This document shows, in pieces, positions 1 to 64,000 of a stretch of DNA of 64,000 nt; within the stretch, counting starts at the first letter, position 1; each line of letters starts with the position of its first letter. The DNA is from Spirochaetes bacterium GWE1_32_154 (GTDB taxonomy: Bacteria; Spirochaetota; GWE2-31-10), in the NCBI GenBank assembly GCA_001829315.1, contig MIAY01000011.1, positions 1-64,000 on the forward strand. The letters run 5' to 3'. Below the pieces are notes generated by a model. That model did no database searches. It saw nothing but the letters and a program-made list of their open reading frames with translations, and had not been told where the DNA came from. Position numbers and translations under genes: made by a program.

Positions 1-3000
1 TAGATAATGTTCTTGAGGCAACGATGATCGATGTTGGAAGCGGTCTTGGTGCCGGAACAACAAGCAGGACATGGACAAAGACGTTGACAATTGCATCGCT
101 TATCAATGTGGGAAGCAGAAATTATTCAGATAAGGCAATAGATGTTATTGCCTACGATGCACAAAACAATGCAAGTACGAAGACTTTTACTTTGAAAGGT
201 GATAAAGTCGCACCATCTGTTGTTTCTACAACACCTGCTGAAGGTGGTTCTATAGGTGACAATGCAACATTTGATCTGTCAGTTCGAGCAAGTGATGACA
301 CCGAAATTGATAAAATAACTATCACATTTGATGGTGTCGGAACAACATGGGACAGTTCTAATGGTGCTCATTTATTCACTTTAGAGCCGGGTTCGACAAC
401 GATAGATAAAACATGGACAAGAACTTTTGATATTGCAGGTGAATTAGGCGGATATTCCAACAAAGGTGTAACAATAACTGCTTTTGATAAGTATAATAAC
501 TCTATTGTTACAAGAAGAAATTTTACCGGTGATATAGCGAAACCGGATACAATTACAATTACTAATGCAAACAACTCGGCACTCCCTGCATCATTTAATC
601 TTGAGGGAACATTTGGTGATAATATCGCAGTTACAAGGATTCTTATTGAGCTTGACGGTGGCAGTACATGGGATACAGCTGATGCATTACAGGATGGAAT
701 TACGTTTACTACAGCAAAGACCGGCAACTGGAGTAAGGCTCTAACAGTAGCGGGTGATCTTGGTAATACCTATACCGACAAGATGTTTACTGTAACAGCA
801 TTTGACGCACAGGGTAACTCACGACCGGCAACAGTAACGCTTATCGGAGATAGAAGAGCTCCTGTTATAGCTGACTTACTGCCTGCAAGTGGAAGTTTTC
901 AGAAAACATCGGGCGGTAGTTTTACATTAAGTGGTACAGTTTCTGATAAGAGACAGGATAATGTTACCAACGGAGTTGTCTCAAGTGTTTCTATTACATA
1001 TAGCGGAACAACAAAATCAGCAACAAGTTTTGATGGTACAAACTGGAGTATATCTTCAACAGAGTTTACTGTTGTAGAAGGAAATGCATCATTTGATGTG
1101 GTTGCAACTGATAATCTTGGAAACAGTTCGACAGAGAGAATATTTGTTATTGTGGATAATAGTGTTCCTGCAGTTGGATATATATCGCCATCAGCAGGAA
1201 GTGTATTGAATGGGGTTACTCCTATATCAGGTACAGTCAGTGACGGATCATCAGGGGTTAAATCAATTTATATCGCATATCTTACATCAGTTCCAACATT
1301 AACAAATTATGATACAGAGGCAGAGCTTGAAGCTAAAGCAAGTACAGTAATTGGTGATATTACCGATGGAGGTGCTAAGCACCTATTTAAGATAGCTTCA
1401 CCAACAGCCTCATGGTCACATGATTTTGATACAACAAAGTTATACGATCAATATAATGCTGTTGAAAATGCTGCTGTTATCTATGTATTTGCCGTTGATA
1501 TGATGGGTAATGTAAGAACTACCGGTAATACTCTGAGTATAAAAATTGATCAAAGAGAAGATATCCCGACAGGTCAGATATTCAGTCCGGCAGCAGCTGT
1601 GGTTTCACCGCAGACAGTAGTTTCAGGGATGGTAAGTGATGATGACGGTGTTGCAAAAATATACTGGTATATAGGGGATGCTACTGTTACTCCTCCGGTA
1701 AATGTAACGACATGGGCTGCTGAAAATGCTATAAATACTAAAACTAAAGCGGGTACAATAGACTTAACAGCGACTAATCCGCGGGACGCATCTTTTACTC
1801 TTACATCACCTAATGAAATTGGTAATTTTAAGACATGGATAGTAGTTGAAGACATAGATGGTAAAAGATCGTATTTTCCTGATGCAGATTTCAGTGCTGC
1901 TTATGATAATAATTTAATAAAGACATTCACTCAGGAAGTTTCTACTACACCAACAGTTACAAATTTAACAGCACCGGTTGCTACTCTTAGTGGTATTGAA
2001 AATGTAAGTATATCTGTTCTTGGTGGAACAACTGACACAAGTTTAGAACTCGATATTACATCGATAAAGTATACTATAGTTTCATCTTTTAAAAACTCCG
2101 GTGAATTAAGTGTAGTTGTTGCTCCGGGATCAAAAACATGGACAGGGGATGTTACATTTGATACAACCGAATATACAGATGTAAATGATTATTATGATAT
2201 TACTGTTACTATATGGGCAACAAACAGTCAGGGTAACACATCACAAAATTCAGTTGTAATTTATAAGGCGGATAATAAAGGTCCAACTGTACAAATAACA
2301 GGTCCTGTCAACGGTGAAATTATAAATGGTAATCAGATAATTTTTGGAACAGCAAATGATTGGGCTCAGGTTGATGCGTTATATTTCGGGTATTTTACAA
2401 CAGCAAGTGAGCCTGACATGGTAGCTGCCTATGATACAAAAGCAGAATTTGAAGCTAATCTTGTCGCAGACGTAAGTGCTGCAGCGACACCGATTAATAA
2501 ATGGTTTAAAGTTGCAAATCCTTCTCTTAACTGGAATTACACATTTAACACAACAAAAGTGTATGATGACCTTGCAGGCCATACAAATTATAAGTTATTT
2601 GTAGCAGCTGTTGATATGGTAGGTAATGTGAGCTATGATTTTGAAACATACACTATTGACCAGGATAAGGATAAGCCGATTGTTACTATAACTAATCCGT
2701 CATTAAATGGAATAACTGATCCGGTAGCAGAGTATACAAGTATAGTTAAAATTCCTAAAACGTATGTAATGATGGGAACAGTAAAAGATGGAGATGGTGA
2801 AGGTGTCAGAAATGTTGAAATAGACATTGATCTTATGAACCCTGATGGATCTAAAAACAGCGATATATATCCGCTGAATACAATAGGTGACAGTGGAGAC
2901 GGTTATAACAATGTATCATCATCAGAACCAATGATACTTGGGGATCAGGTAACCAACTGGACATATCAGATGGAGGATTACATCATAAATGGAGCTGGAG

Positions 3001-6000
3001 GTTTTTATAAAGTTACTGTACGACCGGTTGATTATGGTACTCCGCCTGTTAAAGGGTTGATTGCGACTTCATATTTTGTAGTATCTAATGAAGCGCCGGA
3101 ACTTACTATTATTTCACCTTCAATATATGATCCTGATGGTTCACCAGCGACAAATGTGGATATGTATGGAACTGTAATTTCAAATGTTAAAGATGATATT
3201 TACTGGGATAATGATAACTCTAATAACTTAATTTACCATGATGATGACAGTAACAGAAGAAACTGGGGTTGGAACAATGATCTAAGTGAAGCAATATTCA
3301 ATATATTTGGTTCAAATGCTGTTGATTCAACACGAAGTAATTATTATAGAATGATTTTCAGAGCAAAAGATAACGGCCGGTTAAACAATATAGAAGTTAG
3401 TGTTGACGGCGGACAGAATGCAGCTGCTGAAATAACATGGTCAGGCGGTAAAGCTAGTGCAATCGGTACGTTCAGTAGTGTATTAAACAGTGCTGCGATT
3501 GTTAAAGTAGGTGTTATGAATGACGGCGCGACCGCTGCATATACTAATTTTACCTATAACGATATGTCAACAGCAACCGATATTCAGACAGATTGGGTGT
3601 ATTTCTTTGTTGATATTGACACAACTCAACTTTCTTCAAGTACTATTTTAAGAATAACAGCAGCTGATAATAACGAACCTTCATCGTATGAAACAACTGC
3701 ATCAGTAGGGATTAATGTTGATAACAGTACTCCTTCAGGTAACATAAAGAATTGGGGTATTGATAGCCTGGATGAAAACTACGACTTCGGTAAAACAAGT
3801 AATCATCAGTTCATAGGTGGAGATCTTGCTGATGTCGGTTCTGCCGGTGTGCGATATGTAAATCTATACTTCTGGAATAATCAGGCATCAAGCCCTGATG
3901 ATACACCGGATTATAATGAAGACGGAGCAGGATTACTCATTGTAAATGACTTGGCAAATGTTCCAAGTGGAACACATAAAATAACAATGCCTGAAGACTT
4001 AGGTAGTGTAACTTCTTCATCCGGTGATGTTCTTCCTGCAAATACAAATAATAATTTGCCGAACTACTGGATCAGAACTCATAAATATTTATCGAGCGGA
4101 TGGAGAATTCAGGAAATTTACACAAATAATGCCAATCCTACAGATGCGGACGGACAGCCGGGAACATATTATGGTGTTTCTACAAAATACGGAAGTACAG
4201 AACCAACTGACGGTAAAAAACTGATTTGTCTTGAGATTGTTGATAATGCGGGTAATAAGTTGAGGAAGTTCTATGAGCATACATTCTCAGAATATCCGCC
4301 ATCACATGAGAACACTTATTTATCATGGGCAGCGATGAATCATGCAGCTGATAAACAGACTGTAACTGATGAAACAACAGCAGGCAGAAAATGGATAAGC
4401 GGTGATCTTGTGATGAGTGGTACAGTTCGTGATTTCACAGCAGTAACAAATCCAAGTCCGGGAATTGAACGAGTAAGAGTGTATGTGAAGAGTGAAAATG
4501 GTACTACCACACATGCAATTTATACATCGAAAACTGCAGATACTGTAGCTGATGCTGCACATAATAATGTGGTACCAGCCAAGGTTATAAATACCATAGC
4601 GGATATTTCAGTGTCTCCGACTGCAACCGATACTTCTGTAGCATGGGAGTTTGCTTCCGGACAGGCTACAACCGGCAGAACAGACGGTAATTATCTGATT
4701 GAAGTTGAGGTAAGGGATAAAACAGGTGTTACTTCAGTTAAGAAACAGTATGTGTATATTGATAATACAGCACCTTCATTAACTGTAACCCAGCCGACTG
4801 CAGCGCAGGTTGTTAAGGGAGATTTGTTTACATTCACAGGAACAGTTGTAACAACCGGTGAGACATTTGAAGGAAATTGTATATCCATAAGTGTTACCTA
4901 TCCGGGCGGTTCAAACAGCTGGACAACCGGAGTTACAGGAAGTGCATGGAGTAAAGCGTGGGATCTTGGTGCAGAAACGGAATTTACACAGGGTGAGAGT
5001 GCGACAGTAAGTATATCCGTAACTGACAAAGCCGGTAATACAACAACCAACCCTGATATTACGATATCAAAAGGTGCTCCTCCTACATGGACGAATTTTA
5101 CGGCTAATGCAAGCAGTACAGCATTTACGAATGCAGCATTTATAGCTAATTATTCTTCAGTTATAACAGTAAATGAAGTTTATATGATAAAAGGTGCTAC
5201 AAGTACATTTGTTGCCGAGATAGATGATGGTGTAACATTTACAGATGCTGATCTTGTTATAACAGGGTTAAAGCAGTCTGATGGCACAACTCATTCTGAA
5301 ACAACACGAAGTATGACCATTAATACGACCGAAGTAACAGATAGTTTTGGTTATAGCAGTATTCCTGATGGAGAGTATACATATAAAGCTGAATTGAAGC
5401 AGGGAACTGCCGAAATCAATATGAAGAAGTATTTCATCGTTGATAATACGAAACCGAATATCTGGGTTAAGAAGATTGAAAACACCGATTACGTGCTTGA
5501 TGGTGCAACAAAACTTGGTCATATTGATGCAGAGCATGGAGATTGGGGAACAGGATACACAACTACTGCTGATGCTATTTCAGGTGTTGTTAAAACAAGG
5601 GTTAAAGTTAAGGATAATTATCTTTTAAAGAATGTAAGCGTAAGTCTTGAAAATTATAATTTTGGTAACGGTGACGGAACCGCAAAAGTTCTTCTTGAAA
5701 GAGATATTACAGGTGCATGGGGAACTGCAGCATCAAGAGGAGTTGTAGGAGATCTTAATTACTTTGCAGTGAAAGATGTTGCGATAAGTCTTGGAGCAGA
5801 CAGTGATTATGTATCTTTTACACTTGAGTTTAATACAGCAAACTTAACTGGTGTTGCAGGTATCAACAAATCGCTTCAATTTACTGCAACTGACTGGGTT
5901 GGTAACTTGACTGATGAGGCGGGAACAAATGCCGGTATAGAGACTGCTACATATGATACATATAATAGTGCGACTGTGATGGGTGTTGGTAATGCGAAGC

Positions 6001-8156
6001 CGGTGGCTTTTGTGTTGGATGTGGTGCCGTATATTACGAGGATAGACACGCAATTAGGGAATGCTACATCAGTAGTTGACAGAAAGAGTGTGTATAACAG
6101 GACATCAACAGGCAGGTATCCGGTTTATAAAGATTTGACGAGAGGTTTATACGAAGTTATAAATGTCTACGGATATAATCTTGTGCCGGATTATATAGTA
6201 GTCGGTAAGGATGCTGACGGTATAAATGCTACAAATAATGGGCTTGAAGCCGGTGTAAATCAGCTTGGAGGTATAACAACCGTTGTTGCCAACTCTCAAT
6301 ATAGTGTTTCGGTTGAAAACGCAGTACAGTCAGGCTATATTAATGTAGTTAATGCAACCGGCTGGATATCAACAACGAATAATGTTAAATCTGTTTATTC
6401 GACCGAGAATGAAGAGAAAAATAATATGAATAACAATTTGTTAAAGGATAACAGATGGCTTGAGTTATGGACATTTAATCAGGTAGCAGGTGTGACAGAG
6501 GCTCGAATGGTTGATATGGAGCTAAGTACTAATAATAATATTAACTGGGGTATGGGGTATACAGATAATAGAGCAGGGGTCTCTGTGAATAATGCTGCAC
6601 CTGTAGAGTTGAGAAGATCATATACACGATACTTTGATAATAAAATAGCATTTAATACAAGTAATTCTTATTTCTTTGTTTCACAGTGTGGTGATACTTT
6701 GGGGGTTCCTGTAACGGCTTGGACTAGCGGACCTTCTCAGTTTGGATTGAATTATAGAAATACTCCCGGTGCGTCATGGGAATACAACAGTGCAGCTGCT
6801 GGTGGCAGGAAGGTATATATAGAGTCCAATTGGAATGGTGCAGATGTTAATAAATTGGATAGAGTACAAAATCCTGACATGAAGATAAGTGGAGATGATG
6901 CTTATTCCAGAGTATATATGACTTATTATGATTCTCTCCAAAAGTTAGTGAAATTCAGATTCTTTGAAATCGGAACTGATGCTGCGATTACAACTGGAGG
7001 AACAGTCAATGTTGATTATGTAACACTTGATACAACGGGTACGATCAGAAGTACATTGGTTCCTTATCGAAATGGAGGGGTTCAATGGAATCAGACTGAA
7101 CAAGGTGTAGTAGGTGCTCATAGGAATGGAGGTACTAAACGACAGGGATTTGTTGCTATTGCCGGAGCAAATGGAAATAGTAATACTGCAGCCGTTGGTT
7201 ACACAGCAGATAATACTGCTATAGTAGCATGGTATGATTCTGTTGGTACTTCACTAAAAATTAAATATAATACTTCTCCTTGGTCAAGTTATTCTGGTTA
7301 TTTTGAATTTGACAGCAATAATTTAGCTGTTCCGGTAGCAAATACTTATAGATTTAAACTTAGTGTTGATGGAACTTTGGTAAATAGTGGTAATGATATT
7401 GCTGTAACTTTTACGGCACCAACAGGTGGTACCAATAGACATCAACTTGTATATGAGTTGAATAAAATATTAACTGAGAATTATGGTTGTTTTGCGGAAG
7501 TTAATCCAGTTACTAACAGGTTAATTTTTAGATCATTTCAAACAGGAGCAACATCGAGAGTTGTATTATCTGCTCCTACAGGAGCGAATTCCTTACTTAC
7601 TGCTATGGGTGCATTTAATCAAGCAGCTGGAGCAGGAGTTGCATGGGTTGAAAGATCAATTGATACTGACGGTGCAGGTAAATTTGTTTCTATAACAACA
7701 GATGGCGGAGCAAAAGGTGGTATACATCTTGCATATCAGCAGACTGCAAATGGTGATTTGAAATATGCTTATTTACCGACTTATGATTGTGCAGATGGGG
7801 CTATACGAGTTGTAACCGTTGATAGTTATGGTCAGGTTGGTCAATATACTGACATAAATATTAAAGATGTCTCAGGCGCAAAGATCCCGTATATAACATA
7901 TTATAATATGTCAAATGCAGATACAAAATTAGGTGCTAAAGTTGCATATCCAATAACTGCTCCTTCTACATGGACTGATAATACAGTAGCGGGTGTCAAT
8001 TCAAGTGAATTGTTTACCGGAAATTGGGAAGTATCAATTATACCAGCCCGTGAAGTACCAAAACAATATAGGATTAGTAATGGTATTACAACTGCCGGAG
8101 ATCTTATTGTTGGTTATCAGGGAGATTTGGTTGAATATGGAACATACTTGCCATAA
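1..8156 (+). CDS. Giant Ig-like repeat surface protein, 3' part (5' end outside window)
   Basis: The frame is open from base 3, so the gene starts upstream; the first in-frame ATG at 24 is internal. About 2717 residues are visible. Most are tandem beta-sandwich modules of roughly 90-130 residues. They share 'D-N-S/T-x-P' openings, 'G-T-V-x-D' strands and 'A-x-D-x-x-G-N' turns, as in bacterial Ig-like and cadherin-like surface proteins. From about residue 2020 the modular pattern stops, and a C-terminal region of some 690 residues with aromatic and Asn-rich strands follows. I do not recognise that region. No anchor motif is visible at the C-terminus. The lipoprotein gene starting at 62410 has similar modules, including the same 'F-x-L-x-G-D' linker, so the two are paralogous. 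A role in adhesion or surface structure is inference. Confidence 0.85.
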   Translation, partial: DNVLEATMIDVGSGLGAGTTSRTWTKTLTIASLINVGSRNYSDKAIDVIAYDAQNNASTKTFTLKGDKVAPSVVSTTPAEGGSIGDNATFDLSVRASDDTEIDKITITFDGVGTTWDSSNGAHLFTLEPGSTTIDKTWTRTFDIAGELGGYSNKGVTITAFDKYNNSIVTRRNFTGDIAKPDTITITNANNSALPASFNLEGTFGDNIAVTRILIELDGGSTWDTADALQDGITFTTAKTGNWSKALTVAGDLGNTYTDKMFTVTAFDAQGNSRPATVTLIGDRRAPVIADLLPASGSFQKTSGGSFTLSGTVSDKRQDNVTNGVVSSVSITYSGTTKSATSFDGTNWSISSTEFTVVEGNASFDVVATDNLGNSSTERIFVIVDNSVPAVGYISPSAGSVLNGVTPISGTVSDGSSGVKSIYIAYLTSVPTLTNYDTEAELEAKASTVIGDITDGGAKHLFKIASPTASWSHDFDTTKLYDQYNAVENAAVIYVFAVDMMGNVRTTGNTLSIKIDQREDIPTGQIFSPAAAVVSPQTVVSGMVSDDDGVAKIYWYIGDATVTPPVNVTTWAAENAINTKTKAGTIDLTATNPRDASFTLTSPNEIGNFKTWIVVEDIDGKRSYFPDADFSAAYDNNLIKTFTQEVSTTPTVTNLTAPVATLSGIENVSISVLGGTTDTSLELDITSIKYTIVSSFKNSGELSVVVAPGSKTWTGDVTFDTTEYTDVNDYYDITVTIWATNSQGNTSQNSVVIYKADNKGPTVQITGPVNGEIINGNQIIFGTANDWAQVDALYFGYFTTASEPDMVAAYDTKAEFEANLVADVSAAATPINKWFKVANPSLNWNYTFNTTKVYDDLAGHTNYKLFVAAVDMVGNVSYDFETYTIDQDKDKPIVTITNPSLNGITDPVAEYTSIVKIPKTYVMMGTVKDGDGEGVRNVEIDIDLMNPDGSKNSDIYPLNTIGDSGDGYNNVSSSEPMILGDQVTNWTYQMEDYIINGAGGFYKVTVRPVDYGTPPVKGLIATSYFVVSNEAPELTIISPSIYDPDGSPATNVDMYGTVISNVKDDIYWDNDNSNNLIYHDDDSNRRNWGWNNDLSEAIFNIFGSNAVDSTRSNYYRMIFRAKDNGRLNNIEVSVDGGQNAAAEITWSGGKASAIGTFSSVLNSAAIVKVGVMNDGATAAYTNFTYNDMSTATDIQTDWVYFFVDIDTTQLSSSTILRITAADNNEPSSYETTASVGINVDNSTPSGNIKNWGIDSLDENYDFGKTSNHQFIGGDLADVGSAGVRYVNLYFWNNQASSPDDTPDYNEDGAGLLIVNDLANVPSGTHKITMPEDLGSVTSSSGDVLPANTNNNLPNYWIRTHKYLSSGWRIQEIYTNNANPTDADGQPGTYYGVSTKYGSTEPTDGKKLICLEIVDNAGNKLRKFYEHTFSEYPPSHENTYLSWAAMNHAADKQTVTDETTAGRKWISGDLVMSGTVRDFTAVTNPSPGIERVRVYVKSENGTTTHAIYTSKTADTVADAAHNNVVPAKVINTIADISVSPTATDTSVAWEFASGQATTGRTDGNYLIEVEVRDKTGVTSVKKQYVYIDNTAPSLTVTQPTAAQVVKGDLFTFTGTVVTTGETFEGNCISISVTYPGGSNSWTTGVTGSAWSKAWDLGAETEFTQGESATVSISVTDKAGNTTTNPDITISKGAPPTWTNFTANASSTAFTNAAFIANYSSVITVNEVYMIKGATSTFVAEIDDGVTFTDADLVITGLKQSDGTTHSETTRSMTINTTEVTDSFGYSSIPDGEYTYKAELKQGTAEINMKKYFIVDNTKPNIWVKKIENTDYVLDGATKLGHIDAEHGDWGTGYTTTADAISGVVKTRVKVKDNYLLKNVSVSLENYNFGNGDGTAKVLLERDITGAWGTAASRGVVGDLNYFAVKDVAISLGADSDYVSFTLEFNTANLTGVAGINKSLQFTATDWVGNLTDEAGTNAGIETATYDTYNSATVMGVGNAKPVAFVLDVVPYITRIDTQLGNATSVVDRKSVYNRTSTGRYPVYKDLTRGLYEVINVYGYNLVPDYIVVGKDADGINATNNGLEAGVNQLGGITTVVANSQYSVSVENAVQSGYINVVNATGWISTTNNVKSVYSTENEEKNNMNNNLLKDNRWLELWTFNQVAGVTEARMVDMELSTNNNINWGMGYTDNRAGVSVNNAAPVELRRSYTRYFDNKIAFNTSNSYFFVSQCGDTLGVPVTAWTSGPSQFGLNYRNTPGASWEYNSAAAGGRKVYIESNWNGADVNKLDRVQNPDMKISGDDAYSRVYMTYYDSLQKLVKFRFFEIGTDAAITTGGTVNVDYVTLDTTGTIRSTLVPYRNGGVQWNQTEQGVVGAHRNGGTKRQGFVAIAGANGNSNTAAVGYTADNTAIVAWYDSVGTSLKIKYNTSPWSSYSGYFEFDSNNLAVPVANTYRFKLSVDGTLVNSGNDIAVTFTAPTGGTNRHQLVYELNKILTENYGCFAEVNPVTNRLIFRSFQTGATSRVVLSAPTGANSLLTAMGAFNQAAGAGVAWVERSIDTDGAGKFVSITTDGGAKGGIHLAYQQTANGDLKYAYLPTYDCADGAIRVVTVDSYGQVGQYTDINIKDVSGAKIPYITYYNMSNADTKLGAKVAYPITAPSTWTDNTVAGVNSSELFTGNWEVSIIPAREVPKQYRISNGITTAGDLIVGYQGDLVEYGTYLP

Positions 8157-8176
8157 CCATTAGTTCATTAAGTTTA

Positions 8177-8215
8177 CAAGTGAAGAGTGTTCCTGAAAAG
8201 GACACTCTTCACTTG
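8177..8215. terminator. Strong hairpin after the Ig-like gene
   Basis: A perfect 14-bp inverted repeat (8177-8190 with 8202-8215) encloses an 11-base loop and lies 20 bases after the stop codon. No U-run follows, so termination efficiency is uncertain. Its right arm overlaps the -35 hexamer of the next putative promoter. Confidence 0.6.
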
Positions 8216-8241
8216 ACTAAAACTATAATGTTAATTATGAT
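8213..8241 (+). promoter_or_regulatory. Sigma70-type promoter before the lipoprotein leader remnant
   Basis: TTGACT (8213-8218), a 17-base spacer and TATGAT (8236-8241). Both hexamers match consensus at 5 of 6 positions. It would drive the 18-codon remnant at 8272. Confidence 0.5.
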
Positions 8242-8271
8242 ATAAAAAAAGGTAATTTAGCGGAGGAATAT

Positions 8272-8328
8272 ATGAGAATCGGTTTTTTCTTTTTATTGTT
8301 GATAATTATAAGCGGGTGTAAGAGTTAA
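8272..8328 (+). pseudogene. Remnant of a solute-binding lipoprotein: signal peptide only (18 codons)
   Basis: A GGAGG site (8262-8266) precedes an ATG and 18 codons ending in TAA. The product is a lipoprotein signal peptide with a C in an I-S-G-C-K lipobox. The DNA, including the ribosome site, is nearly the same as the start of the full-length gene at 9225; the stretch from F-F-F/L-L-L to S-G-C-K is conserved. After the lipobox cysteine and one lysine the homology ends. I read it as the 5' stub of a duplicated lipoprotein gene. A small lipopeptide could still be made, because promoter, ribosome site and lipobox are intact. Confidence 0.75.
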
Positions 8329-8491
8329 AACTCTCATCTCTGCGAACTCACAAACTCTGCGTGAAATACTTCTAAAAAAAGCGTGTTCACTCAAATAAAA
8401 CTTATTTTGAAAACCGGCTCATTGAGAATTGTGTTTTTTTTATCATTCGTGTTATGAACATTCCAATAAATATTCGTTTATACACCTCATC
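8329..8491. other. Intergenic, no gene seen
   Basis: Sequence between the lipoprotein stub and the promoter of the Uma2 gene. I see no reading frame with a start site, no RNA gene and no strong hairpin. Confidence 0.5.
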
Positions 8492-8520
8492 TTGACAATC
8501 ATCTTCAAAAGCATTACTAT
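8492..8520 (+). promoter_or_regulatory. Sigma70-type promoter of the Uma2-family gene
   Basis: TTGACA (8492-8497), a 17-base spacer and TACTAT (8515-8520), about 20 bases before the start codon at 8542. The -35 is perfect; the -10 has one mismatch. Confidence 0.7.
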
Positions 8521-8541
8521 TACCCTGTAGAGGAGTTCACC

Positions 8542-9120
8542 ATGTCAAACTTTGCAATAAAACCTGACCGGAAATATACCTACGCTGACTATAAAACATG
8601 GAATGATGAAGAACGGTTGGAGATTATTAATGGCATAGTATATAACATGAGTCCTGCACCGAGACGGGTGCATCAGAAGATATCGGGAAATTTATTTTTT
8701 ATATTTAAAGGATATCTAAAGGGTAAATCATGCGAAGTCTATGATGCTCCTTTTGATGTTACCTTTATTGAGTATAAAGATCAGCCGGACGATCAGATAG
8801 AAACAGTTGTGCAACCCGACATTGTAGTTATCTGTGATGAAATAAAACTTAATGATTATGGCTGTAAAGGTGCGCCGGATATAGTTATCGAAATACTGTC
8901 ACCCAACTCATTCAAGAAAGATAAGGTAGAGAAATTCAATCTGTATGAAAGTCACGGCGTCAAAGAGTACTGGATTGTGTATCCCGGTGAAAAGATGATT
9001 GAAGTTTTCAAGTTAGTTGACGGAAAATACGATGTGCCGGAAGTGTACGGAGTGGATGATAGAATTGAGGTAGAATATCTGGGTGATCTGGTTATTGATG
9101 TGAAAGAAGTGTTTGTATAA
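8542..9120 (+). CDS. Uma2-family (DUF820) putative restriction-endonuclease-fold protein
   Basis: 192 residues, start set by a GAGGAG site. The architecture is that of the Uma2/DUF820 family (COG4636), a PD-(D/E)xK nuclease fold: an N-terminal 'Y-x-D-Y ... W' segment, 'I-x-N-G-I-V-Y-N-M-S-P-A-P', then 'Q-P-D-I-V', the core 'P-D-I-V-I-E-I-L-S-P-N-S', a lysine helix and 'G-V-K-E-Y-W-I-V' near the C-terminus. The family is widespread and often multicopy, and its biological role is unsettled. A decayed second copy lies at 10550-10842 after the lipoprotein gene, so the pair lipoprotein-Uma2 appears to have been duplicated in tandem. Confidence 0.88.
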   Translation: MSNFAIKPDRKYTYADYKTWNDEERLEIINGIVYNMSPAPRRVHQKISGNLFFIFKGYLKGKSCEVYDAPFDVTFIEYKDQPDDQIETVVQPDIVVICDEIKLNDYGCKGAPDIVIEILSPNSFKKDKVEKFNLYESHGVKEYWIVYPGEKMIEVFKLVDGKYDVPEVYGVDDRIEVEYLGDLVIDVKEVFV

Positions 9121-9224
9121 TCTGGAATAACGCAATAAAGTGTCTGAAACAATCGTCATTCGAAAATGGTAATGCCTTTACACGAATGAAAAATACTAAA
9201 TTACTAACTAAACGGAGGCATAAT

Positions 9225-10448
9225 TTGAGAGTCTTTTTTTTCTTTTTATTGTTGATAACTATAAGCGGGTGTAAGAATTTTCAGAAAGAACCCGTTACAC
9301 TTACTTTATTTTCATATGAACCTGTGTATAATACAATCATTCAAAAATCTGTAGAATCATTTAATACATTACATAATAAAAAACTTACTGTAAATATTGA
9401 AACGGTTCAATATGAACCTCATATAATTCTTGAGCAACGGCTTATAGAAGGCAAGGCGTGGGATTTGATGATGATGCCGTCCTACAAAACTATTCAAAAT
9501 TTTGCAGGAAAAGGTTTATTACGTGACCTTACTGAATATAAAGCATCTGAAGCAATATATTCTGTATTCAAGCCGGGTGTTTCTTTTGAGAACAGGGTTT
9601 ATGCATTGCCTTACAAAGCTAATTATTATGGAATCTTCTATAACAGGGATATATTTAAGAAGTATGAATTAACACCTCCTTCCGGTCTGGATAATTTAAG
9701 AGATATTACAAGTACGCTAAAAAAAAATAATATTGATGCTTTTTCAATATCCGGAAATCAGGGCTGGGTTATGGCTAATGTGTTATACATGTTTATTTCT
9801 CAGACTGCAGGTGATAATTTTGATCATTGGGTAAATGGAATGAATGCGAACGTATCAAGTTTTAATACACCGGTGACTCAAAATGCATTTGAAATATTCG
9901 ATTTTTATATATCAAACGGTCATAAAGGATTTAAGACTACTAATTACTCTGCACATATGGATACATTTGTTAATGGTCAAACAGCGATGATAATTAGTTC
10001 CTTATCAGAAATCGCTACGTATAAAAGAAGAAATAAGGATTTTAATCCCGGATTTATTCCATTTCCTGTCTCAGATAGTGACAATAATGATTTATATGCT
10101 GATGTTGATTTTGGTTTTGCATTATCCAATACTATTTCAGAAAAAAAGATTGATATGGCAGTTCAGTTTCTTGAATACTTAACTACGAGTGATTGTATGG
10201 CTGAATGGGAGAAAGATGCGTCAATACTGATTCCATTAAAAAATAATAAATCAGTTGCTTATCAGGATGCGATACAATATATTGAAAATGATAAAGTAGT
10301 TACCTGGGGGCATCCTAAAATACCGAAAATTGTACTTGAAGAATCTAAGCGAATACTTGAAGATATGGTGAAGAGTAATTTAAATACAAAGAGCGTGATT
10401 GATAAATTAGATCGTTCATGGCAAAATTATGTGAAAAATAAGAAGTAA
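9225..10448 (+). CDS. Extracellular solute-binding lipoprotein (ABC sugar-type, family 1)
   Basis: I place the start at TTG 9225, not at the in-frame ATG 9186: a GGAGG site sits at 9214-9218, and the duplicated stub at 8272 starts at the same point. The 407-residue product has a lipoprotein signal peptide (I-S-G-C). The mature part looks like a periplasmic binding protein: 'P-V-T-L-T-L-F-S-Y-E-P' first strand, 'W-D-L-M-M-M-P' ligand loop, 'Y-A-L-P-Y-K-A-N-Y-Y-G-I-F-Y-N' hinge motif, and 'F-V-N-G-Q-T-A-M-I-I-S-S'. This is the family 1 (MalE/UgpB-like) pattern. No permease or ATPase gene lies beside it, so the transporter partner is unknown. Confidence 0.85.
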   Translation: MRVFFFFLLLITISGCKNFQKEPVTLTLFSYEPVYNTIIQKSVESFNTLHNKKLTVNIETVQYEPHIILEQRLIEGKAWDLMMMPSYKTIQNFAGKGLLRDLTEYKASEAIYSVFKPGVSFENRVYALPYKANYYGIFYNRDIFKKYELTPPSGLDNLRDITSTLKKNNIDAFSISGNQGWVMANVLYMFISQTAGDNFDHWVNGMNANVSSFNTPVTQNAFEIFDFYISNGHKGFKTTNYSAHMDTFVNGQTAMIISSLSEIATYKRRNKDFNPGFIPFPVSDSDNNDLYADVDFGFALSNTISEKKIDMAVQFLEYLTTSDCMAEWEKDASILIPLKNNKSVAYQDAIQYIENDKVVTWGHPKIPKIVLEESKRILEDMVKSNLNTKSVIDKLDRSWQNYVKNKK

Positions 10449-10549
10449 TAAGTTTTCAAGACGCATACACAGAGGTTTTCTGTAGAAATGAGAGTAATGT
10501 TTCAAGAAAACGATAAAAAGAACTGTAAATTCGAAGGTCATTTTACTTC
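10449..10549. other. Spacer between lipoprotein gene and Uma2 remnant
   Basis: No gene, promoter or hairpin I can support. It may hold the unrecognisable 5' end of the decayed Uma2 copy. Confidence 0.4.
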
Positions 10550-10842
10550 ATAAACGGGGTCGTCTATAATATAAGCCCGGCTCCTATGAGAATTTATTAG
10601 AAGATTTCAGGTGATTTATTTTTTTTATAAAGGCGTATTTAATAGATAAAATTGAGAAGTTTTATTTGTATGAAAAATATGAAGTAAAAGAATACTGGAT
10701 AGTATATCCCGGTGAAAAAATAGTTGAGATTTATATTTTAACTGAAAGGAAATATGGAATTCCGCAAGTTTACGGAATGGACGATAAAATATTAGTAAAG
10801 CATTTAGATGATTATGTTTTAGATTTAAAAGATGTTTTTTAA
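10550..10842 (+). pseudogene. Decayed second Uma2-family gene
   Basis: Two blocks match the intact Uma2 gene at 8542. Block one (10550-10624) gives I-N-G-V-V-Y-N-I-S-P-A-P, an in-frame TAG at 10598, then K-I-S-G-D-L-F-F. Block two (10645-10842), in another frame, gives D-K-I-E-K-F-Y-L-Y-E, then V-K-E-Y-W-I-V-Y-P-G-E-K and runs to the family C-terminus with a TAA. About 80 central codons are missing between the blocks. The stop, deletion and frame change make this a clear pseudogene. Confidence 0.85.
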
Positions 10843-11017
10843 GAAAAAATGTAATATTTGTTATATATTTAATAGACAAATGTTTATTCCTGGCTTAAAT
10901 AATTATCGACAAAAATTACTAAAATGAATTATTCTTATTGAGATAATCTTGAAAAGATTAGTAAATTGTTGATTGATGTGTCTATAGGTATCCTAAAAAT
11001 ATTAAAGAGGTGTTATT

Positions 11018-11662
11018 ATGGGGGCATTTTTACATGTTAATTTGCCGTTTGAAATTGCATTATCGATATCAATCGGTGAAGATGAAGAACTTTTTTCACC
11101 TGATGACTATTTAGAAGATAAATATAAGCCATATTTTCAATTGCTATATTCCAAAAAGAGAGAGAGAATTACTTCTATTGGTGATTTCAAAAGAACATTT
11201 TATTACCAGGAGATAGTATTTGAATTAAAAGATAAGTATTTTAATGAAATAAAAGAGATGATAAAAAACTTCTGGAATGAAGTTTCTAATCATCCGACTA
11301 ATAAAAATAAAAGCTTGATTAACACTAGTTTTCTAGCTGATTTTATAAATAAATGTTATGATGGTTTACAAATTTCAAAAGAAACTATTGATGAATTAGA
11401 TGATTTATTGAAATGTGTAGACTCAAATTATTTTTTAAGAACTGAAAAATTACCTGAAATAGTTGTATATTGCGGGTATCCAATAGAGGATCGAGAAAAT
11501 GTCAGTAGTTCACTAAACTGTTTTTCAATACTCATGTTTTGGGAGAAGCTTGGAATTGAAAGAGATTTAGAAGAAGATTTTATATTTATGACAAACGAAA
11601 TAAAACGAAAAATAGCAGAAAAGTATAAAGTTGCCGAATTGCTTTGTGTAATGGGGTATTAG
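11018..11662 (+). CDS. Hypothetical protein, 214 residues
   Basis: Good start: AGAGGTG a few bases before the ATG. No signal peptide or membrane segment is apparent. The protein is acidic and lysine-rich with mixed alpha/beta character; the N-terminus 'H-V-N-L-P-F-E-I-A-L-S-I-S-I-G' looks like a beta strand, followed by amphipathic helices. I do not recognise a family. It stands alone between the Uma2 remnant and a minus-strand orphan gene, in a region with signs of duplication and decay, and may be an accessory gene. Confidence 0.65.
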   Translation: MGAFLHVNLPFEIALSISIGEDEELFSPDDYLEDKYKPYFQLLYSKKRERITSIGDFKRTFYYQEIVFELKDKYFNEIKEMIKNFWNEVSNHPTNKNKSLINTSFLADFINKCYDGLQISKETIDELDDLLKCVDSNYFLRTEKLPEIVVYCGYPIEDRENVSSSLNCFSILMFWEKLGIERDLEEDFIFMTNEIKRKIAEKYKVAELLCVMGY

Positions 11663-11728
11663 TATCTCTAAAGATATACTGGTTTAAATGATGTGGACAT
11701 CACATTGAATTTTATTCTGTTTACTTTT

Positions 11729-11743
11729 GAGCCTCTTGCAAAA
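11729..11743. repeat. Solo arm of the miniature hairpin repeat
   Basis: GAGCCTCTTGCAAAA matches the terminal arm of the elements at 33888 and 34244. No inverted partner arm is found within 80 bases, so this is a half copy or a chance match. Confidence 0.35.
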
Positions 11744-11850
11744 TGTGTTAAGAACTGTAACTTCGGGGTATGTTCTTCATGTACTCAATATTATATGATT
11801 AGTTATGAAAATCTAAATAGTGTTTAGAATGATTTAGGGATTCTTTGTTT

Positions 11851-12339
11851 TTATGTATATCCGGCAAGAAAGTGTATTCTATAGTTAGTGTTGATATGGA
11901 TGCATCGGGTTGTTTTTATATTTTCATCCACCATATGTGATCTGATATTTGAATAACACCTCAATACATCCTTATTAAATTCTGTAACCATCCTAATCAA
12001 CTTAAAAATACTCTTTTCACATTTAATCAGAAAAAATCTCAAAATACACCTCAAAACTGACCCGATACTAAAAGTCCCAAACCGATAATGCAAATATCTC
12101 AATCGTTCAAACATAGATTCTTTAATATCAATAAAAACATCACATGAAAAATTAACCCCATCCTTAATAAAAATATGCTCTATAGGATGTAAGTCAAATT
12201 CATTAACTAACTCAGTCATTCTACCCAAAACTCGATTAACATAAGTTGACCTGCTAACACATGAACTAATAGCACGTTTATCAATAGCAGCTAATAATTT
12301 TCTATCAATCTTTACATGAAACCTGTGATATTTAATCAT
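11851..12339 (-). CDS. Hypothetical protein with possible ribbon-helix-helix N-terminus
   Basis: The start is ATG 12339, preceded by GGAGG with good spacing; the GTG four codons upstream falls at the ribosome site. The 162-residue product is basic. Residues 1-40 alternate hydrophobic and basic in a strand ('H-R-F-H-V-K-I'), then two helices with 'S-R-S-T-Y-V-N-R-V-L', a pattern compatible with ribbon-helix-helix DNA-binding proteins. The remainder is Cys- and Phe-rich ('R-C-I-L-R-F-F-L-I-K-C') and not recognised. Function unknown; DNA binding is inference. Confidence 0.55.
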   Translation of the reverse strand: MIKYHRFHVKIDRKLLAAIDKRAISSCVSRSTYVNRVLGRMTELVNEFDLHPIEHIFIKDGVNFSCDVFIDIKESMFERLRYLHYRFGTFSIGSVLRCILRFFLIKCEKSIFKLIRMVTEFNKDVLRCYSNIRSHMVDENIKTTRCIHINTNYRIHFLAGYT

Positions 12340-12433
12340 AATAACCTCCACTTTTATTAAATCAGAAAAAGTGTTTTTTCAATTAAAATAAATTAAATAT
12401 TTTTTATCGATTAAAAATAAATCAAAAATATTA

Positions 12434-12462
12434 TTGCAGTAAAAAAAACTATATGTTATATT
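12434..12462 (+). promoter_or_regulatory. Putative promoter of the nrd operon
   Basis: TTGCAG (12434-12439), a 17-base spacer and TATATT (12457-12462). The -10 is good and the -35 weak. The next element downstream is the NrdR-box-like palindrome at 12494. Confidence 0.5.
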
Positions 12463-12489
12463 TAGTGCATACGAGTAAATATATTTAAA

Positions 12490-12519
12490 AATAACACTAT
12501 CTGTAGTGTTATTTTTTTT
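12490..12519 (+). promoter_or_regulatory. NrdR-box-like palindrome, also hairpin plus U-run
   Basis: ACACTATCTGTAGTGT (12494-12509) closely matches the NrdR box consensus ACACwATATaTwGTGT and lies about 50 bases before nrdR. A 10-bp stem (12490-12499 with 12504-12513) followed by T6 also gives it intrinsic-terminator form. A weaker box-like sequence (12 of 16) lies at 12446-12461, but its spacing differs from the usual paired boxes. Confidence 0.6.
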
Positions 12520-12560
12520 GTGTCTTCTCCGATAAATAATGTATAAGTTATGGATATAAA

Positions 12561-13016
12561 ATGAAATGTCCCAATTGCGGATCAACAGATGATAGAGTTT
12601 TAGAGTCAAGGCAGATAGCAGAAGGCAGCTCAATTCGTAGAAGAAGGGTTTGTAATAGTTGTGAATACCGCTTCACTTCATATGAGCATATTGAAGAAAA
12701 AAAATTAATGATAGTGAAAAAAGATAATAGACGTGAAGAATTTTCTCGTGATAAACTATCAAGAGGGTTACAAAAAGCGTGCGAGAAAAGACCCGTTTCT
12801 CAACCGTCCATTGATCAGTCGGTAATAGAAATTCATGAAAAGGCTAATTTTATGGCAGGAGATACTCATGAAATAAACAGTATTAAACTTGGCGAAATTG
12901 TTATGGATAAACTGAAGGAGCTTGATCTTGTAGCTTACATCAGATTTGCAAGTGTTTATAAACAATTCGATGATGTAAAAGAATTTATAAAAGAAATAAA
13001 GAAAATAAATAAATAA
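12561..13016 (+). CDS. nrdR: NrdR, transcriptional repressor of ribonucleotide reductase genes
   Basis: 151 residues, the usual length. It has an N-terminal zinc ribbon (C3-P-N-C6 and C31-N-S-C34) with the R-R-R-R cluster between, followed by an ATP-cone domain from about residue 48 ('K-K-D-N-R-R-E-E-F-S-R-D-K-L'). NrdR senses ATP/dATP and represses nrd operons by binding paired 16-bp boxes. It is the first gene of an operon with nrdD, a radical/redoxin gene and nrdG, and the palindrome in its leader suggests autoregulation. The ribosome site is weak. Confidence 0.96.
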   Translation: MKCPNCGSTDDRVLESRQIAEGSSIRRRRVCNSCEYRFTSYEHIEEKKLMIVKKDNRREEFSRDKLSRGLQKACEKRPVSQPSIDQSVIEIHEKANFMAGDTHEINSIKLGEIVMDKLKELDLVAYIRFASVYKQFDDVKEFIKEIKKINK

Positions 13017-13050
13017 AATTTGTATGGCTTTTTAATTGGGGGGAGATGTC

Positions 13051-15144
13051 ATGAGTCGATGGCGAAAAGAGGTGCTTGGTGTAGAATCAGCAGGTGAAAA
13101 ATTTGTAATAAAACACATTATTAAAAGAGACGGTCAACTTGAAATGTACAGCAGAGAAAAGTTGTTTAGTGCAATAATGAATGCTGCATCGGCAATTGAT
13201 AACTCGGATGTTGATTTGGTTAACAGACTCACTGATAACACTGAAGTGAAAATAAAACAATTGATGCTGAAAAGACACCAGAATTCTGCACCGGCTATTG
13301 AAGAAATTCAGGATATGATAGAAGAAGTTTTAATTGAAGACAGACAGGTTGCTATTGCAAAGGCTTTTATTTTGTACCGGGCAAAACATCAGTCAATTCG
13401 TGATACTAAAGAATTATTTCTTGATATAAATGAAACAATGGAAGGCTACCTTGCTCAGACCGATTGGCGGGTCAATGAAAATGCAAATGTTAATTATTCA
13501 TTAGGTGGTTTAATACTTCATAATTCCGGAACAATTACCGCAAATTATTGGTTAAATAATATTTATCCTAAAGAAATTGGAGAAGCGCATATCAATGCTG
13601 ATTATCATATTCATGATTTATCAATGTTTTCCGGTTATTGCGCGGGTTGGTCATTGCGACAATTAACCGAAGAAGGATTGGGCGGTGTTGAAGGTAAAAT
13701 CAGTTCTAAACCATCCAAACATCTGTATACACTTATATTTCAAATGGTAAACTTTCTTGGTATAATGCAAAATGAATGGGCAGGGGCTCAGGCATTTTCA
13801 AGTTTTGATACGTATTTAGCACCATTTGTGAGAGCAGATGATTTAAATTATCTTGAAGTAAAACAGGCAGTTCAGAGTTTTGTTTTTGGTGTCAATATTC
13901 CTTCGCGATGGGGGAGTCAGGCACCTTTTACTAATATTACATTAGATTGGATCGTTCCGACAGATATGCGTGATAAACCTGCAATTGTTGGTGGTGAACA
14001 ATACAAAAATTATACGTATGGTGATTTTCAACATGAAATGAATATGATAAATAAAGCATTTCTTGAAATTATGCTCGATGGTGATGCAAATGGCCGTGGT
14101 TTTCAATATCCGATACCGACATATAATGTAACAAAAGATTTTGATTGGGATAGTGAAAATGCTAAATTGCTTTTTGAGATGACTGCAAAATATGGAACAC
14201 CTTATTTCCAGAATTTTATAAACAGTGATTTGGATCCGAGCGATGTTCGAAGTATGTGTTGCAGACTTCAGCTTGATAAACGTGAGCTAAGAAAGAAGGG
14301 CGGTGGTTTATTTGGTGCTGATGAGTTTACCGGGTCAATAGGTGTAGTAACAATAAATCTTCCGAGAATTGGTTATTTAACTAAAACGAAGGATGAGTTT
14401 TTCAAGCGATTAACACATTTTATGAATCTTGCAGCGAAATCACTTGTAATTAAAAGAAAAGTAATTAATCGACTAATGGAAAATGGCTTATTTCCATATA
14501 CAAAACGTTATTTAAAACATCTCAACAATCATTTTTCAACAATCGGTGTAAATGGGATGAATGAGTGTTTATTAAACTTTCTGGGTAAAGATATTGTTTC
14601 AGAAGAAGGTCGTAAATTTGCACTTGAAATACTTGATTTTATGCGAAAAAAACTTGCTGACTTACAGGAAGAAACCGATGATTTATTCAATCTCGAAGCA
14701 ACACCTGCTGAAAGTACCAGTTACAGACTTGCAAAACAGGATAAAAAGAATTTTCCTGATATTATAACATCAGGTAAAGAAGATCCGTTTTATACCAATT
14801 CATCACAACTTCCTGTTGATTATACCGATGATATTTTTGAGGCATTAGACCATCAGGATGAATTGCAGACACGATATACCGGTGGAACAGTTTTTCATGC
14901 GTTTATTGGTGAAGCAATTTCTGATTGGGAGTCATGCAAGAAAATGGTTAAAGCAATAGCGTATAATTATCGATTACCATATTTTACAATAAGTCCAACA
15001 TTTTCAATTTGTCCGAAACACGGATATTTAAAAGGTGAGCATTTTAATTGTTACAAATGTGAATTAGAAAAAAAAGAAGAGTTAAAATTAAAAATAAAAG
15101 AATTAAAGGCAAAGAAAGACAATTTCATTGCTTTAAATAAATAA
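13051..15144 (+). CDS. nrdD: Anaerobic (class III) ribonucleoside-triphosphate reductase, catalytic part; lacks glycyl-radical segment
   Basis: The start is ATG 13051 behind a G6-AG ribosome site, not the TTG at 13036 that lies in that site. 697 residues. N-terminal ATP-cone (about 10-105), then the ten-stranded catalytic barrel. Visible motifs are 'F-S-G-Y-C-A-G-W' (C197), 'R-S-M-C-C-R-L' (C403/C404, candidate thiyl-radical site) and 'N-G-M-N-E' (N501, E505). A zinc site follows: C654-P-K-H-G, C667-Y-K-C670. A conserved Asn/Glu pair is reported for thioredoxin-dependent class III enzymes, so E505 may place it in that subtype (inference). After C670 the protein runs only into a 27-residue charged coiled-coil-like tail and stops. 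The usual R-V-x-G-Y radical motif is absent and is found at the start of the next gene. Confidence 0.93.
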   Translation: MSRWRKEVLGVESAGEKFVIKHIIKRDGQLEMYSREKLFSAIMNAASAIDNSDVDLVNRLTDNTEVKIKQLMLKRHQNSAPAIEEIQDMIEEVLIEDRQVAIAKAFILYRAKHQSIRDTKELFLDINETMEGYLAQTDWRVNENANVNYSLGGLILHNSGTITANYWLNNIYPKEIGEAHINADYHIHDLSMFSGYCAGWSLRQLTEEGLGGVEGKISSKPSKHLYTLIFQMVNFLGIMQNEWAGAQAFSSFDTYLAPFVRADDLNYLEVKQAVQSFVFGVNIPSRWGSQAPFTNITLDWIVPTDMRDKPAIVGGEQYKNYTYGDFQHEMNMINKAFLEIMLDGDANGRGFQYPIPTYNVTKDFDWDSENAKLLFEMTAKYGTPYFQNFINSDLDPSDVRSMCCRLQLDKRELRKKGGGLFGADEFTGSIGVVTINLPRIGYLTKTKDEFFKRLTHFMNLAAKSLVIKRKVINRLMENGLFPYTKRYLKHLNNHFSTIGVNGMNECLLNFLGKDIVSEEGRKFALEILDFMRKKLADLQEETDDLFNLEATPAESTSYRLAKQDKKNFPDIITSGKEDPFYTNSSQLPVDYTDDIFEALDHQDELQTRYTGGTVFHAFIGEAISDWESCKKMVKAIAYNYRLPYFTISPTFSICPKHGYLKGEHFNCYKCELEKKEELKLKIKELKAKKDNFIALNK

Positions 15145-15146
15145 TT

Positions 15147-15155
15147 GGGGGGGGG
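15147..15155 (+). repeat. G9 homopolymer used as ribosome-binding site
   Basis: Nine Gs lie between the nrdD stop (15142-15144) and the ATG at 15158, where the Shine-Dalgarno should be. nrdD itself has a G6-AG site. Slippage here would change spacing to the start codon, not reading frame. Confidence 0.7.
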
Positions 15156-15157
15156 AT

Positions 15158-15685
15158 ATGGAAAGGTTTATTAATGAGATTGATGGGGAAATTGCTTCTT
15201 TGGAGGCACAGTTACTAACCGTAAAAGGAACGGATACTGAGGTTTACACACGAATTGTCGGGTATCACAGGGCTTTAAGTAACTGGAACAAAGGTAAAAG
15301 AGAAGAGTATAATCACCGGGTTTGTTTTGATGCTGATAAATGGTTATCAAATGAAATCGTTGATAAACATTCATCAAACATTGTAATGAGAAACGAAACT
15401 GATTTTTCATTTACCACATATGGTAATGTCTCAAAATATGTATTTTTCTATGGTGAATATTGCAGAAATTGTAAACCGGTTAAAGATTACATTGATCAAA
15501 TCGCAATTGAAGGTGAAAAAGTTGATGTTGGTTCTGACTTGGGACTCAATATTGCCCGACAGTATAATGTAACGACAACACCCACTGTAATAATGCTTGA
15601 TACAAACAATCAGGTAATCGCAAAATTACATTCAAAAGAAGAACTTATTTCATTCACAAATAAATTTGATGAAGCCATAGCGTAA
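15158..15685 (+). CDS. Separate glycyl-radical segment of NrdD fused to a thioredoxin-fold domain
   Basis: 175 residues. Residues 1-24 are helix-forming. Residues 28-57 carry the C-terminal signature of class III reductases: E-V-Y-T-R-I-V-G35-Y, then W-N-K-G-K-R-E-E-Y and R-V-C-F. G35 is the candidate glycyl radical residue. Residues 90-175 form a thioredoxin-like domain: strand 'K-Y-V-F-F-Y', redox motif C102-R-N-C105, and a cis-proline 'T-T-T-P-T-V-I-M-L'. The gene follows nrdD by 13 bases and overlaps nrdG in a TAATG. I infer that the product associates with NrdD, supplies the radical glycine activated by NrdG, and delivers electrons through its own CxxC. The nrdD stop lies before the G-run, so a single slip in that run cannot join the two frames. 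Confidence 0.85.
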   Translation: MERFINEIDGEIASLEAQLLTVKGTDTEVYTRIVGYHRALSNWNKGKREEYNHRVCFDADKWLSNEIVDKHSSNIVMRNETDFSFTTYGNVSKYVFFYGEYCRNCKPVKDYIDQIAIEGEKVDVGSDLGLNIARQYNVTTTPTVIMLDTNNQVIAKLHSKEELISFTNKFDEAIA

Positions 15686-16383
15686 TGAATTTTTATGGTT
15701 TTCACAAAACAACTCTTTTGGAATACCCAAAACATATTGCATCCATTTTATTTACACTCGGGTGCAATATGCGTTGTCCGTTCTGTCATAATGCTGAATT
15801 AGTAGAATCTTCCAAAAATGAACCGGTTATTAATGATGCCGGTTTTTTTCAGTTTCTTGAAAAACGAAAAGGCATCCTGGAGGCCGTTTGCATAAGTGGT
15901 GGTGAGCCGTTAATGTATGAAGCACATCTTATTGATTTTATCGATAAAGTAAAATCAAAAGGGTTAAAGGTTAAAATCGATACAAACGGTTCATTTCCTG
16001 ATGTGTTAAAAAAACTTGATGTAGATTATATAGCGTTGGATATTAAAACTTCTTTCGAAAATTATCATAAAATTGGTTATACCGGCGAAAATATTGTTGA
16101 TAAAATCAAGGAATCTCTTGATTATGTTATGAATATTTTTACTAACGAGTATGAATTGAGAACGACTGTTGTTCCCGGTATTGTTGATTTACATGATATT
16201 AAACAAATTGCACTACACATTCAAGGTGCAAAAAACTATGTTCTCAGTCAGTTCCGACCAATGAATACACTTGATAATGCGTTTGCATTTGTAAAACCAT
16301 ATCCAATAGAGTATATTGAAGAAATGAAATCTTTTTGTGTACAACAGGGCATTGTTACAGAAATTCGCGCAAATTATAACTGA
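15685..16383 (+). CDS. nrdG: Anaerobic ribonucleotide reductase activating enzyme (radical SAM)
   Basis: 232 residues. It opens with 'T-L-L-E-Y-P' and the radical SAM cluster motif C-N-M-R-C-P-F-C (CxxxCxxC), then 'S-G-G-E-P-L' for SAM binding and 'K-I-D-T-N-G'. It installs the glycyl radical on class III reductase using SAM and a 4Fe-4S cluster. The start codon overlaps the stop of the preceding radical/redoxin gene, implying translational coupling; its direct substrate here is probably G35 of that protein. Length and motifs resemble the NrdG/PflA-like subgroup annotated as anaerobic NTP reductase activators. Confidence 0.92.
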   Translation: MNFYGFHKTTLLEYPKHIASILFTLGCNMRCPFCHNAELVESSKNEPVINDAGFFQFLEKRKGILEAVCISGGEPLMYEAHLIDFIDKVKSKGLKVKIDTNGSFPDVLKKLDVDYIALDIKTSFENYHKIGYTGENIVDKIKESLDYVMNIFTNEYELRTTVVPGIVDLHDIKQIALHIQGAKNYVLSQFRPMNTLDNAFAFVKPYPIEYIEEMKSFCVQQGIVTEIRANYN

Positions 16384-16396
16384 TTTTGGAGGCTCC

Positions 16397-19300
16397 ATGA
16401 AAGTAAAAATTATTTTTTCTACCATTTGTATGATATTTTTAGTAATATCCTGCACTTCAAATGGGATAGAAGAAGCAAATAATGATACAAAAACAACGTC
16501 TCAAGACCCGGGACTTCCTGCAATGCCACCGGAATGGGAAACTGTCCTTGAAAAATCAACACTTCCTGTACTTCAAACAAATCTTGGAGGCTCTCCTGAT
16601 CTTGAATGGAGATATGCAAATGCAGTTCTTGGCGGTGAAGTCTGGATTGAAGGTTCACTTGGACCTGTACCAAATGATATATTAAAAACTATTCCAATTA
16701 CTGAAACCGGTTGGCCGAAACAACTGCCTGCTGATTTGAGAGTGACTTTATCAACATACTATTCACATAAAAAAGATACTAAACCGGGTGAATTGCGTTC
16801 AAAAGGATCAGAAGCTGTTACCGGGCTTTATGTAATAACATGGAAAGGAAAAACATTACCTGCTGCCGACGGGAAATCACAGTTTAGCATACTTGACATA
16901 CAAAATGATAGCGATCCGGTTTATGGCACACAGTTTTGTGTCGCCGGTGAAAATCGAGTGATCGCAAAAGTTCGTGACTCAAAAAGAGGTGTTAATGTTT
17001 CATATCGTTTACCGGATCCTGCTGATCCGATACGGGATATAAAAATATGGACACCGAATGATCATGGAATGGGTCTTAATGTTGATATTAGTACATACAA
17101 TCCTGTCACATTAGGTCCGGGTACATTATCATTGTATTGTACAGAACCTGCTCCCGGGGAAATTGAGCCGATTTGGCATCCAAAATATATTGCCCATCTT
17201 ACCGATGACCCGAGCGGGGTGATACGGTTTATGGGATATTTGAATATAAATGGTTTGCCCGCCGATGAACCACCATTGGAATGGGCTGATTCCATGCCTT
17301 CAATATATACCGTAACAAATCTTGTCGGTATTGATCCTGAAAATTATTTCAGGTATCCTGTTTCATCTTTTCGCGGTCGTTGCCGTATACCTTATGAATG
17401 GATACTCGATCTTTGCAATGTTGTAAAAAAGGATGCGTGGTTGCAAGTGCCACATGTTGCTACAAAAGGCCATATAGAAGGTTTAGCAACATTAACAGCT
17501 TCAAAACTCAATCAAAGTCATCGTGTATGGTTTGAATTTTCAAATGAATTATGGAATACTTTTTCTCCTTATCTGCCTCAGTATAATGCTGCAAAAAAAC
17601 ATGGTGAATCATTCGGAAAATCTCAAGGGTGGGGAAGTGGTAATCTTCAAGCACAGGCAGTCAGGTATTTTGAAAATGCCTGGTATAAAAATGGCGGTTC
17701 TGATGATCGGCTTATAAATGTTATTGCCGGTTTTGCCATATCTACTGGATATAATACAGAAGTACTAGAGGGTGTGGGGGCTTTATCATCAACATTAGCT
17801 GAGGTTTTTGCTATTACGACGTATTTTGGTTCAGAATTAACCAATAAATTATATAATTTACCGTATGGCGATGGTAATCCGGATGAATCTGTTTACCTTG
17901 AGGCAAAAGAGAGTTTAAGAGGTTCAATATATAGTGATTATGAAGCATGGCAGGCGAATGCAAATCTTTGTCATACATATAAAGTCGGGATGGTTGCTTA
18001 TGAAGGAGGTTCGCATGTTCTTGCATCAGGTTATGGTGATTGGGATAATCCTTCTCACGCTGCATTTATGAACTTTCTTGAAAATCTTCATAAGCATCCT
18101 GTAATGAGAGATTTGTATCTTGAACACTGGGCTTTATGGTCAACCGCCGGCGGAAGGACTGCAAGTCTTTTTGTTGATATTGGCGGATACGGGTTTTACG
18201 GATACTGGGGGGCAAAAGAAGATGTTACTGAAAACCCCGATGAATCACCCCGCTGGAAGGCTGCACAGGATTTTGAATCATTACAAAAAGGGGTGAGAGC
18301 TTTTGACGAGCCTTTGGGAACAAAACCAAATTTACAGGATACCAGGTTATTTCGCGGTGAAGTAAATCTGCCTTTTGAAACAACGATAACTGCTTTAGAA
18401 GGAGACGGGGAACTTAAATATGCAGTAATTGGTGGCAGTTTGCCGGAGGAAACAAAATCATCTTCAACAAATAGTGGAATAAGTATTACGGGAACTCCGG
18501 GTAAACTGGAAGTAGCACGATTTATAATTCGTGTAACAGATCAGGAGGGTGATCCTGATTATGGTGTTTTTAGAGTCAATATTGATCCTTCAGGAACGAC
18601 AACCGGGCGACTTTTACTTTTTGATCCGCAAACTCTTCCGGCAGCAAGTCTTGAAAAATCTCAAAATGATCAGGGGTATACAACACGATTTGATGTTAAT
18701 CGAGCAAAAATAACTGATACATCGGGAACCGAACCGCGTATATATGTTCCGTTTAATGCTGATGAACCATCATTTAAGGAACATTATATTGATAGTTCAG
18801 TTACAGTATTACCAACATCCCCTTTTGCACCTTCAATCGGTTGTTCACTTACATTTTTAACCGGTGAATTTAACGAATCTAATACTGTCACCTGGGATAA
18901 CAGTCATAATGCTCCGGTTCTCTGGGTTGGGTTACGAAATAAAGCATTTTCGGGTTGGTTAGGTTCAAGTCTTGATTTGTCTGATACAAATCGTTTTGGT
19001 GTACCGACTGTTTTTGATATGCTGTTAATCTGGCGAAGAGATCAGATGGAAGCGTCACCTGAAAAAGTTGTTTCTTTTGGTTCAGGTTCAGGTGAATCAA
19101 GTCTTATTATGGAAAGTGACGGTATTTATGCAGATGTTATTCTGATGCGGTATGTCATTCGTACGAAAGATTCAGGTGGCGTTACTCATTATTATTTATC
19201 AGAGAAGAAATGGACAGACGCATCACCCGGACGGTTTGAACTAACCGATTTTAATAATTCATCGAATACCGGAAAAAGATGGGCTGTTTTTACACCGGCA

Positions 19301-19456
19301 CCTGATTCATTTGCAATGCCTGATGAAAAATTACTTGATTTCAAAGCGGTTGATTTTATACAGATTGACGGAGTTGGTGTCGCTATGAAAGTATACCGAA
19401 GCGGTTGGCATTACGGAATGGGTATAAGCCGTTTTCTCGTTGTTGGTAAAAAATAA
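16397..19456 (+). CDS. Large secreted lipoprotein with a clan GH-A-like hydrolase domain
   Basis: The start is ATG 16397 with a GGAGG site; the frame is open further upstream inside nrdG. 1019 residues with a lipoprotein signal (V-I-S-C-T). The middle carries two clan GH-A hallmarks: 'F-S-N-E384-L-W-N', fitting the acid/base after strand 4, and 'V-A-Y-E536-G-G', fitting the nucleophile after strand 7. About residues 640-740 form an Ig/cadherin-like segment, followed by a beta-rich C-terminal domain. Predicted to cleave a polysaccharide at the cell surface; substrate and GH family are not assignable by eye. It lies 13 bases after nrdG but is probably functionally unrelated. Confidence 0.7.
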   Translation: MKVKIIFSTICMIFLVISCTSNGIEEANNDTKTTSQDPGLPAMPPEWETVLEKSTLPVLQTNLGGSPDLEWRYANAVLGGEVWIEGSLGPVPNDILKTIPITETGWPKQLPADLRVTLSTYYSHKKDTKPGELRSKGSEAVTGLYVITWKGKTLPAADGKSQFSILDIQNDSDPVYGTQFCVAGENRVIAKVRDSKRGVNVSYRLPDPADPIRDIKIWTPNDHGMGLNVDISTYNPVTLGPGTLSLYCTEPAPGEIEPIWHPKYIAHLTDDPSGVIRFMGYLNINGLPADEPPLEWADSMPSIYTVTNLVGIDPENYFRYPVSSFRGRCRIPYEWILDLCNVVKKDAWLQVPHVATKGHIEGLATLTASKLNQSHRVWFEFSNELWNTFSPYLPQYNAAKKHGESFGKSQGWGSGNLQAQAVRYFENAWYKNGGSDDRLINVIAGFAISTGYNTEVLEGVGALSSTLAEVFAITTYFGSELTNKLYNLPYGDGNPDESVYLEAKESLRGSIYSDYEAWQANANLCHTYKVGMVAYEGGSHVLASGYGDWDNPSHAAFMNFLENLHKHPVMRDLYLEHWALWSTAGGRTASLFVDIGGYGFYGYWGAKEDVTENPDESPRWKAAQDFESLQKGVRAFDEPLGTKPNLQDTRLFRGEVNLPFETTITALEGDGELKYAVIGGSLPEETKSSSTNSGISITGTPGKLEVARFIIRVTDQEGDPDYGVFRVNIDPSGTTTGRLLLFDPQTLPAASLEKSQNDQGYTTRFDVNRAKITDTSGTEPRIYVPFNADEPSFKEHYIDSSVTVLPTSPFAPSIGCSLTFLTGEFNESNTVTWDNSHNAPVLWVGLRNKAFSGWLGSSLDLSDTNRFGVPTVFDMLLIWRRDQMEASPEKVVSFGSGSGESSLIMESDGIYADVILMRYVIRTKDSGGVTHYYLSEKKWTDASPGRFELTDFNNSSNTGKRWAVFTPAPDSFAMPDEKLLDFKAVDFIQIDGVGVAMKVYRSGWHYGMGISRFLVVGKK

Positions 19457-19515
19457 AATTCTTTAATTAGGAAAAACTATTGGTATTTCTGAAAAAATTG
19501 AATATAATTGCCGGT

Positions 19516-20358
19516 ATGAAGACTATATTAAAAATTATACCGGTTTTATTAATTATCATTTCATGTCAAAGTACATTAAATGAAGTCTATGATATTAAAG
19601 CTTTACCGGGTGCACATTATATAATGTATTCAAATCAGACATTTTATTTAATATCAGGCAATAAAGTTATTAATTCAAAAAAAATCCCTCGTGTTGAAGA
19701 AATCTTAAAGACATCCGGATATTTCTATAGAAAAAACAATGCTCTATTTCAAATGGATGAAAACCTTAATTCACAATTTATTTGTAAAGGTTTTTTTAGA
19801 GATACTTTTAATGGTAAAGAATTAATTCTGAATGGCAAAAAATTGACTGTTATAGAAAATCAGCAAAAATCGACGATTAAATTACCCCGTCTTTATACAA
19901 AAGTTTATTTCGTAGATGAAACAACTGTAATTCTTTCTGATAATTCAAAAATTGATTTGTATAGGTTTGACGGACAAATACAATTGGTATATACCCTGGA
20001 AAATGTCACCGATTATGATATTGATCACGATAATAGAGTTATATATTATTTAAAAAGTAATAAAGAATTAATGTTATTTGATATAAATCTTCAAAAAAAT
20101 GAATTATTGGATACATTTCCTGTTGATCAGAATTCATTACAGCTATCAGAAAATAGTGATAAAATAGTATTAAATAGTGATTTAATAATTACATTGTTTA
20201 CTATTAGTTCAAAGAATATTCTTATGGGGAATGAACCCAATGATTGTGCTTATTATGATGATTATTCTAATTCGATTATATTTTTAAACAAAAATAATGT
20301 TACTTTCTTTCAATTAAATTCTGAATCTGACAATAAAAAGACCATACAGTTATATTAA
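19516..20358 (+). CDS. Hypothetical lipoprotein, possible beta-propeller
   Basis: I choose ATG 19516, giving a compact lipoprotein signal (I-I-I-S-C-Q); an in-frame ATT at 19480 sits behind an AGGA and cannot be excluded. 280 residues. The mature part consists of short repeated strands with D/N turns ('Y-D-I-D-H-D-N-R-V-I-Y-Y-L'), compatible with a small beta-propeller, but no family is recognised. It follows the GH-A-like lipoprotein by about 60 bases and may share its transcript. Confidence 0.65.
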   Translation: MKTILKIIPVLLIIISCQSTLNEVYDIKALPGAHYIMYSNQTFYLISGNKVINSKKIPRVEEILKTSGYFYRKNNALFQMDENLNSQFICKGFFRDTFNGKELILNGKKLTVIENQQKSTIKLPRLYTKVYFVDETTVILSDNSKIDLYRFDGQIQLVYTLENVTDYDIDHDNRVIYYLKSNKELMLFDINLQKNELLDTFPVDQNSLQLSENSDKIVLNSDLIITLFTISSKNILMGNEPNDCAYYDDYSNSIIFLNKNNVTFFQLNSESDNKKTIQLY

Positions 20359-20469
20359 GGGTACCTCTAAGAACCTTGTAGAAATTCCAACCAAAAGAGG
20401 TGTCGCATTTTTTTTAAGAAACACTAAACTACAAAAAACATAATATCTTTATATTCTATAAAATATTTC

Positions 20470-20498
20470 TTGACTGTAAAAATTATAAATAATACAAT
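20470..20498 (+). promoter_or_regulatory. Strong sigma70-type promoter before small ORF and amylase
   Basis: TTGACT (20470-20475), a 17-base spacer and TACAAT (20493-20498). It lies 31 bases before the small ORF at 20529 and 353 before the amylase start. Confidence 0.75.
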
Positions 20499-20528
20499 TT
20501 TTTTACAATCACAGTAAGGAGGTGTTTT

Positions 20529-20597
20529 ATGGAACGAAAGAAAGAAATGATATATTCCAGTCCAAACGTTTTATTTTACTTTTTTGCTCTGTATTAA
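20529..20597 (+). CDS. 22-codon ORF in the amylase leader
   Basis: A near-perfect AAGGAGG site (20516-20522) sits at ideal spacing before an ATG and 22 codons. The N-terminus is charged (M-E-R-K-K-E-M); the C-terminus is hydrophobic and aromatic (V-L-F-Y-F-F-A-L-Y). With the strong promoter directly upstream it is probably translated. It could be a leader peptide controlling the amylase or a small membrane peptide; neither is shown. Confidence 0.45.
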   Translation: MERKKEMIYSSPNVLFYFFALY

Positions 20598-20850
20598 ACC
20601 ATTTCTTTTTTTGATTATTTAATATTAGCTGAAAATACCGGGTAAGGACAAAAGATTTATTCTTGTGTCAACAAGTTAGCAATAACTTATCAGCTATAAA
20701 TCGGGTTGTAATTTAAAAATGGATAAAACTATATGAAAAGAATGTTCATAATCGATTTGCAACTAATGATTATGCGTAAACTGATGCTATTAAACTTACA
20801 GGAAATAGAAAGTAATTTTTTAATAATAAAAGTTTTTAAGGAGATTTAAA
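20598..20850. other. Long leader before the amylase gene
   Basis: No protein gene I can support; a 38-codon frame at 20733 has no ribosome site. No convincing riboswitch or terminator is seen. An AAGGAG site immediately precedes the amylase. Confidence 0.4.
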
Positions 20851-23655
20851 ATGTACAAATATTTAAAATATTTTTTCACATGCATTATTTTTTTTGTTAT
20901 AACGTTAAGTTGTACTAATGCATCTTTAGCTACGACCTCCGCTACTGATTCCGTTGAGTCTGATGTACAAGAATCTGATAAATGGTTGGATGAACCTGCA
21001 AATGCAATAACGGGCGGTTCAACAGATTTTAGAGGTGAAACGATATATTTTGTTATGCCTACCAGATTTTATGATGGTGATTCGACTACAAATGTTCATT
21101 GCTGGGATGATGGACTGGCTAAGAATCCTGATACCGATCCGGCATGGCGAGGTGATTTTAGAGGATTGACACAAAAATTGGATTATATTAAAGCACTTGG
21201 TTTTTCTGCAGTGTGGGTAACACCACCGGTTAAAAATTCAAGTGGATATGATTATCATGGATATCATGCGATCAATTTCAAAGAAATAGATCCGCGATAT
21301 AAAACTTCATACGATACTTCCGCTCTTGATGCATATAAAAAGTTTATTGATGCTGCTCATGCTAAAGGTTTAAAAGTCATTCAAGATGTTGTATATAACC
21401 ATTCAGGAAATTTTGGAGAGGAGAATTTGTATCCTTTATTTAAAAGAAATGCACCTTTAGGATTAAATGATACGATTGCTTCTCTTCAAAAAACAGATAT
21501 AGCAGGAAAATTACCTGCAAATTATAGTACATTGACACCGGATGCTCAATACGCTGCCCGTATTGCTGCAATGAAAGAAAATACGAAAGATACTAATTTC
21601 GTTTATCATCATGAAAAGTCTATGAGCTGGGAAAGTTATTCTGTTCAAACAGGACAAATTGCCGGAGATTGTGTTGATTTAAATACTGAAAATCCAACAG
21701 TTTATAATTATCTTGCTGATGCTTCTAAATGGTATATCAGTCTTGGTGTCGATGCTTTTAGAGTTGATACTGTTAAACATATTTCACGATTAACGTTTAA
21801 TAAAACATTAATTCCTGCAATTAAAGCGTATGCCGGTAATGATTTTTTTATTTTCGGAGAAGTATGTTCACGATATCGACAAGTATGGAATAATGGTATA
21901 CCGGCAATTTCCACACCATTTTTTACATGGAAAGAAAGAACAAATTATGCATGGAGCAGTACAGACAGACTTGTGAATGAAGCATTAGTTGCTAAACACT
22001 GGGATGATAATAGTACTACTGCTAATCAACCAAGTTCTGCAAACCATTTACTCAATGGGAATTCGTACAGAGCTGTTGATTATTCATTACGATCAGGTTT
22101 TGATGTTATTGATTTTCCTATGCATTGGAACTTTGCAAATGCTAATGACGCTTTTGGTGTCGCAGTTGGAAATGATTATACCTATTCTGATGCAACCTAC
22201 AATGTCACATATGTAGATTCACATGATTATGCACCGGATACAGCACCAGAAAATCAACGATTTGCACTTCCTACTGATGTTTGGTCTGAAAATCTATCAC
22301 TGATGTTTACATTTAGAGGTATTCCTACTATTTTCTATGGTAGTGAAATTGAATTCCAGAAAGGAAAACCAATTGATGTCGGTCCTAATGCTCCATTGAG
22401 TCAAACAGGACGTGCATATTTTGGTGGAAATCTTGAAGGTACAGTTACTGCTTCTGATTTTGGTGTATATTCTGCAAGCGGCACTGTTGCAAATACACTC
22501 AATAAACCATTAGCACAGCATATAAGAAGATTGAATTTGATTCGACGGGCTATTCCTGCTTTACAGAAAGGACAATATTCAACTGCTGATATGGACGGAA
22601 CCGGGCTGAAGTTTAAACGAAGATTTACAGATTCAAATACCGACAGTTTTGTTCTTGTTACGATTTCCGGAAGTACGAATTTTAGAAATATTCCAAATGG
22701 AACATATAAAGATGCTATTACCGGTGATGTTAAAACAGTAACAAATGGTACGCTTTATGCAGATTGTTCTGGAAAAGGTAATATGAGAGTGTATGTACTT
22801 AATACGACATTGTCTCCTGCACCGGGTAAAATCGGAGTTGATACTCAATGGTTATACGGTTCAAGTACACCTGTTACTGAGTGGACTAATGCATATTTTA
22901 GAGGAACACCAAATAATTGGGGTGCTACTGCTATGACTAAAGTAGCTGCTAACACATGGGAAATTACACAAACTTTCAGTGGTGTTGCTAATCCACGATT
23001 TAAAATTGATAAAACCGGGGCATGGGGTGAAAATTATCCATTAAATGCTGATTTTCCTGTTACTGATAATAAAATGTATAAAATCAGATTTGATGATATT
23101 TCAAAAAATATCACAGTTACCGATGTTACACCTGTTCCTCCGCCTGTTAATGGTGTAAGAACGGTTATATTTATGTATAAGCCAACTGTTGTCGGACAGG
23201 ATATATTTGTTAAAGGCGGTCATGATGCTACACTCGTTCCGGCATATTATGCAAGTATGTCTGAACCTATTACGTATTTAAATACAAAAAATACGACTAC
23301 ATCTGCAATCAAAGCTAATGATGCTTCATTAGATTGGGGGTCAGAATCCGCTCTTGACTGGACGTGCCCGATGGGTACAGCCGGACAGCCTCTTTATAGT
23401 ACAGCCGGATATGGCCAGGATCCTGAAAATACATTTGGTCCCCAATGGTGGAAATTTGATGTATCAATGACCGGAGCAAAAGGTGACTGGTATGAATTTA
23501 AAGCATTTATGAGACAAGGAACGACTGAGTGGTGGGAAACAAATAGAACTCAGGCGGGTACTCCATATGTGTCTATTAATCATTGGGGTAGAAAAGGGTT
23601 TATAACTAAAGTTAAATATGATGATAACTGGGTTGAAATGATTGCTCTACCTTAG
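20851..23655 (+). CDS. Secreted GH13 alpha-amylase lipoprotein
   Basis: 934 residues, clear AAGGAG site, lipoprotein signal (T-L-S-C-T). The GH13 barrel carries all conserved regions: 'D-V-V-Y-N-H', 'F-R-V-D306' nucleophile, 'F-G-E337' acid/base, and 'D456-S-H-D459'. A C-terminal beta domain closes the barrel (about 580-650). Next comes a probable starch-binding module with 'F-R-G-T-P-N-N-W-G' (about 685-765), then a further unrecognised Trp-rich domain of some 165 residues. Expected to degrade alpha-1,4-glucans at the cell surface. A branching enzyme of the GH57 type lies at 45051, so the organism handles alpha-glucans both outside and inside the cell. Confidence 0.93.
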   Translation: MYKYLKYFFTCIIFFVITLSCTNASLATTSATDSVESDVQESDKWLDEPANAITGGSTDFRGETIYFVMPTRFYDGDSTTNVHCWDDGLAKNPDTDPAWRGDFRGLTQKLDYIKALGFSAVWVTPPVKNSSGYDYHGYHAINFKEIDPRYKTSYDTSALDAYKKFIDAAHAKGLKVIQDVVYNHSGNFGEENLYPLFKRNAPLGLNDTIASLQKTDIAGKLPANYSTLTPDAQYAARIAAMKENTKDTNFVYHHEKSMSWESYSVQTGQIAGDCVDLNTENPTVYNYLADASKWYISLGVDAFRVDTVKHISRLTFNKTLIPAIKAYAGNDFFIFGEVCSRYRQVWNNGIPAISTPFFTWKERTNYAWSSTDRLVNEALVAKHWDDNSTTANQPSSANHLLNGNSYRAVDYSLRSGFDVIDFPMHWNFANANDAFGVAVGNDYTYSDATYNVTYVDSHDYAPDTAPENQRFALPTDVWSENLSLMFTFRGIPTIFYGSEIEFQKGKPIDVGPNAPLSQTGRAYFGGNLEGTVTASDFGVYSASGTVANTLNKPLAQHIRRLNLIRRAIPALQKGQYSTADMDGTGLKFKRRFTDSNTDSFVLVTISGSTNFRNIPNGTYKDAITGDVKTVTNGTLYADCSGKGNMRVYVLNTTLSPAPGKIGVDTQWLYGSSTPVTEWTNAYFRGTPNNWGATAMTKVAANTWEITQTFSGVANPRFKIDKTGAWGENYPLNADFPVTDNKMYKIRFDDISKNITVTDVTPVPPPVNGVRTVIFMYKPTVVGQDIFVKGGHDATLVPAYYASMSEPITYLNTKNTTTSAIKANDASLDWGSESALDWTCPMGTAGQPLYSTAGYGQDPENTFGPQWWKFDVSMTGAKGDWYEFKAFMRQGTTEWWETNRTQAGTPYVSINHWGRKGFITKVKYDDNWVEMIALP

Positions 23656-23667
23656 TGTGAGGTGATA

Positions 23668-23705
23668 AAAAAGGGTGTTTCAAATTTCTTAGAAACACCC
23701 TTTTT
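23668..23705. terminator. Bidirectional terminator between amylase and helicase
   Basis: A 14-bp perfect stem (23668-23681 with 23692-23705) with A-rich and T-rich flanks lies between two convergent genes and serves both strands. Confidence 0.9.
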
Positions 23706-23710
23706 GTTTT

Positions 23711-25300
23711 TTATTGTCTTTTCATTTCTTTGGCTCTTTCAATAATAGGTTTTCTATCACCTCTTTTTGTTTTAAAAGCTTCAAGTATCATTTCTGCTTC
23801 TTCAAAAGGAGCAGTTAAGAATGAAAAATTTTCAAATATTCTAATTTCTCTAATTTGTCTTAGATCAACATTAACCTGCTCTTTAATTAAATCAAGCAGT
23901 TTTCCCGGAGTCATATTATCAATTTTTCCGAGTGCCACAAATAATCGTGATTTACCGGCTTTATTAACATTAACTTTTCTGATTTCATTGTAATTTCGCT
24001 CATCAAGTTCATCTTCAAGTGAATATTTTAATACGGATGCAACAACTTCTGCACTTCCTGCATTATCCAATAATTCTCTAGCAAGTTCAAGATATTCATT
24101 ATAACCGCTTGCGTTGAGTATTGTCAGTATATCTTCTTTGATTCGTGTTCTTTTTGCAGCAATAACTTCATCAACTTCAGGAATGTTTTTCTTTCTGATG
24201 TCAGTTTTAGCAACTTTTTGAATGTAGAGAAGTTTTCTGTATTCTTCGTTCGTTACAAACGTAATTGCAGTTCCTTCTTTACCGGCTCTTCCCGTTCGAC
24301 CAATTCGATGAACATACGCTTCAGGATCCTGGGGTAATGAGTAGTTGATAACATGAGTTAAATCATTTACATCGATACCTCTGGCAGCAACGTCTGTTGC
24401 AACAAGAACATTAAGTTTTTTGTTTTTGAATCGTGATAAAACCTTTTCTCTTTGAACCTGGGTTATATCTCCGTGAATTGACTCGGCAGCGTAACCTCTT
24501 TCTACAAGACGAACTGAAATATTATCTACATCAAGTTTTGTTCTGCAAAAAATAATACCATAGAAATCATTTTCAATATCAAGTATTCTGCATAATGCTT
24601 CAAATTTATCTCTTTCGTTTACTTCAAAATAGATTTGATCAGTTAATGCTACTGTCATGTCTTCCATTTTTACTTTAATTACTACATGATCTTGCATGTA
24701 TTTTTTTGCAATTATCATAATTTCACGAGGCATGGTTGCACTAAAAAGAAGAACCTGTTTTTCTGTCGGCGTTTGTTTTAAAATTTTCTCAACATCTTCA
24801 ACAAAACCCATATTTAACATTTCATCTGCTTCATCAAGAATCAGGTATTTAATGCTTGATAAATCAAGAGTTTTTCTATTAATATGATCAATTATTCTAC
24901 CCGGTGTACCAACAACAATATTAACATCATTTCTTTTAAGGTTTCGAATTTGAATGTCAATACCTTGTCCGCCATATACAGGTAGAACTTTAATTTTCTT
25001 TTTACCTTTTAATGATTGTATTTCATCAGCAACCTGTAGAGCTAATTCTCTAGTAGGTACGAGTATTAATGCCTCAACTTTTGATGAATTTTCGCTAATT
25101 TTTTCGATAATTGGAATACCAAATGCAGCTGTTTTACCTGTTCCTGTTTGTGCCTGTCCGACTAAATCTTTTTCACCACTTAATAAAAGCGGTATTGTTT
25201 GCTCCTGTATAGGAGTCGGTTCCTCAAATCCCTTACTTTTAAGGGCATTGAGGATATTCTCAGAGAGTCCCATCTCTTTAAATTTTTTAAGTTTTTCCAT
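23711..25300 (-). CDS. deaD: DEAD-box ATP-dependent RNA helicase with DbpA-type RNA-binding domain
   Basis: 529 residues, AGGAAGG ribosome site. All helicase motifs are present: Q motif 'G-F-E-E-P-T-P-I-Q', 'A-Q-T-G-T-G-K-T', 'P-T-R-E-L-A', 'G-T-P-G-R', 'D-E-A-D', 'S-A-T', 'A-T-D-V-A-A-R-G-I-D' and 'H-R-I-G-R-T-G-R'. Residues about 450-520 form the DbpA-like RRM found in DeaD/CsdA proteins. It unwinds short RNA duplexes in ribosome assembly and cold adaptation (family knowledge). It has its own promoter at 25369-25397 and shares a terminator with the amylase. Confidence 0.95.
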   Translation of the reverse strand: MEKLKKFKEMGLSENILNALKSKGFEEPTPIQEQTIPLLLSGEKDLVGQAQTGTGKTAAFGIPIIEKISENSSKVEALILVPTRELALQVADEIQSLKGKKKIKVLPVYGGQGIDIQIRNLKRNDVNIVVGTPGRIIDHINRKTLDLSSIKYLILDEADEMLNMGFVEDVEKILKQTPTEKQVLLFSATMPREIMIIAKKYMQDHVVIKVKMEDMTVALTDQIYFEVNERDKFEALCRILDIENDFYGIIFCRTKLDVDNISVRLVERGYAAESIHGDITQVQREKVLSRFKNKKLNVLVATDVAARGIDVNDLTHVINYSLPQDPEAYVHRIGRTGRAGKEGTAITFVTNEEYRKLLYIQKVAKTDIRKKNIPEVDEVIAAKRTRIKEDILTILNASGYNEYLELARELLDNAGSAEVVASVLKYSLEDELDERNYNEIRKVNVNKAGKSRLFVALGKIDNMTPGKLLDLIKEQVNVDLRQIREIRIFENFSFLTAPFEEAEMILEAFKTKRGDRKPIIERAKEMKRQ

Positions 25301-25368
25301 AAACCTTCCTGTGTGATTTTAAATACCGGTGTGATCAATTTTTCGAGTTCCATCGATAAGATTAGTTT

Positions 25369-25397
25369 AATATATTTGTTTATTGAAAATATGTCAA
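25369..25397 (-). promoter_or_regulatory. Promoter of the DEAD-box helicase gene
   Basis: On the minus strand: TTGACA (25397-25392), a 17-base spacer and TATATT (25374-25369). Leader of about 60 bases before the ATG at 25300. Confidence 0.8.
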
Positions 25398-25525
25398 GAA
25401 AACTATATATAACTTAATGAATATTTACAGTAGTATAAAGAGTTATGTATCATACACATATGAATAATAAAGAGTATTTACTGCTGCAATAAAGTTTATG
25501 AGGTATTCAGTCGAATTTTAATATT

Positions 25526-26530
25526 ATGCAAAGAAAAAAAACTACAATTATTTTAATAATTATAATTCTTTCTATATTCTCGACTTTTTCTGATAAATTT
25601 AAAGAACATTCTATCAAAGATGGTGATAATTTATATAGAATTGCAAGACAGTACAATATTCCGGTAACAGAACTTTGTAAAGTTAATAATATAAACCAGA
25701 ATTCAGTTTTGAAAAAGGGAGCAGTTTTAAAAGTTCCCAATACAACTACAAGTAGTGCATTGCAGAAATATACCGTTCAAAAGGGAGATAATCTTTTTAG
25801 AATCGGTTTAAAATATAATATTACCGTTGATAAATTATGCAAAATAAATGCTTTTGATGAATCTGTTAATTTATATCCCGGGAAAATTATACAGGTTCCT
25901 GCAAATGATGATGATAAAAAAACGATATATAAATCTTCAGATACAGTTATACATCCTGTAAAAAAAGAAAATAGTGTCAGACCGGTTGTCGTTCAATCTT
26001 ATTTTTATCACTTAATGCAAAAGGGCGAAACTCTCTATCAGTTAAGCAAAAAATATAAAACAGAAATACGTGTTATTCAGGCTGCTAATAATCTTACAGA
26101 AAAAACAGTTTTGATGCCGGGATTACGATTGAAAATTCCTCAAGGTTCCACAAGAAAATTTATCGATTATTCTTTACCGTTAGCCGGTCGGGTTGTACCG
26201 TATGTTAAATCTCATTATCGCGGTGTTGTCGTGTTTTCCGACAAAGAGAACGCTGTTGTTACATCTGTTGATGACGGGGTAGTTAGTTATATTGATATGC
26301 GTTCGGGATATGGTCTTATTGTTTTCATTAAACATGCTAATGGACTCGTTTCAACATATTCAGGTTTTTCAGAAATTTATCTGAAAAAAGATATGGTCGT
26401 TAAATCCGGGGATCCGATTGGTAAACCGGGAGTAATATCCAAACAATCTGATCCGGCAATTCTATTCTCTCTTCAGGATGGCAGTAGAGCATTAAGCTTT
26501 GATATGGCAGCCGGAAAATTTTATAAATAA
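25526..26530 (+). CDS. Exported protein with three LysM domains and a degenerate M23 domain
   Basis: 334 residues with a hydrophobic N-terminal export signal. Three LysM repeats (about 26-70, 80-125, 155-200), each with 'G-D-N-L-Y/F-R-I' or 'G-E-T-L-Y-Q-L'. The C-terminal 120 residues have the M23 fold pattern ('G-Y-G-L-I-V-F-I-K-H-A-N-G'). The metal ligands look lost: the first H-x-G-x-D box reads 'H-Y-R-G-V-V-V', and the final H-x-H is replaced by 'T-Y-S-G-F' and later 'F-S-L'. That resembles inactive NlpD/EnvC-type activators of cell-wall amidases. No clear ribosome site precedes the ATG. Confidence 0.8.
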   Translation: MQRKKTTIILIIIILSIFSTFSDKFKEHSIKDGDNLYRIARQYNIPVTELCKVNNINQNSVLKKGAVLKVPNTTTSSALQKYTVQKGDNLFRIGLKYNITVDKLCKINAFDESVNLYPGKIIQVPANDDDKKTIYKSSDTVIHPVKKENSVRPVVVQSYFYHLMQKGETLYQLSKKYKTEIRVIQAANNLTEKTVLMPGLRLKIPQGSTRKFIDYSLPLAGRVVPYVKSHYRGVVVFSDKENAVVTSVDDGVVSYIDMRSGYGLIVFIKHANGLVSTYSGFSEIYLKKDMVVKSGDPIGKPGVISKQSDPAILFSLQDGSRALSFDMAAGKFYK

Positions 26531-26591
26531 AAATTGCAATTATTCATATTTCAGCTTAGAATATAATATATCTAATTCTAAGGAGAATTGT

Positions 26592-27317
26592 ATGAATAAA
26601 TTCCATCTTGTTTTTCTGTTTTTAAGTTTTTTCTTTATTAATTCACAGGATGCGATTAAGGTGTATTATTTCCCGCGACCACCTTTGTATACCGTTGACA
26701 GTAAAGGAAATGTGGGCGGTATTATTACAGATATTGTTAAAAAAGTATTTGAAGATGCGAAAGTTTCTTATGTGTTTATGGAAGCTCCTTCAAAAAGAGT
26801 TGAAGAATCATTAAAAGTTGGTGATAATGCTTGCGGTATCGGTTGGTTTAAAAAAGCTGAAAGAGAAGAATTTGCTGTTTTTTCTGAACCGGTTTATCGT
26901 GATAACAAACAGAATATAATTATACAAATAAAAAAGAAAAGTGTTTTACCGGCAGCTCCAACTTTGGTTGAAATACTTTCAAGCGGACTAACTCTTGGTG
27001 TTATTGAAGGGTTTTCCTATGGTGGATGGGTTGATGATGGTATTAAAAAAAATAAACCAAAGATCGAGAGTGCAGTCGTAGATCAATTAAGACTTCTTTC
27101 TATGATGGCAGGCGACAGATGTCATTATACATTTATTAGTCAGGAAGAAGGTGAGTGGGCATTGCAATCAGATAAGAATTTAGCTGCTAATCTCACATTA
27201 TTACCGGTGAAAGATGCGCCGGAGGGGAACTTACGATATATTATGTTCAGTAAGGGTGTGAAAAAAGATATTATTGATAAAGTAAATATTTCTATTAAAA
27301 AAATTACGAAGAAATAA
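26592..27317 (+). CDS. Periplasmic amino-acid-type solute-binding protein (family 3)
   Basis: The start is ATG 26592 after AGGAG; an open frame extends upstream into the LysM gene. 241 residues with a cleavable signal peptide (I-N-S-Q-D). The pattern 'P-P-L-Y-T-V-D-S-K-G-N-V-G-G-I-I-T-D' and 'A-P-S-K-R-V-E' is that of SBP_bac_3 proteins. The family binds amino acids or small polar ligands. No permease is adjacent; the following gene is a receiver-only regulator, so a sensory role is possible. Confidence 0.8.
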   Translation: MNKFHLVFLFLSFFFINSQDAIKVYYFPRPPLYTVDSKGNVGGIITDIVKKVFEDAKVSYVFMEAPSKRVEESLKVGDNACGIGWFKKAEREEFAVFSEPVYRDNKQNIIIQIKKKSVLPAAPTLVEILSSGLTLGVIEGFSYGGWVDDGIKKNKPKIESAVVDQLRLLSMMAGDRCHYTFISQEEGEWALQSDKNLAANLTLLPVKDAPEGNLRYIMFSKGVKKDIIDKVNISIKKITKK

Positions 27318-27339
27318 AAGTTCTGTTCGGGAGTTATAC

Positions 27340-28464
27340 ATGATTAGTACCATATTGATAATTGATGATTCTGATTTCCAGAGAAAATATTTGACAAGTA
27401 TTCTCAAAGACAAATTTTCATTGTATGAGGCTTCTACAATTGAGGATGCACGGAATGTGTATCAATCAAAAAAAATTGATTTGATTATTGTTGATAATAT
27501 TCTCGAAAAATCAAATGGTTATCAGTTTACTCAGATGTTACGAATGGATAAAGAATATGGTAATATACCGGTAATTATGGCGTCAGCTATGGACAGACCT
27601 CATGATGTTCAGCTTGGTTTTGAATCGGGAATTAATGGCTATCTTTTTAAACCGGTTAATAAAGAACGGCTTTTTGAAATGATATTTGTTCTTGAAACTG
27701 ATAACAAACCAAAAAGAAAAGAGAAGGTTTTAATTATTGATGATTCAAAAATGATACGAAGTATTTTAAAACGGGCTTTTGAGGCATCCGGGTTTACCGT
27801 GACAGAGGCTGAAAACGGAAAAGAAGGATATGAAGCAGCGTTGCGATTTAAACCGGATATAATTACCTGTGATATTGAAATGCCGGTTATGACCGGTCTT
27901 GAGTTTGTTGAAGCGTTTAGAAAACATGATGAGTTTTCTAAAATACCGGTTTATATGATTACAACGAGAATTGATGACGCATTGCGTGAAAAGGCATTTA
28001 AACTGGGAATCTCAGAATATATTGCCAAACCTTTTGATCCTTCCGAGGTGACGAAAATCATTTCAAAGAAACTTGATGTAAAATATTCGATGGGGAAAAA
28101 ACCATTAATTTTGCTCGCTGATGACTCAAAAGCAGCTTTGCATATTACAGAACACACGCTTTTAACCAATGGGTATCTGGTTGAAACAGTAAGAACCGGT
28201 TTAGACGCACTTGAATGTATTAAAAAAAAGAAGTACGATTTGATTATAACCGATTATTATATGCCGGCTATGGATGGTTTTACGTTAATCAGTGAAACAA
28301 AAAAAATCGATATTAATGCTAAAACACCATTTATTATTTTGTCAGGTGCAGATAAGAAAACTACCATAATGGAAAGTTTTGTACATGGAGCAGTTGATTA
28401 TGTGTCTAAACCTTTTGAAGAAAATGAACTTATCGCAAGAATAACAAAAATATTAGAGTTGTAG
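27340..28464 (+). CDS. Triple-receiver response regulator without output domain
   Basis: 374 residues made of three CheY-like receiver domains in tandem (about 3-118, 128-245, 255-374). Each has the acidic pair 'D-D-S' and a phosphoacceptor Asp (D52, D178, D305), plus the conserved Lys near the end ('F-K-P', 'A-K-P', 'S-K-P'). There is no DNA-binding, GGDEF or kinase domain, so it presumably acts as a phosphotransfer or scaffold protein. Its kinase is not identified; the hybrid kinase at 52780 is one candidate in the window. Confidence 0.93.
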   Translation: MISTILIIDDSDFQRKYLTSILKDKFSLYEASTIEDARNVYQSKKIDLIIVDNILEKSNGYQFTQMLRMDKEYGNIPVIMASAMDRPHDVQLGFESGINGYLFKPVNKERLFEMIFVLETDNKPKRKEKVLIIDDSKMIRSILKRAFEASGFTVTEAENGKEGYEAALRFKPDIITCDIEMPVMTGLEFVEAFRKHDEFSKIPVYMITTRIDDALREKAFKLGISEYIAKPFDPSEVTKIISKKLDVKYSMGKKPLILLADDSKAALHITEHTLLTNGYLVETVRTGLDALECIKKKKYDLIITDYYMPAMDGFTLISETKKIDINAKTPFIILSGADKKTTIMESFVHGAVDYVSKPFEENELIARITKILEL

Positions 28465-28520
28465 TTTTGTATGTTTATGTGCTGTAATAAAACATAGAAA
28501 AAATAGTTAGAGGAATTGTT

Positions 28521-29099
28521 TTGTGTACAAAAAATATAATTATATCTATTCTGTTTATCAGCTTAATAATTAAAATATATCCTCAATCCACTATATTCGG
28601 GGAACTGAAAAAACTTACTCTACCTGTAGCTGAATTTAAGGAGCGTTCCAATTTAAAAGTGTTCGGTCAATATGTCTCTCCGGCTGTCTCACCGGTTAAT
28701 CCGGAACGATTTACAGGGTATCATACAGGAGTTGATGTTGAGTATGATGATATATCAGCTGAAGTCCCGGTTTATGCGGTATTTGATGGTGATGTTATAT
28801 ATTCAGGATATGTTAGTGGATATGGCGGGGTTTGTGTTCTGCACATATCATCGGGTGGTATGAATTATCATGTTTTGTATGGTCATTTACGACCTGCCTC
28901 GTTGCCTGATGTCGGGGATAAAATACTACAAGGTGATAAAATCGGTGTTCTTGGCAAAAGTTATTCTGTTGAAACTGACGGGGAAAGGAAGCATCTTCAT
29001 TTTAGTATACTGTATGCAGGTCGTATTAATTTAAAAGGATATGTGCAGACGAAAAAAGAACTTTCCAGGTGGATTGATCCATTTTTATTCTATAAGTGA
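28521..29099 (+). CDS. M23-family peptidoglycan endopeptidase
   Basis: Start TTG 28521 after GAGGAA. 192 residues with a hydrophobic export signal. The LytM/M23 zinc motifs are complete: 'H-T-G-V-D' (H and D ligands), 'Y-G-H-L' and the final 'H-L-H-F'. It should cleave peptide cross-links of peptidoglycan in the periplasm. It lies two genes downstream of the catalytically degenerate LysM-M23 protein, a pairing seen for activator and enzyme in other bacteria, although no link is shown here. Confidence 0.88.
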   Translation: MCTKNIIISILFISLIIKIYPQSTIFGELKKLTLPVAEFKERSNLKVFGQYVSPAVSPVNPERFTGYHTGVDVEYDDISAEVPVYAVFDGDVIYSGYVSGYGGVCVLHISSGGMNYHVLYGHLRPASLPDVGDKILQGDKIGVLGKSYSVETDGERKHLHFSILYAGRINLKGYVQTKKELSRWIDPFLFYK

Positions 29100-29126
29100 A
29101 ATTGTCTTGAAGATTCTGAACGAATG

Positions 29127-32100
29127 TTAGTTCTTTATCGTACCGGTTCTGATTATTCCGATCGCATTACTGATGCCGGAAATGTACGGGTTTGAAAAAA
29201 TATCAGTTTCTTCTATAAATATACGGTTTTCAGGAACTTTATACCGGGAAATAAGAAGCTGTTTAATTGATTCGCTTCTTTCATACGATAATGCAAAAAA
29301 ATCTTCCTGCTTAACTTCGGTTCTTTCAAGAAGCGTTCCAAATATATCATCATCAGAAGTGTTTTCTGAAATGTCCAGATTATAATCTTTTATAGCAATG
29401 GAGCGGTAAAGTTCTGTTTTTGATAAATTCTGATATTTTTTTTCAAACCTTTTGATGATATTTCGTTTAATATATTCGCTGTCATTCTTTTTTTCAATAA
29501 ATGATGATATTGAAAAAATATAGTTCTTATTGGTTATATTTTGTTTCATTGTATCATCAAGTATTTCAGTATCGTTTATATTTGACGTTCCGTTTGAGAA
29601 GTAAACGATCGAATAAGTCGGGTTGTATTTAATAATCTCTGAAGAAGTCGGATTTATAAATTTATCTGCTGTAATTTTGAGAGTTTTTTGCATTATCTCA
29701 AAAATAACTGCGAAGAAATCAACTTTTGTTTTATCTTTTTTTAATTCAACCGGTAAATTAAGTTTGACTGTCCCGTCTTTTTCCTGGATGGAATTGAAAA
29801 CTTTGTATAAGTCTATCGGTAATGATGAATTAATTTTCTGAATTACCGGGTTTTTCATAGAAATTGCAATATTCATTGTTGTAACAGCATTGTTTGTAGT
29901 GAATGGAACATCGATATCAAGCCGGCCTGAAGAAATGCTATGTCCTAAGTAGTGTTCTAAATACGGTGATGTCCTGAATAGAAGGAAATCTTTCCCTTTA
30001 AAATCACCGGTTATTTCTTTTTTAGAAAGTTTAATATTCATGCTAAACGGGTTAATCGCATCAACTTTCCCTGATAGTGATAGTGTACCTGTAGGATAAA
30101 TATATGACGGAAAATTGTGTATATTCAGATTAATCCCTGAGAAATCAAAGAAAAGCGGATTGGTTAAATGATTGTCAAATAATGCAAGGTTTCCATCAGT
30201 AATATTCAGATTTGCAAGGTGAAAATATTTATTTTCAGTTGTCTCACCTGTTAATGAATCAGGATTAATAATACCGCCAAAAAGAATATTCATGTTTGAT
30301 GCAATATCCATTCGTGCATACATATATTCAGATGAAATTGTGTCGCAATTTATGGTAAATGGCTCTGTCGTAATTGTATCAATAGTACCGGCAATTTTAT
30401 TAATAATAAGACCGTCAACACCCTTGTTGTTTACTATCTTTATTGATTGCGTTAAAAACTGTGCAGAGCCCGATATTCCTTTTTTATCCGTTTTCAATGA
30501 CGTTGTGAGTTTTGTATTTTCAATAAATGCATTATATGGATAACCCCACGAGTTGTGTGAAAAAGACAGATTACTTACAGGAATTGTATTTTCAAAAACA
30601 AATTGAGATGAGAGTGGAACTTTGATTTCAGAAATACCATCACCCAGAGACAGGTTAATTTTAGAAATATCCAAATCTGATTTATTTTTAAACGTGGCAT
30701 TTGAAACTATAACTTTTTTCACAGAAACCGACTGTGCTTTATTATCAAAATTGACTATATCAAATTTAATTGATGGTATTTCAACGGAAAAAGCATCTTC
30801 TTTTATCGTCAGGTTTTCAAATACTCCTTCACCTGATATGTTCAAATCTTTTTGTGAAATTGTGCCATAACCGTTAAATCGATTGATAAATAATGAATCA
30901 ATTTTTTTAATAGCGGAAAATTGTTTTATAAGCAGTGGATTTATTGAATTGAGTGAAAGCCGGGTAATATTCAAAGTATCAATTTTATTTTCTGCTTTAA
31001 ATTTGAAAGTACCGGTATTTTGAATAGCACCTTGAATGTCAAATATCGACCGGCTCATATCCGATCCGGTTTCTTTGATAGTTCCGCTTGCATTTTTTAT
31101 TGCTATATCATCGTAATTGAAATCTAATGTCTTAAAAGTGAGTGTTTTAATGTGTGCTTTGAATAATTTGTTTTTCTTTGTAATTGCAGGAAATGTAAAT
31201 ATACCCGAATTAACACTCAGGTTGTCGATAAGAATGTTTCCGCCTGAAATATCATAATGTGACACTTTTATACTGCCATTTAATCTTTGTATAATTTTAT
31301 TCCCGGTTTCATCGGATACAGTTAAATTTCGTGCTTTAAGAGTCCCGTTAACAGATATGCTTGTTTTTTTGCTTTGACTGATGTCATATCGTAGTTGTGC
31401 GTTAATATCGATTATTCCCGCGTCCAATGTAAAACCGGGCATAACCGGTATAATTAATTTGTCGGATACCAAATCGAGTCCGGTTATTGATACATTAAAA
31501 ATATTTGAAACTTCTTTATTCTGTCCAAATTTACTGATTCCCTTAAAACTGAATAGTTTATTGTTAATTTTTCCGGTAATTTCAGGTGTAATCTTATTTG
31601 TTTCTGTTGAAATTGCAGGTAGTTTTATTGTTATGTCACTGATAAAATTTGAAAGCTGTTTGTTTTCAAGAAGTTTTATTTTTCCTCCGGTAACAATTAT
31701 TTCGTTTATGGTGAATTTAAATGGTATTTTTTTGTTATTTAATAAACCGTTTTGAGTACCGAAATAATACGGAAGCTGATATATTGCTTTATTTTTAATA
31801 ATGTGCGTTTCAGGATTTTCAAGTAATATGCTTTTAATTGTTGGTCGAAAAGTAATTGTTTTGAAAATATCAAAACTGAGTGATACATGTTTTGCTTTAA
31901 ATAGTGATTTTTTATTAAGGTCTCTGAAATCAAAATCTGATAATTCAATCGATTGGTTTTTTATGTTAAATGTAAACTTTTCAATGTGGACATTTCTTTG
32001 TAATAATTTTTCTATAATATAATTATAATTTATGATAATTGCTGTTATAAATAAAAACAGCAGTATAAATAATACTGCTGTCATAATTTGAATAAGTTTA

Positions 32101-32153
32101 AAAACAGAAAGTCTTTTGTTTTTCGAAGTTGTATTATTTGTGAGCTTTTTCAT
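29127..32153 (-). CDS. AsmA/DUF748-like envelope protein
   Basis: The start is ATG 32153, inside the end of the upstream DksA-type gene (20-base overlap). 1008 residues: a short cytoplasmic N-terminus, one transmembrane helix ('F-I-L-L-F-L-F-I-T-A-I-I-I'), then about 950 periplasmic residues of repeated beta strands with 'I-x-L-x-D/G' alternation. This is typical of AsmA/TamB-like proteins, which bridge the periplasm and help move lipids or assemble the outer membrane. The C-terminus has OmpA-like 'S-I-K-Q-L-L-I-S-R-Y' and 'R-I-F-I-E-E-T' elements, as in DUF748 proteins. The exact cargo is unknown. Confidence 0.78.
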   Translation of the reverse strand: MKKLTNNTTSKNKRLSVFKLIQIMTAVLFILLFLFITAIIINYNYIIEKLLQRNVHIEKFTFNIKNQSIELSDFDFRDLNKKSLFKAKHVSLSFDIFKTITFRPTIKSILLENPETHIIKNKAIYQLPYYFGTQNGLLNNKKIPFKFTINEIIVTGGKIKLLENKQLSNFISDITIKLPAISTETNKITPEITGKINNKLFSFKGISKFGQNKEVSNIFNVSITGLDLVSDKLIIPVMPGFTLDAGIIDINAQLRYDISQSKKTSISVNGTLKARNLTVSDETGNKIIQRLNGSIKVSHYDISGGNILIDNLSVNSGIFTFPAITKKNKLFKAHIKTLTFKTLDFNYDDIAIKNASGTIKETGSDMSRSIFDIQGAIQNTGTFKFKAENKIDTLNITRLSLNSINPLLIKQFSAIKKIDSLFINRFNGYGTISQKDLNISGEGVFENLTIKEDAFSVEIPSIKFDIVNFDNKAQSVSVKKVIVSNATFKNKSDLDISKINLSLGDGISEIKVPLSSQFVFENTIPVSNLSFSHNSWGYPYNAFIENTKLTTSLKTDKKGISGSAQFLTQSIKIVNNKGVDGLIINKIAGTIDTITTEPFTINCDTISSEYMYARMDIASNMNILFGGIINPDSLTGETTENKYFHLANLNITDGNLALFDNHLTNPLFFDFSGINLNIHNFPSYIYPTGTLSLSGKVDAINPFSMNIKLSKKEITGDFKGKDFLLFRTSPYLEHYLGHSISSGRLDIDVPFTTNNAVTTMNIAISMKNPVIQKINSSLPIDLYKVFNSIQEKDGTVKLNLPVELKKDKTKVDFFAVIFEIMQKTLKITADKFINPTSSEIIKYNPTYSIVYFSNGTSNINDTEILDDTMKQNITNKNYIFSISSFIEKKNDSEYIKRNIIKRFEKKYQNLSKTELYRSIAIKDYNLDISENTSDDDIFGTLLERTEVKQEDFFALSYERSESIKQLLISRYKVPENRIFIEETDIFSNPYISGISNAIGIIRTGTIKN

Positions 32154-32496
32154 TCTGAGTTTTACATTTAATACACATTGAAGCCCATGGAAGCGCATCA
32201 AGTCTTTCTGTGTTAATTTCACATCCGCATGATACACAAGAACCAAAACTTTTTTCTTCAATTCGTCGAAGTGCAGCCTCAATACCCATAAGAGTTTGTC
32301 TGTTTTTTGCACTTGTTACATTTAATAAATTTTGAGTTATGTTTACCGATGCTTCATCAGCACTATCACCGATTGCATGCATTTCATTTTCTAATAAATC
32401 GCGAGCCGTTGCATCACTTTCTAAAAGTTCGTTAACTATTTCTTTTTTTTCAATGAGAAGAATCTCTTTGTATTTTTCTATCTGGTCATTTGTCAT
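32134..32496 (-). CDS. DksA/TraR-family zinc-finger regulator
   Basis: 120 residues: N-terminal coiled coil with acidic residues, then a four-cysteine zinc finger (C-V-S-C-G-C and C-I-K-C) near residues 87-112. DksA-type proteins bind the secondary channel of RNA polymerase and help mediate the ppGpp response. It is the first gene of a two-gene unit with the AsmA-like protein, whose start codon overlaps its end. Short DksA-like paralogues are common, so I leave the symbol blank. Confidence 0.88.
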   Translation of the reverse strand: MTNDQIEKYKEILLIEKKEIVNELLESDATARDLLENEMHAIGDSADEASVNITQNLLNVTSAKNRQTLMGIEAALRRIEEKSFGSCVSCGCEINTERLDALPWASMCIKCKTQNEKAHK

Positions 32497-32624
32497 AATA
32501 ACACCAACCTAATGATTTTTTAAACTGACTTATATCATTTCTATCTGTTACTGTCAATAAAATCATGTGAAAACTGAGATGTGAAATAAATGCCCTGTTT
32601 TATAAAAATAGTATAATATGTTCA

Positions 32625-32653
32625 TTTTCATTTATAAAATAATTTGCTATAAT
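32625..32653 (+). promoter_or_regulatory. Promoter of argG (extended -10)
   Basis: TTTTCA (32625-32630), a 17-base spacer and a perfect TATAAT (32648-32653) preceded by TG at 32645-32646, an extended -10. Confidence 0.75.
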
Positions 32654-32682
32654 GCCCTAATTCTAGCTATAAGGAGTTTCAA

Positions 32683-33885
32683 ATGGACAAAGTTAAAAAA
32701 GTAGCACTTGCATATTCAGGCGGTCTTGATACATCAATAATTATTCAATGGTTAAAAGATACTTATCAATGTGAAGTTATTGCTATTTGTACCGATGTCG
32801 GTCAGGAAGAAGAAACTGACGGGTTGGAAGCCAAAGCATTAAAATCAGGTGCATCTAAATTTTATCTGATAAATTTACAAAAAGAGCTGGTGGAAGATTA
32901 TATTTTTCCTATGGCTATGATTGGTGCGCGATATGAGAATATTTATCTATTAGGAACATCAATTGCAAGACCGCTACAGGCAAAAGCACAAGTTGAAATT
33001 GCATTGAAAGAAGGATGTGATGCGTTATCTCACGGTTGTACCGGTAAAGGTAATGATCAGGTTCGTTTTGAATTAACATATAAAGCTTTAGCTCCCCATT
33101 TGAAAGTAATTGCTCCCTGGAGAATTTGGGATTTAAAATCAAGGGAAGATTGTATCGATTATGCTAAAAAACACAATATTAATCTCGGGTCAATTTCAGA
33201 AAAGAAAATTTACTCACGGGATAGAAATATCTGGCATATTAGTCACGAGGGCGGTGAATTAGAAGATTTAATAAACAGACCGAATGAAGGTATGTACGTA
33301 TTAACAAAATCACCAAAAGATGCGCCTGATACTGAAACTTTTGTGACAATCGGTTTTGAAAAAGGCGTTCCTGTTTCAATCGACGGTAAAAAAACAGATG
33401 GTGTGTCACTGTTAAAATATTTAAATAAAATAGGCGGAGAAAACGGCATCGGCCGGTCTGACATTCTTGAAAACAGATTAGTTGGTATGAAAAGTCATGG
33501 TGTCTATGAAACTCCGGGTGGAACAATTTTATATGCGGCATACGATCAGTTAAAATCAATGGTGCTTGAAAAAGATTCTATGGCAATGCTTCAGGATCTT
33601 AGTAAAACCTATGCAAATATGGTATATAATGGTAAATACTTTACTCATTTACGAACTGCCTTAGAAAATTTCACAAAAGAAATCATGCAGTATGGTACCG
33701 GTACAGTAAAATTTGCTCTTTATAAAGGCAGCATAATTCTTGCCGGCAAAGAATCACCGTATTCATTGTATAGTGAAGATATTGCATCATTTACAACAGG
33801 TACAACGTATAGTCACAAAGATGCAGCCGGTTTTATCAATTTATTTGGTTTACAACTTGGTATTGAAGCAAAAATCCAGAAGTAA
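32683..33885 (+). CDS. argG: Argininosuccinate synthase
   Basis: 400 residues, the usual length. N-terminal ATP-pyrophosphatase loop 'Y-S-G-G-L-D-T-S', then 'T-D-V-G-Q', 'H-G-C-T-G-K-G-N-D-Q-V-R-F-E' and 'S-H-E-G-G-E-L'. It joins citrulline and aspartate with ATP, the penultimate step of arginine synthesis. argH follows about 950 bases downstream, separated by decayed DNA and hairpin repeats, and has its own promoter. Ribosome site AAGGAG at good spacing. Confidence 0.98.
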   Translation: MDKVKKVALAYSGGLDTSIIIQWLKDTYQCEVIAICTDVGQEEETDGLEAKALKSGASKFYLINLQKELVEDYIFPMAMIGARYENIYLLGTSIARPLQAKAQVEIALKEGCDALSHGCTGKGNDQVRFELTYKALAPHLKVIAPWRIWDLKSREDCIDYAKKHNINLGSISEKKIYSRDRNIWHISHEGGELEDLINRPNEGMYVLTKSPKDAPDTETFVTIGFEKGVPVSIDGKKTDGVSLLKYLNKIGGENGIGRSDILENRLVGMKSHGVYETPGGTILYAAYDQLKSMVLEKDSMAMLQDLSKTYANMVYNGKYFTHLRTALENFTKEIMQYGTGTVKFALYKGSIILAGKESPYSLYSEDIASFTTGTTYSHKDAAGFINLFGLQLGIEAKIQK

Positions 33886-33887
33886 TA

Positions 33888-33936
33888 GAGCCTCATGCAA
33901 AAATACTCTTTTTATCTCGAATTTTTGCATGAGGCT
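33888..33936. repeat. Miniature hairpin element, copy 1 (perfect palindrome)
   Basis: A 49-base unit begins two bases after the argG stop. Arms of 16 bases (AGCCTCATGCAAAAAT and its complement) pair perfectly around a 16-base loop. The central 32 bases (33897-33928) are identical to copy 2 at 34253-34284. It may also act as the 3' end of the argG transcript. Confidence 0.85.
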
Positions 33937-33967
33937 ACCTCTAACGCAATTATATTGCGTATCGCGG

Positions 33968-34006
33968 AAGCAAAAATAATGTACTCATGATTTTTGCAAG
34001 AGCCTC
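33968..34006. repeat. Miniature hairpin element, degenerate copy 3
   Basis: GCAAAAAT (33970-33977) and ATTTTTGC (33990-33997) are inverted, and the right side continues AAGAGCCTC, one base different from the family end AAGAGGCTC. The left outer arm is lost and the loop differs. Confidence 0.55.
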
Positions 34007-34028
34007 AATAGTTTGTTTTTTAAGTTTA

Positions 34029-34058
34029 AAGGGGCTTCCGGGTATAAGGAAGCCCCTT
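34029..34058. terminator. GC-rich hairpin
   Basis: An 11-bp perfect stem (34029-34039 with 34048-34058) with an 8-base loop and short T/A flanks on both sides. It is plausible as a terminator for argG read-through and for the decayed minus-strand gene. Confidence 0.65.
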
Positions 34059-34141
34059 GAATTTCTAATGCAGTTAAATGCTTTATTATTAGCGGGTAAC
34101 TTTTACAACCTGAGTTGTTGCTTTCCATATATTTGCAGTTA

Positions 34142-34620
34142 TTATTTCACCTCAAGCAGAAAGTCGTGAATGTATTTTCTTATAATCCTTTCTGTGTTGT
34201 TTGTTGGTGTTCTGTCCATTGTAAGTACATATTTTTGATGATTGAGCTTCTTGCAAAAATACTCTTTTTATCTCGAATTTTTGCTAGAGGCTCGATTATC
34301 ATTTATTTTATAAAGCGGACGAAATTCTCTTTCTCTGACACTCTCATCTGATAGTAAATATGCAACCTGAATGTATAATTTACCTTGATTATTTTCTACA
34401 ATAAAATCTATTTCATACTTGTCAATTTTACCGATACACACGTCATGCCATCTTTTTTTTCAGATAATCAGCAACACTTTTTGCTGAAAATATATTCCCT
34501 GTATTTAAAGTAATAAAAATAATCAGTTTTTCAAGCAACGCCGCGTCACGTATATTGTTTCGCCTAACCACATCTTTGAAAATAATACTGTCACTGACCG
34601 GGGATAGATATTGATACACG
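34142..34620 (-). pseudogene. Decayed AAA ATPase with DUF4143 domain, interrupted by a hairpin element
   Basis: Reading the minus strand from 34620: Y-Q-Y-L-S-P-V-S-D-S-I-I-F-K-D-V, then N-I-R-D-A-A-L-L-E-K-L and S-A-K-S-V-A-D-Y-L-K-K, all typical of the DUF4143 region. A frameshift and internal deletion follow near 34450. The frame resumes with Y-E-I-D-F-I-V-E and Y-I-Q-V-A-Y-L-L, to E-F-R-P-L-Y-K-I-N-D-N. The 51-bp element is inserted there, after which the family C-terminus resumes (K-Y-V-L-T-M-D-R, ending F-L-L-E-V-K and TAA). The ATPase half is missing. Confidence 0.85.
34244..34294. mobile_element. 51-bp miniature hairpin element inserted in the DUF4143 gene (copy 2)
   Basis: Bases 34244-34294 separate two adjoining coding blocks of the DUF4143 remnant and are flanked on both sides by ATT (34241-34243 and 34295-34297), a 3-bp target duplication. 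Removing the element and one ATT restores an uninterrupted family reading (I-N-D-N-H-Q-K-Y-V). Its ends are imperfect inverted repeats; its middle 32 bases equal copy 1. It encodes nothing, so it would have to be mobilised in trans. Confidence 0.8.
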
Positions 34621-34764
34621 GTACTTCATTTTTTTTGTCTATTATACTCTACAAAAAATGAATATTCGATATACCAGACAGAAGTGTGTTTTTAATCTGG
34701 TAACATTATGAGGCCCTGACAATTTATTTTCCTTACTCTCTTTCAATAACATCTCTTTTACCTA

Positions 34765-34793
34765 TTGACTAAAGCAGTTACATTTATTATTGT
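34765..34793 (+). promoter_or_regulatory. Putative promoter of argH
   Basis: TTGACT (34765-34770), a 17-base spacer and TATTGT (34788-34793), 46 bases before the start codon. Confidence 0.55.
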
Positions 34794-34839
34794 ATGAAAC
34801 TATTGCACAATGAAATAAAAAAATAATAGGAGCTATAAA

Positions 34840-36231
34840 ATGAGTGGTAAAGCATGGAGTGGAAGATTTACAGAATCAAATTCCCCGTTATTTGAAAAAA
34901 TGAATAGATCATTAGATTTTGATATAAGGCTTTTTAAAGACGATATTGCATTAAATAAAGCGTATTCGAAGGAATTACACAGACTTGATATACTGACAGC
35001 TGATGAATTAAAATCGATTCATGCCGGCTTACATGAAATAGAAACAGAAATTGAGGAAAAAGGTATATTTATATTTCCTGAAGATACAGAAGATATTCAC
35101 ATGGGTATTGAATCGTTGTTAACAGCAAAAATTGGTGATGCTGCTAAAAAGATTCATTCCGGGAAAAGTAGAAATGATCAGGTTGCAACAGATATCCGTT
35201 TGTATATAACAGGTCAGGTTGAAAATATCAGAAATGAACTCGAAACGCTTCTTTCTACAATATTAAAGTTGGTTGAAGATAATCAGGATGCTGTTATGCC
35301 GGGTTTTACCCACTTACGACAAGCTCAGCCGGTTTCGTTTTCGCACTACATTTTATCTTTCTTCTATCCTGTTTTGCGGGATTTTGAACGGTTTACCGAT
35401 TCATTGAAAAGAATTTCAATTATGCCTCTTGGAAGTGCTGCATTAGCAGGTTCTGCATATCATTTAAACAGAGAAAATCTTAAAAAGGATCTTGGTTTTC
35501 ATAAAATATCCCAAAACTCAATGGATGCTGTAATGGCAAGGGATTTTTTGATGGAAACATTGTCAAATATTTCTATATTATCCCTTACTCTTTCAAGACT
35601 TGCAGAAGATTTCATAATTTTTTCATCTGAACAGTATGGATTTCTGATTCTTAGTGATAAAGTAACGACAGGTTCATCAATTATGCCAAATAAGAAAAAT
35701 CCAGATTCTTTAGAATTAACAAGAGGTAAAACCGGTCGGATACTTGGTAATTTTGTTTCATTATTTACCGTTTTAAAAGGACTTCCTTCAACATATAATA
35801 AAGATCTGCAAGAGGATAAAGAGTCTGTTTTTGATTCTATAGATAGTATAATAGATGTTTTAAGGGTAACTGTTTTATTGATTGAAACTTTAAAAATTGA
35901 TAAAAATCGAATGAAAAATAGTATAGATCCGCTATCATTTGCAACTGAACTTGCTGATTATCTTGCAAAAAAAGGTTTGCCATTCCGTGAGGCTCATCAT
36001 ATAGTAGGTAAAATAGTTTTAGACTGTATAAATAATGGTAAGAAATTAACAGATTTGAAAGAAAAAGAGTTAATGGTTTATTCAGAACTTTTTTTTAGTA
36101 TCGGGGATGATTGGGGGACTATTGATACTTTCTTATCGAATCGGGAAATTTCAGGTGGAACCGGAAAAGAAGCCGTATCGCATTCTATAAAAGAAGCAAA
36201 GGTTTTGCTCTCAAAAATAAACAATAATTAA
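34840..36231 (+). CDS. argH: Argininosuccinate lyase
   Basis: 463 residues, normal length. N-terminal 'W-S-G-R-F', then 'E-D-I-H-M-G-I-E', 'S-R-N-D-Q-V-A-T-D', 'M-P-G-F-T-H-L-R-Q-A-Q-P', and the fumarase/aspartase superfamily signature 'G-S-S-I-M-P-N-K-K-N-P' containing the catalytic serine loop. It releases arginine and fumarate from argininosuccinate. Ribosome site TAGGAG. Confidence 0.98.
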   Translation: MSGKAWSGRFTESNSPLFEKMNRSLDFDIRLFKDDIALNKAYSKELHRLDILTADELKSIHAGLHEIETEIEEKGIFIFPEDTEDIHMGIESLLTAKIGDAAKKIHSGKSRNDQVATDIRLYITGQVENIRNELETLLSTILKLVEDNQDAVMPGFTHLRQAQPVSFSHYILSFFYPVLRDFERFTDSLKRISIMPLGSAALAGSAYHLNRENLKKDLGFHKISQNSMDAVMARDFLMETLSNISILSLTLSRLAEDFIIFSSEQYGFLILSDKVTTGSSIMPNKKNPDSLELTRGKTGRILGNFVSLFTVLKGLPSTYNKDLQEDKESVFDSIDSIIDVLRVTVLLIETLKIDKNRMKNSIDPLSFATELADYLAKKGLPFREAHHIVGKIVLDCINNGKKLTDLKEKELMVYSELFFSIGDDWGTIDTFLSNREISGGTGKEAVSHSIKEAKVLLSKINNN

Positions 36232-36259
36232 TTGTTTTTTACGATTTTTGTATTATAAT
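36232..36259 (+). promoter_or_regulatory. Promoter of the LPP20/cyclase cluster
   Basis: TTGTTT (36232-36237), a 16-base spacer and a perfect TATAAT (36254-36259), directly after the argH stop and 73 bases before the first cluster gene. Confidence 0.65.
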
Positions 36260-36332
36260 CAATGTAAAGTTATTATGGACTGTTTTGGTATTGGGGTTAT
36301 AAGATAATACTAATTTAAGGTGGTTTTTGTAT

Positions 36333-38189
36333 ATGAAAGTTCTTTTTAGCGTGATAATTATTTTATTAAATACAATGTTTTTTTTGTCAGCTCAAAGTTA
36401 CCCCGACTGGGTTTTAACTCCTCCCGTAAATGATAATGAGATTTTTTCTATAGGCATTGCAAGCAGTAAAAACAAACAAATGGGTATAAATTCAGCATCC
36501 AATCTGGCAAGAGCCGAGTTGTCGAGAGTCATTTCAGTTCGTGTTATGAATCAACTCGTTAATATGACAGAAGATTCTAAAGGCATATCATCTTCTGTTT
36601 CAAAAACAGTATCTAATCAGTTGTCAGAATCAATTATGAAAGGTGCGAAGATTTCTCAGGTTTATGAAGATACAAGCTCAAAAATACCGACTTATTATGT
36701 ATTGGTCTCTATTACAATAAATGATTTAAAAGCAAGTTTTTCTGTATTAACTGATGCACGCGCTAAAGAATTATTATCCGGTTCAGGTGATGCGATTAAT
36801 AGTATTGATAAACAGGGTATTGTCGCTAAGGACAGTTCTGTTCAGTCATCTCCTGTTACTGCAAAAACGGTAATGAAAGAGGCTGAACCAAAATCAGGTA
36901 AAAAATTACCGGTGTGGGTTACGAAATTTCCGACATCCACAGAATTTTATATTGGTATAGGCCAGGGAAACTCTATAAAAACAGCTCAGGACGGGGCTAT
37001 GACAATGATTATTTCTCAAATCAGAGCAAAAGTTCAAGCAGAGATGAAAACATTTATGCAAGAGGTGAATGGGGCTACTGAGGAATCATTTTCACAGGTA
37101 ATTAAAATGTCCCTTATGGAAACAGTTGAAGATATTGAATATATCGATGCCTTTTATTCAGAAACTGATTCTGTTTATTATTCATATTACAGATTAAATA
37201 TTGCCGAGTACAAAAGAAAACAAGCTGAGAAAGAAAGGCTTGCCAAAGACAAGGCATTTGATTTACTGAAACGAACTGATACTGAAAAAGATGCGTCTCT
37301 TGCATTAAAACATTTATTAATAGCATATATAACTATTGCACCTTTTATATCAAAAGATATTAGAGTTCAATACAAAGATAATGAAGTTATTCTTGCTAAT
37401 GAACTTATGACTAGAATTCAGAAAATGATGCAAAATATTCAAATAAATACTGAAAAGACAAAGTTTGAGTCAGGATTAATCAATTTTTCTCCGTTGGATA
37501 TTCAATTTAATGTTTCATATTCAGGTGAACCGATGAAATATTTACCTTTTACTTTTTCAAATACAAACGGTAATCTTGATATGATAACAAGAGGCGTTAC
37601 TGATGGAAAGGGTGTAGTAAGAACAATTATTAATTCACCGGGTAAAGGAACAGGGTTAAAAACAGTTAAAATTATGCCGGATATCTTATCATTTATGAAA
37701 GATACAATAGATGAGGAAACTGCCTTTTTATATTTAACAATGATTTCAGGTCTTGGTATGCCTGCACAGGAAGTAACATTGGATGTTAAACCTCCTGTTT
37801 TCTCTCTTGCCGTTTCATTATCAGGAAGCATTGCTGAACATAAAGAACGAGCTGATGTTGCTTTCTCCGAATTTAAAAATGTATTTGAAAAAGTATCCGG
37901 TGCTAAATTTACTGAAAAAGGTGCTGATTTTACTATTAAAGTAATGGTTTTATCAACAACAACATTATCAGATTTGTCAAAACAATATTTTACAAGATTG
38001 ACAGTATCAGTTACTATAATAGACACAAAAAAGAATGAAGAGATTTATTCTAAATCTACACCGGAAATAAAGGGTGGAAATATTTCAGAAGTAAAAGCGA
38101 TGCAAACTGCGATCGAAAAATATATTTCAAGCTACAATACAGATTTTGTAAATGAAATAATGGGTTTCTTTTCATTAGGTAAAAATTAA
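36333..38189 (+). CDS. Exported protein with two LPP20-like domains
   Basis: ATG 36333 suits the AAGGTGG site better than the TTG two codons earlier. 618 residues, signal peptide ending near 'L-S-A-Q'. Two LPP20-like domains: about 22-125 ('Y-P-D-W-V-L-T-P-P', 'S-I-G-I-A') and about 192-300 ('L-P-V-W-V-T-K-F-P', 'Y-I-G-I-G'), the latter followed by a Lys/Glu helix. A beta-sandwich-like middle and a C-terminal domain near 495-610 ('A-D-V-A-F-S-E-F', 'T-I-K-V-M-V-L-S') end it. LPP20 domains occur in outer-membrane lipoproteins and in flagellar FlgP. Function here is unknown. Confidence 0.75.
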   Translation: MKVLFSVIIILLNTMFFLSAQSYPDWVLTPPVNDNEIFSIGIASSKNKQMGINSASNLARAELSRVISVRVMNQLVNMTEDSKGISSSVSKTVSNQLSESIMKGAKISQVYEDTSSKIPTYYVLVSITINDLKASFSVLTDARAKELLSGSGDAINSIDKQGIVAKDSSVQSSPVTAKTVMKEAEPKSGKKLPVWVTKFPTSTEFYIGIGQGNSIKTAQDGAMTMIISQIRAKVQAEMKTFMQEVNGATEESFSQVIKMSLMETVEDIEYIDAFYSETDSVYYSYYRLNIAEYKRKQAEKERLAKDKAFDLLKRTDTEKDASLALKHLLIAYITIAPFISKDIRVQYKDNEVILANELMTRIQKMMQNIQINTEKTKFESGLINFSPLDIQFNVSYSGEPMKYLPFTFSNTNGNLDMITRGVTDGKGVVRTIINSPGKGTGLKTVKIMPDILSFMKDTIDEETAFLYLTMISGLGMPAQEVTLDVKPPVFSLAVSLSGSIAEHKERADVAFSEFKNVFEKVSGAKFTEKGADFTIKVMVLSTTTLSDLSKQYFTRLTVSVTIIDTKKNEEIYSKSTPEIKGGNISEVKAMQTAIEKYISSYNTDFVNEIMGFFSLGKN

Positions 38190-38224
38190 TTTTTTATAAA
38201 TTAAATAATTTTAAGGAGTATTTT

Positions 38225-38833
38225 ATGAAAATGACAAAAGTGTTAGGTTTAATGATGTTAATACTTACTGTATTAACTGTTTCTTCATGTGGTGGTACAA
38301 GTGAGCCAAAAGAAAAAACAATTGCAAATGAAGATCAATCAGTTAATTATCCTGATTGGTTTTTAACGCCTCCAAAAGCTGCTGATGCAATTTATTCTAT
38401 TGGTATTGCACAAAAAGCTACGATGCAACTTTCTATGGATATTGCAACAAGTTCTGCAAGAGATGAAGTATCTAGAGTTGTTGGCGTTAAAGTTTCTAAC
38501 ATGATTAAAAACTTTATGGAACAAGCTGGTGTTAATGAAGAATCTCAATATACTGAGTTCTCTCAAACTGTTTCTAAACAAATTTCTGATAACACGTTAT
38601 CAGGTTCTCAAAGAGAAAAAATGTTTATCGACAACACAACTAAACCACAAACAGTTTATGTTCTTGTTAAATTAAATCTTGCTGATATGTCAGGTTCAAT
38701 TGACGCATTAATGAAAAAACAAGCTGCTGCTTATTCTCAGTTAAGAGCTAATAAAGGATTTGAAGATCTTACAAAAGAACTTCAAAGCTTAAAAGGTGAT
38801 GATGTAGAAACATCAAAAGTTAGAGCTGAGTAA
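38225..38833 (+). CDS. LPP20-family lipoprotein
   Basis: 202 residues, lipoprotein signal (V-S-S-C-G). One LPP20 domain at about 38-160: 'Y-P-D-W-F-L-T-P-P', 'Y-S-I-G-I-A', then helix 'A-R-D-E-V-S-R-V-V-G-V-K-V' and a long strand. It closely parallels the first LPP20 domain of the preceding protein. Codon use is A/T-ending and rather uniform, which suggests high expression. A hairpin terminator follows. Confidence 0.88.
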   Translation: MKMTKVLGLMMLILTVLTVSSCGGTSEPKEKTIANEDQSVNYPDWFLTPPKAADAIYSIGIAQKATMQLSMDIATSSARDEVSRVVGVKVSNMIKNFMEQAGVNEESQYTEFSQTVSKQISDNTLSGSQREKMFIDNTTKPQTVYVLVKLNLADMSGSIDALMKKQAAAYSQLRANKGFEDLTKELQSLKGDDVETSKVRAE

Positions 38834-38839
38834 TACAAT

Positions 38840-38870
38840 TTAAAATCGGGGCTTTTAACCCCGATTTTAA
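38840..38870 (+). terminator. Terminator after the LPP20 lipoprotein gene
   Basis: A 12-bp stem (38840-38851 with 38859-38870) with a GGGG/CCCC core and a 7-base loop; the 3' arm ends in TTTT. It lies between the LPP20 gene and the cyclase and may reduce read-through. Confidence 0.8.
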
Positions 38871-38885
38871 AAAAAAGAGAAAACT

Positions 38886-41186
38886 ATGAATAAAAAATAC
38901 ACACAGATTTTATTGGCTTTATTAATTTTACTTTTTTCTTATACAATAACGCAATTATTCAGCATGTCTGATATTTATGACAGAATCAATAACGGGATTT
39001 ATGATGCTGTTTTTAGAATAACTAAAAATGGTGATAAACGAACGAAAAGTGCCGGAATTGTAGTTATTAATGATTTAGCATTAAATTATATGGAAGAAAA
39101 GTACCAGTATACATGGCCATGGCCAAGATCAGTGTATGGTTTAATGAGTGATTTTTTAATAAGTAAAGGTGCTAAAGCGGTAGTATTTGATGTTGTATTC
39201 AATAATCCTGATTATGACAGAGAGAAGCTAGGTATGACCGGTTATGGAAGTGATAGTTATTTTAAATCGGTTGTCGACAAAACCGGAAAAATTGTTATTG
39301 CATTAAATATAGATGATTCATATGAGAGTCATACAATACCTGATCCAATTACTCAGGAGACATTGCTTGCTATTTATAATTCAGAAAATGATGAAAATAA
39401 GCAACTTATAAAAGATGCGTATCAATTTGATGATAATTATGGTTTTTTCACGGTAAATGCATCTTTTTTAAATGGTGATGACGAAAATAGAAAAAAGTTA
39501 TCTATGGTTATAAATGGTTCTCCATATTTCTATAATCCGACGCAAATTATTTCTGATTATCAGCTACAAAATATTTCAAAATATAATTTTTTACGATTTC
39601 CATATTCAGTTTATGCTCAAAATAATCCATACATGGGATTCGTTGAAAATTATACCGATAGGGATGGTACTATTCGTGAATATAAGCCTATTGTTTCGAT
39701 CAATAAAAGAAAGATTCCTTCCCTTGCTTTAGCCGCATATGTAGTGTCAGAGAAAAAAATGCCGCAAAATCTGTCTTTGTCAAAAAAAGGAAATTTTATT
39801 TTAAAATGGTATGGTCCGGGTGGCATTACAACTGATTCTCAAGGAAATCAGAAAACTAATACAACTTTTGATTATTTTTCGGCACATTATATATTTGATG
39901 CTGCAAGAGAAGAAATTATTATGAAGAGGAAATCAAAGATTCCTGATTCAGATATAAAAGATAGAGTGTTTTTTGTCGGTAATATTTCAAAAGCATTATT
40001 AGATCAAAAAAATACTCCTTTTTCAGCCGGAGGAACAGCATATCCGGGGGTCGAGATTCATGCAACTGGTTTTATTAATATGCTTTATAATGATTATATG
40101 AAAATACCAAATTTTTATTTAGAAATTCTATTGTATCTTATTCCGATTTTCCTTGTTTCATTAACCGGGTTGAAGTCACAAACATTCAAGGTGCATATCT
40201 TTTTTGTATTGTTTGTATTGTTTGTTATATTGTTTATGCAGTTTATTTTGTTCAAAAACTATAATATGATTTGTAACACAACATATTTTATGTTGCTTAT
40301 ACTATTTTCAATTATTTTTGCTTTATCGCTCAATTATATCATTGTTGGTAAAAACAGAAATTTAATTAAAAATGCACTTGGAATGTATATATCTCCCGCA
40401 CTTGAACGTGAAATCACAGCATCGGGCAAACCTTTAGCTATAACCGGAGAATCTGTTATTGCTACGGCGATGTTTATTGATATTGCAGGCTTTACAACAT
40501 TTTCCGAGAAAAACACGGCAAGTAAAGTCGTTGAAATATTAAATGTGTATTTAAATGTTTTTTCAGAATATATTATGAATAAATTCGGATTTGTTAATAA
40601 ATTTCTTGGTGATGGGTTAATGGCCTTATTTGGAACAATAACTCCATTAGAAAATCATGCAGATTTAGCATTGGATTCTGCAATTGAATGTTTAAATAAA
40701 ACAGAGGAATTAAATCCTCAATTTGGTTTGGATATACGAATTGGGATAAATTCCGGAGAAATGATTAAAGGCAATATGGGTGGTGCTAAACGGTTGGAAT
40801 TTACAGCAATTGGTGACAATGTGAATTTGGCAAGTCGTTTGGAAGGGGCTAATAAATTCTTTGGTACAAAGATAATTCTTGGTGAAAACTCGTATGATAG
40901 TTTGAAAAACAGCGAACATATTTCAAATATATTATTTTTAGGTCGATTTTGTGTTAAAGGAAAAGCAATTCCGATACGTTTTTATGCATATTATAATCTC
41001 GAAAAGGAGGAAAAAGACAGATTTTCTAATTTTTTAGATGTATATTATAATAAAGATAAAGCAGGTTTTGAAAAATTAATGGAGTATTACAAAGTTAATA
41101 GATTTAAGCCGGCTGATATATATATTGAACATTATTTAACAGAGCCTGATGAGTTTGGTATGCCTATAAAGTTTACAGAAAAATAA
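38886..41186 (+). CDS. CHASE2-domain membrane adenylate/guanylate cyclase
   Basis: 766 residues. One N-terminal membrane helix, an extracytoplasmic CHASE2 sensor (about 30-395, with 'W-P-W-P-R-S-V-Y' and 'V-F-D-V-V-F' motifs), three closely spaced membrane helices (about 415-495), then a class III cyclase domain. The cyclase has metal-binding 'F-I-D-I-A-G-F-T', 'L-G-D-G-L-M-A-L-F-G' and 'I-G-D-N-V-N-L-A-S-R-L'. It should make a cyclic nucleotide in response to an envelope signal. This architecture is common in spirochaetes. Neighbours are LPP20 and protease genes, so the signal may concern envelope state (inference). Confidence 0.92.
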   Translation: MNKKYTQILLALLILLFSYTITQLFSMSDIYDRINNGIYDAVFRITKNGDKRTKSAGIVVINDLALNYMEEKYQYTWPWPRSVYGLMSDFLISKGAKAVVFDVVFNNPDYDREKLGMTGYGSDSYFKSVVDKTGKIVIALNIDDSYESHTIPDPITQETLLAIYNSENDENKQLIKDAYQFDDNYGFFTVNASFLNGDDENRKKLSMVINGSPYFYNPTQIISDYQLQNISKYNFLRFPYSVYAQNNPYMGFVENYTDRDGTIREYKPIVSINKRKIPSLALAAYVVSEKKMPQNLSLSKKGNFILKWYGPGGITTDSQGNQKTNTTFDYFSAHYIFDAAREEIIMKRKSKIPDSDIKDRVFFVGNISKALLDQKNTPFSAGGTAYPGVEIHATGFINMLYNDYMKIPNFYLEILLYLIPIFLVSLTGLKSQTFKVHIFFVLFVLFVILFMQFILFKNYNMICNTTYFMLLILFSIIFALSLNYIIVGKNRNLIKNALGMYISPALEREITASGKPLAITGESVIATAMFIDIAGFTTFSEKNTASKVVEILNVYLNVFSEYIMNKFGFVNKFLGDGLMALFGTITPLENHADLALDSAIECLNKTEELNPQFGLDIRIGINSGEMIKGNMGGAKRLEFTAIGDNVNLASRLEGANKFFGTKIILGENSYDSLKNSEHISNILFLGRFCVKGKAIPIRFYAYYNLEKEEKDRFSNFLDVYYNKDKAGFEKLMEYYKVNRFKPADIYIEHYLTEPDEFGMPIKFTEK

Positions 41187-41201
41187 TAATTGGAGGATAT
41201 T

Positions 41202-42374
41202 ATGAACAAAAAAATTTATTTAATAACATTACTAATGTTGGTGACGGCAGGTTTATTTGCAGAATCAATAACGATAAATAGGGATAAAACACCATTAAAA
41301 AATGGTCCCGGTGCATTTTATGAAAATCTCGTTTTTTTACAATTGAATACGACGGTTGAGAATCTTGGTCCTGCAAGTGAAGATGACGGTTGGTTAAAAG
41401 TTTCTTTTAAAGGACTTGTCGATAACAAAAAGTCAGATATAACAGGCTATCTTTCAAGATTGTCAATATCCGAAAAAAAAGCATCAAAAGATCCATTTGA
41501 TTCATTAAGAAGCGATTCTATTTCCGGTGGTAGTGCTAAGAATCAAATTGCTCCAGGTTCATATACAGCGGCCATAAAAGGTTTTCTACAAAATTATTCA
41601 AGTAAAAATAAATATACAACATATTCTTATGAAGATATATATTCATTTACCAGCTTCACTAACAAAGATTATTTCCAGATAAAAGGTAAAGTTAATTTAT
41701 CATATTTTCCAAAACGAGGCGAGTTATTAGGTTTAGATAGAACTCATATAACTGAATCAATGGAAGCTTTATCAGGTGCGATAGTACTTAATGCAGTTAG
41801 TAAACATGAACTGGTAAGAAGTTCTGAATCAGTTAAAGTAAATGTTATTGCTAATGTTTTAAGCCGTCAAACGATAGATTATGATAAACAATATTTTGTC
41901 TGGATCGTTAGAAATAAAGAACCGTTTGCTTTTTCAGGACCTGGTGGTGCTATTTTTATAAGTGACGGTATGATAAAACTATTAAATGATGATAAAGAAG
42001 TTATTGCTGTAATAGGTCATGAAATTGGACATATAGCAATGCGTCATGGAATAAGAGATATAGCATTAGAGCAGGCAAGAAAAAATATGGAAGCATCATT
42101 TGATGAACTTGATGAGTCATTAGATTCAGATTATGCAGCTATTTCTGAAGATTTAGAAGATATTATTGGGGATGCATTAAAAGCAGCTGCTTTAGTTAGA
42201 GATGATATTCAGGAATTTGAGGCGGATGATATTTCTATGGAGTTGTTAAGAAGATATAGAATAGAACGAAAATATCTTGCATCTGCATTAGGTAAAGTTT
42301 TTAATAATTTAAATGCTGATAGCATGAACGAATATAAATTACAAACTCAAAGAAGGTTAGCAAGGGTTAAATAA
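41202..42374 (+). CDS. M48-family metalloprotease with N-terminal SH3-like domain
   Basis: The start is ATG 41202 after GGAGG; the TTG at 41190 lies in that site. 390 residues, signal peptide (L-F-A-E). Residues about 20-90 are a bacterial SH3 domain ('L-K-N-G-P-G-A-F-Y-E-N'). The M48 domain has the zinc motif 'H-E-I-G-H' followed by 'I-A-M-R-H-G', and a downstream 'E-A-D' as third ligand. This resembles BepA/LoiP-type periplasmic proteases that clear misfolded outer-membrane proteins. The next gene starts two bases after its stop. Confidence 0.88.
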   Translation: MNKKIYLITLLMLVTAGLFAESITINRDKTPLKNGPGAFYENLVFLQLNTTVENLGPASEDDGWLKVSFKGLVDNKKSDITGYLSRLSISEKKASKDPFDSLRSDSISGGSAKNQIAPGSYTAAIKGFLQNYSSKNKYTTYSYEDIYSFTSFTNKDYFQIKGKVNLSYFPKRGELLGLDRTHITESMEALSGAIVLNAVSKHELVRSSESVKVNVIANVLSRQTIDYDKQYFVWIVRNKEPFAFSGPGGAIFISDGMIKLLNDDKEVIAVIGHEIGHIAMRHGIRDIALEQARKNMEASFDELDESLDSDYAAISEDLEDIIGDALKAAALVRDDIQEFEADDISMELLRRYRIERKYLASALGKVFNNLNADSMNEYKLQTQRRLARVK

Positions 42375-42376
42375 GA

Positions 42377-43162
42377 ATGAAAAATCCGAAACAGTTTTTT
42401 ATGATTGTTTGTTTTATATCAGCTGTTGTTATTCTATTTTCAACTGAAAAAATAAATAACTTGGAACTGTTTAATACAATTGGGTATCAAGATGGATTTG
42501 TTTATTTTTCTGTCTTGAATCCTGTTTATGTAGGAGAAGATAAAGACGAAAAATTGATTTTTAATGCAGCTAAGGAAGTTGCTAAGTTTTTATCTATTGA
42601 TTTAGCATATAATTCTTCTGCATACCCGATAGGGTCTTTTTATTTAAATAATAATACAATTTTTGTTGATTATAATACAGATTTAATTGCTGAGGTTTTA
42701 CCTTATATTAAAGTGACATTACCAAAGAAACTTGATTTTGGAACCGTTTCAGCTGTAAAAATATCAACTTCAAGTATTAATGAACTATGGAATAAAGTTA
42801 ACTCAAGTAATTATCCTGATTATAGCGATATTATTTCTTTTGTTAACACAAATTATCCGGAATGGTTTTATAATTTACCAACTAAGTCGGGCTATATTTT
42901 TGGATTAGGAATTTCGGATGATATGTCTAATTTAGAAAAAAAGTTTGAAATGTCTGATTATCGTTCAATGGTTGATGCAATTAATACATTGTCGATTAAA
43001 GTTTCAAATGAACTTAATCGTTATGACAGTAGATATTTAAATTTATATAATTTATTTAGTTCTCAGTCATCAAGGGCATCTATTTCTGGTATTAAAATAA
43101 TTAAAAGATATTATTTAGAAGAATATGGTTTATCCTTTAGTCTATCAGTTTTGAGGTTATAA
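42377..43162 (+). CDS. Exported LPP20-like protein
   Basis: 261 residues with an N-terminal hydrophobic signal. The C-terminal half has 'Y-P-E-W-F-Y-N-L-P' and 'Y-I-F-G-L-G-I-S', the same layout as the LPP20 domains of the 36333 and 38225 products, but diverged. The N-terminal half is not recognised. It overlaps the next gene (TAATG). Confidence 0.6.
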   Translation: MKNPKQFFMIVCFISAVVILFSTEKINNLELFNTIGYQDGFVYFSVLNPVYVGEDKDEKLIFNAAKEVAKFLSIDLAYNSSAYPIGSFYLNNNTIFVDYNTDLIAEVLPYIKVTLPKKLDFGTVSAVKISTSSINELWNKVNSSNYPDYSDIISFVNTNYPEWFYNLPTKSGYIFGLGISDDMSNLEKKFEMSDYRSMVDAINTLSIKVSNELNRYDSRYLNLYNLFSSQSSRASISGIKIIKRYYLEEYGLSFSLSVLRL

Positions 43163-43737
43163 TGAAAATAAAATTGTTTTTAGTCGTCACTTTCTTATTG
43201 TTTTTAATTTTTTCCTGTAAAAAAACTACTCATGAAATCGATGAAAAATTAATTGTTTTTGAACAAAAGATGGATGTTTCTGATTTTGTTAAGGAAGCTA
43301 CAGGGTATTCATATTTTACTATGAAGAATCAGGCATTTGCTATGTCAAAAGCAAATGATATGATATATGATCAGATCGTTTCTTCAAAATATACTATCTC
43401 TAATGGCAAGGTTTCCGTTAAAAGGGATAATTTTTTTGATAATGTAATAGTATTTGAAGAGAAAAATATTCCGGTTAGTAATGGTCATTTTTTTAAAGAA
43501 ATAAAAGTTAAACATAAATCATTAGATCTTCAAACTATTGAAAATTCAAAAATAAACGTAACTGGCGCTTCAAAAACTTTGCAATCTGCGTATAGAAATG
43601 CACTGATTGATGCAGTTAAGCAGTTTACCTCAACCTCAAAGATTGATTCCGGAAAACTTATTGTCAGTAAAGTCTCAAATTGTAATTTCAAAAATAATGT
43701 ATTTTCTATTGATTTAGAAGTTGCATTCTTTAAATGA
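43162..43737 (+). CDS. Hypothetical lipoprotein, LPP20-cluster member
   Basis: 191 residues, lipoprotein signal (I-F-S-C-K). The fold looks like alternating strands and an 'S-A-Y-R-N-A-L-I-D-A-V-K-Q-F' helix similar to the helix of LPP20 domains, without the W-x-x-x-P-P start. Its 3' end overlaps the convergent hydrolase gene by 24 bases. Function unknown. Confidence 0.6.
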   Translation: MKIKLFLVVTFLLFLIFSCKKTTHEIDEKLIVFEQKMDVSDFVKEATGYSYFTMKNQAFAMSKANDMIYDQIVSSKYTISNGKVSVKRDNFFDNVIVFEEKNIPVSNGHFFKEIKVKHKSLDLQTIENSKINVTGASKTLQSAYRNALIDAVKQFTSTSKIDSGKLIVSKVSNCNFKNNVFSIDLEVAFFK

Positions 43738-44997
43738 TGAATTAAGATTTTTATATACATCATCATAAATAGTAACTATTCCGCAGTTATTATTTTCTCC
43801 GTCAGCCATATTTCTACCGTTTTTTGGTTGATCCATCCATTTGAAGATATGGTAACCAATTATGTAGTCAGTAGACATAAAAGATTTGATTTCCTTTTCA
43901 AACGCTTTTGCACGACATTTTTCAGTGAAATATACGGGGAAAATAAATGGTTTTGTTGATGGGGCATTTTTAGTTTTACCTCGAAAACCGAATTCAGTTA
44001 TTAACAAAGGTTTACCTGATAGTTGATAAAATTCTTTTAAATAATTATCAGTTTTGGTATAGTTTAGAAAATAAGGTAAAGTTTTATCTAAATCTAAAAT
44101 CAATTGATAATAATTGATTGAGATAACATCACAATAGTAACTTGATGCTATAACAACTTCTTTTGGTGTTACTGCACCAATAAATCGGGAACCTAAAATA
44201 AGGTGATTATTATCTATTTCACGAATAATATCTGTTGTTACCTGATAATATTTTGAGGCAATGTGGGTTAGTATTGTTTTTTCTGCCCGTTTTCCATATA
44301 TTGAATTACTTTTAAATTTTTGATAACTAAGAGCAGATTCCCAGTCTTTTAGATTCACAAACCATTCTGAATTAAATTTTTTTATATCACTATTATAATA
44401 TTTTTGGAAAAATGAAATGATCGCTTTTTTTCCATAGGCATTTTCATTCATATTAAGGTAATCAAAAACAATGGTTTTCATACTTCGCCAATCAATTCCC
44501 CATCGTAACTCATTTCCGATACAATAGCCGATAAGTTTTTTGTTGTTGATTAAATTACGGTCGGTTATTTCCTGATTTATGTGTTTACGGGATTCTTCTT
44601 CAAAACGTGGTGAAAAATAATCATCGATAGCTCCTGAACTCCAATCATTTGAACCGGGGTATAGAATGTATATGAAATACATAGAGTCAAAATACTCATA
44701 GTTACTCCATGCACCAATTGTATTAAAACCCATTTCAGACATTCTGTCTGAAGTTGTTTGAGCCCATGCTTTGTAGTCCTGATACTTTAACTTAATTGTT
44801 TCATTATAAGTATCTTTTAATGTTTTTTTATCGATATCACCATTAATATTAACCTGGTTGATTCCTCTTGAAATAAAAGGTTCACCATTTTCATTGATGA
44901 AAAACCATTTGTCATTGATTTTGTTTACAGTTACAAAACAATGAGCAAAAAATGAAATGTTTAAAATAACAATGATAAAAAATGATAATGATTTCAT
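43714..44997 (-). CDS. Exported clan GH-A-like glycoside hydrolase
   Basis: 427 residues, signal peptide, AAGGA ribosome site. The pattern is that of a GH-A barrel: 'F-I-S-R-G-I-N' first strand, 'M-G-F-N-T-I-G-A-W' second strand, acid/base 'G-N-E163', nucleophile 'L-L-I-T-E335-F-G'. It resembles GH5/agarase-type enzymes; the substrate cannot be set. It is the last gene of the minus-strand glycan group but lies beyond the hairpin at 45014, so it may be expressed separately. It overlaps the convergent lipoprotein gene. Confidence 0.8.
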   Translation of the reverse strand: MKSLSFFIIVILNISFFAHCFVTVNKINDKWFFINENGEPFISRGINQVNINGDIDKKTLKDTYNETIKLKYQDYKAWAQTTSDRMSEMGFNTIGAWSNYEYFDSMYFIYILYPGSNDWSSGAIDDYFSPRFEEESRKHINQEITDRNLINNKKLIGYCIGNELRWGIDWRSMKTIVFDYLNMNENAYGKKAIISFFQKYYNSDIKKFNSEWFVNLKDWESALSYQKFKSNSIYGKRAEKTILTHIASKYYQVTTDIIREIDNNHLILGSRFIGAVTPKEVVIASSYYCDVISINYYQLILDLDKTLPYFLNYTKTDNYLKEFYQLSGKPLLITEFGFRGKTKNAPSTKPFIFPVYFTEKCRAKAFEKEIKSFMSTDYIIGYHIFKWMDQPKNGRNMADGENNNCGIVTIYDDVYKNLNSSFKECNF

Positions 44998-45013
44998 ATT
45001 TTCCTTGTGGTGT

Positions 45014-45051
45014 AAATAAGAATGGACACTTTTAAGTGTCCATTCTTATTT
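45014..45051. terminator. Long hairpin after the GH57 gene
   Basis: About 17 perfect base pairs (45014-45031 with 45034-45051, tight loop), with T-rich sequence on the plus-strand side. It sits directly after the GH57 stop and should end or attenuate that minus-strand transcript. Confidence 0.85.
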
Positions 45052-46661
45052 TATTTTTTCAAAGAGTGATTTATTGTATGATCATCAGAGTATGCCATAT
45101 AATCCATTTCCTGAAAAATTGGATCGCGCCATTCACATTCTTTAAGGTAATCTTCATTAATGGAATCGGATAACATCATTTCAGATAAATCCAATGCTCT
45201 TTTCATATGTGTTTTAGTTTTCTTTACTGCAAATTCTACAGTTGTATTAGTTGTCATAATGAAAGCCCAGCATGAGGTTTGAGCAATAACAAGTTCTCTC
45301 GCCATTTGGTTAAGAACTCTTCTTTTCATTTCATTTGACTCGTTTGGAAAACGATTTGCTAATTCAACCATTCTATCCGCTATTTCATGCAGGTGTTTAT
45401 AAATCCAGTCATTACCGGAGTTTAACCAGACTTCCATGTAGCCTTTATTTCCCCAACTTGACATTGAAGGTGTCGATACCTGGTTTACAGGATACTTAAT
45501 AAGATACTCGGATGGTGTTATCATACTAACGGTACCGGAACCAGACACTTCTTTGCATAGATTTCGTATAAAATCAGGACCTTCATACCACCAGTGTCCA
45601 AATAATTCAGCATCATAAGGTGCAACAATAATTGGTTCCCTATCCATAATGGAAGATAAATATTCAACCTGTTTTTCTCTGTTGTATCTGAAATTGGCTG
45701 CATGGGATTTCGATTTATTTTGGGCCCAATCAGGATTGTATGGTTGTTTCTCAACGTTTTTACCGGTTATTCTAAAGTATTTAAAACCGGTCATTACCCG
45801 TATACCATCGCTATGTATATATGGTCCGATATAATCCACAGGTAAATCAAAACCAATGTCTCTATAAAATTCTCTATAATCTGCATCACCGGGGTAACCT
45901 TCTTCGGCTGACCATACCTGTTTACTTGACTCAATATCACGACCGAAGGCTGCAACACCATTGCGACAGTAAAGAGGAGCAAATACACCATATTTTGGTC
46001 TTTTTTCGGCATATAAAATACCATGAGTATCAACAAAAAAGAATTTTATACCCCATTTTTTCAGATATTCTTCAAGTCCGGGATAATAAGCACATTCTGC
46101 ATTCCAGATACCTGAAGGGTATCTTCCAAAGTGTTTTTTATAGTTATTGACAGCAATTTCCACCTGAGCATTAATCGCATTTTTATTTGTATTCATGAGT
46201 GGCATAAAACCATGAGTGGCACCACAGGTTACAATTTCGATTTTACCGATATCCTGAAAGTGTTTAAACCCGTTTATGAGATTTTTATGATATTTTTTAA
46301 CAAATATATCATAACACTCCCTTAATTTTAAACTATACATAACGGCAGTTGCATAGAAATCAGTATTTTTGGTTCGATCAAGTTCCTTATCAGCTAATTC
46401 AATCAGGTTTGTTAATTTCTCAACGAATCTGTTTTGTAATAAATGATCTGCAAACATTTCACATAATGGTGGTGTTATTGACATTGTCACTCTAAAATCA
46501 GTATTCTCGTTTACAAGTGTATCGTATGTTTTTAATAAAGGAATGTACGTTTCAATAATAGCTTCAAAAAGCCAGTCTTCTTCCATAAAAGATTCATATT
46601 CAGGATGTCTTATGAATGGAAGATGCGCGTGTAACATTAAACATAAATAACCATTAGCCAT
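45051..46661 (-). CDS. GH57-family 1,4-alpha-glucan branching enzyme
   Basis: 536 residues, a common length for GH57 branching enzymes. N-terminal 'L-H-A-H-L-P-F-I-R-H-P', nucleophile in 'W-N-A-E189-C', acid in 'Y-D350-A-E-L-F-G-H-W-W', and the C-terminal helical DUF1957 part. It forms alpha-1,6 branches in glycogen. It follows a DUF4912 gene by 35 bases; that neighbourhood is recurrent in several bacterial phyla. Ribosome site GGAG. Confidence 0.92.
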   Translation of the reverse strand: MANGYLCLMLHAHLPFIRHPEYESFMEEDWLFEAIIETYIPLLKTYDTLVNENTDFRVTMSITPPLCEMFADHLLQNRFVEKLTNLIELADKELDRTKNTDFYATAVMYSLKLRECYDIFVKKYHKNLINGFKHFQDIGKIEIVTCGATHGFMPLMNTNKNAINAQVEIAVNNYKKHFGRYPSGIWNAECAYYPGLEEYLKKWGIKFFFVDTHGILYAEKRPKYGVFAPLYCRNGVAAFGRDIESSKQVWSAEEGYPGDADYREFYRDIGFDLPVDYIGPYIHSDGIRVMTGFKYFRITGKNVEKQPYNPDWAQNKSKSHAANFRYNREKQVEYLSSIMDREPIIVAPYDAELFGHWWYEGPDFIRNLCKEVSGSGTVSMITPSEYLIKYPVNQVSTPSMSSWGNKGYMEVWLNSGNDWIYKHLHEIADRMVELANRFPNESNEMKRRVLNQMARELVIAQTSCWAFIMTTNTTVEFAVKKTKTHMKRALDLSEMMLSDSINEDYLKECEWRDPIFQEMDYMAYSDDHTINHSLKK

Positions 46662-46696
46662 TGTAACTCCATTTGTACTATATAGTACTAAAAAAA

Positions 46697-47536
46697 TTAT
46701 ATTCTACCGCTTCCTGATGCAAGTGAACTGCTTGACATGCTGGATAAATTCAAACCGCCACTCGATATAGTTAATCCCATATTTCCACTGAACATTGAGT
46801 TTTCTTCATTTACATTTGATGCGATAAATTTCATTAATTCCTGACTGCCTATTCTTTCGAATAATTTATCTCCACCGGATGCTTGAAGAAGTTTGTTAAA
46901 ATCAATGTCGCTTGTCATCCATTCCACATCAACCTGATCAGAAACATCATCCCGTGGAGTTGCTGCTTTATTAGAACGAAGAAGTGTTATAAAAACGCCA
47001 TCTTTGAAATAACCAAAATCAATAATAAAAGTTCTGTTCGCTTGAGGAAATTTGATATACCAGCTTGATGCTTCATTATTTAAACGAATGTCAAAATAAC
47101 CTGAAGGTGAATCGGGATTGTCTGTTTCTGTAATATCATAAATTCGTAAATATTTTTCAGTTGTTTGTAATGAATGTTCATTTACTAAAGAACTGGATAA
47201 TTCCCAATAAGCGTAACCCCAAAAAGGATCTCGAACAAGAAAAACAATTTTATTTCTTCCGTAGTGATTTGGAATCTCAGGGGTGTTGTTGAAGTCAGGA
47301 TTACCTTTAGTCTCGGATTTTTTTGCAACTGTACCAGAATTAGCGCCACTTGAATCATTTGACCCTTTTAATTGCTGTTTTTTTTCTGAGATTGTTTCAC
47401 TAACTTTATTATGTTCAAGAATTAAATTAATTAAATCCTGTTTTTTTGATTTACTCGTATATTTTATTTTGTTTTTATCTGCTTCCTCTTGTAATTCTTT
47501 TACATTCATTGCTGAAAGTTTCTCTGCATTATACAT
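46697..47536 (-). CDS. DUF4912-domain protein with SAP/Rho-N-like N-terminus
   Basis: 279 residues. Residues 5-45 form a small helical 'M-N-V-K-E-L-Q-E-E-A' / 'K-K-Q-D-L-I-N-L-I-L-E' unit like Rho-N/SAP domains. After a Ser/Lys linker, residues about 90-200 are the DUF4912 domain ('V-F-L-V-R-D-P-F-W-G-Y-A-Y-W-E-L'). A low-complexity Gly/Ser tail ends it. DUF4912 has carbohydrate-binding-like character and often sits beside GH57 branching enzymes, as here. Its molecular role is not established. Confidence 0.87.
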   Translation of the reverse strand: MYNAEKLSAMNVKELQEEADKNKIKYTSKSKKQDLINLILEHNKVSETISEKKQQLKGSNDSSGANSGTVAKKSETKGNPDFNNTPEIPNHYGRNKIVFLVRDPFWGYAYWELSSSLVNEHSLQTTEKYLRIYDITETDNPDSPSGYFDIRLNNEASSWYIKFPQANRTFIIDFGYFKDGVFITLLRSNKAATPRDDVSDQVDVEWMTSDIDFNKLLQASGGDKLFERIGSQELMKFIASNVNEENSMFSGNMGLTISSGGLNLSSMSSSSLASGSGRI

Positions 47537-47626
47537 AGTATAGCTCCTTAAAATTATATTTTTTAATAAATATCTTTTTTATTTAATAGTATTTTATACA
47601 TTTATTCAACTAAAATTTGAAAAAAA

Positions 47627-48400
47627 TTAAATTTTAACAATAACATCAACTCTTACACGATTATCTTCACTGACAGAATAATTTATTTTCTCAATATTAT
47701 TGTTAAATACAGAAGAAATTAAACCAAGATGCTTGTCCTGGCTTAACATATATTTTAAAATTAAATCCTGAAGATCTTTTGTATTATTAATATCATTTAT
47801 AATTTTTGTAAGCATTGCAAGGTTAGTTTCATCGGTATAATTTTCAACTGATATGTAAATAAAACCATTTTTATGTTTAACTTTTAATTCATAATCAAAT
47901 TCACCTGTACTATATGCGTTTGCATTTTGTAGTAATTCCTGAACAATATATGATAAATCAGATACCGTTTTTTTTCCGGATTCTCCGATATTTATTTTTT
48001 TAAAATAATATTCCATATAACGTACAAAGAAAAACCTGAAAACATTTATTTCGTCCCAGCCGATTTTTTTAAAGAATACATTTAAGAGGACATCTGATCG
48101 TTTATCACCGTTATAATGTTGAACAACAGGAATTAAATCATTTTTATCAAACATGATTTCAATAATATTATCTTCATCAACTTTTATATCTTTTGCATAT
48201 TCATTAATTTTTGCAAATAAAGTAGCCTGAATTGATTGGATAATTCTATCTGAATCACCATCGTTTGATTTGTGTTTTTTTTTATAAAAGAGTCCGAAAA
48301 TTCTCATTATAAAATCTGTTGTGAAGCGTATTAAAACTGTTTTATCAATCATTTTCTGATAAAAATGTATAACGGCACTACTTGGTTCTTCATGAATCAT
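47627..48400 (-). CDS. GHKL-ATPase-like regulator (slr1658/DUF6272 type)
   Basis: ATG 48400 follows GGAG and is preferred over the TTG at 48421. 257 residues. The C-terminal half shows a histidine-kinase-like ATPase N-box, 'V-Q-E-L-L-Q-N-A-N-A-Y', and a later 'Y-I-S-V-E-N-Y-T-D'; no His-phosphorylation domain is present. Such proteins resemble anti-sigma kinases and pair with STAS-like partners. A STAS-like gene lies at 55326. It heads the DUF4912-GH57 operon, so it may control glycan storage (inference). Confidence 0.65.
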   Translation of the reverse strand: MIHEEPSSAVIHFYQKMIDKTVLIRFTTDFIMRIFGLFYKKKHKSNDGDSDRIIQSIQATLFAKINEYAKDIKVDEDNIIEIMFDKNDLIPVVQHYNGDKRSDVLLNVFFKKIGWDEINVFRFFFVRYMEYYFKKINIGESGKKTVSDLSYIVQELLQNANAYSTGEFDYELKVKHKNGFIYISVENYTDETNLAMLTKIINDINNTKDLQDLILKYMLSQDKHLGLISSVFNNNIEKINYSVSEDNRVRVDVIVKI

Positions 48401-48434
48401 TAAAAACTCCAAACTATTCAATAATTAATGTTAC

Positions 48435-48463
48435 AATATATTTGCCTTTAAGTAAAGAATCAA
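48435..48463 (-). promoter_or_regulatory. Promoter of the minus-strand regulator/GH57 operon
   Basis: On the minus strand: TTGATT (48463-48458), a 17-base spacer and TATATT (48440-48435), 35 bases before ATG 48400. Confidence 0.7.
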
Positions 48464-48490
48464 ATTGTTATTACATATTATAAATACTAT

Positions 48491-48519
48491 TTGCTAAAAA
48501 TGAAAGAGTTTTATATAAT
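48491..48519 (+). promoter_or_regulatory. Promoter of the hisE operon
   Basis: TTGCTA (48491-48496), a 17-base spacer and a perfect TATAAT (48514-48519), 33 bases before ATG 48552. It is divergent from the promoter at 48435. Confidence 0.75.
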
Positions 48520-48551
48520 GAAATGTAAAATAAATTAAAAAAAGAGGTTGT

Positions 48552-49103
48552 ATGAACACTCCTGATTTTAAAGTAAATAAAGTTTTTCCATATTCAGTAT
48601 TAAATGAAAAAAAAGAAATACTATGTAACGGGATGATGAATGAAAAATCATGGTTAAAGACCATAGAGAACTCTGTGATATGGGAATTTATTCCTGATAA
48701 TGAGAGGGTAATAGAAAAAAATATTGCTCCTTATTCAATAAAGATAGAAGATACAGTTATGGATGATGGTGTTATTGTTATAAAAGCAATAACTGATAAT
48801 ATACATAAACAATCCGAAATTGATTTAAATATGGTTATTTCAAACCTGGAATCGCTAATAATCAAACGAAAAATTGAAATGCCTGAGAATTCATATACAA
48901 CTCATCTTTTTACTAAAGGAGAGGATAAAATATTAAAAAAATTTGGTGAGGAAGCAATAGAATTGATTCTAGCCAGAAATTCAAAAGATGAAACTATTTA
49001 TGAAGCTGCAGATGTTTTCTATCATTTGATTGTTTACTTAGTATATAAAGGAATACCGTTTAATGAAATAGTAATGGAGCTTTCAAGAAGGATGAATAAA
49101 TAA
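48552..49103 (+). CDS. hisE: Phosphoribosyl-ATP diphosphatase (HisE) with vestigial HisI domain
   Basis: 183 residues. The C-terminal 90 residues are a good HisE: 'Y-T-T-H-L-F', 'K-K-F-G-E-E-A-I-E-L', 'E-A-A-D-V-F-Y-H-L'. The N-terminal part keeps the order of HisI strands ('V-L-N-E-K-K-E-I-L', 'M-M-N-E-K-S-W-L-K-T-I', 'D-D-G-V-I-V-I-K-A'), but the HisI catalytic signatures W-H-K-G-x-T-S-G and the D-x-D-x-D metal loop are missing. So it looks like a HisIE fusion with a dead HisI half. No other histidine gene is in the window. The next gene starts directly at its stop. Confidence 0.8.
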   Translation: MNTPDFKVNKVFPYSVLNEKKEILCNGMMNEKSWLKTIENSVIWEFIPDNERVIEKNIAPYSIKIEDTVMDDGVIVIKAITDNIHKQSEIDLNMVISNLESLIIKRKIEMPENSYTTHLFTKGEDKILKKFGEEAIELILARNSKDETIYEAADVFYHLIVYLVYKGIPFNEIVMELSRRMNK

Positions 49104-50696
49104 ATGTATAAACCATTAACAATTGAAGATGTTAATAAAAAATTAAAACCCGTTTTGATCAATCCGGATGTATCCTATTTATCAGAAAATCAATTAAAGG
49201 TTATTAAGTATTTAGTAAAAGTAGTTGATATAATAAGGGATTTGTATTTTTTTCAAAAGAATAAACATACAAAAGAGCTTATAAGTAGATTTAAGTCCGA
49301 AAATAAATCAGAGTTGCTTCAATTAATTCATATTTTTAATGATACCTATAATCAGTTTGATGATAGTTATTTTATTGAAAATACTGAAAGATGTGCTGTT
49401 TCAAGTTTCTATCCTGAGGATATTACTATTGAAGAATGGAATAATTTTCTTGAGTTACATCCTGAAGTTAAAGATTCTTTTATATCACCTTATACGGTTA
49501 TAGAAAGAAATAAAAAGCAGGAATTGTGTTCGATTTCCTATTCTGAAGCGTATAAAGCATATCTTGCTAAAGCAGCAGCCCTTTTATACAAGGCTTCTGA
49601 ATATGTAGACAATTTCTATCTGAAGTCATATCTTCATGCTCAAGCGAACGCTTTTACCGGCAATGATTACAATGAAGCAAATATACGATGGATTCAGTTA
49701 ACCGATAATAATATTGAACCATTAATTGGGCCTCATGAATTATACGATGATACTTTTCTTGGATATAAAGCATCATTTACAGCCTTTATTTGCGTAAATA
49801 ATAAAAAAGAACATTTAAAATTGAATGAATTATTAAAGATGTCCGGTATAATTCAATCAATTTTACCTGTACCGGTACATTATAAGAAATCAAATAGTGA
49901 AAAATCATCCACTATGCTTATTGTTGATTTAATCTATAGTTCGGGTGACGGTAGCGGGCCTATTCATACAGCAGCATTTAACTTACCGAATTCTCAAAAA
50001 ATAAGATCAGAATTCGGCAGTAAGAAAGTATTTTTAAAAAATATTATTCAAGCTAAATTTGATGGTGTTATGACTGAAATCGGTGCTTTAGTTCTTTCTG
50101 AAACGGATAAAAATAAAGTTACTTTTGCTGCTTATTTTAATCATATATTGTTACACGAAATAAGTCATAGTCTTGGTATCGGATTGATTAAAGACGATAA
50201 TGGTGCTTATTTTGATGTTTCATATTATTTAAAAGAACTTTATTCTATTATAGAAGAAACTAAATCTGATGTTATGGGGTTATTTGCTCAGTTTTATTTA
50301 GTAAAACAATGTGTAATTATCGATACAAATTTTATTGAATCTGCATATACGTATATTGTCAGTATAATTCGAGCTATACGATTTGGAAAAGATAATGCAC
50401 ATGGTATTTCAAGTGTTTTGCAGTGGAATTATCTCATAAGAGACGGGGCTATTATAGTTAACCCTGATTTGGTGAAAATTACAATAAATCTTCATAAGAT
50501 TGAAAAATCTATTGAAAAATTTCTAACGGCTATTTTGACAATTCAAGGTGAAGGTGATTATGCAAAAGCTCGCGATTTTATTAATGAATATTCATATACC
50601 GACGAAGTATTGCTTACGATACTTAATGTTGTTAAAGACACACCGATTGATGTGTTACCGGTTTTTAAATACGGGAATGAAGAATTAAATAAATAA
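49104..50696 (+). CDS. M49-like (dipeptidyl-peptidase III type) metallopeptidase
   Basis: 530 residues, no signal peptide. The motifs 'L-L-H-E-I-S-H-S-L' and, about 50 residues later, 'I-E-E-T-K-S-D-V-M-G' match the H-E-x-x(-G)-H and E-E-x-x-A-D zinc pair of family M49; the short H-E-x-x-H form differs from classic H-E-L-L-G-H. A helical N-terminal half is also typical. It presumably releases dipeptides or acts on a small substrate in the cytoplasm. It starts immediately after hisE and is co-transcribed. Confidence 0.7.
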   Translation: MYKPLTIEDVNKKLKPVLINPDVSYLSENQLKVIKYLVKVVDIIRDLYFFQKNKHTKELISRFKSENKSELLQLIHIFNDTYNQFDDSYFIENTERCAVSSFYPEDITIEEWNNFLELHPEVKDSFISPYTVIERNKKQELCSISYSEAYKAYLAKAAALLYKASEYVDNFYLKSYLHAQANAFTGNDYNEANIRWIQLTDNNIEPLIGPHELYDDTFLGYKASFTAFICVNNKKEHLKLNELLKMSGIIQSILPVPVHYKKSNSEKSSTMLIVDLIYSSGDGSGPIHTAAFNLPNSQKIRSEFGSKKVFLKNIIQAKFDGVMTEIGALVLSETDKNKVTFAAYFNHILLHEISHSLGIGLIKDDNGAYFDVSYYLKELYSIIEETKSDVMGLFAQFYLVKQCVIIDTNFIESAYTYIVSIIRAIRFGKDNAHGISSVLQWNYLIRDGAIIVNPDLVKITINLHKIEKSIEKFLTAILTIQGEGDYAKARDFINEYSYTDEVLLTILNVVKDTPIDVLPVFKYGNEELNK

Positions 50697-50758
50697 TACT
50701 AAAATAATTGCTATATTTTAGTAAATAGTTACAATATATAATAAAGGAGATGGTTATT

Positions 50759-51184
50759 ATGGATGAAAACACTAAACAAAAATTAAAAGATGCAATGGAA
50801 TCGGGTAAAGACGCAGTTGGTGAAATGAAAGAAGTTATTAAAAACATAACAAAAGAAGTTGCTGAGAAGTCAAAAATAGAGGGCGAGGATTTACAGAAAT
50901 CAACAACAGAACTTTTTTCTGAAATAGGTGCTAATTTAAAAAATGTTGGCAAGAGTTCGGCTGAATTTGTTCAGGCAGCTTTTTCAGGCGTTCTGGAAGG
51001 GGTAAAAGAATCTGCCTCGGCTGATAACAATCATTTTAAATCTTTGTTTTCTTCATTGGGTTCTGTATTAAAAAATCTTGGTGCAGCAGGTTATTTCGTT
51101 TCTAAAGAATCATTTAATGGGGTAAAGTCATTTTTTGATAAAAAAAAAGAAGAAATGAAATCAAAAAATGATCAGACAAAATAA
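50759..51184 (+). CDS. Helical phasin- or DUF6781-like protein
   Basis: ATG 50759 has the right distance from AAGGAG; the ATG at 50750 abuts it. 141 residues, almost wholly amphipathic helix rich in Lys, Glu, Ser and Ala, with repeating 'K-x-x-x-E' and hydrophobic heptads and one Gly/Phe-rich segment ('F-S-S-L-G-S-V-L-K-N-L-G'). Similar proteins coat storage granules or membranes, but assignment by eye is weak. Confidence 0.55.
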   Translation: MDENTKQKLKDAMESGKDAVGEMKEVIKNITKEVAEKSKIEGEDLQKSTTELFSEIGANLKNVGKSSAEFVQAAFSGVLEGVKESASADNNHFKSLFSSLGSVLKNLGAAGYFVSKESFNGVKSFFDKKKEEMKSKNDQTK

Positions 51185-51198
51185 TTTCTGGAGTGATA

Positions 51199-52077
51199 AT
51201 GACTAAGCAAATTGAAATCTCAAGAACGATTGATGAAGAGCAATTAAATGAGATTAGAAAAAAAATTAAGTATTTTTATAATAAAATTGAATGTTTTTTT
51301 GAGAATAAGAAAGAGTTATTAGATAATTACAAACAAATTTCAATTGATGAAATTCTTTTGCATTCTCCTAAGCATTATCCAATGATACAAATGATTGAGC
51401 AAATTTATTCTTTTGTAACAAAGGATAAGCTTTGGTTAAAACATTTTCTTGAAAATAGAAATACTAATTTTGATTGGAATACGTATTTATTATGGAAGTC
51501 CGGTAAAGAATATTATAAAAGAAAATACGATCATACGCAATGTCCATCAAAATGGATCACTGAAATACATGAGCAAATGATTAAGATACTTCAATCACTT
51601 CAACTTTTGCTATACATGGAATTTTATACTTTAGAAGATGATTTTAAGGCTTTTTTAAAAAAGAATTCAGTTGTTGATTATCGAATGCGGGCAAATTTCG
51701 TTGTTAAGTCATATCCCTCCGAGAATCTTGATAAAATTTTTGAGGTTATTGATTTTTTACTTAAAATCAGTATAGATTCGGCAATTCATACAAATTATAT
51801 AATTGATACTATAAAATGTATGGAAGTATACCGGTTTATTGACGCATCGGAAATTTTTACTCTTTTAAAGAAAAAAGAGTTTTATGTCAGATATCGTTTG
51901 GAGTTTTTAAAACTCACTCCACAAAATATGAGATTGATTATTCCTCAAGAAGATGATATACTGTCCGTCGGCGAAGAATTTCTTATGACTTATCAGGGGC
52001 TTTTATTTTCATATAATGAATATAAAAAAAAGCTTATAGATAAGTATAATGTTGCAAAAACTAAGATAAGATTTTAA
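51199..52077 (+). CDS. Hypothetical protein, 292 residues
   Basis: The start is ATG 51199 after TGGAG. Cytoplasmic, mostly helical, Lys/Glu/Tyr-rich; no membrane segment or catalytic motif is visible. It sits between the helical protein gene and trmB, with gaps of 14 and 33 bases, so it probably belongs to the operon begun at hisE. No family recognised. Confidence 0.7.
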   Translation: MTKQIEISRTIDEEQLNEIRKKIKYFYNKIECFFENKKELLDNYKQISIDEILLHSPKHYPMIQMIEQIYSFVTKDKLWLKHFLENRNTNFDWNTYLLWKSGKEYYKRKYDHTQCPSKWITEIHEQMIKILQSLQLLLYMEFYTLEDDFKAFLKKNSVVDYRMRANFVVKSYPSENLDKIFEVIDFLLKISIDSAIHTNYIIDTIKCMEVYRFIDASEIFTLLKKKEFYVRYRLEFLKLTPQNMRLIIPQEDDILSVGEEFLMTYQGLLFSYNEYKKKLIDKYNVAKTKIRF

Positions 52078-52110
52078 TCTTCGAAACTTTACAATACAAT
52101 CGGGTTATAT

Positions 52111-52728
52111 ATGAAGTATAAAAAGAAAGGTTTTGATTATTCGTTACTTGATGTGACTATTAAACTTCCTGAGGAGTATTCTCCTTTTGATCGGGTAGCT
52201 GTTACAGGGAACAATAATCCTCTTGTTGTTGAAATCGGGTGCGGAAACGGACATTTCTTAACAAAACAGGCAGTTAATAATCCACATGAAAACTTCATAG
52301 GAATTGATCTTAAAGACTATAGAATAGTAAAAAGCAGAATGAAAGAACTTAGTCTAAATATCCCCAATGTATTCTGGATAAATGCTGAAGCACAGAAAGC
52401 ATTGGAAAGAATGTTCGAGCCATCTTCAATTCATCAGATTTATATGACATTCCCTGATCCGTGGCCTAAAAAAAGACATAATAAACACAGGCTTTTTCAA
52501 AAAGATTTTATTGAAACACTTTGTAAAACATTAGAGGTTAACGGAAAATTTATTTTTATATCCGATCATGAGGAATATTATCAGTGGTGTATTGATTTAC
52601 TGCATGACGAGAAACGGTTTGAGATAGTTTCAAATGAATATTCAAATGATTTGACAGAATCTGCATTTGGAAATATCTGGAAAGAAGAAAACCGGCTTTT
52701 TTATTCTTTTACTATGGTAAAAATTTAG
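52111..52728 (+). CDS. trmB: tRNA (guanine-N7-)-methyltransferase
   Basis: 205 residues. SAM-binding 'V-V-E-I-G-C-G-N-G-H-F', followed by 'F-I-G-I-D', and the TrmB signature 'T-F-P-D-P-W-P-K-K-R-H-N-K-H-R'. It methylates G46 in the variable loop of tRNAs. Normal length. Weak ribosome site. Confidence 0.96.
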   Translation: MKYKKKGFDYSLLDVTIKLPEEYSPFDRVAVTGNNNPLVVEIGCGNGHFLTKQAVNNPHENFIGIDLKDYRIVKSRMKELSLNIPNVFWINAEAQKALERMFEPSSIHQIYMTFPDPWPKKRHNKHRLFQKDFIETLCKTLEVNGKFIFISDHEEYYQWCIDLLHDEKRFEIVSNEYSNDLTESAFGNIWKEENRLFYSFTMVKI

Positions 52729-52779
52729 TTTTTGCTCTAAACTATAAATAGTATCAAAAAAAGTTACTATGGGTGATGT

Positions 52780-55239
52780 ATGGTAAATTTATTTTCTATA
52801 TTGCATTGTTATTTTTCAAATCAATTTTTATTGTTATTAACAATATCATTCATTTTTCTTTTGGTAGAATTAGTCAATCATTCTACAATAGAGTATTTTG
52901 TTCTGTTTTTTGCAAATCTTTGTTTAATCTCAATTTTATTCTTCTATAAAGAAAGTTCTTTAATTATTGATTTTTTATTTATTACTTTATTTTTCCTGTT
53001 TATTGTTGCTTTTTCGTTAATTAATAAATTTATTACTCCATCACCTGTAATCTATTATTATTTTCTATCAATGATTTTTATTTATCTGACAAAAGAGAAT
53101 CAATATTTTGACCGTGTTATTTTTATTTCATTTATCGTTTTGACTTCTATATATACAATTGTTGTAATGAGATTAAAAAAAATCAGTATGATTATTATAT
53201 TAGTAGTCAGTTCTTTATTAATTATTTTTTTGATAAATACACTGGCTTTTAAAGTAACCAGAAAATTAATTTTTCTTGAATCGTTAGTTATATTTTTTTC
53301 ACTATTAAACATAACAATTATTTATACCAATAAATTAGGGTTTAAGAAAAATGACAGCCCTACTGATGAATTATTTGATTTACTTATGGATAGCAGTGAT
53401 TACATTTTGTTTAATTTCGATATGCAATATAATAAATTTTTATATTTAAGTCCGAACATTAATGAAATATTAGGGTTTACTGTACCGTTTATTTGTGAGC
53501 ATCCCGGTATTATCAGGCGTGATATTGTTCATAAAGAGGATTATCCTGTTTTTGAGTATGCTGTTGATGTATCTAAAGATTTTGATATTACATTCATTAT
53601 GCGTCTTACGAAAAGAGACAGAAGTGTTGTTTGGACACATAATAAATACAAAAAAGTTTTTGATGCAAAAGGAAATTTGAAATCTGTTAAGGGTGTTATT
53701 AAAGATATTACAAAGGAAAAAAATGTAGAGTTTGCATTAAATAATTCAAACAGACGATACAAAGAACTTTTTGATAATGCAAATGATATTATTATATTGT
53801 TTAAACTTGATGAACATGGAATGCCATCTATTGTTACTGAAATAAATAAATTCGGAAAAACAGTTCTTAATTATGTAAATAAAAATATTGATCAATTACA
53901 TGCCAATCTTATTCTGACCGATGCATCATTACATTATTTATCTTCATTTATTACAACTTCAGTTTATAATCGGGGGTATAATCTAGAGCTTACATTTATT
54001 ACTTCGAGTGGAAATCAAATTATCAGTGATTCAAATATAATGAAATTATTTATTGATCAATCCGGCCATTTATTAGTCATGGGTCGTGATATTACAGAAA
54101 AAAATAGAATAAAGCAACGATTGAAAAAATTAGAGGAGATTGAGACATTAAGTCTGATTGCAGGCGGAATAGCTCATGATTTTAATAATATACTAACGTC
54201 ATTGATTGGTGATGTATCATTATCATTATTAGCAATACGATCCGGCGGGGATTGCGAGGAGTATTTAGTTGAGGCGGAAAAGATTACATATAAAGCAAAA
54301 GATTTAACGCAACAATTGCTTACATTTTCTAAAGAAGGTGTTGTTTTTAAAGAAAATAAGAAAATTCATGATTTGATCAGAGAAATATCAATTTTTTCAT
54401 TAAGAGGGTCTAATCTTAAATGTAATTTTCATTTTACTAATGTTGATATTATTGCAAAAATCGATGAGTCACAAATATCGAGGGTAATAAGTAATTTAGT
54501 GATTAATGCAAAACAAGCGATGGAAAATGGCGGTGTTATTGATATATTTACAAAATTAATTGATCTTGATGATAATGATATACAAAATCTGGTAAAAGGC
54601 AGTTATATTGAAATTGCCATTCATGATAATGGCAGCGGAATAGAGCATGACAATATGTCAAAAATATTTACCCCTTTTTTTACTACAAAAAAAGATGGAA
54701 ATGGGCTTGGTTTAGCGTCTTCCTTTTCAATAGTTGAAAATCACAAAGGAACGATCACGCTTTTTTCTCAATATGGTAAAGGTACTACCTTTACTGTTTA
54801 CCTGCCGGTTACGGTTTCTAAGCCGGTAATAGAAAATACGCACCCATTACATATGACCGAAATTATAATCGGTCGCATTTTAGTGATGGATGATGATGAG
54901 GCTATTTTAAAAACAACCGGTAAAATGCTGTCAAAAATTGGATATAAAGTTGATTATGCAACTAACGGTGCTCAAGCTATCGAATTATATAAAAAAAGTG
55001 TGATTGAAAAAAATGTATATAATCTTTTAATATTTGATTTAACGATTCCCGGTGGTATGGGCGGGAAAGAGGCAATTGATATAATTCATAACGAATTTCC
55101 TGATGTTCGAGCCATTGTATCAAGCGGGTATTCAAATGATGATGTAATGGCGAATTATAAGAAATATTTTTTCTATGACAGATTACCCAAGCCATATACA
55201 TTTGATATGTTGAAAGAAGTCGTATTTAAAAATATTTAG
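52780..55239 (+). CDS. Hybrid sensor histidine kinase with PAS domains and receiver
   Basis: 819 residues. About six membrane helices fill residues 1-185 with almost no periplasmic loops. Next are a PAS/PAC sensor (about 200-315, 'T-K-R-D-R-S-V-V-W-T'), a second PAS (about 325-435), then HisKA 'A-G-G-I-A-H-D-F-N-N' with the phosphoacceptor His. The HATPase has N-box 'N-L-V-I-N-A-K-Q-A-M' and 'D-N-G-S-G-I' and 'G-N-G-L-G-L-A', and the receiver phospho-Asp is in 'L-L-I-F-D-L-T'. It resembles membrane-embedded sensors that detect small or lipid-soluble signals. Cognate partners are not evident; the receiver-only protein at 27340 is a candidate. Confidence 0.93.
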   Translation: MVNLFSILHCYFSNQFLLLLTISFIFLLVELVNHSTIEYFVLFFANLCLISILFFYKESSLIIDFLFITLFFLFIVAFSLINKFITPSPVIYYYFLSMIFIYLTKENQYFDRVIFISFIVLTSIYTIVVMRLKKISMIIILVVSSLLIIFLINTLAFKVTRKLIFLESLVIFFSLLNITIIYTNKLGFKKNDSPTDELFDLLMDSSDYILFNFDMQYNKFLYLSPNINEILGFTVPFICEHPGIIRRDIVHKEDYPVFEYAVDVSKDFDITFIMRLTKRDRSVVWTHNKYKKVFDAKGNLKSVKGVIKDITKEKNVEFALNNSNRRYKELFDNANDIIILFKLDEHGMPSIVTEINKFGKTVLNYVNKNIDQLHANLILTDASLHYLSSFITTSVYNRGYNLELTFITSSGNQIISDSNIMKLFIDQSGHLLVMGRDITEKNRIKQRLKKLEEIETLSLIAGGIAHDFNNILTSLIGDVSLSLLAIRSGGDCEEYLVEAEKITYKAKDLTQQLLTFSKEGVVFKENKKIHDLIREISIFSLRGSNLKCNFHFTNVDIIAKIDESQISRVISNLVINAKQAMENGGVIDIFTKLIDLDDNDIQNLVKGSYIEIAIHDNGSGIEHDNMSKIFTPFFTTKKDGNGLGLASSFSIVENHKGTITLFSQYGKGTTFTVYLPVTVSKPVIENTHPLHMTEIIIGRILVMDDDEAILKTTGKMLSKIGYKVDYATNGAQAIELYKKSVIEKNVYNLLIFDLTIPGGMGGKEAIDIIHNEFPDVRAIVSSGYSNDDVMANYKKYFFYDRLPKPYTFDMLKEVVFKNI

Positions 55240-55325
55240 AGCTTTTTAACAGGAATTTAAGATAAAACAGTGCATTTTTGGAAATTCTATTTACTAAATG
55301 TAAAAAAAGGAATATAAATATACTT

Positions 55326-55700
55326 ATGTTACAATTTAAAACTGATACCGGAATGGTTGATAATGTCATTTGTAAATTCGATCTCGATGAAATTCATATT
55401 TCCGGTCATTTAACACAAAAAAATCCCGGTGACTATTTAAGAGATTTTTTGTTTAAAGCACATAATGATGTTCTTGCCCATGGCTATAAAACAGTTAAAA
55501 TAAATATATCAAAACTTAGATTTTTAAATTCGTCAGGTATAAAAATACTTGTAGACTGGATTATTCAGGTCTCTTTATTACCGCCTGATAAAAAATATGC
55601 AATATGTTTTGTTTCAGACCGCTCTTCTTTATGGCAGGAATCTATAATTACAACCATTTCAATCATTGATCCAACTAATATATCAATTATTAAAGTATAG
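55326..55700 (+). CDS. STAS-like regulatory protein (slr1659 type)
   Basis: ATG 55326 is preferred; an upstream TTG at 55278 has no ribosome site. 124 residues. The core 'V-K-I-N-I-S-K-L-R-F-L-N-S-S-G-I-K-I-L' is the anti-sigma-antagonist pattern, with Ser at the phosphorylation position. It would pair with a GHKL-type ATPase such as the product of 47627-48400. It follows the hybrid kinase by 86 bases. Confidence 0.7.
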   Translation: MLQFKTDTGMVDNVICKFDLDEIHISGHLTQKNPGDYLRDFLFKAHNDVLAHGYKTVKINISKLRFLNSSGIKILVDWIIQVSLLPPDKKYAICFVSDRSSLWQESIITTISIIDPTNISIIKV

Positions 55701-55724
55701 GGTTTTTTTGTAAAAAAACAATCG

Positions 55725-55735
55725 CCCCCCCCCCC
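55725..55735. repeat. C11 homopolymer flanked by a short inverted repeat
   Basis: Eleven Cs, flanked by AATCG and CGATT, 25 bases after the STAS-like gene and 27 before the tRNA promoter. An A/T palindrome (55702-55719) precedes it. Very unusual in this AT-rich DNA. Confidence 0.75.
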
Positions 55736-55761
55736 GATTATTCAAATGTTTTGAAGTATTC

Positions 55762-55790
55762 TTGACAAGATGTACCGGATATTATATATA
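55762..55790 (+). promoter_or_regulatory. Promoter of tRNA-Leu
   Basis: TTGACA (55762-55767), a 17-base spacer and TATATA (55785-55790), 15 bases before the tRNA. Confidence 0.8.
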
Positions 55791-55804
55791 TTATTTTATA
55801 AATT

Positions 55805-55887
55805 GGGATGGTGGTGGAATTGGTAGACACGCTAGCTTGAGGTGCTAGTTCCGTAAGGTAGTGAGGGTTCGAGTCCCTTCTGTCCCA
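55805..55887 (+). tRNA. tRNA-Leu (anticodon GAG)
   Basis: 83 bases. Acceptor stem GGGATGG pairs with CTGTCCC (two G-U pairs), discriminator A at 55887. The anticodon arm CTAGC / GCTAG encloses TTGAGGT, giving GAG at 55839-55841. The long variable arm is that of a leucine tRNA, and GGTTCGAGTCC forms the T arm. CCA is not encoded. A T9 run follows directly. Confidence 0.96.
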
Positions 55888-55951
55888 TTTTTTTTTACCT
55901 GTCTTTTTTGTGTAAAAATTATTTTCCATAACAAACAATTCTATTTCTTTT

Positions 55952-55967
55952 GAGCCTCTTTTTACGA
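55952..55967. repeat. Possible degenerate arm of the miniature hairpin repeat
   Basis: TTTTGAGCCTCTTTT resembles the outer arm of the 34244 element but lacks the GCAAAAAT part. Weak. Confidence 0.2.
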
Positions 55968-56036
55968 AAATTCTTAAAAAAATATTTTAATTATTTGTTA
56001 TTTGTATTAAAGTAGTGAAAAATCAGGAGAATAATC

Positions 56037-56888
56037 GTGGAAGCAAAAAATGTGTATGAAAGATTAAGGTCTGATTTCATTACTGAAGAAACTCATGATG
56101 ACTGGAGTTTTATGACATTGAATGAATTTGTCTGTGACGAATTCAAACAACAGCACAACGGTCTTGTTTATGATAATAGCAGAGTTATAAAACGGGTTTT
56201 TATTGTTACATTTCCTGATGAAGCATTAATTGAAACTATTATAAATAACAACTCTGATATACTTATTTTTTCACATCATCCAATGATATGGTCATCTCTG
56301 AAAAGTGGCATTCCTTTTGTTGATATTCCAGTTCGTCTGGTATCACTCATGAAAGAAAAACGAATCTCATTTTTTGTTCTTCATTCACCACTTGATGTAT
56401 ATGGAGAATATTCTACTTCATTGGGTTTTATGCAGGCTCTTCGTATGAAGTACGCCGGTAATTTCTTTCAGTATAAAAATGAATCTATCGGGGTAATCGC
56501 CGCAACAGAATATACTACAACAGCAAGTCTTTCTGATTATATTGCATCACGAGTTGGTCATCCTTTAAAATTATTTTCGTATGGTGATGCTGAAATTACC
56601 GGTGGTAAAATCGGGATTGTTGCCGGTGGAGGAAATGTCCCGGAAGCTCTTGAAGCGTTAAAAGAGTGTGGTATAAACACATATGTTACCGGTGTAACAA
56701 AAATATTTGAAGGCTTTAAACCATCCGCTGATTTCCACGAAATAGCAAAAAAATATTCTATTAATATAATCGGAGCGACTCATTATTCAACAGAGAAATG
56801 GGCGTGCATGAATATGCTTGATTATTTCAGAAAAATCGGGTTGGGGTGTGTTTTTATGCCGGGTAAACCTGATATGAATGATCTTTAG
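56037..56888 (+). CDS. Nif3-like dinuclear metal centre protein
   Basis: 283 residues; GTG start after AGGAGA. Metal-ligand motifs of the family are visible: 'F-S-H-H-P-M-I-W' (HH pair), 'H-S-P-L-D' and the late 'G-A-T-H-Y-S-T-E'. The central 'G-I-V-A-G-G-G-N' segment is also typical. The family forms toroidal hexamers with two metals per subunit; its activity is not settled (GTP cyclohydrolase I type 2 annotation is common). The antiporter gene follows by 19 bases. Confidence 0.9.
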   Translation: MEAKNVYERLRSDFITEETHDDWSFMTLNEFVCDEFKQQHNGLVYDNSRVIKRVFIVTFPDEALIETIINNNSDILIFSHHPMIWSSLKSGIPFVDIPVRLVSLMKEKRISFFVLHSPLDVYGEYSTSLGFMQALRMKYAGNFFQYKNESIGVIAATEYTTTASLSDYIASRVGHPLKLFSYGDAEITGGKIGIVAGGGNVPEALEALKECGINTYVTGVTKIFEGFKPSADFHEIAKKYSINIIGATHYSTEKWACMNMLDYFRKIGLGCVFMPGKPDMNDL

Positions 56889-56907
56889 TTTTTCTAAGGA
56901 GTTATAA

Positions 56908-59388
56908 GTGCATGAATTAACATTGCCGTTTAAAGATCCCGTTGCAATATTTGCCTTGGTTCTTCTGATTGTTCTTATTGCACCGATTGTATCAAAAAAA
57001 CTTAAGATCCCTTCAATTGTCGGGTTAATATTAGCGGGGATTTTATTTGGCCCGCACGTATTTGGTGTGCTTGAACGTGATAGTGCAATTGAATTGTTAG
57101 CTGCAATCGGACTTCTTTATATTATGTTTTTGTCGGGTCTTGAGATTGAACTTGAACAGTTTAAACGAAAGCGGAATAATAGTGTTATCTTTGGTATTTT
57201 AACATTTGCAATACCCCTTGTTCTTGGAACCCTGGCAGGGCTTTATTTGTTGAAATTGAATTTAGAACAATCAGTTCTGTTAGCCAGTATGTTCTCATCC
57301 CATACGTTATTAACATTTCCTGTAATCAGTAAACTTGGTCTATCAAAACGCGATTCGGTAGTAACCGGTGTCGGCGGGACAATAATAACGGATGTACTTG
57401 CCATTATGATTCTTGCTTTTATTGCAGGAGAGGCTACAGGTAGTGGCGGTTATCTTTTCTGGTTTAAACTGATTGGTTTCTCAGTGTTATTTATTATTGG
57501 TATGTTTACAATTGTTCCCTCAATTGGTCAGTGGTTTTTTAAAAATATTAATAGTGATGGTTTTAGTGAATATGTTTTTATTATGGCGGTTCTTTTTATT
57601 TCAGCGTCAGTATCTGGTTTAGCAGGTTTGGAACCGATAATCGGTGCGTTTTTTGCCGGGTTAACATTAAATCGTTTAATTCCTGAAAAAAGTATTTTAA
57701 TGAATAGAATAACATTTGTCGGTAATTCACTGTTTATTCCTTTTTTCCTGATTTCGGTGGGGATGCTGATAAACCCGGTTTTAATTTTCCAGGGTAAAGA
57801 TGTTTTAATTGTATCTGCAGTAATGGTTTTTGTTGCACTTATTTCAAAATTTCTTGCAGCGTATTTTTCAGGGAAAATACTTAAATTTAAACCTGATGAT
57901 ATACTTTTACTATTCGGGATGTCTGTCAATCAGGCTGCAGCAACCTTGGCTGCTGTTCTTGTCGGATATAAAATAGGCTTATTTAATGATACAATTATAA
58001 CTGGCACAATCATGATGATATTGTTTACCTGCATGGTTGGTGCGTGGGTTACTGCGCATACTGCAAAAAAAATCGTTATTGAAGATGATGCAAATCCGGC
58101 GTTAGTTGATAATCAGTTTCAAAGAATTATGATTGCGGTAAGTAATAATAAAACAGCATCTGAACTGATGAATTTTGCATTTTTGCTACGAACGAAAAAT
58201 AGTGTTGAGGCGGTTTACCCGATACTGGTTGTTGATAATAGTGATGATATTGATTTACAGATTGCAAAAGGTGAAAAAATGCTCGCTCCGATTGTTGTTC
58301 AGGCAATTTCGGCTGATATTCCTGTTACTCCGGTAACACGGGCTGATGGTAATCCGTCTGTTGGCATAATTAGAGCGGTAAGTGACTTACGAATATCTGA
58401 TATTATTATGGGATGGTCTGATAAAGCCGGCTTTTATTCATCAATTCTGGGCGGGGTAACAGAACGTGTTGTTAAGCAGATCAGGCAATCTGTTTTCATA
58501 ACAAAACTAAGAAGTCCGATTAATGTAACAAATCGTATTGTGGTAATACTTCCTGCCTTAATAGATAAACATTTCGGGTTTACTACAATTATTTCAAGAA
58601 TTTGTAATTTATGTGTTCAGATAACAGCGTCGATTCATTTGATAGCAAACCGGAAAATTATTACATCAGTTAATGAATTTATTAAGAAAGAGAAAATAAC
58701 CGTTCAGGTTGATGTATTTGAAAGTGATGACTGGAAAAAATCAATTATCTATCTGAAACAGATTGTTAAGAAAGATGATTTAATTGCATTCATTTCATTA
58801 AGAACCGGGGAAATCGGGTGGCAGCCGGCTTTAGACCGTTTGCCGAAAAAAATCGTTTCTGAAATACCGGATAATAACTTTGTATTGATATATCCTGAAA
58901 CTATTAGAAATAAATTGCAAAGCGGTAATATGACTGATATTCCTGAAATATTGCATGCAATTGATTATGCTGATTTTAATATAGAAAGTTCTGATATACA
59001 AAAAGGAATCAGAACCCTTTTATCCAAAATGTATACAGGCAGTATCTGTGAAGCATTAATCAATGAGATGGTTCGTGTTTCTAATGAAGAGCCTGTTGAA
59101 CTTTGTGATGGTGTTATATTACTTCATGCTCATGTATCAGAAATCAAAGAGTACAGAATCTTTTTTGGTGTGAACAAAAATGGTTTTGATCTCCCGTCAT
59201 GTCCCGGAAAATTTCATGCTTTTTTTATGCTTCTTGCACCAAAAGAACAGTCTCCTGAAAAGCATCTTGCAATTTTAGCAGCTGTTGCAAAATTAGTTCA
59301 GGCTAAACAATTTTTAGAAAAAATTGAAAGTTCACAATCATTAGATGAGTTTAAAGCAAGTTTTAAAGACGGTACATTTTTTGCTTAG
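56908..59388 (+). CDS. CPA2-type cation:proton antiporter with cytoplasmic USP-like region
   Basis: 826 residues; GTG start after AAGGAG. About twelve membrane helices in residues 1-390 with the family's 'P-S-I-V-G-L-I-L-A-G-I-L-F-G-P' start and the unwound-helix region 'V-T-G-V-G-G-T-I-I-T-D'. The 430-residue cytoplasmic part resembles universal-stress-protein repeats, not TrkA-N/C. Exchanges Na+ or K+ for protons across the inner membrane. The next gene begins 8 bases after its stop. Confidence 0.9.
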   Translation: MHELTLPFKDPVAIFALVLLIVLIAPIVSKKLKIPSIVGLILAGILFGPHVFGVLERDSAIELLAAIGLLYIMFLSGLEIELEQFKRKRNNSVIFGILTFAIPLVLGTLAGLYLLKLNLEQSVLLASMFSSHTLLTFPVISKLGLSKRDSVVTGVGGTIITDVLAIMILAFIAGEATGSGGYLFWFKLIGFSVLFIIGMFTIVPSIGQWFFKNINSDGFSEYVFIMAVLFISASVSGLAGLEPIIGAFFAGLTLNRLIPEKSILMNRITFVGNSLFIPFFLISVGMLINPVLIFQGKDVLIVSAVMVFVALISKFLAAYFSGKILKFKPDDILLLFGMSVNQAAATLAAVLVGYKIGLFNDTIITGTIMMILFTCMVGAWVTAHTAKKIVIEDDANPALVDNQFQRIMIAVSNNKTASELMNFAFLLRTKNSVEAVYPILVVDNSDDIDLQIAKGEKMLAPIVVQAISADIPVTPVTRADGNPSVGIIRAVSDLRISDIIMGWSDKAGFYSSILGGVTERVVKQIRQSVFITKLRSPINVTNRIVVILPALIDKHFGFTTIISRICNLCVQITASIHLIANRKIITSVNEFIKKEKITVQVDVFESDDWKKSIIYLKQIVKKDDLIAFISLRTGEIGWQPALDRLPKKIVSEIPDNNFVLIYPETIRNKLQSGNMTDIPEILHAIDYADFNIESSDIQKGIRTLLSKMYTGSICEALINEMVRVSNEEPVELCDGVILLHAHVSEIKEYRIFFGVNKNGFDLPSCPGKFHAFFMLLAPKEQSPEKHLAILAAVAKLVQAKQFLEKIESSQSLDEFKASFKDGTFFA

Positions 59389-59396
59389 ATACATAA

Positions 59397-60530
59397 ATGA
59401 ACATTAAATATTGGATATTTTTATTTTTATTTATTCACTTCTTCAGTATCTCGGCAAAACCGGAAATCGATGATTTTTCATTCCGGTTTGTTGCTGATTT
59501 CAATGCTCAACCTTTTTTTTATGAGTCATTACATACAAGCAACTCATTTGCATTAACCGGTAAAACTATGGCCGGGTTTTCTTACAAACGGTTTAGTTTC
59601 GGACTCTCAATACATGATACCTATCGATCGTTTGGAATTATTAACCAGTCTTCTTTCTATGGTGCAGAAAATACACTCAGATTTGCATTTGATTTTTATA
59701 TCCGGGTAAATACCTGGTTGGAATTGCAAAGTGAATCAGGTGTTTCATTACTTAATTCATCATTTGTATATAATAATGCTATAAATATCCTGAAACAGGA
59801 AGCAGGTTTATTTATAAGTCAAACTGTTGTTTTAAAAACTTCATTAAAATATCTTAGTAAAATCGAATTGTTAAGTCAGATCGATTTTTTTATACATCAT
59901 CCATATTATACACCTCAATTCTATGGCGGTGCACGCATTATGCTCAATCCGAACCTTGAGTGGTTTAGCTTGTACATTGAAGCAGGTGGTGTCCCGTTTG
60001 TTTATTCGAGTAATGATATTTCATTTGTTTCCGGTATGTTTATTTTCGCTGTTGGTATTCAAACTGATGTGACTTTGGGAGATATTATTAGAGAGGCACA
60101 AATTGTTAAATACAATAAACGACAGGCTGTATTTAAAAAAATGGATCAATATGATCAGTTAAAACAGGTTGAAAAGGGAGATATTGTTTCATTTACCAAT
60201 ATACGGTTTGCACCTGACAGTGATGTCATATTGGAAGAGTCTTATTTTATTCTTGATACTATTGCTAAATCACTCATTGAAAGACCTGATTTATTATTTG
60301 AAATTGGCGGTTATACCAATGCAACCGGTTTTCCCGATAAAGAAAAACAACTTTCGTTGCAAAGAGCACAAAAAGTTGTGGCATATTTTTATAGTCGGGG
60401 AGTAGAGCTTTTTAGAATGAAGGCTGTTGGATATGGTTCATTGGGCGGTGTTTTAGGGCAGGTTAATCAGGATAATAGAAAAGTCGAGATAAAAGTAATT
60501 GAGATCATACGAAAATCCCAAAGCAGGTGA
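59397..60530 (+). CDS. OmpA-family outer-membrane protein
   Basis: 377 residues, signal peptide (I-S-A-K-P). Residues about 25-230 alternate aromatic beta strands, consistent with an outer-membrane barrel. The C-terminal 110 residues are an OmpA-like peptidoglycan-binding domain ('F-E-I-G-G-Y-T-N', 'L-S-L-Q-R-A-Q-K-V', 'V-G-Y-G', 'N-R-K-V-E-I-K-V'). It anchors the outer membrane to the wall. No good ribosome site; likely coupled to the antiporter gene. Confidence 0.85.
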   Translation: MNIKYWIFLFLFIHFFSISAKPEIDDFSFRFVADFNAQPFFYESLHTSNSFALTGKTMAGFSYKRFSFGLSIHDTYRSFGIINQSSFYGAENTLRFAFDFYIRVNTWLELQSESGVSLLNSSFVYNNAINILKQEAGLFISQTVVLKTSLKYLSKIELLSQIDFFIHHPYYTPQFYGGARIMLNPNLEWFSLYIEAGGVPFVYSSNDISFVSGMFIFAVGIQTDVTLGDIIREAQIVKYNKRQAVFKKMDQYDQLKQVEKGDIVSFTNIRFAPDSDVILEESYFILDTIAKSLIERPDLLFEIGGYTNATGFPDKEKQLSLQRAQKVVAYFYSRGVELFRMKAVGYGSLGGVLGQVNQDNRKVEIKVIEIIRKSQSR

Positions 60531-60534
60531 TGTA

Positions 60535-62226
60535 ATGAAAAATACTTTAATATGTTTTATACTCATAATAATTCTCAACTGTTCATTTAATAATCCTTTT
60601 GAAGTACATCAATTTTGTACTGTTACATTTGAGAAAAACGGTGGAGATACTGATTCTGTTCCTCTTTTTTTGAATATTGTTAAAGGAGGGATTGCTGCAA
60701 CATTACCTTCAATACCCCCGTTAAAAAATGGATTTCGTTTTCTCGGCTGGTATAGATCGGAAGATAATGGTGGCACGTTAACCTCTATTTTTAATGAAAA
60801 TTCAATTGTAAACCAGGATAGTATTGTATATGCAGGATGGGAAATAATACTGCCAAATACTGTTATTTTTGACGAAAATGGTGGGGATGGTAAACCTGTT
60901 CCGTCATCAATTGTTGTGCCTGATAAAACTCAAGCTGGTACACTGCCTGTGCCACCGGACAGAAACGGGTACACTTTTTTAGAATGGAATACATCACGGA
61001 ACGGGAGTGGTACAAACTTCACTACAAATACTGTGGTATATGCTTCTATGACAGTTTATGCACAATGGACGCCAAACAAATATAGAATAAACTTTGATAA
61101 AAATACCGGTGAAACTGATGCAATTCCTGCTCACATTGATATTGATTTTGATACTATTATTGGATCATTCCCTGAATCACCTGAGAAAACAGGGTATATT
61201 TTTGATGGATGGAATACACAATCTGACGGTAGCGGTTTAAGTGTTTCTATAAATACAATAATAAAAGAAAATATAACTGTGTATGCCCAATGGCGGGTAA
61301 AAAAATGTATAATTACGTTTAATCCAAATTATCAAGGCAGTACCGATCTTCCGGTTTCAAAAACAGTCGATTTTGGTACTTCATTCAATTTTGATCAGCA
61401 GGAAAAACCCCTTCGGGATGGGTTTTATTGTGTGGGCTGGAATGAAAAAGTTGATGGAAGCGGAAAAAATTATACTGGTACAATTATCATTGAATCTGAT
61501 ATTCAATTATTTGCTCTATGGGATGTAATAAAAGTTCAAGTGATTTTTGATGCTCTGAATAGTGAAACACCTCAAAAAGTGGAAATAAACTATGGTTCAT
61601 TAATTCCTTTACCACCTTCTTTTCCGCTGAAAGACGGATATGATTTTTCAGGTTGGTTTAATGACGCGTTGTATACAGATATGTGGGATTTTTCACAAGA
61701 TGTAGTTACCAAAGAAGTCAAATTGTATGCAAAATGGCGAAATGATACAAGCATTTATGGTATTGGAGATATAGGGCCGGCATTGGGATATATATTTTAC
61801 ATTAATGAAAATTATAAGACTGATGGATGGCGATATTTAGAAGCCTCGTCGAGTGATTATGGAATTGATTCTGTGTGGAGTAGTAGTGATCATTTAGTCG
61901 GGAATACAGAATCTTCAATTGGAAAAGGTAAGAGTAACACTGCTATGGTGCTTGAAAAACCGGTTGATGAAGACAGTGCTGCACTATTGTGTGATGACTA
62001 TATTAACAATGGTTTTGATGACTGGTTTTTACCCTCATTGGATGAATTGTCTGCAATGTATACCGCATTGAAATTAACCGGAATCGGAGGTTTTGAAAAT
62101 AGACAATATTGGAGTTCAACAGAAAATTCTGATAGTTATTCATATTTTTTCGATTTTTCTATTGGTAATAAAAGTTTTCTGGATAAAAAAAATGTCTATA
62201 AAGTCAGAGCTGCCCGGTCGTTTTAG
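60535..62226 (+). CDS. Lipoprotein with five InlB B-type repeats and a C-terminal Lcl/DUF1566-like domain
   Basis: ATG 60535 follows AGGTGA, overlapping the end of the OmpA gene region; 563 residues. The signal peptide ends in a lipobox (I-L-N-C-S). Five repeats of about 70 residues (roughly 25-420) follow the Listeria-Bacteroides pattern 'V-x-F-x-x-N-G-G ... G-Y-x-F-x-G-W ... V-Y-A-Q-W'. The last 150 residues match an Lcl/DUF1566-like domain ('D-D-W-F-L-P-S-L-D-E-L', 'Y-W-S-S-T-E'). Likely exposed at the cell surface, in binding of host or environmental polymers. Confidence 0.9.
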   Translation: MKNTLICFILIIILNCSFNNPFEVHQFCTVTFEKNGGDTDSVPLFLNIVKGGIAATLPSIPPLKNGFRFLGWYRSEDNGGTLTSIFNENSIVNQDSIVYAGWEIILPNTVIFDENGGDGKPVPSSIVVPDKTQAGTLPVPPDRNGYTFLEWNTSRNGSGTNFTTNTVVYASMTVYAQWTPNKYRINFDKNTGETDAIPAHIDIDFDTIIGSFPESPEKTGYIFDGWNTQSDGSGLSVSINTIIKENITVYAQWRVKKCIITFNPNYQGSTDLPVSKTVDFGTSFNFDQQEKPLRDGFYCVGWNEKVDGSGKNYTGTIIIESDIQLFALWDVIKVQVIFDALNSETPQKVEINYGSLIPLPPSFPLKDGYDFSGWFNDALYTDMWDFSQDVVTKEVKLYAKWRNDTSIYGIGDIGPALGYIFYINENYKTDGWRYLEASSSDYGIDSVWSSSDHLVGNTESSIGKGKSNTAMVLEKPVDEDSAALLCDDYINNGFDDWFLPSLDELSAMYTALKLTGIGGFENRQYWSSTENSDSYSYFFDFSIGNKSFLDKKNVYKVRAARSF

Positions 62227-62246
62227 AATATTATTTTCTGTTTTTT

Positions 62247-62279
62247 AGAATTATTTTCTGAAAAAAAGAAAATAATTCT
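62247..62279 (+). terminator. AT-rich hairpin after the InlB-repeat gene
   Basis: A perfect 13-bp stem (62247-62259 with 62267-62279) and 7-base loop, 20 bases after the stop. The stem is nearly all A/T, so its strength is doubtful. Confidence 0.5.
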
Positions 62280-62327
62280 TACGATTATGTAAGAAAATCC
62301 ATAATCCCTATTGAAAGCATATCACAA

Positions 62328-62355
62328 TTGTCAAATAATGAACTATTTGTATGTT
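62328..62355 (+). promoter_or_regulatory. Putative promoter of the second Ig-like lipoprotein
   Basis: TTGTCA (62328-62333), a 16-base spacer and TATGTT (62350-62355), 54 bases before the start codon. Confidence 0.5.
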
Positions 62356-62409
62356 TTAGGGGTATACTTTTTGCTTGATTGTTCGTTACATTAAAAATTG
62401 GAGTGTGTA

Positions 62410-64000
62410 ATGAACAAGCAAAGACGGTTTTTTTCAACATTATTCATAATAGTAATAGCAATCCAGGTACTTATCTCGTGTAGTCAGAATCCATTTATCG
62501 GAGTGGGTAATTCGATAGATATTGAACCGCCTTTTATTGAAATACAATCACATAAAAACATGGATTTTGTAGGCAGTACTTTTGTATTATCCGGTATAGC
62601 AACTGATAATCTTCAAGTTACCAATGTCATTGTTAAAGAAAATAGAATAAAAAAAGAATGGACTGCAAATCTTTCAGATACAAAGTGGTCTGCAACTATT
62701 ACACTTCCTGATGGCGAATATGAATTTAATGTTTTTGCTTTAGATGCCAGAGGAAACAGTTCAAGTAAATCATTTCAGGTTATTTCATTAACTGTTGATT
62801 CCGCATTACCACTATCAACTATAAGTACTCCGGCAATAAAAACACTTGCTGAATTGCAGGCAATGGATAATCATAGTTTTGAAAACATAGATTATTTTCA
62901 TAACGGGGTTTTTAATATCAAAGGTTTTATTGATGAAAATTTTAAAATTAAAACGGTTAATCTTATTTTAGCAGATCAATCGGGTGATATTGTTTTTAAT
63001 AAGAAAATTGAGCATGGTGCTGTATTGCCTGAAAATGTTACCGGGTCTGTCTGGAATTGGGATTTCAAAATTGATACAGTTCATGATATTTTATATAAGA
63101 ACGGAATAGATTATCAAAAGAAATATTATTTTAATGTCCGTGTTGTTACGACAGATATGGCAGGTAATGAAGATAATGATACTCATGGTGCTATTTGTAT
63201 TTATCAGCAGAGTGATATACCATGGAATGCAGTTTCATTAACTGAGAATGATATTGTTCCTGCCTCAGGAGTTATTTCAGGAAATTCCTATGATGATGAT
63301 AGTATTGGAAAGGTGTATATAAAAATAGTTCCGGCTGATCAGGCGGTCGACTTTGCAGACTATAAAAATTTTCAAACAGATTCTTCCAGTGATATAATTT
63401 CAGAAACAGTTATTGATAAAAGTTCTGATGCAACACGAATGTATACATGGATGATACATGCACCTCGTAAAGCCGGTTTGTATACTCTATATGTGGTAAC
63501 TGATGATGTTAATGGTGCGATTGATACGGATTTTAAAGTTGTTCATTTTGTTATTCCTGATATTGATAATCCTGTTACAGTTATAACTTCACATACTGAT
63601 CAACAGATAGAGTTCGGGAATAGCGCCGGTGATTTTGTTTTTTCCGGTTATTGCTATGATAATATAAATATTAAAAGGTTCTCTATTGCATGGGGTGAAA
63701 ATGATGTAATAAAGGATTCATTGTTAAAAAAAAGTACGTGGAGTAACGAAGCTTCACAAATCCAATGGAGTGCAAATAATATTAAATTCTGGGAAATAAC
63801 ACAAGACCTGGGCATTGCGGTATTTGACTCTGAAATAATGAAAGAATATGGCGGACGCTGGAAAAAGAGTTTTTCTCATACTTTTAATGTAAATACTGAT
63901 TTTACTGAATATGAAGATAAATTATTGTTTTTATATACTGAAGATAATGAAGGTAATTTTTCAGTACAGCGATTTTCTCTTTTTGGGGACCGGGTTTCTC
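62410..64000 (+). CDS. Ig-like repeat surface lipoprotein, 5' part (3' end outside window)
   Basis: ATG 62410 after GGAG; open to the end of the window (530 codons seen). The signal peptide ends in a lipobox (L-I-S-C-S). Modules such as 'F-V-L-S-G-I-A-T-D-N', 'F-A-L-D-A-R-G-N-S' and 'D-I-D-N-P-V-T-V-I' match the Ig-like modules of the giant protein at the window start. The visible part ends in 'F-S-L-F-G-D-R-V', matching linkers there ('F-T-L-K-G-D-K-V'). I therefore expect another very large surface protein. Confidence 0.85.
   Translation, partial: MNKQRRFFSTLFIIVIAIQVLISCSQNPFIGVGNSIDIEPPFIEIQSHKNMDFVGSTFVLSGIATDNLQVTNVIVKENRIKKEWTANLSDTKWSATITLPDGEYEFNVFALDARGNSSSKSFQVISLTVDSALPLSTISTPAIKTLAELQAMDNHSFENIDYFHNGVFNIKGFIDENFKIKTVNLILADQSGDIVFNKKIEHGAVLPENVTGSVWNWDFKIDTVHDILYKNGIDYQKKYYFNVRVVTTDMAGNEDNDTHGAICIYQQSDIPWNAVSLTENDIVPASGVISGNSYDDDSIGKVYIKIVPADQAVDFADYKNFQTDSSSDIISETVIDKSSDATRMYTWMIHAPRKAGLYTLYVVTDDVNGAIDTDFKVVHFVIPDIDNPVTVITSHTDQQIEFGNSAGDFVFSGYCYDNINIKRFSIAWGENDVIKDSLLKKSTWSNEASQIQWSANNIKFWEITQDLGIAVFDSEIMKEYGGRWKKSFSHTFNVNTDFTEYEDKLLFLYTEDNEGNFSVQRFSLFGDRVS

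Follow-up and report, generated by a model that had tools for sequence, protein, structure and literature searches.

A class III ribonucleotide reductase very likely built from two subunits, with its radical glycine on a small thioredoxin-fold protein

In a spirochaete genome we found a class III ribonucleotide reductase (RNR) that is very likely a working two-subunit enzyme, in which the NrdD chain ends before its glycyl-radical segment and the radical glycine resides on a separate small protein. No biochemistry stands behind this assignment, and both the glycyl radical and the reduction of NTPs are inferred. The DNA analysed, hereafter the window, is a stretch of 64,000 nt from Spirochaetes bacterium GWE1_32_154 (Bacteria; Spirochaetota; GWE2-31-10 in GTDB), taken from contig MIAY01000011.1 of assembly GCA_001829315.1, positions 1 to 64,000 of the forward strand. 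The class III enzymes described in PMC9669993 and PMC11226230 carry their radical domain in cis. A first, sequence-only reading of the window had proposed two subunits with the radical glycine on a separate small thioredoxin-fold protein, which is now strongly supported by conservation, by genomes in which only the split enzyme was detected and by a structure model.

The genes are arranged head to tail on the forward strand in the order nrdR, nrdD, the gene for a 175-aa product and nrdG2. The first of them (12561..13016) encodes the repressor of RNR genes and scores 183.6 bits with NCBIfam TIGR00244 against a cut-off of 124.65. The nrdD core follows at 13051..15144, and the small radical subunit is encoded at 15158..15685 in a reading frame differing from that of nrdD. 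Its ATG is preceded by a run of nine G, forming a G-rich ribosome-binding site at 15147..15155, and its TAA stop has one A, at 15685, in common with the ATG of nrdG2 (15685..16383). The latter encodes the radical-SAM activase partner (TIGR02495, 164.1 bits against a cut-off of 131.15). No oxygen-related regulation was seen among the neighbouring genes of this locus. Elsewhere the genome encodes an adenosylcobalamin-dependent class II RNR (G000:C25:40255-42246; TIGR02505, 379 bits), and NrdD is therefore not its sole RNR. A genome search also detected a pyruvate formate-lyase (PFL) family enzyme, so that formate production is possible.

The nrdD frame runs from the ATG at 13051 to a TAA stop at 15142-15144 and yields a product of 697 aa, which matches PRK08270 with 1095 bits. 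Pfam detects an ATP-cone at residues 21-114 and the class III barrel as positions 1-531 of the 562 in NRDD (PF13597, E 2.7e-180). The finger loop S401-M402-C403-C404-R (14251..14265), an MCCR motif as described for class III RNR in PMC9669993, holds the expected thiyl-radical and reducing cysteines; a barrel with finger-loop cysteines is further supported by Foldseek matches with E about 1e-33 for the NrdD of a relative (L117). The zinc site C654-x2-H657 ... C667-x2-C670 (15010..15060), with CPKHG at residue 654 and C667/C670 downstream, precedes the radical loop and has all four residues on NrdD, its ligands being assigned by sequence only. Its C-x2-H opening is found in 135 of 135 adjacent split pairs. 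The chain ends 27 residues past C670, and the R-V-x-G-Y motif is absent from the 697 aa inspected, exactly as the sequence-only reading had stated, residue for residue. The radical glycine is not part of this chain: positions 532-562 of NRDD lie on the product of the next gene.

There they correspond to residues 26-57 (E 3.5e-7; 15233..15328), the profile passing from the first product (1-531) to the second (532-562) with no position missing. The NCBIfam NrdD models split at the same point. This NrdD-type segment contains R32-I-V-G35-Y and W43-N-K-G-K, and T27, E28, Y30, R32, I33, V34, G35, Y36, R38, W43, N44, G46 and K47 are invariant across 19 aligned proteins. It is followed by a thioredoxin-fold domain with C102-R-N-C105 (15440..15634), recognised by its CxxC, a PHROG thioredoxin match (E 6.7e-10), a structure model and Foldseek, for which the best matches of the C-terminal domain are thioredoxins; both C102 and C105 are invariant in 30 aligned proteins of this form. 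The small protein matches NrdD and thioredoxin models only and fails as a PFL-type glycyl-radical domain. The claims that the next gene carries the NrdD C-terminus and a thioredoxin-fold domain and overlaps nrdG by shared codons all held.

To see how widespread the split is, we sampled 120 Spirochaetota genomes around the window. NRDD matches were found in 60, and nrdD was split in 48 of these by our own count. Four (G012, G015, G027, G031) encode an enzyme of this kind as an ordinary single chain, in three others (G024, G035, G045) a long linker connects the two parts within one chain, and the remaining NRDD-bearing genomes have other or partial NrdD types only. When GTDB representatives were scanned with the small protein, the best 80 loci came from Spirochaetota and Margulisbacteria and were split without exception (80/80), the small protein never being continuous with NrdD. 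Among the split loci are those of Treponema porcinum and T. socranskii.

A sequencing error, a pseudogene, or a programmed frameshift or readthrough giving one chain would be the most trivial explanations for these observations. In their favour, the two genes are close and a small frame change would join them, and 47 of 135 distinct adjacent pairs are already in the same frame. Against them, the relative frames in these pairs are random (51/47/37), the nrdD stop codons vary (TAA 97, TGA 23, TAG 15), and the small genes have their own ATG with an SD-like signal before it in 134 of the 135 pairs, a slightly generous figure as the best ATG was chosen by script. The median gap between the two genes is 49 bases and the break is identical in all 135 pairs. 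In two single-contig genomes, moreover, the radical gene adjoins nrdG and is unlinked from nrdD, at a distance of ~527 kb (G025) and 97 kb (G036). As far as sequence can tell, a one-chain product is all but excluded; the split is genuine, each gene being independently translated by all signs. Of the two outcomes that would have refuted the sequence-only reading, neither was encountered: the comparisons gave no sign of an error restoring one frame from C670 to G35, and relatives are not always one continuous protein, the same segments being separate in them. A continuous frame of ~900 aa spanning both parts had seemed present in some relatives; these candidates were rejected, as a stop and a new ATG are present there.

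The radical subunit comes as form A, the window type with helix, radical segment and thioredoxin domain, or as form B, which consists of the radical domain alone (about 45-75 aa) and is in most cases encoded between nrdD and nrdG. Form A minus the redoxin occurs in two genomes. At L104 and L105 (G025, G036), where the redoxin was lost from the radical subunit, a short C-D-C-P-P-I is found at the place of the CxxC. On a tree of 101 NrdD cores, calculated with a quick method and showing some long branches, the split is clustered: split and intact states are separated by 8 changes vs about 50 with shuffled four-state labels. Form A falls into a clade of Spirochaetota and Margulisbacteria inside which some one-chain enzymes of phages are nested; the one-chain phage NrdDs of viral contigs L203, L212 and L268 are nested in the spirochaete redoxin-split clade. 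The long-linker one-chain enzymes fall inside form B, and these NrdDs (L081, L086 and L089 of G024, G045 and G035) are likely to be re-fusions inside a split clade.

A match to a class I or II large subunit was absent in 9 of 40 split genomes, the class II absence being upheld by a second model. Three of these nine (G086, G110, G115) have another NrdD, and no RNR besides the split enzyme was detected in six (G005, G007, G017, G029, G080, G091), among which G005, G007 and G080 have the redoxin type. With completeness values of 93-99%, absence from these six genomes is not proof. They nevertheless bear on a second rival, by which the small protein would be a redox carrier or radical quencher, the NrdD tail only a docking tag, and no catalytic radical would be involved. 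The complete thioredoxin domain with its invariant CxxC speaks for this rival. However, NrdD is left without any other radical site while no other RNR was found in some genomes, the radical domain is kept without a redoxin in other lineages and the residues around G35 are invariant, which makes a mere redox carrier very unlikely.

For a structural view of the two-subunit enzyme we modelled the relative L117, whose NrdD is 75% identical and whose two genes share one frame, with the single TAA between them read as a residue. AlphaFold returned a mean pLDDT of 85.9 and a pTM of 0.73 for the joined chain, and Foldseek matches for its NrdD include 8p23, 4u3e and 1h79. Two consecutive helices with pLDDT about 94-96 are formed by residues 677-703, at the end of NrdD, and 709-731, where the small protein begins. 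We read them as a predicted antiparallel pair, the geometry of which is not established with tethered chains. Their equivalents in the window are the charged C-terminal helix of NrdD, residues 671-697 (15061..15141), as proposed docking helix, and the N-terminal helix of the small protein, residues 1-24 (15158..15229), as its proposed partner. The radical segment reaches pLDDT 77-87 in the joined model. When the window's small protein was modelled alone, a helix was obtained at 2-21 and residues 26-37 stayed below 50. A radical loop predicted to be ordered with NrdD and disordered alone is consistent with folding of this loop only inside the barrel of NrdD. Tethering favours docking, however, and the alignment included eight one-chain enzymes. 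Whether G35 reaches C403/C404, as the first reading asked, is addressed only by the ordered loop of this tethered prediction, from which no distance between G35 and the cysteines is available.

In the mechanism we propose, NrdD would supply the ATP-cone, barrel, finger-loop cysteines and zinc site, and the 175-aa subunit the radical glycine G35 and the thioredoxin domain. Both are predicted to join via the helix pair of NrdD 671-697 and small protein 1-24, with the R-I-V-G-Y loop reaching into the barrel in the manner of one-chain enzymes. NrdG would install the radical on G35 in the complex, the radical would move to a finger-loop cysteine, C403 or C404, and the tethered thioredoxin may re-reduce the NrdD active site or a nearby disulfide. 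As the radical part is a separate protein and inexpensive to make, a copy cleaved by oxygen could be exchanged for a fresh one while the NrdD chain is retained. The redoxin as reductant, already suggested by the first reading, remains an inference that we only slightly favour. The role would be optional, since many split lineages have no redoxin, and the domain is dispensable, as a radical domain of 45-75 aa stands alone in many lineages with the split. The MCCR finger loop is compatible with formate or thioredoxin as reductant; the hallmark of the thioredoxin-dependent subtype, a double cysteine without a preceding Met, is not fulfilled.

The split enzyme resembles one-chain NrdD from T4, Thermotoga maritima and Prevotella copri in its barrel, finger-loop cysteines, zinc site, R-V-x-G-Y-type motif and NrdG, and some of those enzymes in its ATP-cone, but differs by the radical glycine on a second polypeptide, the added helix pair and the thioredoxin fusion. 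With the Neisseria bacilliformis type of thioredoxin-using class III RNR it shares the double finger-loop cysteine and a thioredoxin-type partner, whereas its motif is MCCR instead of SCCR and its redoxin is fused to the radical subunit. Phage nrdD genes in pieces were attributed to intron, intein or fragmentation events, including homing endonucleases (PMC3653736); in contrast, the break described here is a single fixed one at a domain boundary, has no intron or intein and is conserved across phyla. Closest in kind are YfiD/GrcA and T4 Y06I, small separate glycyl-radical domain proteins that complete a glycyl-radical enzyme (PMC8683613). Unlike them, the part described here is NrdD-type instead of PFL-type, serves an RNR, carries a redoxin and is obligatory, because the split NrdD never has a radical segment of its own. 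Spare parts have been described for PFL only, and the authors of PMC8683613 regarded spares for other glycyl-radical enzymes as possible and unproven; to our knowledge, no validated glycyl-radical spares exist besides YfiD and T4 Y06I, both for PFL. In the literature searched, from which most subscription papers and bioRxiv were excluded, we found no account of an NrdD broken at a fixed point at its radical domain, whether or not a redoxin is attached; the first reading's statement that the arrangement is undescribed stands within that scope. With whole lineages and loose viral copies, the split provides a sequence-level case of a separate radical domain for the essential enzyme RNR, and the small proteins make the question of replaceable RNR radical parts testable.

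Oxygen destroys glycyl-radical enzymes at the radical glycine. A radical part damaged in this way might be exchanged, as the sequence-only reading had suggested from YfiD and PFL, but this remains an inference for which we see the odds as balanced. It draws indirect support from phage copies and an oxidative-stress locus, and the YfiD-like replacement is by analogy a claim about how the small protein may work, no more. The competing view is a permanent heterodimer, an obligate bound subunit split off by chance gene fission without any repair role. For it speak the adjacency and probable co-expression of the genes in most genomes, the confidently predicted helix pair and lineage f18 (G024, G035, G045) with its long-linker single chain inside the split clade, because of which separation is not always needed. 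Against it, ten of the sampled genomes and many viral contigs hold additional, unlinked copies, and genomes whose NrdD is intact have free-standing radical domains next to oxidative-stress genes; we judge the heterodimer slightly the less probable side of the question. Exchange after oxygen damage is inferred to be the best account of the loose copies, while no result tests exchange itself.

The ten sampled genomes carry one or two such extra radical domains away from nrdD. Several copies are surrounded by phage-like genes, and L109 reads the same as viral contig L327. A MoaA-like radical-SAM gene adjoins a loose radical domain at L090:1417-2340 (G017) and L102:2227-3198 (G029). It was considered as a replacement activase and rejected, NrdG2 being encoded elsewhere in both genomes.

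The NrdD radical domain was detected in over a hundred short ORFs of IMG/VR, some contigs being counted twice; the loose viral domains (loci L197-L355) are NrdD-type and 45-70 aa long. Searching 50 viral contigs whole, which may be fragments, revealed only a loose domain in 45, a split NrdD in four and an intact NrdD in one. The radical domain at L245:4004-4141 belongs to a DNA replication and recombination module: genes for a Sak4-like annealing protein and a single-strand-binding protein flank it, and those for a RusA resolvase and a helicase lie close by. The "nrdD" of the ANMV-1 archaeal virus (L356:3686-4120, KP703175.1), annotated as anaerobic ribonucleoside triphosphate reductase, encodes a 144-aa product comprising the radical domain only. 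The case published for an RNR in this virus should be re-examined, and other short proteins annotated nrdD may likewise be radical domains instead of reductases.

A bolder reading, as likely to fail as to hold, sees the radical tail of class III RNR as a mobile, exchangeable part across bacteria and viruses. Spirochaetes and Margulisbacteria would have it as an obligatory separate protein, and another bacterial group would keep it next to intact enzymes as a spare linked to stress. In many phages, and in at least one virus of archaea, the tail would serve to complete, repair or retune the host enzyme while viral DNA is being made.

The putative spare is a free-standing 98-aa gene ending in an NrdD-type radical domain, found in a Margulisbacteria group mostly in genomes with tandem intact NrdDs (loci L359-L370; genomes G180, G184, G187, G195, G197, G200, G204, G206, G208, G210, G213, G217). 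Its radical domain shows 55-81% identity to NrdD tails over about 30 residues. An Rrf2 regulator is a frequent neighbour of this gene; at some loci the neighbours include desulfoferrodoxin, rubrerythrin-like, hybrid-cluster, ferredoxin or Fur genes. No PFL was found in the three genomes with this gene that were searched, and the 98-aa proteins are therefore unlikely to be YfiD. By analogy they could possibly represent a YfiD-like spare for RNR, which we infer from sequence and gene context only. In one Margulisbacteria group, tandem and nearly adjacent intact nrdD genes were also observed downstream of nrdR (L379-L386).

Follow-up and report, generated by a model that had tools for sequence, protein, structure and literature searches.

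Genes for LPP20-type proteins, a CHASE2 adenylate cyclase and an SH3-M48 protease form a recurrent set in Spirochaetota and Bacteroidota

In Sinorhizobium, activation of adenylate cyclases carrying a CHASE2 domain runs through NsrA, a protein of the outer membrane. The S. meliloti system comprises the cyclases CyaD1, CyaD2 and CyaK, NsrA and the regulator Clr, and its cAMP output depends on the outer-membrane protein (PMC13001267). A CHASE2 sensor is also encoded beside an exported (LysM/FecR) partner in the FecR-CHASE2 histidine kinase biofilm operon of Burkholderia; few ligands are known for the CHASE2 domain (PMC5192318). Secreted zinc protease domains featuring HExxH plus Glu are found in E. 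coli BepA and LoiP, the former being involved in outer-membrane quality control (PMC7950410, PMC8423444). LPP20/SHS2 domains are hosted by H. pylori Lpp20 and HP1454 and by Campylobacter FlgP and FlgQ, organized as a lipoprotein and nearby multi-domain paralogues (PMC11756786, PMC12222027). FlgP assembles into rings arranged concentrically, and FlgQ looks like a repeat of two FlgP units (PMC12222027).

A CHASE2 cyclase, an M48 protease and LPP20-type proteins are encoded together in the DNA analysed here (the window), 64,000 nt from Spirochaetes bacterium GWE1_32_154 (Spirochaetota; GCA_001829315.1, contig MIAY01000011.1). Six co-directional ORFs span positions 36333-43737, with the coordinates and in the order given by the earlier note on this DNA. 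The features are:

36333..38189, + strand, LPP1, secreted, two LPP20 domains and a C-terminal alpha/beta domain
38225..38833, + strand, LPP2, lipoprotein (lipobox Cys22) with one probable LPP20 domain
38837..38873, + strand, strong hairpin resembling a terminator or attenuator, in the gap from LPP2 to the cyclase gene
38886..41186, + strand, CHASE2 adenylate cyclase (predicted), Pfam CHASE2 and Guanylate_cyc
41202..42374, + strand, SH3-M48, secreted zinc metalloprotease with probable SH3-like N terminus; alternative TTG start at 41190
42377..43162, + strand, LPP3, divergent, C-terminal LPP20 domain by hhalign
43162..43737, + strand, orphan small lipoprotein, no Pfam match

No published description of this exact combination was found in the literature, as the earlier note had supposed. 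Differences from the known systems are evident. NsrA is a beta-barrel and not an LPP20 protein, the signal in S. meliloti is a plant protein, and a linked M48 protease is not named in the available part of that report (PMC13001267). The Burkholderia operon has a phosphotransfer output, and neither LPP20 nor M48 is mentioned in the corresponding portion of its description (PMC5192318). The LPP20 genes of the window, unlike those of H. pylori and Campylobacter, stand with genes for a cyclase and a protease, and a flagellar context was not seen.

The ORFs are tightly spaced, as had been remarked, with gaps of 35, 52, 15, 2 and -1 bp, but the hairpin, which has a 13-bp stem (-17.0 kcal/mol) and a short T-run on the + strand, splits LPP2 from the cyclase gene. 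Strong hairpins are located 3' of LPP2 in most relatives, in both phyla, so that a single transcript is not implied. It is doubtful that the six genes make up one tight operon, and the cluster is probably divided into more than one transcription unit. Promoter-like sites are no more frequent than in shuffled sequence.

LPP1 (618 aa) matches the Pfam family LPP20 (PF02169) in two stretches, at 57.3 bits (gathering cut-off 25.9; E 2.2e-15). The LPP20 (SHS2-like) domains, at about 24-127 and 187-290, are followed by a helical and beta-sandwich linker and by the C-terminal alpha/beta domain. By sequence, the only match to solved structures is a weak one to HP1454 (4kzs, E 0.014). The AlphaFold model (mean pLDDT 79.6) gave Foldseek matches, at modest TM, to HpaA (8t8d), GNA1162 (4hrv), HP1454 (4kzs), CsgG (4uv2) and PelC (5t11), and in the model the C-terminal domain appears to resemble outer-membrane lipoproteins such as HpaA, GNA1162, PelC and CsgG. 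LPP2 falls just below the LPP20 cut-off (23.6 versus 25.9 bits, E 7e-5) and has no sequence relative among solved structures; an orthologue (genome L097) reaches 39.1 bits, and Cys22 is invariant among 8 orthologues. The window copy of LPP3 has no Pfam match of its own. Its family profile aligns to that of LPP2 with an hhalign probability of 95.8% (E 6.6e-9), and LPP3 orthologues exceed the Pfam cut-off, the one from Bacteroidota scoring 48 bits. The family alignment suggests that the N-terminal half of LPP3 may be a second, degenerate LPP20 copy.

Two clear and two divergent LPP20-like proteins had been proposed for the locus. LPP1 and LPP3 can be retained, and LPP2 probably so; the product of the gene at 43162-43737 is at most a candidate, as only its signal peptide aligns to LPP20 profiles (hhalign 11-17%). 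This gene has no orthologue within the order of the window organism, and its AlphaFold model, with a pLDDT of 36, is too poor to be informative. The conserved set is made of five of the six genes: LPP1, LPP2, the CHASE2 cyclase, SH3-M48 and LPP3.

The cyclase matches CHASE2 at 114.5 bits (cut-off 26.3) and Guanylate_cyc at 76.4 bits. TM-like segments at residues 6-28, 407-430, 429-463 and 460-490 flank the CHASE2 region (29-406). Since one precedes CHASE2 and three follow it, the sensor is expected to face the periplasm, in agreement with the earlier reading, and the cyclase domain, located after the three TMs, is predicted to be cytoplasmic. Residues D532, K572, D576, T640, N647 and R651 are identical in all 43 cyclases covering these positions. 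We take D532 and D576 to bind metal, K572 and T640 to specify adenine, and N647 and R651 to act on the transition state, as in class III enzymes. The protein is accordingly a putative class III adenylate cyclase with class IIIb-type residues.

The periplasmic SH3-M48 protease is confirmed as regards the M48 domain, which follows a signal peptide (62.3 bits, E 6.7e-17); a probable SH3 domain is indicated by the family profile, and not by Pfam in the window copy. The profile matches bacterial SH3 domains of known structure (E 6e-5 and 4e-4), and a Bacteroidota orthologue comes close to the SH3_3 cut-off (26.0 versus 27 bits, E 1e-5). The HExxH motif (H273-E274-xx-H277) and the ExxxD residues E338 and D342 are identical in 23 of 23 SH3-M48 proteins. 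BepA and LoiP differ from this protease, which has a probable N-terminal SH3-like domain and in which TPRs of BepA type were not detected. Equivalog identity with either was rejected, as scores are far below the curated NCBIfam equivalog or exception cut-offs (51.4 versus 365 bits for LoiP, 28.9 versus 570 for BepA).

Within the order of the window organism the set recurs in parts. LPP1-LPP2-cyclase-M48-LPP3 is found in G006, spread over two contigs, and cyclase-M48-LPP2-LPP3 in G001; G005 has LPP1-LPP2-LPP3-LPPx-cyclase, with M48 elsewhere. Four genomes of the order have argH next to LPP1. Outside the order, no SH3-M48 orthologue was found in Spirochaetota, and the matches obtained are generic M48 domains. 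LPP20 was found in 112 Spirochaetota genomes, full-length SH3-M48 in 5, and many of the LPP20 clusters lack SH3-M48; LPP20 proteins therefore do not need this protease. In L093 and L094, both Spirochaetota, a different M48 protease adjoins LPP20 genes, and in L140 a second M48 protease does, so that the link between M48 and LPP20 is recurrent. Viral relatives were not found.

Conservation is also striking in Bacteroidota. The earlier note had named the lack of a conserved neighbourhood in related genomes as what would refute its reading, and a conserved neighbourhood was observed. Among 346 Bacteroidota genomes, for which counts and p values ignore relatedness, 22 encode a full-length SH3-M48. 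All 22 have CHASE2, and in 18 SH3-M48 lies directly behind the CHASE2 cyclase on the same strand, often with overlapping genes; CHASE2 is within 2 kb of SH3-M48 in 18 genomes versus 0.09 expected. The remaining four host the same cyclase subtype elsewhere in the genome. LPP20 is present in 21 of the 22, versus 42 of the 346 overall (Fisher p ~5e-21). When only CHASE2-bearing genomes are considered, the figures are 21/22 with SH3-M48 versus 16/100 (p 1e-12). Physical linkage is looser. LPP20 is found at 15 kb or less from SH3-M48 in 8/22 (0.4 expected, p 3e-9), and in 12/22 neither Pfam nor profile searches revealed an LPP20 gene near the cyclase-M48 pair. The order in L082 is cyclase-(PDDEXK)-M48-PQQ propeller-MltC-LPP1-PrsW-x-LPP2-LPP3.

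The earlier note had viewed the locus as an envelope sensing and quality-control module with a cyclic-nucleotide output. The set is indeed conserved, and such a module, with cAMP as the output, is a reasonable reading. We give slightly less than an even chance to the view that these conserved genes act as a module that surveys the envelope and signals through cAMP. LPP1, LPP2 and LPP3 would assemble into a layer or complex in the outer membrane or periplasm. SH3-M48, probably anchored at the peptidoglycan through its SH3 domain, would trim or clear misassembled LPP20 proteins, and the inner-membrane CHASE2 cyclase would read the state of the LPP20 layer, either by touching an LPP20 protein or through a cleavage product. 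The cAMP made would act via the cell's numerous cNMP-binding regulators; 29 cNMP-binding matches were found in the genome. The Sinorhizobium cyclases with NsrA set a precedent (PMC13001267), and cell-wall or outer-membrane genes encoding MltC, NlpC/P60, CsgG/LpoB and BamB-like PQQ proteins stand next to the set. We infer the role of LPP20 proteins as M48 substrates, their contact with and sensing by CHASE2, and the direction and sign of the response. We propose, more tentatively, that LPP20 proteins and their cleavage by SH3-M48 control the CHASE2 cyclase in a new form of trans-envelope signalling, by which the integrity of the outer envelope would set cAMP in Spirochaetota and Bacteroidota. 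The partner set provides direct candidates for CHASE2 ligands and for roles of LPP20 outside flagella, and ties the question of whether envelope damage is conveyed to cAMP in these phyla to a short gene list. If the proposal is true, the protease-cyclase pairing would offer a route other than the envelope stress responses of Proteobacteria, which use sigma factors and two-component systems.

Alternatively, the cyclase and M48 alone may be the functional pair, the protease cutting CHASE2 or its ligand and so switching the cyclase, with LPP20 as a separate envelope system sharing the locus in some lineages. The adjacency in 18/22, far tighter than the LPP20 linkage, and the frequent gene overlap fit this arrangement. 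We regard it as rather unlikely, given the strong co-occurrence of LPP20 even among CHASE2 genomes, its linkage in both phyla, and the M48 proteases that adjoin LPP20 genes in the absence of this cyclase.

A little less probable is that LPP20 proteins make up a structural outer-membrane assembly of rings or sheets, with M48 as assembly or quality-control factor and a cyclase merely co-regulated and non-sensing. The FlgP rings and the likeness of FlgQ to two FlgP repeats recall single-domain LPP2 and multi-domain LPP1 (PMC12222027), and LPP20 arrays devoid of cyclase or M48 are found in many Spirochaetota, but the near-fixed cyclase-M48 pairing would be left unexplained.

The LPP20 fold is common to FlgP, FlgT and H. 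pylori Lpp20 (PMC12222027, PMC11756786), and flagellar accessory proteins of FlgP/FlgT kind could be envisaged; this is very improbable, as no flagellar family was found among the neighbour genes run against Pfam. Moreover, the flagella of spirochaetes lie in the periplasm, and flagella are absent from most Bacteroidota.

Chance or frozen synteny, which the retention of argH beside LPP1 shows to preserve some neighbours by itself, is hardly credible for the set, being already contradicted by the adjacency in Bacteroidota and by the recurrence of both pair and set in another phylum amid different flanking genes.

Six genes, all on the + strand and spanning positions 36333 to 43737 of the window, lie behind argG and argH:

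36333-38189, + strand, LPP1, secreted protein with two LPP20 domains
38225-38833, + strand, LPP2, short lipoprotein, probably LPP20
38837-38873, hairpin of 13 bp (-17 kcal/mol) in the gap between LPP2 and the cyclase gene
38886-41186, + strand, CHASE2 adenylate cyclase
41202-42374, + strand, secreted M48 protease with a putative SH3-like N terminus (SH3-M48)
42377-43162, + strand, LPP3, divergent LPP20 protein
43162-43737, + strand, orphan lipoprotein

The genes next after the cluster are on the opposite strand. A 427-aa secreted protein of glycoside hydrolase appearance, lacking Pfam matches, is encoded at 43714-44997 (- strand) and converges on the cluster.

Each part is a member of a known family. 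The canonical class III residues D532, K572, D576, T640, N647 and R651 are all present in the window cyclase, and are identical in the 43 of 43 aligned CHASE2 cyclases that cover them. Similarly, the HExxH motif and the third ligand Glu of the protease are found in all 23 aligned family members. The SH3-like assignment is derived from a profile and from a Bacteroidota orthologue; the window copy has no Pfam match to SH3. The earlier note counted four LPP20-like proteins. LPP1 is retained and LPP2 is a probable member; LPP3 is retained by profile comparison and through orthologues scoring above the Pfam cut-off. The sixth gene product could not be assigned to LPP20. The AlphaFold model of LPP1 is of usable confidence (mean pLDDT 79.6). 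In Foldseek, parts of it fall near the outer-membrane lipoproteins HpaA, GNA1162, HP1454, CsgG and PelC, with modest TM-scores that indicate the fold class only and not a function. An additional LPP20-domain protein is encoded in the same genome away from the cluster (G000:C8:52353-52676; L102:7141-8637).

The window belongs to a Spirochaetota genome, and its relatives include the Spirochaetes MAGs GWB1_27_13 and ADurb.Bin133. Within the order, full-length SH3-M48 is found in five genomes (G000, which is the window's own, G001, G005, G006 and G007), and the cyclase is seen in exactly these five; SH3-M48 orthologues are absent from all other Spirochaetota sampled. The order LPP1-LPP2-cyclase-M48-LPP3, followed by an NlpC/P60-like gene, is distributed over two contigs in G006, and G001 features cyclase-M48-LPP2-LPP3. 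In G005 argH precedes LPP1, LPP2, LPP3, another LPP gene and the cyclase, and M48 adjoins an NlpC/P60-like gene on a separate contig. G007 and G008 retain parts of the set at contig ends. Cell-wall hydrolase genes (NlpC/P60- or CHAP-like) adjoin SH3-M48 or LPP3 in two relatives (L071:9996-10766, L034:9065-9757), and a CsgG/LpoB-type gene is directly upstream of LPP1 in GWB1_27_13 (L078:8655-9725).

LPP20 is found in 112/393 Spirochaetota genomes, frequently as two or three genes side by side. In another family of the phylum a different M48 protease, LoiP-sized and devoid of SH3, is directly beside LPP1/LPP2(/LPP3) (L093:5547-9391, L094:3961-7422), and a CsgG-like gene then follows in L093. This linkage is independent of the SH3-M48 set. 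Hence, the LPP20 array either predates the cyclase-SH3-M48 pair or is more widely distributed, and the association of M48 with LPP20 arose or persisted more than once.

The set extends to Bacteroidota, where one locus (L082) hosts cyclase, SH3-M48, LPP1, LPP2 and LPP3 inside 13 kb, interspersed with MltC, PQQ propeller and PrsW genes. A full-length profile search identified SH3-M48 in 22/346 Bacteroidota genomes. Ignoring kinship of genomes, CHASE2 is no more than 2 kb from SH3-M48 in 18 of the 22, always upstream and on the same strand (0.09 expected by chance). LPP20 (Pfam) is present in 21/22 of these genomes versus 42/346 overall (Fisher p 5e-21) and, among CHASE2-bearing Bacteroidota, in 21/22 with SH3-M48 versus 16/100 (p 1e-12); it lies within 15 kb in 8/22 (0.4 expected), kinship being again ignored in all three figures. 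Two more loci (L152, L154) have LPP2/LPP3 relatives by profile. In one lineage a PDDEXK_3-family gene sits between cyclase and M48 (L082:4382-4777). Another locus already hosting SH3-M48 has a second, different M48 gene immediately behind LPP3 (L140:5191-6156). In three Bacteroidota (L142, L144, L145) SH3-M48 is found instead behind genes for DnaJ-WD40 fusion proteins, together with a 2-hydroxyacid dehydrogenase gene that was checked in L144 and L145.

No paper combining CHASE2 with LPP20, or CHASE2 with adenylate cyclase and M48, was found in the open-access literature; the combination and its conservation across two phyla appear undescribed. Location and chemistry of the proteins suggest that LPP20 proteins would form an outer-envelope layer on which the periplasmic protease acts, the trans-membrane cyclase reporting the state of the layer as cAMP. 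The 29 cNMP-binding domain matches in the genome could receive the signal. Any identification of the substrate or of the sensed protein is conjectural, as is the sign of the response. As a precedent, CHASE2 cyclases are under outer-membrane control via NsrA in Sinorhizobium (PMC13001267), and M48 proteases such as BepA have a role in outer-membrane quality control (PMC7950410, PMC8423444).

The tight gene spacing already remarked upon holds, but the hairpin splits LPP2 from the cyclase gene. Strong hairpins, unrelated in sequence between loci, are found 3' of LPP2 in most of 14 loci examined (the window and 13 others) from both phyla. Termination at the window hairpin is likely, though not certain because its + strand T-run is short, and LPP2 may be made in excess over the downstream genes.

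M48-linked cyclases score at least 440 bits against the family profile, whereas other CHASE2 cyclases from the same genomes reach at most 393. The four genomes in which SH3-M48 does not adjoin CHASE2 all have a high-scoring copy elsewhere (568-588 bits). In the tree, M48-associated and other cyclases split on one branch; its support is weak (33%), so that a single origin is only compatible with the data. Two further CHASE2 frames are present on the window's contig (G000:C11:100561-104553; L004, L005), the second of which, perhaps a decayed copy, has stop codons.
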